Below are positions 1 through 64,000 of a DNA stretch of 64,000 nucleotides, piece by piece. Position numbers and translations under genes: made by a program. The notes beneath the pieces were generated by a model that did no database searches, had not been told where the DNA came from, and saw only the letters and a program-made list of their open reading frames with translations. Origin of the DNA: Maylandia zebra (taxonomy: Eukaryota > Chordata > Actinopteri > Cichliformes > Cichlidae); assembly GCF_041146795.1 (NCBI RefSeq), contig NC_135170.1, positions 3,896,533 through 3,960,532 on the forward strand, in the 5' to 3' direction. Positions within the stretch are counted from its first letter, which is position 1. Every line of letters begins with the position of its first letter.

Positions 1-849
1 ACTAACCTTAAAGACATAATTGAAGCAAAGATCACAAAGAATAACATGATATCAGTGTTTTGTAAGCGCGTGCGGCCCAGCTGTCAGCTACATAAAAAAG
101 GATCCTGGGGTTATCGGTCTCTCAGAAACAGTTCATAACTTCAACTCATTCATGTCACCTAAAAGGTAAACCTGTTTCTTCATCACAGCTCTGATGATTC
201 AGTAAGGACATCTCCTGGTTTCATCTTCATGTTTCCCTCTCACCACATATCCAAACCGACATCATGACCAGCAGCTTTACAGCTGTGGCTCCAGCAAACA
301 TCAGCTGATACTAGAAATTAATATTAAATAAATTCTAACAACAGCTGATCAAGCTTAAACGTGCTGCTGTTGTTTAGCGCGACATCCGCTGGTTTCCTCT
401 TTCTGGCACAAAGTGGGCGATAAATAAATGAGAGAGAAAAGCCGATCAGCTGATCATTGATCAGTTTCATGATTGAAGTAGCAACAGGAGAGGGAGGGGG
501 AGAGGATGAGAGAAGAAGAGGCAGCTGTGCAGCGTAACGACAGAATAACTCCAGCTTTGTGTCTTTTTCCATTCTAGCTAAAGTTCGGGACAAACTGCAT
601 CTCTTCTCAGCTCAATACGAAACGTGTAATATTTTCTCTGATTGAGGGACCATTCCATTTTTTTAAGGAGCCGTTGGCAACTCTACTAACCTTATGAATA
701 AAATAAAGTTCACTATCAGTAACATCATAGCACCCACCCACCTAAAAACTCCGTCAAGCTGGCTAGAACGCAGTACGAGTTATTGCAACTGACGGTAAAA
801 AGTCAGCACAACGAAAATAAACTCCACCTAAACTTGGTTTATATCTGAC
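1..849. other. No recognisable gene
   Basis: I see no recognisable coding exon, RNA gene or intact mobile element here. A minus-strand open frame at 324-593 has low-complexity Ser/Pro content and no family resemblance. It could be 5'UTR or first-exon sequence of a gene outside the window, but nothing supports that. Confidence 0.4.
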
Positions 850-1903
850 TAGGGATGGGTATTGATAAGATTTTCACGATTCCGATTCCATTTTCGATTC
901 TGTTTAACGATTCGATTCTTTATCGATTCTTATTTTTAAAAAGGAGAACACTAAGGTCGATTAGCTTAGAACTTTGTTTTTTATCTTCTCTTTGAACAAG
1001 ATAGAAATCTAGGAGTAACATGGCCTTACAAACCCAACAGTGAGATCTTAAGAGATCCAGCCTACGGCTCTTCAATGGGGTGTCACAGGGTCCCCAGGAA
1101 AAAAAATGTAAATGTAAAATAATAAAATAAATATTCTTCTGTAGCAATAACAAAGTGTAACATAAATTATTCTGTAGCAATTACACAAGAATATCCAGTA
1201 ATGTCCCTGCCTACAATTAAACACATGCACTTACCAAAGTGAAATCGGGGGCATCTGCTGTGGCAAATGGGTGCAAGCCTTTGACCACAAACTTAGTCAC
1301 TGCTCGGTGACATTCGTCTATCCTGGCCTGAAAGGAGACGCTACCGGTAGACTGCAGCGAGAACTGGCAGCATCTGAGCCAGACTCTGTCTGTCTGTCTC
1401 ATCACGGTCACCTAAATGCACAGTAATGGCAGGTTTTGTAATAAGGCAGATCGCGCTAACATAATATGCACTGTTAGTTGATTATTTACCTGCCGCATTA
1501 ACGGGCGAGGACGTGCAAACGTTACCGCTGCTGCTGGGTTGAGATTCACGAGTCCGGAGCGGAATTAAAAACACGACATTCATTTAAGGTCATCGCGTGT
1601 TTTGTGAGCAAATGCTTTTGCATATTCATAGTGTTTCCTCCCTTAAATGAAATATCTACTTTGCAAGTATTGCAAGTTGCCCTGTTGTCATCCGTTCTCG
1701 TAAAGTATAACCAAGCTTTTGAGCATTTGAGCCGCTGGCGCCGTGTTTCCTGCCAGGTAAATGACGCTCCGCAACGTGGTGACGTCATTCGGGGCGACTG
1801 GAATCAATAAGGGAATCGTTTGCAAAAATGGCAAACAATTCCAAGGAATTGAAACAGTGGGAACCGGTTCTCAACAAGAACCAGGTTTCGATACCCATCC
1901 CTA
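850..1903 (-). mobile_element. hAT-like DNA transposon remnant with BED finger
   Basis: The segment is bounded by inverted ends, TAGGGATGGGTAT at 850 and ATACCCATCCCTA ending at 1903. Between them is a minus-strand frame with a BED-type zinc finger. The catalytic transposase domain is missing, so this is an internally deleted element. A partial second copy of the right end lies at 4434-4573. Its right neighbour is directly a Tc1 element, so no target-site duplication can be read. Confidence 0.7.
1546..1788 (-). pseudogene. BED zinc-finger fragment of hAT-like transposase
   Basis: This is an 80-residue frame. Its second half has the BED layout: CNTC (zinc ligand pair), about 18 residues, then HLLTKH (His pair). 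An aromatic-rich WLYFTRTDD stretch precedes it, as in ZBED and hAT transposase N-termini. BED fingers bind DNA, and in hAT elements they sit before the dimerising catalytic region, which is absent here. It is probably not a functional gene. It could be an exon of a domesticated ZBED gene, but the transposon-like ends argue against that. Confidence 0.6.
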
Positions 1904-3284
1904 GGTGTGCGTAATTATTCAGCCCCCTGAGTCAACACTTTGTAGAACCAGCTTTTGCTGCAGTTCCAGCTGCCAGTCTTTTAGGGTCTGTCTCTACCAG
2001 CTTTGCACATCTACAGACTGAAATCTTTGCCCATTCTTCTTTGAAACAGCTCCAGCTCAGTCAGATTAGATGGACAGCGTTTGTGAACAGCAGTTTTCAG
2101 ATCTTGCCACAGATTCTGGATTGGATTTAGATCTGGACTTTGACTGGGCCATTCTAACACATGGATATGTTTTGTTTTAAACCATCCCATTGTTGCCCTG
2201 GCTTTATGTTCAGGGTCGTTGTCCTGCTGGAAGGTGAAGCTCCGCCCCAGTCTCAAGTCTTTTGCAGACTCCAAGAGGTTTTCTTCCAAGCTTGCTCTGT
2301 ATTTGGCTCCATCCATCTTCCCATCAACTCTGACCAGCTTCCCTGTCCCTGCTGAAGAGAAGCCCCCCCAGAGCATGATGCTGCCACCACCATATCTGAC
2401 AGTGGGGATGGTGTGTTCAGAGTGATGTGCAGCGTTTTGCATTTTGGCCAAAAAGTTCCATGTTGGTCTCATCTGAGCAGAGCAGCTTCTTCCACATGTT
2501 TGCTGTGTCCCCCACATGGCTTGTGGCAAACTGCAAACGGGACTTCTTCTGGTTTCCTGTTAACAATGGCTTTCTTCTTGCCACTCTTCCATAAAGGCCA
2601 ACTTTGTGCAGTGCATGACTAATAGTTGTCCTATGGACAGATTCCCCCACCTGAGCTGTAGATCTCTGCAGCTCGTCCAGAGTCACCATGGGCCTCTTGG
2701 CTGCATTTCTGATCAGCGCTCTCCTTGTTCGGCCTGAGTTTAGGTGGACGGCCTTGTCTTGGTAGGTTTACAGTTGTGCCATACTCCTTCCATTTCTGGA
2801 TGATGGCTTGAACAGTGGGATGTTCAAGGCTTGGGAAATCTTTGTGTAGCCTAAGCCTGCTTTAAATTTCTCAATAACTTTATCCCTGACCTGTCTGGTG
2901 TGGTCTTTGGACTTCATGGTGTTGTTGCTCCCAATATTCTCTTAGACAACCTCTGAGGCCGTCACAGAGCAGCTGTATCTGTACTGACATTAGATTACAC
3001 ACAGGTGCACTCTGTTTAGTCATTAGCACTCATCAGGCAACGTCTATGTGCAACTGACTGCACTCAGACCAAAGGGGGCTGAATAATTACACACACCCCA
3101 CTTTGCAGTTATTTGTAAAAAATGTTTGGAATCATGTCTGATTTTCGTTCCACTTCTCACGTGTGCACCACTTTGTGTTGGTCTTTCACCTGGAATTCCA
3201 ATAAAATTGATTCATGTTTGTGGCCGTAATGTGACAAAATGTGGGAAAGTTCAAGGGGGCTGAATACTTTTGCAAGCCACTGTA
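1904..3284 (-). mobile_element. Tc1/mariner-like transposon, degenerate
   Basis: The right end reads CTTTTGCAAGCCACTGTA, the typical fish Tc1 terminus in reverse, next to a 'gggggctgaatac' block. The left end carries the matching TTATTCAGCCCCCTGAG block but has lost its outer bases. Length (about 1.4 kb) and internal transposase remains fit a former full-length element. It abuts the hAT-like element, suggesting insertion near its edge or loss of sequence at the junction. Confidence 0.85.
2011..2689 (-). pseudogene. Tc1-like transposase, frameshifted
   Basis: Two overlapping minus-strand frames (2417-2689 and 2011-2529) together give recognisable Tc1 transposase. The first has the N-terminal helix-turn-helix end (ISHALHKVGLYGR, ARRKPLL). 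The second has SIMLWGGFSSAGTGKLV, FQQDNDPEHKA with the second catalytic Asp, and WPSQSPDLNPIQNLWQDLK. In Tc1/mariner proteins these belong to the DDE catalytic core. The break between the frames and the missing N-terminus mean it is inactive. Confidence 0.9.
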
Positions 3285-3332
3285 AAATGCTGTGTTTACT
3301 TACTGTTTACTTTAAAAGTGTTTACTTTATGA

Positions 3333-3390
3333 AGTGCCTTGAGATGACTGTTGTTGTGATATACCGCTATATAAATAAACTGAATTGAAA
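3333..3390 (+). repeat. LINE/SINE-type 3' tail fragment
   Basis: The block running from GTGCCTTGAGATGACTGTTG to TATATAAATAAACTGAATTG is a tail found in many fish retroposon copies. A related tail occurs in reverse at about 39,666-39,715 (ATTTATATAGCGCC...). Only the tail remains. Confidence 0.6.
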
Positions 3391-3616
3391 CACTGACAGA
3401 AAATTGATGAATGTTTTCTTCACATTTACCGTCTTTATAGAGGCAGTAGATACCTACATGGCAGCACCAAAGGAATGAAAAATTGAATTTTTGCTGAATC
3501 TGTCCCCTTAAAAAGTGCTCTCCAGTACACGTTTCAACAATGACTATTAAGAATAATACATATTTCACAATAATATTGTCTTATTTGAATATATAAGGAT
3601 GTTGTGTGCGATGAAC

Positions 3617-4075
3617 CTAACTCAAATTGAAGCTAGAAAATAAAGCGTACCAGTCGATGTCATCGCACTAATGCAAGGGTGAAAAAAAACGGGTGAAAAA
3701 AATGTAATTGGTTGATTGCATTTAATTGATGGGTTTATCATTAGTACTGACCAAACTACTGATTGCCATGATATCCTTGATCTTTTGGCCCTTTGCTCCT
3801 TTGCTGCCCTCAAAAATTTGCATCAGCTTGTCTGTTAAGTTGTCCAGCTGAGCCAACCCATATGGAAAAGATATATATAAATCTTATAAAGTTTGTATCT
3901 GTCTTGTGTGAAACTTGTATGAAAAGCATATAAGAGTGAAAACAGATATAAGATCCCTTGAAAAATTATATAATGAAACTTGTATGTTTTGGATACTTAC
4001 TAAAACAATGTATGAAATTAATGAAAAAGTGGCCTGCAGGGGTTTTGTAGTGATCTGCGCGAACTCTGCATTCAC
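3617..4075 (-). other. Three exon-like segments of an unidentified gene
   Basis: On the minus strand three segments read in phase 0 with plausible splice sites. They are 4075-4001 (acceptor TTTCCAG, donor GTAAGT), 3847-3752 (acceptor GGCTCAG, donor GTCAGT) and 3667-3617 (acceptor CATTAG, ending in TAG). Together they would encode about 73 residues, including FEGSKGAKGQKIKDIM, then a stop. I do not recognise the family. It could be the 3' end of a fish-specific gene, exons of a transposon-borne gene (hAT-like ends flank it) or chance. No upstream exon was found. Confidence 0.3.
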
Positions 4076-4433
4076 CTGGAAATAAAACATACATAAATAT
4101 AGTAAACTAGAAGTTTAAATACAGACTGTTGAATCAACACACTTAAAGTTTCTGAAAATTTGAACCATCCGTGAAGTTTGTCAAGACCTAAACTGTTTGT
4201 AGCTGAATTTTAAGTTTGACGTGTCCTTTTCCATGACAACAGCATTCACAGTTAATTTAGCCTTTTCTTATAATACCGTTATAGGGGTTTTCCCTACACA
4301 GCACTACTCAGCATGACTTTGATGGTAGCCTTTCGGTTAGACAGCCTTTTCCAATAGCATGATTCGCCATTTCCCCCCCAAATTTTTAGTACCTGCTTCA
4401 TTGTGGTTCATGTTGAAAATCACCCCCATTATT

Positions 4434-4573
4434 GGGTGGTGACGTGGTGACATCATTTGGGGCGACTGGAATCGATAAGGGAATCGTTTGCAAAAATGGC
4501 AAACAATTCCAAGGAATTGAAACAGTGGGAACCGGTTCTCAACAAGAACCGGGTTTCGATACCCATCCCTACA
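4434..4573. repeat. Solo right end of the hAT-like element
   Basis: From about 4,450 to 4,573 the sequence repeats the right end of the 850-1903 element almost base for base (for example GGGGCGACTGGAATCGATAA, then ATACCCATCCCTAC). The rest of the element is absent. Confidence 0.8.
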
Positions 4574-4996
4574 CATCAGTGCTGACATGTCCCTAACATA
4601 ACTGGACAGGTGGATGACTTTTAATGAAGGTGTAAACTATTAATAGAGGTCTAAACTTTTTATTATTTTTTATTATTTTCTTATTTATACCTGGCTTTTT
4701 GACCATGACTGTTCTGTTTTCCGTCCGTTAGATCAATCAGCTTTGCTTGATTAACTGTATTCAGACTAAAATACTTTAAAGGCTAGCTTCAAAGCCAAAT
4801 GGTGCTCAACTGTTTCTTTGTGACAGGACTGGCAGCCAGTATGACCCAAAACACAAGAATCAGTTTTTAATGAAGAATAAAGTCTATAAAAATATGATTT
4901 TTGAGTTCTAGAGGTTGTTCCTTTAATGAATGTTGGCAATCTTGATAACCCAGCAAACCAGAGTTTTCACACAATATTTTAGGTTACATTATAACT

Positions 4997-5680
4997 AGGG
5001 ATGGGTATCGAAAACCGGATGGGTATCGAAAAAAATCTAAATTTTAGATAGAAGCTAGCGAGCTAACTTCCTGCTAACTTCTAACTCCGTTAAATGTCAT
5101 AAATTCCGTTTTCATGGATGCCTGGATGTTAAACTCAATTGTTACACCTGGTAGAGCAGAACGCTGATCATTTTATTAAAGATGAAAGACTTTAGATAGT
5201 TTTTCAACTCTCAGTAATGCCACAGTGATCGTTTGATATATGGACCTGCAGCGGAGTTTAGGCCCAGACACGACGTCAGACTGAACAATCGGATTAGGGG
5301 GGAAATTCCAACAGTGTGCACTATGTGCTTCGAATATTGTGTGTAGTTTTTGTTGTATACAGTTGTCAGCCAGGCATCTAACTATGAAAAAATTACACTC
5401 CAAAAGACCCCGGGCTTCTGAAAAAACAACCCCAGCTTAAGCCCAGTAAGCCACCCCGATCCAAAGTATTCAGAATACGTTACTCTCATTGAGTAACATA
5501 ACAGAATGTTACAAAATACATTTTGGGCATGTATTCTGTAATCTGTAGTGGAATACATTTTAAAAGTAACCTTCCCAACACTGAATCAGAATTTGCACAA
5601 CTCATTTCAGTTGTTCTATATTTGGAAGTAAACTTGGCTAGTGTTTTGTATTGTGTATTGTACTGAATAAGTACAATACA
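4997..5680. repeat. Mosaic of short interspersed repeat fragments
   Basis: At 4997 there is another hAT-like terminus in reverse (CTAGGGATGGGTATCG), with GGATGGGTATCGAAAA duplicated at once. The segment at about 5095-5200 is an inverted relative of 39,945-40,053 (ATGGATGCCTGGATGTTAAA). At about 5,486-5,582 lies a compact repeat (GTATTCTGTAATCTGTAGTG) resembling a fish MITE remnant. No coding sequence was recognised. Confidence 0.55.
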
Positions 5681-7204
5681 CAAGGCCACCACCATCGTCC
5701 CCGTGCCCAAGAAGTCTTCTGTGTCCTGTCTCAATGACTACCGCCCTATCGCACTTACACCCACCATCATGAAGTGCTTCGAACGGCTCGTCATGAGACA
5801 CATCAAGACCCTGCTGCCCCCCTCACTGGACCCAATGCAATTTGCATACCGCCATAACCGCTCAACGGACGACGCCATCTCCACTGCACTCCATCTTGCC
5901 CTGACACACTTGGACAAGAAGGACTCACACGTCCGAATGCTGTACATAGATTTCAGCTCAGCATTTAACACGATCATCCCCCAACAACTGATCGGAAAGC
6001 TGAGCCTGTTGGGCCTGAACACCTCCCTCTGCAACTGGATCCTGGACTTTCTGACCGGAAGGCCTCAGTCAGTACGGATCGGGAACTGCACCTCCAGCAC
6101 CACCACACTGAGCACTGGGGCCCCACAAGGCTGTGTGCTCAGTCCTCTGCTGTTCACACTGCTGACTCATGACTGTGTAGCAACACACAGTTCAAATCAC
6201 ATCATTAAATTCGCTGATGACACGACCGTGGTGGGTCTCATTAGCAAGAACGACGAGTCAGCGTACAGAGAGGAAGTGCAGAGACTAACGGACTGGTGTA
6301 AGGACAACAACCTGTCTCTGAATGTTGACAAGACAAAAGAGATGGTTGTTGACTTTAGGAGGACACGAGGCGACCACTCACCGCTGAGCATCAACGGCTC
6401 CTCTGTGGAGATCGTTGACAGCACCAAATTCCTGGGCGTACACCTGGAGAAGGACCTCGGCTGGTCCCTCAACACCAGCTCCCTGCACAAGAAAGCCCAA
6501 CAGCGTCTCTTCTTTCTGAGAAGACTGAGAAAGGCCCGGCTTCCACCACCGATCCTGACCACCTTCTATAGAGGAACTATTGAGAGCATCCTGAGCGGCT
6601 GCATCACTGTCTGGTTTGGGAGCTGTGCCATATCAGACCGCAAGACCCTACAGCGGATAGTGGGAACAGCAGAGAAGATCATCGGGGTCTCTCTACCCTC
6701 TATTGAGGACATCTACACCACACGCTGCATTCGCAAAGCCACCAGCATTGTGGCTGATCGGACACACCCCTCTCACACACTCTTTACACTCCTGCCATCT
6801 GGAAAAAGGTACCGAAGCATTCGGGCACGCACATCCAGACTGTGCAACAGCTTTTTTCCACAAGCCATCCGTCTCCTCAGCAAAAAGGGACTGACTGATA
6901 AACACGCACACACACACATACACTAACATTATCACTCAGCTTAACTCAAATACCTCAAAACATTGAGACTGGACTGACTAACCAACACAAAGCGCAAACA
7001 CACTGACCTACACCACCAAACCATCGCACACACCAACCTGTAAATGCTCTTTTGCACAATATTATTACTAGATATATTATATATTATTTTTTTTGCACTA
7101 ACTTGTCTTGTAGCACCTTGGTTCCTGGAGGAACGTTGTTTCGCCTCACTGTATTTTTAAACTGTATATGGTTGAAGTGACAATAAAGTTGAACTTGAAC
7201 TTGA
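5681..7204 (+). mobile_element. 5'-truncated L2-like LINE
   Basis: Homology starts abruptly inside the reverse transcriptase at about 5681, so the endonuclease half is missing, as is usual for 5'-truncated LINE copies. After the coding end at 6926-6928 there is a noncoding 3' part ending in a GACAATAAAGTTGAACTTGA-type tail, characteristic of fish L2/Maui-like elements. An A-rich stretch follows at 7217-7232. Confidence 0.85.
5682..6928 (+). CDS. LINE reverse transcriptase, partial but open
   Basis: The open frame runs without a stop for about 415 codons and enters from the truncated side; the GTG at 5703 is not a real start. The blocks are in non-LTR order: [67 protein letters not shown] (the catalytic FADD) and VDFRR. 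A C-terminal segment follows with [11 protein letters not shown] and [11 protein letters not shown]. The protein would copy LINE RNA at a nicked target. About 20 residues around [13 protein letters not shown] look close to the norm. The copy is recent enough to be open but has no endonuclease or promoter, so it should not mobilise itself. Confidence 0.85.
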
Positions 7205-7232
7205 AAGGCATAAGGTAAAAAAAAAAAAAAAA

Positions 7233-7702
7233 TGCAGGCTGTAATGTAAAACACCTTTAGTTCTTTTTTTAATTTTACCTGCTTTAAAGATGTTAACAGA
7301 AACCGAATATCTCCAGTAGATGGCGATGGTGCATTACAGTAATATCCATAACAAGGCAAACAAAGATTTGTACCAAAAAGGAACACCCACCAAAGATTCA
7401 TCATAGTAAAACATTAGATCACATGTCCACTTTATTCCATATTTTCATGTTAGTTATTGGCTGTTATATTTAGATCTTAACATGAAGTAATATACTTTTG
7501 CCATTTCGGATGTGTGGGGCTTGTTGAAGCTGCCATAGCGATGTCCTGCAAGTCCAGTAATATTTACATCTGATATGACCTCGTTTGTATTTGGTGCCAA
7601 TAAGTAGAAATATTAACTGAAAGACCTGAGATCATCTTTAATCTGACAAAGTCAGTAATGAAGTTGTGATTTAGTTTTTGGACTGCTTGAACTAATCAGT
7701 AA
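7233..7702. other. Intergenic, no gene seen
   Basis: AT-rich sequence between the LINE tail and the 3' end of the first ferritin gene. No exon, RNA gene or repeat was recognised. Confidence 0.4.
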
Positions 7703-7746
7703 AATGAGTCACAGATGCAGACAGACCAAAGATCCAGCTCAAAATG

Positions 7747-7752
7747 TTTATT
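7747..7752 (-). terminator. Polyadenylation signal, ferritin copy A
   Basis: TTTATT on the plus strand reads AATAAA on the minus strand, about 240 bases downstream of the stop codon. That is a typical 3'UTR length for ferritin H. Copy B has the matching signal at 15,356-15,361. Confidence 0.65.
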
Positions 7753-7988
7753 AAGATGAACAGATCAGAAACATTTCCAAATGTCAGACAGCTTAGAAGC
7801 AGAGCCATACCCTGATAACATCCATCGCTCCATGTGACATTTCGCACAAAAACACCACAACATACAAGAACTGATGCCAGCTTTAAAGCCAGGAAATCAG
7901 GAAAGAATCAGCTGGAGCAGAAGTGAGTTTACTTCAAAGCCTGTGTTGTTAACATGCTGACTCCAGGCTCACTTCTACGTCTCAGCAT

Positions 7989-9212
7989 TTAGCTCTTGTC
8001 ACCCAGAGTGTGCTTGTCAAACAGGTACTCTGCCATCTTGTTGTTGTGGGCATCCATGCGGGTGAGGTTAGTGATGTGGTCACCCAGCTTCTTGATGGAC
8101 TTCACCTGCTCATCCAGGTAGTGGCTCTCCAGGAAGTCACACAGCTGGGAAAACAAACTACAGTTAACATTTGATGATTTGTCAAACATACACAGCATCA
8201 ACTAGTTCAGTCTTTAACCCCAAACTCTTCCCTCCAACTCCCACTTACATGAGGGTCATTATGCTGAGAAGCCAGCTTGTGCAGGTCCAGCAGAGCCTGG
8301 TTGACATTCTTCTCCAGCTGCAGAGCACACTGCATGGCCTCCAGCCCGCTGCCCCACTCATCACGCTCTGGTTTCTGCACAACAAACAATTCTGTTAGAG
8401 ACTGAACACTTGTTTTAAGCTCTGTGTACACATTACACACTAACGCTAACAACAAGAGAACAAGTGTCATAACACTGCTCATTAATCCCAGTTTCTGTGT
8501 TAGAGACACAGTCAGGTATGTCACAGCAGGACTGGTTCAGTTTGTACACACCTTGATGTCCTGGAGTAAGACGCGACCTCCTCTCTTGTTCTGGAAGGAC
8601 AGCAGCTTGTCAGCGTGCTCCCTCTCCTCATGGCTGTTCTCCTTGAAGAAGTGGGAGAAGCCTGGCAGGGCCACATCATCACGGTCAAAGTAGAAGGCCT
8701 GACAAATCAGACACAGGTTATTAGTACACAGCACCAATTATTCTGCAAATACAGCATCGTGACAAACAGTTATGGAGACAGACATGATTCATGATGGACA
8801 GTTCAGCTGGTTTAGACCGAGGTAACTGCTGAACTCGAGACTAAAGAAAAGCCAAACGAAGCACGACGCAGCATTTGGGTTTTTCGGTGATGTGTTTGGG
8901 GTGAAAATACACTCCGCATCTGGCAACCTGCCCAACTGTGATAAACAACCAACAAACGAGCTGCGACTGAAATCATGCATTACTGAAATTAGCAACAACA
9001 TACCGGACTTTACATTTAACGACTACTCCGTTCTCTTTGTCTAGCATTAAGCTAATATAGCTTGAGACTAAGGTTATTACAGACATCAGCATCACATGAC
9101 GTGTTCTCACCATAGAAGTGTAGGTGTAAGACGCAAACAGCTCCATGTTCACCATCCGGTTGATGGCGGCCTCGCAGTCGCGGTGGTAGTTCTGGCGCAC
9201 TTGGGACTCCAT
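7989..9212 (-). CDS. fth1: Ferritin heavy chain, copy A
   Basis: Coding exons: 9212-9111, 8698-8552, 8374-8249 and 8144-7989, all phase 0, giving 176 aa, the usual fish H-chain length. Ferritin H is a 24-mer cytosolic cage subunit that oxidises Fe2+ and stores iron. All ferroxidase ligands are present: Glu24, Tyr31, Glu58, Glu59, His62, Glu104 and Gln138. Motifs include [21 protein letters not shown] and ending [11 protein letters not shown]. No signal peptide is seen, so the product should be cytosolic. The start ATG begins [10 protein letters not shown], the standard family N-terminus. A TATA box and an iron-responsive element lie upstream. The protein is identical to copy B. It could equally be named an M-type fish ferritin. 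Confidence 0.97.
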
Positions 9213-9360
9213 TTCGGCTGGCGTTTCTTGTGCTTTTTATTAACAAAAACGGTGCAAAAATAAAGCTTCACGTCGACTTTATGTGTAGTGTTCAAGTAGA
9301 AAAGGGTTTTTCTTCCGAAGTGCAGAGTAGCTGAAATACAAAGCGGGACGAAGTCAAGAA

Positions 9361-9390
9361 GTTCCGTTCAAACACTGTTGAAGCAAGAAC
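9361..9390 (-). promoter_or_regulatory. Iron-responsive element (IRE) of ferritin copy A
   Basis: The minus strand reads a stem-loop with the CAGTGT apical loop inside TTCAACAGTGTTTGAA, and the unpaired C (TTGCTTC) five pairs below, with flanking GTTC/GAAC pairs. This is the classical ferritin IRE. IRP1/IRP2 bind it under low iron and block translation. It lies near the predicted cap site, about 150 bases upstream of the ATG, as needed for translational control. Confidence 0.95.
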
Positions 9391-9440
9391 TCCTCAAAGA
9401 TTTCTCCCCTGGTGTGAAACGGCACACTCGCGGGTCCCTG

Positions 9441-9448
9441 TATTTATA
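9441..9448 (-). promoter_or_regulatory. TATA box of ferritin copy A
   Basis: TATTTATA on the plus strand is TATAAATA on the minus strand, about 50 bases upstream of the IRE. Farther upstream lie an AP-1/antioxidant-response-like TGACTCA (9524-9530), a CCAAT motif on the opposite strand (9491-9495) and CACGTG (about 9620). Such sites occur in ferritin promoters, but their use here is inferred. Confidence 0.75.
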
Positions 9449-9669
9449 CTCCACCGGAAGTGCTCGTGCAAGATGTGACGTATGTTTCCACCAATCACTG
9501 AGCCGGGGCGTCTGTACCAGCTGTGACTCACAGGATGAAGTTGCATTTTTTTCTCCTCCTGATTCGTAGAAATCTCATCATCCACTTTAATGTTTAATGT
9601 GACCTGCTGGGAGATAGTCACGTGCAATGACAAAGCATTTTCCGTAGTTCAACAGGTAACAAGCAACAT

Positions 9670-10244
9670 GGGTAAAATATATAAAGATTTTCTCAAAAAA
9701 CATGTAGACGTCCTGATGGACATGAGAGCCGATATGCACACGCACATGGTATGAATGTATTTGTTTAATACTGTTTAAAAATACTGTTTAAAACGTTTAT
9801 TCCAAACCTTGCTTCCAATGTGCCAGACCGTCCGCTAATTTTTAAATAGCAGTACTTTCCTAGCCTTTTCAAGGGCTTTTAAGCTCTAAGTTTTAATATG
9901 GAGATTGGTGGCTTTTTTACTCATTTTCATTCCTGCAATGATTCATGCATAAAAAAAAGGAACAAAACTCAAGTGATGAATCAGTCGTGTCTACTCCTAA
10001 CAGAGAACTTAGCAAAGAACCTATTTTAAATTATAGCTTTTGGCACTTTGTTACTAGCTGTGTATAACAAAGGACATAATTTATTTCAATTTCTTTAGTT
10101 GAATCTACCACCAGTCCTGAAGATAACACAGATTAACAGACATAAACAGACATTTTCTCCCCCATCAACATCTATCTTCCGGTACTACGTTACTAGGCTG
10201 CCTATTTAAGCGGCTCTTACTCAGTACCTGTGTGGTACCATTAC
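9670..10244. other. Diverged duplicate flank, no gene
   Basis: Sequence upstream of ferritin copy A. It aligns patchily with 17,278-17,720 (for example TTTTAAATT...CACTTTGTTACT against 17,572 on). No exon was recognised. Confidence 0.4.
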
Positions 10245-10970
10245 CACAGATCACACGTCCAAAAGACCTCAGCAACTACAAGCTAGTAGCACTGACCTCA
10301 CATCTGAAGAAGACCCTCGACAGGCTAGTACTGAAGCATCTTCAGCCCCGGTTAGGTCTCCATTGAATCAACTGCAAAAGCCTATCAGTCTAGCATTGGG
10401 GTGGATGATGTCATCATCTACCTCCTGCACCGAGATCGTGCTACCTGAAGAAGCCTGGAAGCACAGTTAGGCTAATGTTCTTTCTCTAGTTTCTCCAGTG
10501 CTAACCCCATCCAACCTGGACTTGTGAGGGACAAGCAGTCAGGGGTGGACTACTACCTGTCCCAATAGATATTGGACTATCGCACTGGCTACCCACAGTA
10601 TGTGAGGATGCAAGGCTGTGTTTCTGACAGGCTGGTCTTCAGTACAGGGCCCTATAAAGAACTGTGCTAGCACTATTCCCGTTCACTCTCTACACTGCAG
10701 ACAGTTACCAACCTAGACTGTCATCTGCAAGAGTTTCCTGATGACTCTGCCATAGTTGGCCTTATTAAAAGTGAGGATGACTCAGAATAAAGACAGTGGA
10801 CTCAGGAGTTTGTGGACTAGTGCCAGCAGAACCATCTCCAGTTCAACACGGGAAAACCAGGAGCTGGTGGTGAATTTCCACAGGGGCAGACCCACCACAC
10901 CAACACCAGTGAACATCTAGGGAACTGAGACCCTGAGTCCCTCACCCAGTGGTTTTGGAGAGCTTGCCAA
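10245..10970 (+). mobile_element. Rex1-like LINE remnant
   Basis: Badly decayed reverse-transcriptase sequence. Recognisable stretches correspond to the family blocks DDVIIYLLHR, LDYRTGYPQYVRMQ, SDRLVFSTGP, FPVHSLHC and FPDDSAIVGLIKSEDDSE, followed by LQFNTGK and ELVVNFHR. Many stops and frameshifts interrupt it. It is absent from copy B of the duplication, so it inserted after duplication or was lost from B. Confidence 0.75.
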
Positions 10971-10974
10971 AGTG

Positions 10975-11346
10975 ATAGAATTATGATCCCTCTTAGCCAT
11001 GGACTGACCTCCCCAAAGCTCGACCTTAACATTACTGAAGCAGTGTAAGAGTACAGAACAAAAAGAGGCCAACAAAGAAGAGCTTTGCACGTTCTTTAAG
11101 AAGAAGCCTGGAGAACTATTCCTAAAAACTGCATAGAGAAATGACAAGAATGCTATCTACGAGAGTTCAGCCTGTGGTATATAGAATATGTAGGATGAAG
11201 GTTTTCATACCAAAGTATTGACTTTAAAGCTCGGTAAAAATGTGAAAACTAGATTTTCATGTATGTATGCAGATGTTCCAGTACATCTTTGAACGTCCTT
11301 TTTTGTGGCAAAATATAAAGGACAGGTGCTTCAGGACGGTATATTC
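10975..11346 (+). mobile_element. Tc1-like transposon 3' remnant
   Basis: The sequence matches the 3' half of a fish Tc1 element. It has a transposase C-terminal stretch (TTCTTTAAGAAGAAGCCTGG, then GAACTATTCCT) and a noncoding end with TGTGGCAAAATATAAAGGAC and CAGGACGGTATA. A second copy of the same family is at about 45,235-45,555. Coding capacity is lost. Confidence 0.75.
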
Positions 11347-11714
11347 AGGACTTTACTGTGCTGTATAAAAGTTAGATTATTTGAGTTAACGCTGGCCTAG
11401 TACATAAAACCTGCACAAACTGAAGCTGATTCAGCTGATGTAACACATGACATCCAAAAACTGCTGATAATGGTGCTTACAACCAAACTGTTTTTTATTG
11501 CATTGCTCAACACCACAGTGCTGTTGACAGGAATTTCTCAGGCTAAAGCATTACTACTGCTGAGTGAAAACAACCTAAGAAATGTATTTTTATATACTTT
11601 TATATCAGCCTATTTATGTAAAAGTAGCTTTTTCAATGAAACCTTCAAGAATATCATCGCAGCAGAGGTATGTAACACACATTTGAAGATTATTCAGTGT
11701 GCTGCAGTCTCACA

Positions 11715-12090
11715 TACTTAATTCATCCATTCTCTTCTGCTTATCCTTTTTCATGGTTGCCTAGGACGGGCTTTTTCAGAGCCTATCCCAGGTGTCCCAA
11801 GAGGCAGGCTACACCCTGGACAGGTCGCTACTCTGTCGCAGGGCTAACACATAGACACAGACAACCATTCACACTCGCATTCAATTTAGAGTTTCGAACG
11901 AACCTATCCCCGCTAACTACATGTCTTTGGACTGTGGGAGGAAGCCGGAGTACCCGGACAGAACCCACGCAAACACACGGAGAACATGCAAACTCCACAC
12001 AGAAAGACCCTGGCCTGATGTCAGAATTGAACTCAGGACCTTGTTGCTTTGAGGCAGCCATCGTGACACCGTGCTGCCCTACCCCTGGAT
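11715..12090. repeat. Common fish interspersed repeat
   Basis: This element begins with ATTCATCCATTCTCTTCTGC and contains ACATGTCTTTGGACTGTGGG, AACATGCAAACTCCACACAG and a GAACTCAGGACCTTGTTGCT end. The pattern is widespread in teleost genomes. The open frames across it are shadows. It lies only in copy A of the ferritin duplication. Confidence 0.75.
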
Positions 12091-12287
12091 TTACTTACTT
12101 TAGTTGATCTGTACCAGGAACCCAAGAACTTCTTATTTGAGTTCTTTTTTCCTCTTGTTTCTGTACCAGCCAATCACCATCTCACTCAAGAAGGCATACT
12201 CATCTTAGACTATTTATTATCTTTATGCGCATCAGTATGTAAGCCTTTTGGCTTAACATGGCATTTCACACACAGTGGGAGTCATGC

Positions 12288-12484
12288 TTTCAGGTCCACA
12301 ATGAATGACCGTCTTCATGTCTGCGGACGACAAAACAGACGTGGAGACGGTCATTCATTGAGGACCTGAAAGTGGTCGATCTTTCATGGGACGAGGCTGA
12401 AGATGTGGCTGCAAATCGAGCTCGTTGATGATCCCTTGCCGCCCAATGCGCCATCTGGCGCAGGAGGAACCAAGTCTAAGTAAA
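12288..12484 (+). mobile_element. LINE 3' fragment with fold-back end and target duplication
   Basis: A 197-base insertion flanked by perfect 11-base direct repeats GGGAGTCATGC (12277-12287 and 12485-12495). Copy B of the duplication (about 18,595-18,620) has the uninterrupted site. The 3' part reads like the end of a LINE ORF2 (DLKVVDLSWDEAEDVAANRA..., stop TAA). The 5' part is an inverted repeat with 37-base arms (12287-12323 and 12336-12372, 3 mismatches). Confidence 0.7.
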
Positions 12485-12495
12485 GGGAGTCATGC

Positions 12496-13268
12496 AGACC
12501 AACAAGGCTCATCTTTAAAATATGTCTCAGAACAGGTTCGTTCTAAAACACACCAAAGGTATTCCAACAATTTTTTAGCATAGCTGCAAGAGTTTGAAAC
12601 CAGATAATATCACTATGTAACACATTCCTCAATCAAGGAAGCAGCACTTGTTTTCCATAGAAATCAGTTGTACTAAAAATATCACAGAATGAACTGAAAG
12701 TGTCAGAGCTATAAGTATGATGTGATGTTTCTGAGATATTATTACTGCTGCATTATGTGTATGTTGCATTTTATGTCTTAAGTGGACCTTCTTTTAAAAG
12801 TGTTTTTAACTATTTTATTTAATAACGGGCAGTTTGACCAACAGCGATACATCATAGTCATCATATTCATCCAGTTTGTAGCACTACTGTCCAGTCAGGA
12901 TCGGATAACCATAAGAGGCGTTTTCCATGAGCTCAGAAAAAACTTTAAAAATCTTTATATGTTTTAAGAAAAGGGAAATGTTCATTCTATAAAGAAAAAC
13001 ACAAATCAAGTAATTTCATCAGAAAATTTTAAATCATCACAAGTAGAAAAATGTGGTTTTCATTAGACAGCAGGGGTAAGAAAATAGTAAAAGAGTTAAC
13101 TAAATACAGTACTATAATGTACTTAAGTAGAAGTATAAAGTACTATAAATTAAATAAAAAAATTAAGTACACGTGCTTCCATGTTTGGAAAAGATACATA
13201 AGTACACTAACAGTAAACTTAATTACATGTCAGTTTTCAATGTAATTTAATTCATAAGTAAATTTGTA
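12496..13268. other. Intergenic, AT-rich duplicate flank
   Basis: Diverged counterpart of about 18,620-19,560. No exon or RNA gene was seen. Small open frames here are not supported. Confidence 0.4.
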
Positions 13269-13315
13269 AAATGTTCGCATCAGGTCAAATGAAATTTGAC
13301 CTGATGCGAACATTT
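13269..13315. repeat. Perfect 22-base inverted repeat with 3-base loop
   Basis: The arms 13269-13290 and 13294-13315 are exact reverse complements separated by GAA. Core: GTTCGCATCAGGTCAAAT. The corresponding part of copy B lacks it. It may be a small fold-back insertion. Confidence 0.9.
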
Positions 13316-13696
13316 GTGCTGGGTATGAACTTTCCGCACATTTCCTCAGTGATTAATTATAAATAAACCATTAATGTACTCAAAATTATTGCCTTGTTTT
13401 CATGATGGGTTTTTCTGTTTCTGCTTTTTTTTCCATTGTATGTTCCAACACTGCCAACCCAGCAGAAACCTCTGTTTCCATATGAGACAGCTTTTTTTCA
13501 CTTAGGTCTTATAACTACATGTTATCATCCTGCATGAGGATTTGTGAATGTTAGTAAAACGTTATCACAGTATAGACAACAATCTCATAGCTTAGTATTC
13601 TGTGAAAGGACATCACAGAGGTCAAGATAAGAAAGACGAGCTAAAGACAGATCCAGAGTCAGTTTCCTGTCAACACTGACCTAAAAACTATAAGAT

Positions 13697-13975
13697 GTCC
13701 AATCCAATCCATCTTTATTTATAAAGCACTTTCTGGGGTGGCTGTAGCTCAGGTGGCAGAGCAGGTCAGCCACTAACCAGAAGGTCGGTGGTTTGATCCC
13801 AGGCTGCCTCCTGGCTGCATGCCAAATATCCTTGGGCAAGATACTAACCCCGTGTTTGCCTACTGGTGGTGGTCAGAGGGCCCGGTGGCGCCAGTGTCCG
13901 GCAGCCTCGCCTCTGTCAGTGCGCCCCAGGGCAGCTGTGGCTACAACGTAGCTGCCATCACGAGTCTTATCTCTA
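13697..13975 (+). mobile_element. tRNA-derived SINE, mosaic with AFC-like body
   Basis: A tRNA-like head starts at about 13,737 with an A-box (TAGCTCAGGTGG) and B-box (GGTTTGATCCC). From about 13,856 to 13,972 the body is nearly identical to the AFC-like SINE at 40,155-40,262 (TGCCTACTGGTGGTGGTCAG). The two copies have different heads. A short 'ATTTATAAAGCACTTTC' tail fragment precedes it at 13,717-13,733. Confidence 0.75.
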
Positions 13976-14084
13976 AAGGCAGATCGTTCACAGTTTTGGA
14001 TCTGCTACAGGAAAAGCACGATCTCCTCGAGGTTTACGCTCAGTCCTGGGTACATTCAGGAGCAGCTGATCAGCTGACTTGAGA

Positions 14085-14480
14085 GAGCAGGTGAGTGTAT
14101 AAGGCTGTAGCAGCTAAGAGAGATAAGATGGGGCTAGGCCATGGAGGGCTTTAAAAGCAAATAAAAGAATTTTTAAATGAATCCTAAAATGAATGGGCAG
14201 CCAGTGAAGTGAAGCTAAAATAGGGCAAATGTATTCAAACGTTCAAGTGCCAGATAAAAGACGAGCTGCAGCATTTTGCACCCTCTGTAAACGAGTAATG
14301 TATGAATCACTGATCCCTATATAAAGTGCATTACAGTAATCCAGCTGAGTGCTAACATAGACGTGGATCACTGTCTCAAAGTGCTGCTGTGACAGCTGCC
14401 TGAGCTGCAAGAAGCTTGATTTTACAACTGCCTTAATCTGTCACGTTCAGAGTCCACTTTCAGCCCCAGGTTTGTGACAG
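14085..14480. repeat. Unclassified fish interspersed repeat
   Basis: It includes GCCATGGAGGGCTTTAAAAG, CAGCCAGTGAAGTGAAGCTA and CATTACAGTAATCCAGCTGA. These sentences recur in many fish genomes. No ends or coding domain were identified. Confidence 0.5.
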
Positions 14481-14746
14481 TTGGCTTATTATACTGGGCC
14501 AAGGTATCTAAATACACGTTGGAGGTCAAAAACCAAAAACATTCACCTCAGTTTTCTAGTCATTAAATCTGAAAAAGTTAAGAGTTAAGCTTTAATGTCA
14601 TCAAGACTCTGAAATAATGGCTGTATGGAATATGTGCCTTTTTCACTTTAACTTTATTAGTAATTAACATCGTTTCACATGTGTGGTTCTTGTCAATGTT
14701 GAAGCTACAATTAAATTATAATTTCCCACAAGGGACTCAAGAACCT

Positions 14747-14766
14747 ATGGAAGACCGTTTCCGCCA

Positions 14767-14807
<41 letters not shown>

Positions 14808-15059
14808 AATAACTCAACATTGAGTTATTTTCTCGAAATTTCGACATATTAACTCAAAATTTTGAGAAAAGCAACTCGAAATTTCGAGTTAGTGCTGCCA
14901 ATCAGTAATCTACGTGAATGACGTCATTTCCATTCACGTAGATTTTTGATTGGCAGAGCTAACTCGAAATTTCGAGTTATATTTCTCGAAATTTCGAGAA
15001 AATAACTAATTTCGAGTTATGGATACTAGCTTTTTTTTGTGGCGGAAACAGGCTTCCAT
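14747..15059. mobile_element. Palindromic hAT-type MITE with 8-bp target duplication
   Basis: Perfect 8-base direct repeats AAGAACCT flank it (14739-14746 and 15060-15067). Terminal inverted repeats of about 21 bases read ATGGAAGACCGTTTCCGCCA and, in reverse, ATGGAAGCCTGTTTCCGCCA. An A-run (from about 14,769) follows the left end. The interior is built of CTCGAAATTTCGAG palindromes and a central inverted repeat GCCAATCA...TGATTGGC around TGACGTCA. There is no coding capacity. Confidence 0.9.
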
Positions 15060-15067
15060 AAGAACCT

Positions 15068-15299
15068 GAAGCAATCTGGGTGTTATGAAAGAGGCATTTT
15101 GGTTCAACAACCTCACAGGATTTTTCCTCTTACACTTCCTGGCAGGGTAGAGAAATCCTGTAACAGTTTCTGAAATAGTTGGACCAGCCTATCTGACACC
15201 AAACTCCTTCTGAAGCCATTTGAACTGAAACACTATACTTAAATGCATTGTCTGTTGAATAGGCATACATCTGACAGAGCAGTTGATCTAAACTATAAT
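15068..15299. other. Spacer between MITE and copy B block
   Basis: No gene or repeat was recognised. The copy B duplication begins near 15,300. Confidence 0.4.
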
Positions 15300-15355
15300 A
15301 AAATGAGTCATGATAAGTGACTGATGCAGAGAGACCAAAGATCCAGCTCAAAAGG

Positions 15356-15361
15356 TTTATT
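15356..15361 (-). terminator. Polyadenylation signal, ferritin copy B
   Basis: AATAAA on the minus strand, at the position matching the signal of copy A, with slightly different neighbouring bases (GGTTTATTC against TGTTTATTA). Confidence 0.65.
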
Positions 15362-15596
15362 CAGATGAACAGATCAGAAACATTTCCAAATGTCAGACAG
15401 CTTAGAAGCAGAGCCATACCCTGATAACATCCATCGCTCCATGTGACATTTCACACAAACACCACAACATACAAGAACTGATGCCAGCTTTAAAGTGAGG
15501 AAATCAGGAAAGAAATCAGCTGGAGCAGAAGTGAGTTTACTTCAAAGCCTGTGTTGTTAACATGCTGACTCCAGGCTCACTTCTACGTCTCAGCAT

Positions 15597-16820
15597 TTAG
15601 CTCTTGTCACCCAGAGTGTGCTTGTCAAACAGGTACTCTGCCATCTTGTTGTTGTGGGCATCCATGCGGGTGAGGTTAGTGATGTGGTCACCCAGCTTCT
15701 TGATGGACTTCACCTGCTCATCCAGGTAGTGGCTCTCCAGGAAGTCACACAGCTGGGAAAACAAACTACAGTTAACATTTGATGATTTGTCAAACATACA
15801 CAGCATCAACTAGTTCAGTCTTTAACCCCAAACTCTTCCCTCCAACTCCCACTTACATGAGGGTCATTATGCTGAGAAGCCAGCTTGTGCAGGTCCAGCA
15901 GAGCCTGGTTGACATTCTTCTCCAGCTGCAGAGCACACTGCATGGCCTCCAGCCCGCTGCCCCACTCATCACGCTCTGGTTTCTGCACAACAAACAATTC
16001 TGTTAGAGACTGAACACTTGTTTTAAGCTCTGTGTACACATTACACACTAACGCTAACAACAAGAGAACAAGTGTCATAACACTGCTCATTAATCCCAGT
16101 TTCTGTGTTAGAGACACAGTCAGGTATGTCACAGCAGGACTGGTTCAGTTTGTACACACCTTGATGTCCTGGAGTAAGACGCGACCTCCTCTCTTGTTCT
16201 GGAAGGACAGCAGCTTGTCAGCGTGCTCCCTCTCCTCATGGCTGTTCTCCTTGAAGAAGTGGGAGAAGCCTGGCAGGGCCACATCATCACGGTCAAAGTA
16301 GAAGGCCTGACAAATCAGACACAGGTTATTAGTACACAGCACCAATTATTCTGCAAATACAGCATCGTGACAAACAGTTATGGAGACAGACATGATTCAT
16401 GATGGACAGTTCAGCTGGTTTAGACCGAGGTAACTGCTGAACTCGAGACTAAAGAAAAGCCAAACGAAGCACGACGCAGCATTTGGGTTTTTCGGTGATG
16501 TGTTTGGGGTGAAAATACACTCCGCATCTGGCAACCTGCCCAACTGTGATAAACAACCAACAAACGAGCTGCGACTGAAATCATGCATTACTGAAATTAG
16601 CAACAACATACCGGACTTTACATTTAACGACTACTCCGTTCTCTTTGTCTAGCATTAAGCTAATATAGCTTGAGACTAAGGTTATTACAGACATCAGCAT
16701 CACATGACGTGTTCTCACCATAGAAGTGTAGGTGTAAGACGCAAACAGCTCCATGTTCACCATCCGGTTGATGGCGGCCTCGCAGTCGCGGTGGTAGTTC
16801 TGGCGCACTTGGGACTCCAT
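15597..16820 (-). CDS. fth1: Ferritin heavy chain, copy B
   Basis: Coding exons: 16820-16719, 16306-16160, 15982-15857 and 15752-15597, 176 aa, identical in sequence to copy A. Exons and all three introns match A with a fixed 7,608-base offset. The seven ferroxidase ligands (Glu24, Tyr31, Glu58, Glu59, His62, Glu104, Gln138) are intact. It has its own TATA box, IRE and polyadenylation signal, so it should be a working gene rather than a processed copy. It makes the same cytosolic iron-oxidising cage subunit. The two loci may act as a dosage increase. The fish convention for naming paralogues (fth1a, fth1b) cannot be settled from this window. Confidence 0.97.
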
Positions 16821-16968
16821 TTCGGCTGGCGTTTCTTGTGCTTTTTATTAACAAAAACGGTGCAAAAATAAAGCTTCACGTCGACTTTATGTGTAGTGTT
16901 CAAGTAGAAAAGGGTTTTTCTTCCGAAGTGCAGAGTAGCTGAAATACAAAGCGGGACGAAGTCAAGAA

Positions 16969-16998
16969 GTTCCGTTCAAACACTGTTGAAGCAAGAAC
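16969..16998 (-). promoter_or_regulatory. IRE of ferritin copy B
   Basis: Same stem-loop as copy A, base for base: CAGTGT loop, bulged C and flanking GTTC/GAAC pairs. Iron-regulated translation through IRP1/2 is expected for both genes. Confidence 0.95.
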
Positions 16999-17048
16999 TC
17001 CTCAAAGATTTCTCCCCTGGTGTGAAACGGCACACTCGCGGGTCCCTG

Positions 17049-17056
17049 TATTTATA
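17049..17056 (-). promoter_or_regulatory. TATA box of ferritin copy B
   Basis: TATAAATA on the minus strand, at the same distance from the IRE as in copy A. The upstream TGACTCA, CCAAT and CACGTG motifs are also conserved, since the identical tract ends only at about 17,277. Confidence 0.75.
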
Positions 17057-17334
17057 CTCCACCGGAAGTGCTCGTGCAAGATGTGACGTATGTTTCCACC
17101 AATCACTGAGCCGGGGCGTCTGTACCAGCTGTGACTCACAGGATGAAGTTGCATTTTTTTCTCCTCCTGATTCGTAGAAATCTCATCATCCACTTTAATG
17201 TTTAATGTGACCTGCTGGGAGATAGTCACGTGCAATGACAAAGCATTTTCCGTAGTTCAACAGGTAACAAGCAACATATATAAGATATTTAACGATAAAT
17301 CTCAAAACGCGTAAAATCGCTTCTTTGTTTAATA

Positions 17335-17500
17335 CGTACAATGCTGTGCAAAAGTCTTGAGCCAAAGCTGATATTTCTTTTTCAAGTAGCCAGACCTCAA
17401 TAATTCCCAGTTCTGAAGGGCGTTTGAAGTTTTTATCTGGACAAGTTTTTTTAAACAAATGTTTTTTGCTTGTTTAATAAAGGGACTTAAGACTGATCTT
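17335..17500 (+). mobile_element. Tc1-like terminal fragment
   Basis: It begins with CAATGCTGTGCAAAAGTCTT, the terminus typical of the fish Tc1 family whose 3' halves lie at 10,975 and 45,235. No transposase remains. Confidence 0.5.
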
Positions 17501-20500
17501 TGAAACATTCAAGCCAAAAAGGCACAAAACCCAAAGGTTGACCCAATTGTGTCGATATATAACAGAAAACTTTTTAAATTGCATCTTTAGGCGCTTTGTT
17601 ACTTGCAGCCTGTCAATAAAACACATACTGTGTTTCCACTTCTTTTGTTGAATCAGTGAAAAATTCCAAAAACAACCTGTTTAGACGGGCATTTGTTCTA
17701 ACCAACAAGTACAAAAGAAGAACACTTTTGCATATTATTGTAGTTAATGGTTACATAAAAGCAGCATAAACTGAGGCAGAGTTACGCCATAAATCTAACA
17801 CGTGACATCCAAAAACTGCTGATAATGGTGTTTACAACCAAAGAGTTTCTTATTGCATTGCATTGCTCAACACCACAGCACTGTTGGCAGACATTACCAG
17901 CAATAGTAGAACCTCCCAGGCGGAAACATTACTACTGCTGGGTAACACAAAACGAAAACTAAGACATGTATACACATTTTTGTATTAGTCTGTTCATGTA
18001 AGAGTATCGTGTTAGATGAAACTTGTCCTTGAATAGTCTCACTGCAGCTGAGGTATAAGTGTAACACAACGTCACATACTCAATCCTTTCTATGTAAAGT
18101 GCATGTAGAAGTAAATCCACTCATGATATGTTTTTAATAGAAAGCCCAAAACACATACAGTAAGCTTTAATATTCATCTTCATGTAATCATAAATATCTC
18201 TTCTGTACGTTTATCTTTAACTTGACTTTGTCTTTACATCAAGTCAAGCACTACAAGACAACACCTACAGCGGTGTGAGCAGTACTTTTCCACTGTGCCC
18301 GAGAGACCTGCCAGTCTGAACAGGTGTGCTGGTAATCACGTGTTCCCAGCACGAGGACGGAGCCTGCATTTTCTTTGCTGCACCCTTTCAGCTTCATTTT
18401 CTAATAATAAAATGAATGAAAGAACATCACTAGACTTGCTTTTAAGCAGTTGAAATGACAGAGAAAGCCTACTGATCTACTCTTTCTTTCCCAGTGAATA
18501 ACTTCCACCATGTCTGCTTGTCTTAGAGTAATTGATACCTTCCTGCACACTAAGGAGAACATATGTAAGCCTTTTGGCTGAACGTGTCATTTCACACACA
18601 GTGGCAGTCACGTAGGCCGACACCGCTTGTCTCTAAAATATGTCTCAGAACAGGTTTAGTTCTCCTTATGATTTGCTGTAGTGTGTGATTTTAGCTGACA
18701 CGTAATGTACGAGAGTAAACAATACCTCTCTCAAACACATCAATGATATTGCAAAGGTTACATCTTATTAGTTTGACACATTTTAAATAGTGGTACAAAA
18801 TTATGGGTTTTTTTTCAAGGTACAAGAAGGAGATAGTTTTGTTACTCGCTATCTACACAGTATATATGTGTTTGCACATCTGTAAATAACTCTCCTGCCA
18901 CGATGTTGGAATTATAAAAGCAAATGCATGTAACAAATTCTAAGGACGGATTTATTGTAGGACAGACCATTAATCACACTGATGATTATTAGTTATGACT
19001 TGTGGAAACATGCGTGGGATTAAATAAGCGTTTCCTTCTTCTTACTTCGTTTTGAAAATGTTGTTGTTATTTTTTCCTTATGTTTCCTTTTGTTTGTTTG
19101 TGCTTTTTTTGTAGTTGCTGTTGTGTAATTTTAACATGTTCAAAATAAAGCCACATTACATTTTTAGCATAGTTGCAAGAGCTAGAGACATCATTACATA
19201 ACACATTCCTCAGTCAGAGAAGCAACACTTGTTTTTCCAGAGCGTCAGAGCTACAGGTGTTACATATGATGCATTTATACCTGTAGACGTTTAAGTTGGA
19301 GCTGTTTTAACTGTTTTATTTGCCAATGGGCACAGCAATCATCATATTCTATAAGATTTGTCAGTAGCGGCGCTGTCCAATCAGGACCATGTACTAATAA
19401 GAGACATTTTCCATGACCTCAGAAAAAAAATCTTAAAACACCTCTACATATATTTCAAGATAAAGGAAAATGGATTCAGAAAAACATAAAGGTGTTAATT
19501 TTGTCAGAGTATTCAGAATCAGTGGAGAAATTTGTAGTTTTTGGTACGGAGCAAGGGTAAGAAAACTGCAATCTGAAAAGTTATAAAACTGTTAAATAAA
19601 TAATGACCTGAGTAAAGACACCAGTTCCTGTGTCATATTAAGAAATAAGGAAGTAGACATAAAAAGTTCCATAAAATGAAAAAAATCAAATACATGTTGT
19701 ATTTAATGCCAGCCCAATAGATAGCTTTGTGTTCACATGGCTTTTATGTCACTCAAGTCTTATAACTAAATTTCATCCTGCAGTAAAAATGATTGTTAAT
19801 AAAAGGCTTTCACAGTATAGAGACAACAATCACATAAGTTAGTGTTCTGTGAAAATGGAGGAACCACAGAGCTGAAAGGAAGGAAGGACGAGCTAAAGAC
19901 AGATCCACAGTCACTGCTCACTTATCATTGTACTAAAAAGCACTGTAAGCTGTCCTGTGTTGACTGTACTTCACCAACACCTGCAACAACACATAAGCAC
20001 TCGTCATCAAGTGGCTACACTTGCTTTGTTTTCCACTCTCATGCTTAACAAAGATGACAGAGCAGTTCAGACAGCAGCTTTGCCATCTTTATTTTGTGCA
20101 CTCTCGTGTAAGACGATGAGTCCGGGTTGTACCATCAGGTTCAGCTGAGTGTTGTGCGATGTCATCGCTGTGAGTCAGCATTCTGCAGCCGCCAGCACCC
20201 GTCTTCCTTTTTCTCTGTTCTGCTTTTGTTGTCACAGGGCTGTGAGAGGGAGGACACCTCGTGATCGCATCTCATTGTACGTTTACCTCAGTGCTCTGCT
20301 GGATGGGACCGGTTTGGAAAAACGAACAAGGAACAGAAAGTGTGAACGAAGGAACCAAAAGTGTACTTGAGTTACCGAAACTGTTTTTGACCAGTTATCT
20401 GTGTGAACTAGTAGTAATTAACGAAAAGAACTGTATTCATACTTTCTCATGTTTGTTAGGTACATTTGTTCAACTCATGTAGGCATGTAGACGTGGTGAA

Positions 20501-20749
20501 GATGGTTCGCTGATGTTCAAACCGAGGATCAGAAAATGTGATTTACTCTGAATGTGGCACGGCTGTTGGTGTCAGACTGGCTGGTCCGAGTATTCCTGAA
20601 GCTGCTGACCTGCTGGGATGTTTCCAACCAAGGTTTACTTAAAGGAAAGAAGATATACAGTGAGCTGCAGTTCTCTGGGTTAAAATGCCATGTTGGTGTC
20701 AGAGGTCAGATGAGAAAAGTCAAACTGCTTGAAGTTGACAGTAAAGCAA
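17501..20749. other. Intergenic, no gene seen
   Basis: The first part is diverged duplicate flank. After about 19,970 it is unique sequence. Plus-strand open frames at 19,842-20,482 overlap one another, lack family resemblance and show no convincing splice structure, so I do not call a gene. Confidence 0.4.
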
Positions 20750-21150
20750 CAGTAATTCAAATAATCACTTGCAGAATAATATCTCCGAACACCCAGCATG
20801 TCAACCCTTGAGCTACAGCAGCAGCAGACCACACCAGGTGTCACTCCTGTCAGCTAATAACAGGAAACTGAAGCTAAAGTTTTTGATGCATGCATCCAGC
20901 AGGATAAACTATTTCACAAAGCTCAGGTCATCGCAAACTGGTTTCCTGAGCATGACAGTGAGTTCACTGCACTCAATATCAATCCAGTCGAGCACCTTTA
21001 GGATGTGGAGGAATGGGAGACTAGCATCATGGACGTGCAGCTGACAAACCCATCGTGTCACATGGGCCAAAGTGTCTGAGGCTTGTTTCCTGCACCTTGT
21101 TGAATCTGAAGAAGTAGAGATGTTCTGGAGACAAAAGGGGGCCGAGTGTA
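20750..21150 (+). mobile_element. Tc1-like transposase remnant
   Basis: The sequence follows the 3' half of the fish element also seen at 59,755-60,830: AGCAGGATAAACTATTTCAC, AAACTGGTTTCCTGAGCATG, then a GAGCACCTTTAGGATGTG block. In intact copies these encode QQDN...HKAQ and IEHLWDV. Indels and a stop show it is dead. Confidence 0.7.
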
Positions 21151-21234
21151 TATCACCAACTCACAACGGTTGCCTCGAGGCACTTTTACAAAGGAAAAAC
21201 GCTACAATAAGAGAGAAAACTCTAACAATCAGAA

Positions 21235-21305
21235 GCACTTGGATACAGTGGAAAGAAAGAACTCCCTTTTAACAGGAAGAGACCTCCAGCAGAACCAGGA
21301 TCACA
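21235..21305. repeat. Fragment of the 39.7-kb interspersed repeat
   Basis: AACTCCCTTTTAACAGGAAG followed by AGACCTCCAGCAGAACCAGG matches 39,815-39,855. Only this core is present. Confidence 0.7.
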
Positions 21306-24077
21306 GTCACAGTGCCACAATCAAACATATGAGCCAGTAGGTTTACAATGTGCAGTGGCGGCGCTGCTGTTTTCTTATAAAAAATAGATAATGCAGGAAG
21401 CACATTTATATTTCTTTAACCTATTCCATGCATAAAATAATTTGAGACGCTGATCAAATCAGTAGTCCGGATTTATTCATTTAAGAAGTGTTGATGCAAT
21501 ACGTGTAGCAGAGAAAAACAGCTTTCAAAGAATCTACAGAAGAATTCTGCAACAGCACAGACAGCTGTAGAAACATAGCTTAAACATTAGAAGCTAGAAA
21601 AGCTAATGTATTTGTGAGTAATGGGAAAAGAAATAAAACAAATATACATTTCCAGATAATCGTTTTCTTTAAATATTCGTTTTTAAACAGACACTTGACA
21701 TTTGTTTGTTTTATTTCACAATGTGAATTTGGAAACAAATGAAATGTCACTTGGAATGTTTTTGCACGACAGAGTCAGATTTGACCTTTCATGGCTACAA
21801 ATTACAGTATTAATGTACAGCAAAAGACACATGACACAGGAAGTTGGATCCATGTACTGCTGCTTTTTGTTTTGCTGAGTCACTGACAGATCTGTAAGGC
21901 TGACGCGGCTTCTAGTTGCAGAGTATGCATAGTTCCCCCCAGCTGAGATATTTCAATGGAGAACTCTTTTCAGTGCAGTTAAACTGGTCTCCCTTTGGTG
22001 TGATTTGATTGCTCAGATGCGAACAGCATAATTAGCACCAAGATGCAGACCATAATTCTTTAGAAGCTCCAGGAGTGCAAACTTCAGCTAAATGCTTGTT
22101 ATTCTGACACCGGGGCAAATCACACAAACTGCAGCTGCTTCTGGCAGCTTGAGAATAAAGCAACAAACACTCTCTGGAGTTCAGGGTTTTTATACGGGGC
22201 ACTCACAAGACCGTTCTGAATGAACAGTGGACGACAGAGATGCAGTCCAAAATTTTACATTTTGGGTGGACACTTTTCTTTGGTAAATATCATTAGATTT
22301 TAAGTCGAAGGGCTCTGCACATTTGATTTGTAGTAAACCCTCTAAGTAAAGAAATACATCATAGCTCCACAGAACATTTGCAGGCATGAAGTGTGCAGGA
22401 GCCGCCCGAGTGGTGCACTGCGAAGCTCGATTAAATCCTCAGTCAGCGATGTTGAGCTTAAAGAGTTTCCTGTGTCACAAAAGTTGCTCTCTTTCTACTA
22501 AATCACCATGGTAACTTATGCTGAACACAGCCCGGTGCTTTGGTTTAGAAAGATCCTGAAGTAAAACATTTTCTCTGGATCCGTTCTTTACAGCGTGTTT
22601 TAAGTACCTGCATGATTGTTAAGCCAGACTTTATTAAACTGACTGAATGAAGGCCAGCTGTAAAGTTACAGAAGTGCAAACTGCAAAAAAATGAACAAAT
22701 GTTTTTATACTTCATTCAAATCTGCTGCCTAATCTTATGCACGTAGCTGGATTTGCAGCTACGACAGGAGGAAGCTGAGAACCAGCGTCGAGGTTCCTGT
22801 TATCTCCAACTGGGCTTTTAGGTTTTGTCAAGCCAGCGAACACAAACAACGGCTAGCTGTGTTGAAGCCTCTGATACCCGCTGCTTCCTATACGTGTAAG
22901 GTTCTGTTGTAGTTAAACCGCACATCTAATGTGTGTTTTAGTTGCTGTTTAGAAACAGGAGCCACAAAGGGTTTTTTCGAGGACCTCTCAGCATACGTCA
23001 CCAGATTGGAAGTATTTTTTTGGCTTTTCTCTCAGAAAAACTTAAGTACATAAGTGTTGCTGTATTGTCAAAAACAAAATAAAAAATATATATATTGTTC
23101 ACGTTTATCTGTATTCACTCCTGATCACTGAGAACTACCTTGTGAGCGCCCCCTGCTGTGACCTTTTCTGAATTGCACCTCATTTCTGTCTGTCTTAACT
23201 TCTGAGCAGGAAGTGGAATGGCCCCCACAGAACACGCTCAAGCCCATAACACAACTTTATCTATTTAATATGCACTGACCCTGCAACACAGGCGCAATAA
23301 TCTGAGCCAAAGTTCTCCTGAGGTTTGTCACGGTTCACGTGGATTATTCGTTAACGTGGAAAGAAATGTGAACATGACCTACTTTGAAATAACTTGTGAT
23401 ACCTGATCAGACATGTGAGGGTTAATTAAAAAACGCATAACAGAGGTAGAAAATCAGCAGGGTTATTATCATGATAGCCTGTTATGACTAAAATAAAGGA
23501 ATTACTAAAGAGCAGCTGTTGTTAATAAACCTGCAGGTTTATTGTTTTGACTAATCAAGCAAAACGTTGCAGTAGTTCTAACGGATGTTACTTTGGCTAG
23601 CTATTTATTTAAAAACCAAAATGACAAACTCAACAATGAATCGATTCTTCTGACGGGCAGCTACTGCTCTGCTCGATAATCTTCAGTAAACCGACATACA
23701 TTTAAATGAAAACAGTGAAATGTTTTTAGGGTCTCTGCATTGACCGTCACAGGGACGTAAAAGGGAAAAACCTTTCGCCACATTTTCCATTTTAGGATCA
23801 TTTTTAAACCATGTTGGCAACAAAAATCAGCTCATAAGTCAGCAACACTGTTAACGTGTGAGCTGCATTGAATCCCTCGTCTGTCTATTAAGTGCTTTGT
23901 GTCAGCCATTCCTAATATAATCTCAAAATGTAATTTAACATCGAATGTTTTTGCTTTTAAAAGCCCTCCTCCCCTTCTGTCGCCGTCTGGCCTGTGATGA
24001 TTTCTGCTTTTTCAGGTCACAGTCAAACGCTCCATGATCCAAACTGTAACTCTGTTCCTTCTTCCTGCCGTTCTGTT
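21306..24077. other. Intergenic / possible aldh16a1 3'UTR
   Basis: I saw no coding exon. Minus-strand AATAAA motifs exist downstream of the aldh16a1 stop, for example at 23,538-23,543. The real 3' end of aldh16a1 cannot be placed without transcripts. Confidence 0.4.
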
Positions 24078-27000
24078 TTAAGCTGTAGGAATCCACACAC
24101 TCTTCCACTGCACAGCGCTTCTCCACATTTCTTCCAGGAATGACAGACGGCACAGAGTCCAGTCTAGCTCCCCGTCTTTCCCTTCCTGGTCCTCACACAG
24201 GCGCAGGGTTTTTAGCGGACTAGTGCAGGTGTACTGGAGGTACTGGCAGCCCTGCAGCAGGAAATCAGAAACAGTGAAGTGAGTGTAGGCGATTATATGA
24301 GGCAGGCCTAATTTGGGAGAAGGAAGTCAATCCTACACTCAGGAGCTCAGTTTAATGCAAAATGAGTTAGCTAAAAGAGTTAGCCTCACCTCAGCACTGC
24401 CCCAGTACCAGATGGCCTTGATGACACTGTGATTAGCCAGAGCCACAGTCAGCTGGTCTCGACTTCCTGTAATAACGTTTACCAGACCTGCTGGCAAGTC
24501 CGAGGACTGGAGCACCTGAGAAAGAGGAGAAGGAAAAGGTGCAATAAAGATAACAACCGGTTTTTATGATTCACGGTGCTTTTTAATGCAGGTCAAGCTG
24601 AGGAAACCGAAGACTTGCTTCAACTCTGCAGTCAAGTTTTCATCTTAAATGAAAACAGATCTGCACACAAGTTCACACTGACAGCCTCGTGATCGACTGC
24701 AGCTTAAGCTGCGCTGACCAAGCACTTTTAATGCTGACCAACTTAGAAAAACTGACTAGGCTAGAAACAGGCCCGCAACATTAAGGTACAATTTAAGACT
24801 TTCAAACTCTCCATTAGGAAGCATTATCTAACCAACAGTCCACTCACCTACGTCTTTTTCTTTCTTTTTTTTTGCTTAGGCTGTACAAAAACATTTAGGC
24901 ACCATGTCTTACAATAGCAGGCCAACCAAACATCTGGGGGAACCCAGAATAGATGCAACACTGAAAGGATCTGGAACTGCACATAACTAAAACAATCATG
25001 ACACTATAAGCAGACTTTTCTAAAACCTTTGCACATTATTTCCATTTGAGTAAACAGCTGTTCTTTCCAAGGTTTGACCTGATTAAAAACATCTTCAGAG
25101 CTTCTTTGCAACACGTAAAGCAAAACACGTGCACGCATGTTAGACGTGACCTGACAAGGTCAGCCGCACAGAGCTGTGCAGATTTAGGGATTACCCTCAA
25201 ACAGCTAGGTGCAGACATGTAACACTCATCCGGTGATGATTTATTTCAGTTCAATTCATTTCATGTGTTCAACGCATGAAGACTCCTTTATCCTCGGCTC
25301 ACATCCCTTATGCCTGCACAGCCTGTCCTCAAATTATTATTAAGAGGCTAACACTTAGACAGATCACTATTTACCATCACACCAACAGCCACTTTAGAGT
25401 CACATGTTAGCTGAGCCACAAGCTCAGCTTCATGGTTGTTAGTATGCTCGTTGTCGTGACCGGTGATCAATGGCTACGAGGACTGTTCACAGAGCTGGTG
25501 AACGGCTGTAATCACAGCGCAGAATGACATACTGAGAGACTCTTCGTGTAATTGGTCTCTTTGGCTACGTTCACACTGCAGGCAAAAGCGCATCAAATCC
25601 GATCTTTTTGACCCTATGCGACCCATATCCGATCATGGTATGACAGTGTGAACGGCACAAATCCGATATTTTCAAATCCGACCTGGGTCACTTTCGTATG
25701 TGGTCCTGAATCCGATACATATCCGATGTTTCAGAAAGCGACTGCTGTTTGATGGTCAAGTCGCATTAAATCCGTCTTTTACGTCACCGACACAAGACTG
25801 ACGCCAATTATCAGCACCGGAGAAGCGCCCGATAAGACATCGCGAACGCTTCCTGGCCACCCGGTGAAACTGCTGGGAAGACAACGTTGGAGAAACGTGA
25901 ACATTTTATTTGTACTGTATAATCTGTAGATTCTGACAGAAATCTGCAGCTATCCTTTGAAGCAGCGCTCCTCTAAAACAGCAATAAGGATCATTATTAG
26001 GTTATTTACATTATTATGTAAATAACAAAATAACTTAAAGCAAAAATTGGGAAACGTGAAGTCCGAAGTCTTTATATTAAGGCCATCAGTCAAACAATAG
26101 TTTGTTCTGGGACTAAACTGAGCGCGTTGTGTGTGACATCTTCTTTTGCACATGCGGCCGCTTTGAGCGTTCACACTAGAGCTCGTTTGCTGTCACATTT
26201 TATCTGTAGTGTGAACGAGCAGACAAAAAATTCGGATTTGATCAAAAAATCGGAATTGAGCATCAAGACCTGCAGTGTGAACGTAGCCTATGACTCCCTG
26301 CCCAGGACGTGCACCTCGAGTGTAAACAGAGTGCAGAGTCCTGAGCAATGTGAGCAAACTGCTGCAGTAAACGAGAAACGCCAGCAAACGTGGCGGTGGA
26401 CACAAAATGGACAAAAGCCTTTATTACTATTTTTGCTTAACGGCGCTTCTTATCACGTCTGACTGGCGTTTCTGCGCGTGCATGATTATGTCATGCTGAC
26501 GACTGAATTTAAAGTTAATCGACATGCTCACACAGGTGCCCGCGCATGTTTAAAATGGCTGCAGGGTGGCGAGCCTTTCCTCTAGAATGACAGCAGCTCT
26601 GCTTCTGACCCACACAGTGTACTGACATTCATACAAACCTGGGCAGACTTTTCTTTTTGTGTAGACTTTTCTATTCACTTGTACAATCACTAGTTTGACC
26701 CCCAAGTTAAGACGATATTCAGGTCAGCTGCCTCTGAATAACAAAGACGTATTGCTTCAGTTCGTGTTACTTTTGTTCCACCGTGTTTGACTTTGTGTTC
26801 CGACTGAAACATGCAACTTCTTTCTAAAGGTTCCCTGCCACTTGCCACGCAGCACATTTATACACTTACCTTAATGAATGCCAAGACAGGCAGTGGATAC
26901 TTTTGACTGGGGACCATAATAACAGCATTGCCTGTGGCAATAGTTGCCCCAAGCACGGTTACCATGGAGAGGAGGGGATTGTAGTCAGGTAGGACGACCC

Positions 27001-30000
27001 CCATGACTCCCAGGGCTTCAGGGATGGAGAGAGCGGAGCCAGAGTTTGGCATGGGCTGAAGGAGAGGGAAACAACGAGCGATCAGACGGCCTCAGCTGAT
27101 ACTTTTCTATCATGTTTCAGCATCTTTAGCAGCTTTGAGTAACATGAAAGGTCTCACCAGCGCTCCTCCCTGGACTTTGTCACAGTAAGCGGCCCAAACG
27201 CTGAGCCTGGTAATGCTGAGCTCCACCTCCTTCTCAGCCTCGTCCACTGACAGGCCGGTCTGTGTGTTGATTGCTGCAGCTATGTCCCGCCTCTTCGCCT
27301 CAAGGCCCTTGGCCAGAGAGTAGAGTGACTGGGCACGTGCAGACGGGCTCTTTTTCATCCAGCTGTAAGAGACAAAGGCATTCAAAGAAATACAACAATA
27401 ATAATATAAATAAAACAAAAGCCTGATGCCATTTGTTGGGATTTATGTGTCCGTCAGGTTAAGCTTCATTACGTGGATAAAATCTATCAACTGTTAAAGA
27501 CTGCCGATGAGTAATGGCCACACGTCTCTGCACTTTGTCTTCTTATCTGTTCCCACAGTCAAGTTGTACATTGACTGATGGCAAACGCACACAGCCCGGC
27601 CCTACAGTAACCAGCTGATAAGAGCAGATTAAGAACACAATGTTCTACATGGAAGGCTCAGAGGACTCATCTACATGTTGTGTATATGGAGTAAAATGTA
27701 ACAAACAACATTAAAGTGGATCTACGCTGCTCAGTTCACTCTCCAGATTTCTGCTTTGTGACTCTACTCGTCGAACAGCCTCGTCTGACTCCAAGTTAAA
27801 AATATTAACATTTCTTTAGTGGCTCTGTCGTAGACGCAGAACTTCATTTTAAATCCTTCAAGGTCTTAAATAATCACATCTTAAAATCCTCATATTACCG
27901 TAGTATACCAACAAAGCACTCTGCTCTCAGACCGGCAGTGTCTCAATGCACAATCAGCTTTCAGCCCTTCTGTGGAAGCAGGTGCAGGTGTGGGAGCTGA
28001 ACCCCGTCTCCACTTTAAGAAAAGACTTGAAAGAACCTGTGAAACCATCCAGAAATACTACAGGGATGATTTGTACCTACGTCATTACTTGATGGCTTTT
28101 CCACTAATATAGTGACTACATCTTGGAAAATCTGTGCAGTTTCATAAACTCTCAACAGCATCTGTTGTGCGAGTACACAAACCTCAGTTGTGTTTGTGGT
28201 TTTTTTGAATGACCTGTACGTGTTTGTGAACACGTACAGGTAGTTTGCGCTCTCACCCTGGCTGGACTTTGACAGCAGCCTCCACAGCATTGCGAACGTC
28301 CTTCCGGCCCCCGTCTGGGCAGTAGGCCAACAGACCACCACTACCACCTGATGGCTGCACAGCCACACTGCAGCCAGACACTGACTTACATGCTTTACCA
28401 GCAACAAACTGCAGGTGGGACTGAGGGGCTCTAGAAAAACGAAAGAAAATGTAATGATGCGATTAGTGCTGTGCAACACATTTTTCCTGCAACATTTACC
28501 AGCTATAATGCTTCACAAACATACCTGGCAGGGTCCGACTCAGCAGGAATGATAGGTGGGGACGTTTCTGTTCCGAACTGCGTGTAGTCCATGGAGACGG
28601 GAGAGGAGCGAGGAAGAGGGGGGGAGGAAGAGGAGGGGCGTAGAAACTGGTACAGACCCTGACAGGATAAAGAGGGGATATAACTATCGAGTGATTTATG
28701 TGGGCGTGTTTAGTAGGGATGTTTTGCACTGCAGGAGCTGGTGTCTACGGAGCTGGAGACCAATAAGAACCTCATATCTAAAGACCGAGGTTATTAGTGC
28801 TGCGGGGCTATATGAGCCTAACAGAAAACACTAAACTAAGGACGGTGAGACGACACCCAGGGGACGTTGAATTCAAACATTGAACTACAGCAGCATGTGC
28901 AAGCAGTGTTACTGATCCAGGCTCTGTCGGCCTGTCAAAACAACAAACCTCCTGTCCTCCATCGGTGCAGGTCCCGCTGTCTTTGTGACCGGAGACGGGC
29001 AGACAGGGGTCACAGATGGAGTGGGAATTCACCCACACAGAGCCAACTGACAACCTGGCAGGACACGAAGAAGAAATATTCATTTTAAAGGAAATAAATA
29101 TGAATGTTAGTACTAAATGGACGGTCACGAGATGTGAAGCCGACCATGAAAGTCAATGTATTCGCTTTACACCGAGCACAGGTGGTTGTGACGAAACGAC
29201 TGTATATGAAAGTAAAAAGAAAAGTCAACAAAGAAACGAAGAGAAGGAGAAAGAGGAAACAGACAGCAGAACAGAAGGACAGAGAGCAGAGAATGCAGAT
29301 GCACCTCTGAGCTGTCTCCAGAGCGAGGGTGAGGTCTTCGGTCCAGATGGATGCTGCCTGACCGTGAGGACTGTGGTTCCCTGCACAGGGCAGAAAATGT
29401 TACTCCGGCGCCTTGTTCGACACAGGCCCAGGTCTCTGATTACGATGCAAATGCAACCCTTTAAAAAACCCTCAAACCTTATTCACGTTGGTGTCTTATA
29501 GGAGACGTTTTCACATGAAGCTTCTTACCAAGAGTCACGGCTTCTGTGTTGCTTCTGAAGGTCATGAGGGGCAGCAGTGGTCCGGGACAGGGGTTGAGCA
29601 CACATGGTGAGGAGGGGGCCACCCCACAGAGCACAGTGGAAGGATACTGGGCACCTGACGTGGGATCAGCACAGGACTGAACCAACTGAGGAGAGATCAT
29701 TTAAAACTGCTAGTTATGGGCAGTAAACTCAGAGGAAATGAAGACAAAGTGGTGCACACCATCAGCAGACGAGTCTAAGGGAACCTTCAAGTTCGTTGAA
29801 ACTTTTCCTGGCATTAACATTTTTAAACCCTGATGTCTCAAAGTCTTCTTACTAACCGTGGCTCCCAGCTGCTGAGCCTCCTGCACAGCAGCATCCACCC
29901 GTTCCCTGTCTGCCTCACTGGGCAGGGTCACACATTTCATCTTGGCCATTCGCAACCGGAGATGGGCAACAACACTGTCCACCACACTCTCCTGCACACA

Positions 30001-33000
30001 CAACACCCAGAAGACCTGCAGGCAGAGGGGAGTCCCGTCAAACAGGCTCAGGGATGCGTCGCTGGAATAGGAGTTACCTCGTCGCTCTATGAGCGTACCT
30101 CTTTCTTCTTCCTGAAGGCGGCCTCCATCACCTCATCCACGGCACTGTTAATGTCTGCCGACTCAAAGATGATGAAGGGACAGGTGGAGCCTACGCACGG
30201 TGACACCGCCACAGGAACTCCCATCCCTGCTGTGGCCTTACACAGCATCACTCCGTCCTCGAAGAGCAGGGAAACATTTTCTTACACACAGCTCAACCAT
30301 TTGGACTCCATTTCACTCACTCTCACAAAAACACACACAGTCGTGTTTTCATATCTTAGTGGGGACGTCTAATTGACAATGCTTTCCCTAACCCTAATCA
30401 TCAAAAAGCAATGCCTAATCCAAACCTCGCCTAAGCCTAACAGTAACCCTGACACCAAAACCACATTAAGAGTCTCAAAAATGCCCTCAAACTCGAAGGG
30501 GCAGGCATTTTGTCCCCATAAGGCAGGGGTGTCCAACTCCAGGCCTCGAGGGCCGGTGTCCTGCAGGGTTTAGATCTCACCCTGGGTCAACACACCTGAA
30601 TCACATGATGAGTTCATTATCAGGCCTCTGGAGAACTTCAGGACATGTTGAGGAGGTCATTTATCCATTTAAATCAGCTGTGTTGGCTCAAGGACACATC
30701 TGAAACCTGCAGGACACCTGCAGCTCCGTACCCCTGCCATAAGGGCTGTTGGTCCCAGTATAGTAACATTCCCATTTCTGGTCCCCACAAAGACATGCAA
30801 ACATGGCACACAAACACACCTCCTTGTTGCCGCAGTAGTTGACGTAACTGATGCTGTGGTTCTGGGCCACTTTGACACCCAGTGTTATGTCACTTCCTGT
30901 TAGCACATTAAGAGCCCCAGCAGGAAGTCCTGCTCCTGTAAAAAGCTGAGCCAGTAGTAGTACTGGGGGGGCCGTGCTCTGACCGGGGACAACCACCACA
31001 GAGTTGCCTAGAAGGAAGAAGCATTCATTTATACCTCACAGCTCCTCTGACACCACAAATAAAGATAGAAAACCTAAACGATTAAGATGATAACAAATTA
31101 CAAAAAGAGATAACTGGCTTCTCTCTCATGACTAATCTTAAGCTACACATCTTTGGCCTTTGGATGAATTTTCTGGTATTTAATAAATTTATTAATCAAC
31201 TAAAGCATGAATCGATGAATATAACCACAGGCTGCAGGGCTCTTTGGTGGTGGTTGATGTTTTTCCCATATCAAAGATCTGGATACATTTGATAGTAATT
31301 AAGATCTAACAGCGGACCACAAAAACCAATTCTGAAAAAGTTGGGACACTGCAGGAAAGTAAATAAGAACCAAATGAAGCTCTTATAAAATAGTATTTCA
31401 TCCCAAATGTTTAAACTGAGACATTTCAGTATTTCACTTTTAAACTCAGGTATTAAGACGATTTTGAAATGTTCAGATTTGATGTTAGAGTCAGATTAGG
31501 GTTCAGCTACAAACATCAGTGTGTGTTTTACCCATAGCCAGTGCTGGCAGGACTTTGAGCAGAAGAGAATAGAGAGGACAGTCTTTCGAGGTCACCACTG
31601 CCACCACACCTGGAAGATAAAAAATAAGAAAAATTACGAAACACCACAATAAAAAGACTGAGAGCATTTTGTAAAGATAGCTGAATTCACTTACCCAGAG
31701 GTGTCCAGTCAGTGAGGAGTGTGTCTCTGAGCTGCGCCCAGCTGCTGTAGAACTGCAGCAGCCTGACCAGGGCGGCAGTGGCGCAGGAGGCCTCACAGAG
31801 CTCACACAACTCTGAGAGACACTGGCCGTGCTGCCCGAGGACACTCACCAACCTGTTAGAGGACAGAAATTCATCTTTATGTTAAACTGGTGGCTCAAAA
31901 ACAAAGCAGCGAGGTGTGTGAAGGTGTGTTTGTTGGACCTGAGGAGCACTTTGGCCCTTTGGTTGCAGCTCAGGCTGCTCCAGGACTTGAAACCGTTAAC
32001 AGCAGAGGAGGCACACTGGGAAATATCAGCTCCTTCAGCGCATGCTGTGCTGCATACAATACTTCCTGGAGAGCAGGCAGGCAAAACACTGAGACCATCA
32101 TTATCATTAGGATGTTTGTAAAAAGTCTGAAACACTGACTTGTAATGAAGAGGTTTTAACTTCTGTGTAACTGTGTGCTTGGGCTGCTCTCACCTTTAGA
32201 ATCAGCCAGGGAGCAGCTCCGCCCGTCTGCTGAACAGACAAATTTACCGTCAATGAAGAGACCCAGAGAACGGGAACGATGCTCCAGCCAGGCCTGATGA
32301 AGAAGAGAGGGAACAGGGGAAGGATCAGCTCCAGAACAGAGAGACCAACACTCCCACACAGATTCAGTTTTGTTAAAAGGTTACTGCAGATTTATGAAAA
32401 TCCTTGAATTAAAATAAAAAAGTCTTGCTTCCCTTTTATCAAACCGTGCCTGTATGAGTACAGAGGATGAGGATGCCGAACATCTCAGACAAGCTGTTAT
32501 CTGGAGTCTTACAGGTAAAGGAGGCCCTTCTAATGTTTTTGCAAATCTAAGCATTTGCATATAAGAGATGTGCATTATTTTGAAAATAAGAAAAGAAAAC
32601 TACAGTCTATCGTGCTCTCAACATTTTAAATCCACAACATGTTAACATCGTCATTAGCACACTCGTGAAATTATGGCCTGCAGATGAGCAGCACCCAAAA
32701 CCAAAAAAACCTTTTTACTGGTTGAAGAGACCAATATACATGGCAGTGACTGATAAAGGCGGGTAGGCAAAGTGAAGAGTGTCAGCTATTTACAGACTGA
32801 AGACCAAAGTACAGAGCTCAACTCTCTGCAAAGCACCAACGGCAATTTTTAGCAGTGTGTATTAACTGAGCCGTGGTGCTGGTACTATGGTCTCTCATGC
32901 GCTACATGATGTGGGCTGTCAAATGACAGCATGCTAGTGGTTTGAGTGCTTCTCCAGTAATTTAGCACTCTTTGTAAACCTTCAATGTCCTGACAGCCAC

Positions 33001-33660
33001 AAAAACCTTTACACAGCTGTTTTTACACAGCTGTTTTTACACAGCTGTTTTTACACAGCTGTTTTTACACAGCTGTTTTTACACAGCTGTTTTTACACAG
33101 CTGTTTTTACACAGCTGTTTGCAGATTAGCAATCATAGACTGTACACAGAAGATGGGAGTAGCCAGCTGATTTTACTTAGTTTTAGCAGGCCTGGCACCA
33201 TGAACGAGGGGTAAACCTTTATTGAGAGATCCCATCTTCTACATTTGGTATTTGGCAGAAGCTCCTGTTAAACTCTTTTCAAGTTCAGGTAAAAAGAGGA
33301 AACCCCTACAATGTTTTTCACGGACTACGGTGGGATACGGACATAAAAAAACAATCTACATGAACAGTAATCCCTCGACACATTATAATGTAATTATGTG
33401 TCTAGTTCTGTCACATGTTTGTCTTGTGAGGTACACTGGGCTAACGGTTAAGCAACTTCACGAGTCCAATAACTTATATATAGGTATCCGCTAACTCCGC
33501 AGCACAGCGTGCTGTGAGTAAGTTTAGTTTCAAAGCAGTCTCCGAATATGAATCTGAACGTAACCTGTACCTGTGCAGTAGCAGTGCTAGAAGTTGCTGC
33601 TGGCCCGTACTCCATGCTTTGGAAAATCTCGTACACTGTCTTGGTGCTGCTAACAGCCAT
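24078..33660 (-). CDS. aldh16a1: Aldehyde dehydrogenase 16 family, member A1
   Basis: Seventeen coding exons: 33660-33571, 32293-32194, 32065-31939, 31852-31695, 31609-31532, 31007-30820, 30257-30099, 30015-29857, 29685-29529, 29380-29305, 29054-28949, 28658-28525, 28430-28257, 27362-27158, 27055-26870, 24515-24390, 24251-24078. All have GT-AG junctions and unbroken phase, giving 798 aa (human 802). The family has a full ALDH domain followed by a second, partial ALDH-like domain. Landmarks: [11 protein letters not shown] at the start, [11 protein letters not shown] and [10 protein letters not shown] in domain 1, [10 protein letters not shown] and GHKDSG near its end, [12 protein letters not shown] and NAVIMVPSQ in domain 2, KSVWIPTA at the end. 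Where active ALDHs have catalytic Cys and Glu I read RKKEVFW and VSPCVG, so it is probably a pseudoenzyme. Intron 16 carries a large MITE. Confidence 0.95.
25563..26288. mobile_element. Non-autonomous DNA transposon in aldh16a1 intron 15
   Basis: Terminal inverted repeats GGCTACGTTCACACTGCAGG (25563 on) and CTGCAGTGTGAACGTAGCC (ending 26288). Sub-terminal repeats of AAATCCGAT/CCGAT type follow. It is about 726 bases long with no transposase. No clear target duplication was seen. It is inside the intron between the 27,055-26,870 and 24,515-24,390 exons. Confidence 0.85.
30359..30789. mobile_element. MITE with GTGGGGAC ends, in aldh16a1 intron 6
   Basis: Short inverted ends AGTGGGGAC (30,359 on) and GTCCCCAC (ending about 30,789). 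The interior has CCCTAACCCTAATC-like sequence, a pattern common in fish genomes. It is interrupted by a second MITE at 30,524-30,736. Confidence 0.6.
30524..30736. mobile_element. hAT-type MITE nested in another MITE
   Basis: Perfect 8-base target duplications CCATAAGG (30516-30523 and 30737-30744). Inverted ends CAGGGGTGTCCAACTCCAGG and TACCCCTG. 213 bases, noncoding. The 8-base duplication and CAGGGGT terminus are typical of hAT elements. Confidence 0.9.
33011..33120. repeat. 14-bp minisatellite in aldh16a1 intron 1
   Basis: Eight head-to-tail copies (the last one 12 bases) of ACACAGCTGTTTTT with no differences. Each unit contains one palindromic E-box CAGCTG. Confidence 0.97.
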
Positions 33661-35284
33661 AATAAGAAGAAACCACTGTGGGAGCAAATCTCGCCGTCGC
33701 TGTGCGTGGTCGTTCTTGGATGGAGTTAGGAAGAATACGAAGAGAGAAAGCTGGCAGAAGGGGAACTCGAGCGTCACTCCGACTCTGAAAGAAACGTGCT
33801 AGCTTCCCTGAGCTGCCAGAAACGCGCAGGTCGATACGTGAGAGCGAGAGGATTCACTCCTCCCGACTTCCGCTATTGTGTGCGCTAAGTTCACCAGAAC
33901 ACAGATAGACCGTACTAGGATGTATGGACACTGAGAAAATGAAAATAACCTTTTTTTTTTAACTTCGTAAAGCACAATCAATCCAGTTTTTAGTTTTAGT
34001 TTTTTCAAACTCATACAAATTATTGTAATAAAACGTGTGACATAATTTCAAAATAAAGCCTAATTTCCGGTGTTTGTGCCAAAAACTGATTTTTGGTATT
34101 TGCCAAAACTGATATATAACTTGTTGGTTTATAATATGTGAAACATATGTCAAATGTATCCGCCATGACTGATATCAAGTCATCTTGAGCCACAAACAAC
34201 ATTATTGTAACAAGGCAGAAGCTGCAATCAGTTTTTGGCAGTGACTTTTATATATCCTTTATTTATCCAGTTAAGAAAATCTTGTTTGCATTAAAAATGT
34301 TTTTTAAGGTTAATCTGCCCAAGAGGACAGCAAATATTACAAACAATATCACAATAGTTCTGTAAACATATTTTAAGTGGACAAAAAGGACCGGATTGGT
34401 TACAATATCAAAGAGTTATAAAGATACTTGAAAAACATGTAAATTTTAAAGTTTAGATTTAACCCCTGTGTAAACCCTGTTCACCGAAGTCTATTTACCA
34501 ACGTACGTAAAGTTTAAAACACACACACGCACACACGGAAACATTCGGTCACGTGTCCAGTCTGTCATGTAGCTAAATAAAATAATAATAATTTAATTTT
34601 AAAACAAAAAGTGATTTTGAATGATTAAAAAAATGAAAATCAATGATAATAAATGAGGGGCAATTCGCTTTAAAAATGACTCATCACATCTTAGGAGGTT
34701 ATGGTGTTAAATTTTAAACTTAAATCACTTTTTTTAAGTACATGTGTAATTGTGTTGTCTGCCGTTTTGAAGACTTCCTCCAGTTAAAAGATTCATAGCA
34801 ACAATACAAATTTGGTTTAAAGACGCAACGTGTTTTGGTGCGTTTAGTGGTCCACGTCTATAAGAACGTTATTAGTTGTGACTAGCGCAGCCATTACTTT
34901 AAACGGCTAATTGTTTTACATTTATTTATTTATTGCTTTTATTATGACTATTACTTTTTACGATGCTGTACAGTTAAAAGCAATCCCAAATACCCAATTG
35001 AGCGCATTCAAATATGGCTGCAAAAATCTTAATGCACCATAGTAACGTGATTTGACGGTGTATGTTTCTCCCCGGAGTCATTTTGTCACTGTACCGCCCA
35101 AAAAGAGCGAGTTTGCGCTGTCCTCACTAGGAAGTGCGGAGAATTTTATGCGCTTTTTTTCAGCTGGGTTGGCTCATGTCAGCTGGTGGTTATTTTTTCG
35201 TTGTTACAGTTTCAAAAGGCTGCCATAAATTGCCACAGCACGGGATAATAATCCGCCAGAGGCGTTACGGCAGATCTTTGAAAA
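33661..35284. promoter_or_regulatory. Divergent aldh16a1/kat7 intergenic region
   Basis: The start codons of aldh16a1 (33,660, minus) and kat7 (35,285, plus) face away from each other, about 1.6 kb apart. No TATA box is evident. The 35,050-35,300 part is relatively CpG-containing. The region probably holds both promoters, though the middle (33,950-34,990) is AT-rich and featureless. Confidence 0.5.
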
Positions 35285-49597
<14,313 letters not shown>

Positions 49598-52500
49598 AGG
49601 AGCTACCAATACACACACTCCAAAAACACACAGTCACGCACAGATCCTCCTCTGTACACGGGCATGCTCACAGACGCTGAGTCTAAACCCTCACTCACTA
49701 TTGTACGAAACGCTTTCAGCAGCTACAGCGCAGTCACAGACATGGACAGTTGCTACTCTGGGTTCAAGTAACCACAACGTTAGTCCACAGGTAGGATTCC
49801 TGTTAAAAGAATTGTTTGGAGATTTCCCTAAAATTTGAATTAGAAAAATAAGGAAAATCCATATGAGTCTGGGAATGACTTCTCAGACACTTAACTGTGT
49901 GTTAGTAAAAACCCTGAGTTGCCAGGTGTTTAATAGCAAGCGATCAGGAACGACGTCCTTTTGAAAGGAAAGCTACATAAATAAAATATGTAAAGGAAGA
50001 GGGCTAATGAAAAGCAATGTTTAATTTCTGTGAGCGGGAAAACTACATTTAGATGTATCTCGAGCAATAAGCAGTGAAATAAAGACAGATTACAGAACAG
50101 GTCCTAACATACAACATCCAATACAGTACTTAACACATTTATAAAAAGGAAATATAAATTTGCTTTATTTGTGGCGGGATGCTGACAAATTAAATAATTA
50201 ATTAATGATTCAAATCTTGTTTTATTACTCTTTTGATAGGGGTAGACATTTTTACGACAAAGCAACACCGGGGTTGTCGCTGTCTTTTCATTTTTTGCGT
50301 ATTACATGCGCTATGCTAAAGCTAGCAACAACAGCTGCTTAAAGTTAGCTGGTTTGTTTGGGCCAAAAGTGGGCATTTAAAAAATAATATGGTGAAAAAT
50401 AGGAACGATATTCAGTCACAATTTTAAATATTTATTTCCCTGTTCAGGATGTAGAACGACCCTTATCTCATGGCAGCCAAAATAGCTACACTCCCCTGTA
50501 TAGTATTTTATAAGCTAGCAAAAACCACTACTAAAGTTAGCTGGTTAAGACTTTCCTGAAAATGGGCATTTTGGGAAAAATGGCAAAAATAACACAGATA
50601 TTCAATAAAACTGATGAATATTTCTTGATTAAACAGTATTTTATAAGCTAACTAGCTAGCTATAAACTATTGATGTTGAGTTTAGCTAATTAGCTTTTGA
50701 TTAGCTTTTGCTATAAATTATTTTTTAAAGTGGAGGATAACATGAGAATGTTATTCAATACAATATTGAATGTTGGATTGTTCTGATGAAATGGGCTTTG
50801 AGTTTTATGTAATTCTTTAACATTTTCACAAATGCAGTTATACATTTTACACAATAGAACAGACAGGTTTTATTATACACTGACCACAGCCACTATTCAT
50901 CTTTAGGTTCTTTTGACGTGTGTATACGTAGCATGGCCGCTGATAGCTTCTTGACCTCATTTGTTCTCTGCAAAGTGAAGGTAATCGTGCATCGTTAGCG
51001 CACCTTCTCCCAGACACTTAATTAGCACGGCGCACCAGGCCCGCTTGCTAATCCAATCAGTGGCATGTGGTATCAAATCTGCAGTGCATTTCAGTCTGTC
51101 ATTGAGACAAAATGCAGGTCGGCAACACTTTGACTCGTGTAAACGTGTTTTTGCAGACACAGACCAGCTGGTTGTGATTAAACAGGACCATGTCTGGGCT
51201 TGCATGTAATACTGCCATCCACATGATTAAATGGAGAGTTTTCAAACAAACTGGAGAAGAAATAAGGTTGATCATTCCTCTGGGACGAGTGATGAAATCT
51301 AAAGAAAGAAAATGTCCAAAAGTATCAAACCACAGTGAGCAAACAACACTATGTAAATTAGTGTTCACATATTTGACACATACACAGGTGAAAAGTAGTG
51401 AAAAGTGATTTGATCTAACTTAACTTAATCCATTTTATCAACTAGATGCAGTATTGAAAAGCTAATATGGTTTTAGGTCAGGTGTTTTACCTTACGGCCT
51501 TGTGGCTGTTTGAACCCAGAGCCGATCAGTAACAGAGCTTCTCATGCAACAAAGCCTCACATTGTGTCCAGCATTTAACCCCGTCTCATCCATCTCTTGG
51601 TTAGCAAAAAGCTATAGCTGCCACTGGGCCACGTTTGTACCGTCACCAAGGAGGAACCTACCCACGATGTGTGTTTTTGTGTGTTTTCCGTTTGTTTTTG
51701 TAACTCATGTTTTAAGACTTTTCTCTCAGTTGTGTCTGCAGTTTCATTTTTTATCAGTTTATAGAGTTTGGGAGCTCTTGTGTGCTTTGTTTGGTTTTGT
51801 TAAAGTTCTCAATGATTTTCATACTTTTTCTACCTCTGAGGTTTTACCACTGTATAAAAAGCTAAAATGGCGCATTAAGCTTCTTGTTTTGTTGTGTTTG
51901 GGGTTTTTTGTTGTTGTTTTTTAGTTTTTGTGTGTGTATTAACGTGAAAATAATGTAGATGTTACTGCCCAGCAAGTGTTTTGGGGTTTTTTATAGATTT
52001 TTTTTTTAAAATAGCCTATTTATATTCTTAAAAAAACCACATTAACTACATAGAGCGTAAACAAGCGTAGAGGAATCTCTCCTTTCTAGGGAACTGATTT
52101 CCTGGTGAATCAAATATTTTAAAAAATCTAAAAAAAAATTGTACGTGCTTTTGAATGTGTCTACAAACTGGGAAGTACAGGAAGAACAATCCAGAGCATT
52201 TCCCCACCAACAAAGGCGATGAGTCATTTACATTTCAGAGATTTATTCCATGTTATCAAAAGTGACGTGATTGAGTCAAAACATGTCACTGTGCACATTG
52301 TCACTGCCTATTACCACCATAGTTGATGCTGTGAGCTGTTAGAAAAGGGCAGCCTTGTTGTGTAAGCTCAATAAGCATGGTTGGCAGCACTTTAAATTTT
52401 TTTAATTTGTTCTATATGATTGATTAAAATATTATTTTAATTCTATTGACAATCTCTACATTTATTGATCTGGATCAACATGTTGAAGAATTTTAATCAG

Positions 52501-55500
52501 CATTTAATGTTTTGGTAAAGGAGTAGCTGGCTGTTATTATCAAATGTGGATCTGTGAACATTGATCTGTGATCGATATCTCTCTCGCGTCTGTTCGGTAA
52601 TTATGAAGCTGTTCGCTTATCTTAGACTGGAAAGTGGGAAATAGCCATTCTGGCTCGAGCAAATAACCGACTTTAAAACAGGAAATTCCCTTTTTGTTCA
52701 GACTAAACATCTGCTTGGTCCAACAGAGGATTCACATACATCCTAACAATCCTCAGTTTAGGTAACTGAAGGAAATACATATTTAAACACTGAGTGGCTG
52801 CAGGCACTAAAAGCGAAACAAGCTAGCAGTTGTAAAAATACTACTAGTAGTTTTTTGTTTGTTTTTTACCAAACAGACACGGGGGTGGTTTCAATCGTGC
52901 CGTCTAACACTTGGTAAGAGTCAGAAACATTGTGCATAAGTTTAGACAGCAGCTGGCTGTGAAATTAGAGGTGTGTTGCCAACAATGTCACATTGAATCA
53001 ACCATTATCTTTTTTATTTTTATATTTTTTCCTGTAGCTTTTGTGTCACACTTGAGCCATTTTCTTTTCCCGACTGCGGCTTAAAGTTACATTTCTTCTT
53101 GTGTTGAAACAACTGTTGCCTTTAAAGTTCATTAGTTTAAAAAAATCAATGTCTTTTTGTCCTGTTTTATATACTGATCGTTTCTGTGTACGGGTTATCT
53201 GCATTTGACATATTAATACATATTTGTGTTATCCGGTGGTTAATGTGGTTAAATGCACTGTCATTGGGTCGTACAGCACAGGGCAACAGTGCTAACAGAC
53301 ACTCCATTTATCCTTTTAGCATGAGCTCTCAATAAATCACTCACAAATGTGCTGCAGCCTGAATTTACTTGTTGGTAGGTTGTTGTTGTTTTTTTTAACT
53401 CATGTGCATTAACAGCAAAGTGCGCTTACTTACCATTTTCTCCTCTCTTTTTTTTTGCCTTTAAATGAATCTCCAATGAATAAAAAGCATCCTCAAACAC
53501 TCCTGGCTACAGTGTTCCATACATGATTGGGATACTTGTGCTCTCGAGGTCTTTTTTGGCTGAGATGACTGGTAAGCAAAAGGCTTTGGTATCAGAGAAA
53601 ATATTATAGAGGATGGGTTCCTTTTTTCAGGCCTCCATTATGCTGATATTTAAGAGTCTTACAAGAAGAAATCCCATCATTAAGGGTGTACTCTTTTCCT
53701 TCTTACCTGAGCAGAAAATTGACCTAATTATAATGCTGAATACAGCCCATTAAATCTGTAAATAACTGGAGTGTTTTGAACTTTAGAAAAAAAATCAAAT
53801 TTACCCGTGTGTGTAGGGTCCTTGTTTTCAAGAAACCTGTCATGACGTTGTTGTGCTTGTGTCTATTTTCCAATCACCTCTTCATTCCTCCCCCTGGTGC
53901 CAATGGCAGCTATAGATGGACAGTTTTAGAGCATTTTGCTGGTTACTAACGCACCCATATGCTATCACGACTCCCTGGAGAAACAAAGATGCATTCCTTT
54001 GCCTTTCATAGGTCACCAGAAAGCTGTTGTTGTAGTGCTACCTATTTAAACTACTCACACAAAGAAGTGACACAAAAGTAGCGTGACATTGCTGTGTAGC
54101 TCAGTTGTGCTTTTGTACCTGCTTCTCCTCTTTGCCTTCCTCTTCAATAAAGACAAATGGTGAAACAAACAGATTTCGCCTCATGTATTGACTGTGTCCC
54201 GAACAGCATCCTTAAAGGTTTAAGGATTGTTTAGGCTCGGTCAGTTTGCTCAGCTAATAAGGAACTTATAGACAAAAGAATATTTCTAAGTGTCGTGCCT
54301 GTTTAAATAACTAAATATGCAATGCCACTGATCGCTTAAAGGGGCATTTCAGCAATAGCAAGTATCTACTGCATGTCTAATCTGACTAAATAAATCCTGG
54401 CACTACTGCGGTCATGTCGGCTTTGAAGAAGATGATCGAGTTTTGTCCACACTGGAGACTGAAAATCAAGATATCCCACATCCACAAGAACACAATTGGC
54501 AGAAAAAAATAACAAAACTGCACAAAATACAATTAATTTAAAAAAAATTGCAAAATTCCAACAAACATCGGATCATAAAACTTAAAGAGCTACAAAGAGA
54601 ATGTAGGTCTGTGGTTTGAGTTTATTCCGTTTGAATAGTGCTGCTGAAACCAGTTCTACCCAACAGGTGGTTTCATTGGAGAGCATCTGAAATTAAAATG
54701 TCAATTTATTGTTAATTGTTGTTACAACACTTAAATGAGAGATGTGTGGTTTGGAGGCTTTACAAAGGAATACCACACGAGGGCTGTTAATTGTTCAAGG
54801 GAATCCATCCAAGCTTTTCCTTCAGAGCTCAAAGAAGCATGATGACATACGGGGTTTAAGTGATGGAGTGTTGTTTGGGCTGCATGAATCTCTTCATAGG
54901 CCAGGACAGTTATGGAGACTGACTGCACAATAATACTGCAGCTGGAAAATGAAAGACAACATTTCTGTACGGTGCAGTGTTTGAGCCCCTCGTTGAACAT
55001 GAATCTCAAATGTACGTTTTTCACACGCTATTAAAAAAAATATTTATAAGATCCATTTATTTTATTTGCACAGGATGTAAAGGTTTTCAAAAAGATTATT
55101 TTAAGATCCTTTCTGCATTTATGCTGATTTTGAGCTGCCAAAGAGAGATTGAGGGGATTAAGATAAATCAGGGCCTGCAGGCTCTTTCTAGCATATATTA
55201 TTGTATCATCAGTTAAAAAGAAGGTTGAACATAAAGTGTTGGTTTGGAATAACAATGTCATTATTATTAGATTAAATAACTGGATCAAGAACAGATCTCT
55301 GTGGTGCCTCAAAATGTTTAAAGAGCAGAACTGACTCAGAGTTGTAACACTTGCTAATTCCACACATGAGGGAGATGATAGGAGACCTTTGATCTGCTCT
55401 TTTTCCTGGTCACGCTTTCATGTTAGTTAGATGCAAAGATGTAACATGTGATTTATTAATTGTAATATCTTTACAGAGGGCCGATGCAGGGGAAAAGAAT

Positions 55501-56180
55501 GTGCCTGTCAGTGTTTTAAATAAAACATCTGTTACCAAATGTTTATTTCGGTTGCAAATTCTAAATATTTATTAATTAATGAATTAATTTACTTATTAGA
55601 TAAGCAAATGTAGCCTAAAGCAGAGCTGAATATTAGTGTGGTTCCCTGTAAATACACTTAAAAATGCCCTCGTATACTCAGGGTTTCTATTCCACTTTTA
55701 TTTTAGTGAGTTTAAATAACAATAGGTAATAACAATTAACACCAAACATCTTTTTTGCTTATTTCTAATTATTAAAACGTAAATTAAGAATTAGTGGACC
55801 AGTAGGGGTCATGAACACGAGAGAATGATATTCTGCAAGTAATGCATGACAGAGAAAGAAAGCACACTTAGCTAATGAAATCATCTTTAATGAATCTGGC
55901 ACAAACTGAGCGAACCCTTTGAAAAGACACGAGACTTACATATGCATTAAGTTTAAATGTGGCAAGATATCATCAGCTACAACATACAGCAGTGCAGTTC
56001 ATCAGATCGACGGGAGTGAAGTTAGCGATTTTTAAAAGCATTTATTTCAGCTCATTGTAACAGGTGTTTGGACCGTGTCGGTCAAAGTGCATCATACTCA
56101 GTGTCCTGTTGGTCAACAACGGATGGCTGAATAAGACGTTATAACTGAAATGGAGTTTGGTTTCTTTTCTTTTTTTGTCT
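49598..56180. other. kat7 3'UTR and intergenic DNA
   Basis: No coding exon was recognised. Plus-strand AATAAA motifs that could end kat7 transcripts are at 53,331, 53,479 and 54,146; none can be chosen from sequence alone. At about 55,270-55,310 a minus-strand stretch (APQRSVLDP) faintly resembles a LINE reverse-transcriptase block. On the tac4 side, TTTATT at 56,041-56,046 is a good minus-strand polyadenylation signal. Confidence 0.5.
56041..56046 (-). terminator. Polyadenylation signal of tac4
   Basis: AATAAA on the minus strand, 135 bases past the tac4 stop codon. Confidence 0.6.
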
Positions 56181-56814
56181 TCAGTAAGAGTCCGATTTAA
56201 ATTCTTCTTCCATGTCTGTAAAACAGAAAGAAAACAGCAAAAACAAATATTAGAATGAACATTTAGATTTGATTATAATCAAGCTTGAAAATCACTTTTT
56301 AAATGGCAGATTCAAACATGATAACAGAGCCGCTTCTCTATCTAAAGAGTTATGCAAAGCAAACATTATATACAAATAGACGTGGCTGTAGCCGGACATT
56401 TACCTCCTCCTAAACTCCTTCTGCCCATGAGTCCAACAAACATCTCCCCTTTATTTCCTGTAAAAACAAACCAACACACAGAGAAAGAGGAACACAAAGA
56501 TTTTTAGGCTCGCTACCAAAATAAAACAATAAAGAAAAGTTGAACTCTAATCTGTCTTACTCACTTTTCCTGCCCAGTCTCACAGCGTGGGATACACCTG
56601 AAACAAGCAAGAGATAAAGAAGTCTCGGGTATTACAGGAAGCAAAAAGGACTGTGGAGCACATCATCAACTCTAAACCATGCAGTACAATTATGAGCTGG
56701 TTTATTTGCTCACCTGAGCTTCTTCCCATCAGACCGTGGAACTGCTGCGCTTTGGACCGCTTGATGAGATCTGCCAGACGAATGGTTATTCCTCTCTCCA
56801 CTGGGTAACCCTGC

Positions 56815-56872
<58 letters not shown>

Positions 56873-57647
56873 GTACATATAGTACAATAAGTTATTGCTG
56901 ATATAAATACTAGGATCTAGTCAGATTGTGGAAATAAGCAGAAATGGGAGTATTAAGCTCTGCATACACTCGTTCTTTGTGTCTCATAAAAGTCTGTTAC
57001 AAAATTCTTCACCAGCATCTGGACTAAAGGTCACCACATACTATAGATATACCACACCAAACACACAAAACACTATTTGTAGTCGTGGAGACTTCATAAC
57101 CCTGTAACACATCTACTTCTCAGACTTCTAAAATGTTTCCGAATGACACATCTTAGCTGTAAGAATTACTCGTGAACATGGCTTTGAAATGCTTTGCCAC
57201 AGAAGCAGACATTAGCTGAGACTCCAGCTGTTAAATATGGTAATAAACACGCCATCTGTGCCTGCTAGGCCTTCATTTCTACGCGTCAAATCGCAAATAA
57301 ACCACCGCAGATTTTCTTATTTCGGAGGCATGTGATTCAACGGATCTGCAGATGTGTCCCAGAAAATTGCACACACAACAACAGAAGACTGAGGCTCGCC
57401 ACACTCACGTAGATATAAAGCACAGCATCACGCGTGAATTTATTTCCAAAAGTCTAAAGTTTGCGGTCAGCACGAACACGTCTCTGCCCTGGACGAGTTC
57501 TCCTCGCTTTCAACTATTCCAGCGGTGACGCGTCTGACGTCACTGAACACACTTCACTGTCTGTACTTCAGTTTTTGGCTTTAAGTGAAATGTATGAATA
57601 AAGGAAATTAGCATGTTTACGAGGAGATCGACCAGGTCAGATAGACC

Positions 57648-57734
<87 letters not shown>

Positions 57735-58329
57735 GCACTGAATTGCTCGGTTAGAGTGGAAAAGCGTGAACGAGCCCATTTACCATCTAATTACCAGTTT
57801 GGCGGACACGCTCGGTTGTCATGTTCACATTTCTCTGAGGATTTGTAGCTGCAGGCACATTCGACAGAGAACTATTACCAGAACTATTTTTTAATATCGG
57901 CTGCTGATGATTTTAGATGATTGGCTCTAACAAATAAGGCGATGATCCTCCAGCCTCTGTTGGACTTTCGGTCTCTGTCTGTGGTGCTGAAAAGCAAGTT
58001 AGTCAAAGAAACTGCAGAAGAAGAGAAAGAGAGAGAAGTTTGTTTTGTAATATTTATACAGCTTAAACAAATTTAGACTTGATTCTGATAAGAAAATATC
58101 TTTTTCTCTACAAAGCTCCGTAATATGGGGATGCAACCCTCAAATCTGCGTCTCTCTTCCTCTCCCTTTTCTTTTCTTTGAGGGGTCGGGGTGGGGGTTG
58201 TACCTGCCAGTCCTCCACCGTCCACATTTCTCCGTCGTTTTCTTCCCCGGAGAGCGGAGTCCCCAGCGCGCTGCAAACCTGCACCAGCACGACCACCAGC
58301 ATCACTACTACAAACTTCAGCGTCTCCAT
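56181..58329 (-). CDS. tac4: Prepro-tachykinin (TAC4 type)
   Basis: Five coding exons: 58329-58204, 56810-56714, 56597-56565, 56457-56404 and 56215-56181. GT-AG junctions and phases are continuous; 114 aa. The product is a secreted neuropeptide precursor whose peptides activate NK receptors. Residues 1-23 form a hydrophobic signal peptide (LKFVVVMLVVVLVQVCSA). Peptide 1 is SKAQQFHGLM (61-70), preceded by KR and followed by the amidation/cleavage signal GR. Peptide 2 is NKGEMFVGLM (87-96), between RKR and GRR. Both have the tachykinin FxGLM-amide signature. I choose tac4 over tac1/tac3 because of the peptide sequences and adjacency to kat7, the same neighbour as human TAC4. A noncoding 5' exon probably lies upstream. 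The exon 2 acceptor abuts a (GT)n tract. Confidence 0.93.
56816..56870. repeat. (AC)n microsatellite at tac4 exon 2 acceptor
   Basis: About 27 AC units on the plus strand, hence (GT)n on the transcribed sense. It ends five bases from the AG of the acceptor at 56,811-56,812. Confidence 0.98.
57651..57732. repeat. (TG)n microsatellite in tac4 intron 1
   Basis: 41 TG units in the intron between the signal-peptide exon and the first peptide exon. Confidence 0.98.
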
Positions 58330-59754
58330 GGCTACCTAAGGATGCCAAAGTAATAACAACAATAATAAAATATAGAAGTGGCTGCAAATAGTCAAGAAGA
58401 GTCTCCCTGATTCGGACGCATACAGGAGCCAACAGAATTCAACCCGTCCACGCGTGGTTATGTTTCTGCACTTTGTGCTCTGGTCTTGAGGCGAGGTCCG
58501 TGCTTGCTCTTATAAACGCCCTGTGCTCGCTCCTCCCCGCTTCCTCCAGCAGCCTCGTATTAAACCGAACACATCCTGCAGGCCAGATTTTTTCCCACCC
58601 CTCTGTCTGACTCATGAGCTGTTGACTGTGAGTAAACTTCATCTAATCTAAAACCAACTGACCCAAACTGTGAAGGATGGGTGTGCTGATTGGTTAGCTT
58701 CTGTTTCATTTACCCCACACGTTTATGGTAAAATGTGGCAAAGCCATATATGACACAGTGTGCCTTTGAAATGTCAGCTCGATGAACCCAAAGGAAGAAA
58801 AATGGTGCGAGCGTAGGAAAAGACAGGATGTGTCTTTATTTTACAGGCTGAGCACAAGACGCCAAACCAAATCACAACTCCAACTGACACGGTTATATTT
58901 CCCTGAACCAGATCATAATCGTGTTTTGTGTCCTCTTTATGGTTCGTGTCGCCTTGTCCCAGTGCAATTTGATTTTCGGGGCTAGATGTATTCATGGTTT
59001 GTTTGTGTGACTCTGCGGGTGAGTGCCACAGTATTATGATGGGTTTATAATCATGATCAGTGCAGCTTCTGACGAGAATCCATCCTTTGACTTGATCTGT
59101 GACAAACACACAATTGTGCATCAGCCCCACATGTGGGTTTGGACCCACCCGCTGGGTAAAACTCAACTGGTTCTGCTCTGAATGTCCTATGACTTCAATT
59201 TTCTTTCATTTTCAATACAGGATTCTTCAGCTCACCAGAACTCTTTGAAAAAACGCTGTTAACACCAACAAATTATTCTGCTATTAGTATCCATTTGATC
59301 AATCAGTCTCCACCTCTATGTGTTTTAATGAGTGGCACAAGTAGCTACACCCACGCAAACAATTTTGCACATATGTATGTATTTATTTATTTATTTATTT
59401 ATTTATTTATGTGGCATAACTGATTCATCTCTCAGCAACAGTTAAGGAGCGCTCACTTCCTTTTGGGGAAAATAGCTTTACACAAGCTCTTCATTCAAGA
59501 CTCAGTGAGGAGAGTGAAAGATGGAGCAAAATTGGAGTTTTCTTTTGGGACAGGAGTTAAGCACACCGGGCAGATTTCATACTTGAGACACATGACCAGA
59601 AGTGTTTACATGTGAGGGATCTGAAAGACTTCTCCCAGGAACCTGTGAGTATCAGACATTTCATTTCCTGAATTTTGGTCAATTTTGATGCATCGATTTG
59701 TATCAACATTTGAAGGAAATGTTTTTATTTACTATAAAGAAAGCACAAAATTCA
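58330..59754. other. Upstream of tac4, no gene seen
   Basis: It probably contains the tac4 promoter and untranslated first exon. A (TTTA)n tract lies at about 59,377-59,410. No other exon was recognised. Confidence 0.4.
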
Positions 59755-60830
59755 GTCAGCCACGTCAGTAGGTACACCTTACTAGTACCGGGTTGGACTC
59801 CCTGATTCAATAAGGGGCTGAAAAGAGATTTTGGTCCATACATGACAGCATCACCCAGTTTCTGACATTTGTTAGCTGCACATCCATAATGTGAATATCC
59901 TGCTTCGCCACATCACAAAGGTGCTCTATTGGATTGAGATCTGCTGAGAGTGGAGGTTATTTGAGTGCAGTGAACTCATTGCCATGTTTGTGAAACCAGC
60001 GTGAGATGATTTGAGCTTTGTGACATGCTCCTGACATATCCTGCTTGAAACAGCCATCAGAGGATGAGTACAGTATGGTCATACAGGGTGGACAAGGTCA
60101 GGAGCGATCCTGAGGTAGACTGTAGTGTTTAAATGATGCTTAGTTGGTACTAAAGGGCAAAAAATTGCAGCAAGAAAACATTCCCCACACCAGTACACCA
60201 CCTGCAGCAGAGCCACTGGCACAAGGCAGGATGGCGCCATGTTTTCATGCTGTTTACACCAAATTCTGATGCTGACACCAAAATGCTGCAGCAGAAATTG
60301 AGACTCATCCGAGCAGGTAATGGTTTTCCAATCTTCCATGGTCACGTTTTGGTAAGCCAGTGTGAATTGCTTCCTGTTTTTAGCTGACAGGTGTAGCCCT
60401 GATGTGGTCTTCTGCTGGTGTAGCTCTTACTTATCTTACTTAAAGCATTTTTTTACCATTCTGATGCTCAATTTGGAAATTAGCAACATGCCTATGCAAC
60501 TAAATTCACAAAGAAACACTACTGCTTTAAATCTGCAGCTTATCCTACACCACATAGCCGATGCTATGGCCACCATTCAACACTGCATTAGTCTATAAGT
60601 TTTTATGAACAGTTCGTCTAATAGCAGGTGCTGCTCTATACAGCTCTACAGCCTCAGGAAGCTGTGTGTAGCTTTGATGATTTCTGATGTAGCGATTGCT
60701 GTTCTTATGAGCAGCTTTCAGGTAAAAGCTGTGAAAAGGTGAAGATTGCAACGAATTAGCAATTAGCATAGTAGCCAAAGCCTTTCTGGCCATTTTGGAG
60801 GAGCGTTAGTGCAGTTTTATTCACTCTTTG
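59755..60830 (-). mobile_element. Tc1-like transposon, degenerate
   Basis: The 3' end reads, on the plus strand, AGGTACACCTTACTAGTACC, then GGGTTGGACTCC, as in a widespread fish Tc1 family. Transposase remains follow toward higher coordinates, ending near a frame beginning MARKALATMLIANS at 60,793. Parts of the 3' catalytic region are rearranged or missing. The 20,750-21,150 fragment belongs to the same family. Confidence 0.75.
60079..60345 (-). pseudogene. Tc1-like transposase fragment
   Basis: An open stretch with MEDWKTITCSDESQFLLQHF (the SDES block holding the first catalytic Asp), then VSIRIW, and LVPTKHHLNTTVYL. The GGG-VMVWG block between them is altered (VVYWCGECFLAA). Upstream and downstream parts are frameshifted, so no functional protein is expected. 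Confidence 0.75.
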
Positions 60831-61728
60831 AGCTCCGATTCTGGTCTCAACCAACTAACAAACCCACATACTTTGTCTGTCTGATGCTCAATATGCTGTG
60901 TGCATTGATGTAACTTGACCTTCATCTTCCTCAAGATGTAGCTGCATGTTGCAGCATGTGTTCAAAGTGATGCAGAGCTCAGCAGCTGTGAGTTTTTTCT
61001 GTCTGTCTGTTGATTAGTGCACCATCTGTAACAGGCTTGAACTATATCTAGCTTGGCTGTTAGTCTTAATGCAGTAGCTTGTTTTCTACCAGTGTCAACA
61101 TTTTTCCCATTGTTGTAGCTGACATTCGTGCATGGACTCAACCTGTTCAATCTGTGCTTCAAAAGAATTCTTTCAGATTTAACAACTTCCAACGAGGATT
61201 TGGGTTCTTGGTGTTTGAGTTTGTCTTTTATTGTTCTTGAAGTTTGTTATGTTTTGGGATTCCTGGTTTTTTTGCTTTATTCATTATGTTAGTTTTAGTT
61301 CCTGCTTTGATTTCACGTGTTTCATCATTTCTTCCACCCTCACCATCTCCCTCTCTGTCTTGTTTCAGTGATATTTCTTTTGCCTTCCTGTGATCCCTTG
61401 TCTCCGTCACCATGTTGAGTTGAATATTGATTTATTGATTAGCATCTCAGTGAATACAGAATAAAGATCTACCACAAAGCGAGAAAGCACGAGACAAAGC
61501 TGATCAAAAGGTATTGGCTGAATCATGTGCTTATTACGCTTTAACAAAAGATCTTCTAGCATGCAGCTCATATACACAGGGCTCGAAGCAAAGAGTAAAA
61601 CAAAGCAAACAAACAAAACAAAATAAAAAACCTTTCCACCTTAGATAAGTAAATCGATTAAATTAAATTTCATTAAAATAATCAAAGCAAAACAACCAAG
61701 AGTTTCAGTATTATTATTTTTGCTCTTT
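60831..61728. other. Unclassified, no gene seen
   Basis: No coding similarity was recognised. The T/C-rich part at 61,210-61,400 looks like repeat sequence but could not be assigned. Confidence 0.35.
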
Positions 61729-64000
61729 TCATTCTTGATTTATATATTTTTCTAATAATCTATTTTTAAACATGTTTGTAAACAAGTGAAATGAACTCCA
61801 CCTTTTTAAATCCCTGTCATAACTATTGCACAGGTTTCCTCCTCTAACAGAAGCACGTCTCTGCTTTATGTTCGTCCTCATCTTGTTCTTTTTAAAGAAA
61901 TCTGTTGCCCTTATGTCATATTGACTCTCTCTGACTGCAGCAAAGCCAGTTGTTTTGTGCTTTATAATTATCTGTGCCATTTTATATTCAGCTAAATCAT
62001 AAAATTTCAGGGTATTCAGATTAATAAACAAAATGTTAGTTGGTTCTATATAGTTTGGTTTATAATTCTTATAGCTCTTTTTTGCAACTCCAAAATGGGA
62101 AGAGTATTTGTTTTATATGCATTAGCCCGTATCTATAGACAGTAAGTCATATATGGAAGCACAGAGAACAATAGTGTGTGTGTAATGATTTCTTGTTCAG
62201 GACATGTTTGTTTTGTAGAGAAAATCAATGGTTTTTGACATTTTTGTTTTCACATGGTTTATTCTTTCAATTTCAATTCCATCAACCCTGATTTTAGATA
62301 AATCTTTCATTTGTCTGGTACCAAAATTAATACATTTTGTTTTTGTGGCGAGACGAGGTTGGGATATAAAGTAAATACTCTTCAGTTTTAAAGAACGACA
62401 ACGCCACCCTGGGAATTTCACCCAGAGAATACTGGAAATGACACTAAATCACCAAAAAGGCACTTAGGTTCGCTATACTCAATCCAGAGACGAGGTTCAA
62501 TAATAAACAAATTGACAATTTATTAATAATTATTTAAAACACAATCATAAATATTCAAATACAAATATGCTTAAAAAGGTATTCAGAGCTGAGGCTTACC
62601 AGTGGAGGGGCAGGGATGCCACACACAACTAAAGAAAGAAAACACACCAAAACACAAGTGCAACACACTATCACACACTCACACTAATAAACTAGACAAG
62701 GCAGGTGTGTACACTCAAGGGATCCCACCACCAAGGCACCCTAGTCTCCTCCACGTCGGCACTCCGCATCTGAATAAAAGAAACAAAGAAAATGTTAATA
62801 TATTACAACAAACTAATGTGTAGCACCGGGGGATAACCCAACTGCAGGACCACACTGGTGATCTACAGCTAGAAAAAGGGCCTCCCACCAGTGGTGTAAC
62901 AGAAAATCCAAACTACAAATCAAAAAGCAATAAAACAACATACAATCTGAATAAAACTCTAAAATCTGGAGCAAACGGAATCGCCGTACTGCTCCAACTT
63001 GCCGTCCACACGACGATAAGTTAACAGTCAATCAATATGCACGCCAGCTGACTCCGATAACCGGCATGCATATGGCCGTTGTCCACGCCGACGTCCACTG
63101 TAAAAGCTGACAGCAGCAGGGAAAGAATTCTCACAACGGGAACAGACGATAAAAGCACAGCAAGGCAAAACAGCAGCACTTCAGTTCGCGTAGCTTGGCG
63201 CAAAACTAAGGTCCACACTTCCAAATAAGCCGTGTCATAGAACGTAAGTAGAATAGCTCAGGAGGCTTCTATAGCTACGACCAGCCGCGATGGAGACTTC
63301 AGAGGAGTAACCCACAAATGATCTCCACCACACCGAGAGGAAGTCAGGTGACCAAAAAAGGAGATCACAGGCAAGCGACCCAGAGACACTCAAATGGCCA
63401 CTATTTATACCAGCGCCCCCTAATGGGCCAGGCTGAAAGTGGGTTGGACCGAGGGATAACATTCATCCTGCCACATTCTGTTTGTATTTAATGATAACTT
63501 ATTTACATCAAACCAGTGTTTTAAATATATTTAACTCCTTTTCCGCTGTAGTCAGAAGCTGTTCCTGGTTTTTACCTGAGCAACACAGAGTGGTGTCATC
63601 AGCGAACAATACACATTTTAACAGTTTGGGAACACTACATATGTCATTTATATATAACATGAATAATTTAGGGCCCAGCACAGAGCCCTGAGGAACACCA
63701 CAAGCTACCTTCAACTGATTAGATTTTACATTATTGGTTTCTGTCATCCAGGTAACTTTTCATCCACTTGTCTGCTATCCCTCTAAGACCATATCTCTCT
63801 AGTTTATTCATTAATATAGATCATTTGTATCAAACACCTGTTTTAAGTCTATAAAAACACCAGCAGTATATTCTTTATTATCTATTGCAGTAGATATCCC
63901 TTCTACAAGTTCCATCACTGCCACTGAAGTGGGCCTTTTTACCATGTTGGTTATCACTTAGGAGATAATGCTTCTCAATATATTTATCAAGTCTATTAAC
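61729..64000 (-). mobile_element. Non-LTR retrotransposon, interrupted and running off the window
   Basis: Reverse-transcriptase segments read right to left on the minus strand: 63,747-63,480 with CGVPQGSVLGPKLFMLYIND and VLFADDTT; 62,340-62,200 with KTKCINFGTRQ, RVDGIEIERINHVK and KTKMSKTI; then 62,031-61,729 with LKFYDLAEYKMAQIIIKHK and SQYDIRATDFF. This is the order of one LINE ORF2. A 1.1-kb DNA element splits it at 62,344-63,475. Internal deletions and frameshifts also exist around 62,050-62,200. The 5' part extends beyond position 64,000. Clade not assigned. Confidence 0.85.
62344..63475. mobile_element. DNA transposon nested in the LINE
   Basis: The insertion splits the reverse-transcriptase reading between the residues LSLNTN and KTKCINFG. 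Its ends are inverted: TGTGGCGAGACGA at 62,344 and, reading back from 63,475, TGTGGCAGGATGA. The flanks (TTTTGTTT and TTCTGTTTG) look like a decayed 8- to 9-base target duplication. No transposase was recognised in the 1,132 bases, so it is probably non-autonomous. Confidence 0.75.

Follow-up and report, generated by a model that had tools for sequence, protein, structure and literature searches.

The question raised by this locus is how two tandem H-ferritin genes (fth1) of Maylandia zebra can be identical, introns included, while the duplicated DNA beside them is heavily diverged. Positions given without a contig are those of the window, i.e., the 64,000-nucleotide stretch that was analyzed, which lies at 3,896,533-3,960,532 of contig C4 in a 962-Mb genome of 63 contigs. 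Self-comparison of the window revealed a single long direct repeat, 7704-9698/15313-17307. Base-by-base comparison demonstrated that 1,763 bp of this repeat carry no difference at all: 7907-9669 in copy A equals 15515-17277 in copy B, both on the minus strand, at an offset of 7,608. The tract contains the coding sequence in four exons, three introns, the iron response element (IRE), and a TATA promoter. The first-pass annotation had read the two genes as identical from about 7,900 to 9,669 at a constant offset of 7,608, with three introns, promoter, and IRE included, and it was correct on both points. The tract and its sharp borders were observed directly. On the right, the first mismatch falls at 9670/17278, directly after CAACAGGTAACAAGCAACAT. 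On the left, identity gives way to a tier at the end of the 3' UTR (7704-7906 in A, 15313-15514 in B), in which 7 substitutions and 2 indels occur from 7711 on and 192 of 201 aligned bases are identical; the match reaches approximately 7704/15313. Beyond this tier, homology between A and B was not detectable in 7500-7693 (z 1.0) or 7300-7693 (z 0.0) when compared with dinucleotide shuffles.

Both genes are read on the minus strand. Gene A extends from ATG to stop at 7989-9212, with exons at 9212-9111, 8698-8552, 8374-8249, and 8144-7989 that are joined at GT/AG splice sites, and encodes 176 amino acids; gene B (15597-16820) has the same exons, splice sites, and protein. The protein of gene A matches the Pfam Ferritin family with 139.9 bits, and the best solved relative of the ferritin protein is 1bg7 (E 1.2e-87). 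IREs of 52.4 bits each lie at 9358-9393 in A and at 16966-17001 in B, on the same strand as the genes, with a TATA box approximately 55 bases upstream. The ferroxidase ligands, which we take to be E27, Y34, E61, E62, H65, E107, and Q141 in human numbering, have equivalents at E24, Y31, E58, E59, H62, E104, and Q138, as placed by eye with the offset of the human match. With a protein of the Ferritin family, four exons, an IRE in the 5' UTR, and the ferroxidase ligands, A and B are predicted to be IRE-regulated H-ferritin genes.

On the right side of the genes, blast with sensitive settings found eight alignments between A (9670-13700) and B (17278-19955) in collinear order, two of them overlapping, so that seven places are matched up to 13700/19955; the same search with the flank of B reversed gave 0 alignments. 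Four of these blocks, each compared with 200 dinucleotide shuffles, scored z 11.9, 21.2, 14.5, and 18.3, and together 793 of their 999 aligned bases are identical. Controls gave no signal, neither for an unrelated pair (z -2.2) nor for 13700-13900 beyond the right end (z -0.3). The gaps between blocks are unequal in both copies (10106-11375 and 12285-12484 in A, 18664-19160 in B). A dispersed repeat was considered as the source of the homology and ruled out for block 11376-11679, since its only two matches in the genome are itself and its partner in B. The right flank of A and B is thus, as judged from sequence comparison, a real old duplication. A sharp step in divergence at the tract border, as previously proposed, is borne out by 0 differences in 1,763 bp inside versus 793 of 999 identical bases in the flanking blocks. 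The accompanying proposal that the duplication goes on past 9,669 in heavily diverged form holds for the collinear blocks up to 13700/19955; seamless continuation does not hold, as the 269 bp adjoining the border reach only z 2.9, with the best of 200 shuffles scoring higher, and the first 131 bp only z 1.4. Because these first 269 bp align marginally, an indel could obscure the exact place of the right border.

The genome was searched for further copies both by ferritin family and by DNA; all first-look candidates were scored (18 of 18 and 9 of 9), and the resulting counts are lower bounds. At least two more H-ferritin genes are present on the same contig. Copy C lies 76 kb to the left (C4 3.828-3.831 Mb) on the same strand as A and B, and copy D lies 0.81 Mb to the right (C4 4.719-4.721 Mb) in inverted orientation. 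A truncated relic, E, which breaks off in intron 2, was found on C18 at 31.464 Mb, and a stray 116-bp piece of ferritin 5' UTR at C4:20.932 Mb. More distant ferritins are located on C1, C7, and C8. A search of 160.5 kb of joined sequence surrounding A, B, and C, and of 60 kb around D, found no other ferritin copy. The reading frames of C and D are open. The coding sequence of D does not differ from that of A, and that of C differs by two bases, both in exon 1, one silent and one causing F26L; hence, the four C4 copies encode one protein except for F26L in C. All four carry an IRE in the 5' UTR, with 52.4 bits in A and B, 47.7 in D, and 40.2 in C (cut-off 34). Each of the four stands in its own outer surroundings, and left-flank homology was found only among A, C, and E, with none for B or D. 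Retroposition as the origin of the copies was rejected, introns being kept.

Four-way alignment of A, B, C, and D revealed a core that all of them nearly share. From 7907 to 8715, which comprises the start of the 3' UTR, exons 4 to 2, and introns 3 and 2, A, B, and C are identical at 809 of 809 positions, and D agrees at 807 of 809. No difference among A, B, and C occurs in introns 2 and 3, and every copy is unchanged at about 88 synonymous sites of exons 2-4. The copies part in intron 1 by abrupt steps, each at its own place. A and B remain equal through 8743-8978, a stretch in which both other copies step away from them, D to old divergence. C leaves A/B at 8834, with a single earlier difference at 8740, and D departs near 8716-8743 and returns near 8978-9023, after which 615 of 619 positions are identical between A and D (9023-9641). 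The D island was aligned with A at 169 of 215 bases in the best local alignment (z 21.3) and at 73% over 143 bp by blast, that is, 21-27% divergence over these two measures, whereas the four-way alignment gave 143 of 236 (39% diverged). Being homologous to A, the island represents old divergence, not an insertion. The middle of intron 1 in C was not alignable with A (z 1.0) or D (z 0.9); replacement by other DNA and divergence are both compatible with this and cannot be told apart. The promoter and 5' UTR of C are also more diverged, with 83-98% identity per 50-bp window over 9250-9500 and 78% at 9500-9550.

This mosaic, which is likewise a direct observation, was evaluated by a run test on the 336 polymorphic columns of the four-way alignment with 10,000 shuffles, for which the lowest attainable p is 1e-4. 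The longest concordant runs exceeded the shuffle maximum for AB (253 versus 68), AC (49 versus 13), AD (68 versus 23), BC (49 versus 16), and BD (68 versus 22). For CD, the run of 9 passed the maximum of 8 only narrowly, and so reached the floor p of 1e-4 barely. All six pairs are therefore at the floor, with concordant runs that are strongly beyond chance in five of them and narrowly so in CD.

Relic E serves as a reference within the same genome. In the left flank, A-C (111/127), A-E (113/130), and C-E (166/186) are approximately equidistant (87-89% over short stretches), and the four-way alignment gives 128 of 151 for A-C in 7553-7703. Within the gene, E agrees with B at 74 of 82 positions in the 3' UTR, 152 of 155 in exon 4, 96 of 104 in intron 3, 122 of 126 in exon 3, and 50 of 55 in part of intron 2; its introns are 8-9% diverged from A, B, and C, which are identical there. 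A and C are thus no closer to each other than to E in the flank, yet are the same in the gene core, where E differs. From this, A and C appear to have been made identical after they separated, while E drifted, so that gene and flank histories would conflict; the comparison covers one genome with E as reference and short flanks. The left tier carries a further trace of this history. At its nine events, A agrees with E at five, B with E at two, and neither at two, and B, C, and D stand in one common state at seven of nine; the alignment of E near 7885-7905 is uncertain. These patterns suggest that copy A has largely preserved the older states of the tier, and that homogenization took place among B, C, and D.

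Gene conversion between duplicated genes is a well-known mechanism, and repeated in-register interlocus conversion within an old family of four H-ferritin genes is, with high confidence, the best explanation of these data. Old duplications would have placed A, B, C, and D on one contig, and interlocus gene conversion, a non-crossover copying of a paralogue during break repair, would later have overwritten them repeatedly and in register. The most recent A-B exchange would span at least 7907-9669, separate tracts would have equalized exons 2-4 and introns 2-3 in all four genes save for two sites in D, and the flanks, together with portions of intron 1, would have escaped and still show the true age of the family. 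We infer conversion, instead of cycles of unequal crossing-over, from replacement in register, sharp borders specific to each pair, and old islands enclosed by near-identical DNA. Near-identity extends to introns and silent sites and ends sharply, and register is kept relative to the right flank for A-B, where the 269 bp at the border are marginal, and relative to both flanks for A-C. A recent conversion of the gene, which the first-pass annotation had put forward, is supported both by the D island in intron 1 and by the conflict between flank and gene in A, C, and E, and the data further support that it went beyond a two-gene event, probably involving four members over about 0.9 Mb, one of them inverted. 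Donor direction and dates are likewise inferred. If the mutation rate is taken to be 3.5e-9 per base per generation, the value we assume for Malawi cichlids, the A-B flank would be roughly 34 million generations old, a lower bound that counts alignable blocks only, and the last A-B exchange would have occurred less than about 0.24 million generations ago (0 of 1,763 differences).

Among the other explanations, homogenization of A and B by repeated unequal crossing-over, i.e., expansion and contraction of the array, survives best, although we regard it as improbable. Tandem genes with 1,763 identical bp would be a good substrate for such exchange, and the genomic content of the ferritin heavy subunit was raised in one of four cichlid species by array (PMC3944005). 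However, D lies 0.81 Mb away in inverted orientation, so that an exchange with it would invert the intervening segment instead of homogenizing the genes, and keeping the diverged flanks would need two exchanges exactly at the tract borders. Such exchange could contribute to the likeness of A and B, but not to that of the inverted D. That the 1,763 bp are perfectly identical would fit an artefact of assembly or polishing, in which the consensus of one gene was written into several places. The five contigs concerned nevertheless measure 31-70 Mb, 0 N occur in the two regions examined (160.5 kb and 60 kb), private differences are present within the gene (two in the core of D, two in exon 1 of C, and those of A in the left tier), and the outer surroundings differ for every copy, which makes such an artefact very unlikely.

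A second, recent duplication of the gene alone, inserted into an older duplicated block, was the alternative initially offered, and is contradicted by C, D, and relic E of the same genome. The step at 9669/17277 is indeed as sharp as an insertion would make it, and the 116-bp 5' UTR piece at C4:20.93 Mb and relic E on C18 indicate that pieces of the gene have been copied elsewhere. With a fresh insertion, the older gene would still be there, and the D island could not have arisen; instead, the tract is in register with the homologous right flanks, no older gene is left over, the island of D lies within intron 1 with near-identical DNA on both sides, and nearly the same core is found in all four copies with borders that vary by pair, so that we give this alternative scarcely any weight. 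Strong purifying selection alone, finally, is hardly credible: the ferritin protein and the IRE are conserved, but A-C show no change in introns 2 and 3 either, nor at the roughly 88 synonymous sites of exons 2-4, the corresponding introns of relic E differ by 8-9%, and those of the much more distant ferritin genes on C1, C7, and C8 do not align, the one exception being intron 3 of C7, which falls within a 420-column alignment with gaps (67.9%).

Repeated gene conversion among the four ferritin genes would have several consequences. The A/B locus would be a likely place for copy-number change, and such change would agree with the raised ferritin dosage in one of four cichlids as given by the array results (PMC3944005). 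A single genome with four convertible copies alongside a diverging relic amounts to a compact natural experiment, in which the age of the family, the borders of the tracts, and the distance over which conversion reaches (0.8 Mb, inverted) may be read side by side. Gene trees and dates based on the ferritin coding sequence or on introns 2-3 would be misled in Maylandia zebra. Tentatively, and with more doubt than confidence, continuing conversion over about 0.9 Mb may keep the four genes as one effective sequence, even with D inverted and 0.8 Mb away; selection may favor identical subunits, which assemble into 24-subunit shells, and shared IRE control, with intron 1 allowed to escape.

Interlocus conversion and concerted evolution are exemplified by the human alpha-globin genes HBA1/HBA2, the long-wave opsins of primates and fish, and the MHC class II genes. 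As in those systems, near-identical gene bodies with introns are found here together with sharp borders, diverged flanks, and mosaic copies; unlike in them, the gene is an H-ferritin with an IRE, and an inverted member 0.81 Mb away has the common core. To our knowledge, no ferritin case with such conversion has been described, and no report of conversion in the ferritin family was present in the titles and abstract beginnings of the matches listed from open-access PubMed Central. In African cichlids, the genomic content of the ferritin heavy subunit was found to be raised in Rhamphochromis 'chilingali', with four of eight array features significant, and was not significant in the three other cichlid species tested (PMC3944005). 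This result resembles ours in the extra dosage of the ferritin heavy subunit; the array data, unlike the present analysis, appear to come without sequence, locus structure, or conversion analysis of ferritin. More than one H-ferritin gene is also found in zebrafish, for which fth1a and fth1b are both tabulated, with figures of 77 and 76 (PMC3944790). Unlike the two zebrafish genes as tabulated there, those of Maylandia zebra comprise four copies on one contig that encode one protein, save for F26L in C.

Genome search and alignment identified a truncated ferritin relic, E, with retained introns on contig C18 of the same genome (C18:31464027-31464763). Of the gene, E retains exon 3, exon 4 (in which there is a one-base gap) and a portion of intron 2, and the left flank of copies A (one of the two fth1 genes in the window) and C (an H-ferritin gene elsewhere on the same contig, C4) is also present there. 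Relic E is not part of the homogenised ferritin group.

An isolated ferritin 5' UTR fragment of 116 bp was also detected by genome search at C4:20931998-20932113, ~16 Mb from copy D, the inverted H-ferritin gene on C4. The fragment was identical to copy D at 116/116 positions and showed 99.1% identity to A and B, the window's fth1 pair; no further ferritin matches were found within the 6 kb examined around it, in which it occupies 2999-3114.

We found that the surroundings of copies C and D have in common an 857-bp stretch (99.3% identity), whose position relative to the gene differs between them (-3516..-2660 near C and +9850..+10704 near D, relative to the tract start), and which is perhaps a young mobile element. 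In the window, a reverse transcriptase reading frame that stays open for 407 aa (5703-6926, + strand; RVT_1, 115.5 bits) lies close to copy A, and a DDE transposase fragment was found at 2011-2529 (- strand; DDE_3, 42.2 bits). The window also carries a perfect 14-bp minisatellite of 8.1 copies (33008-33120; unit TTTACACAGCTGTT) and two partial neighbouring genes, one of the aldehyde dehydrogenase family (27110-27418, - strand; Aldedh, 31.4 bits) and one with a MYST zinc finger (44464-44811, + strand; zf-MYST, 82 bits).
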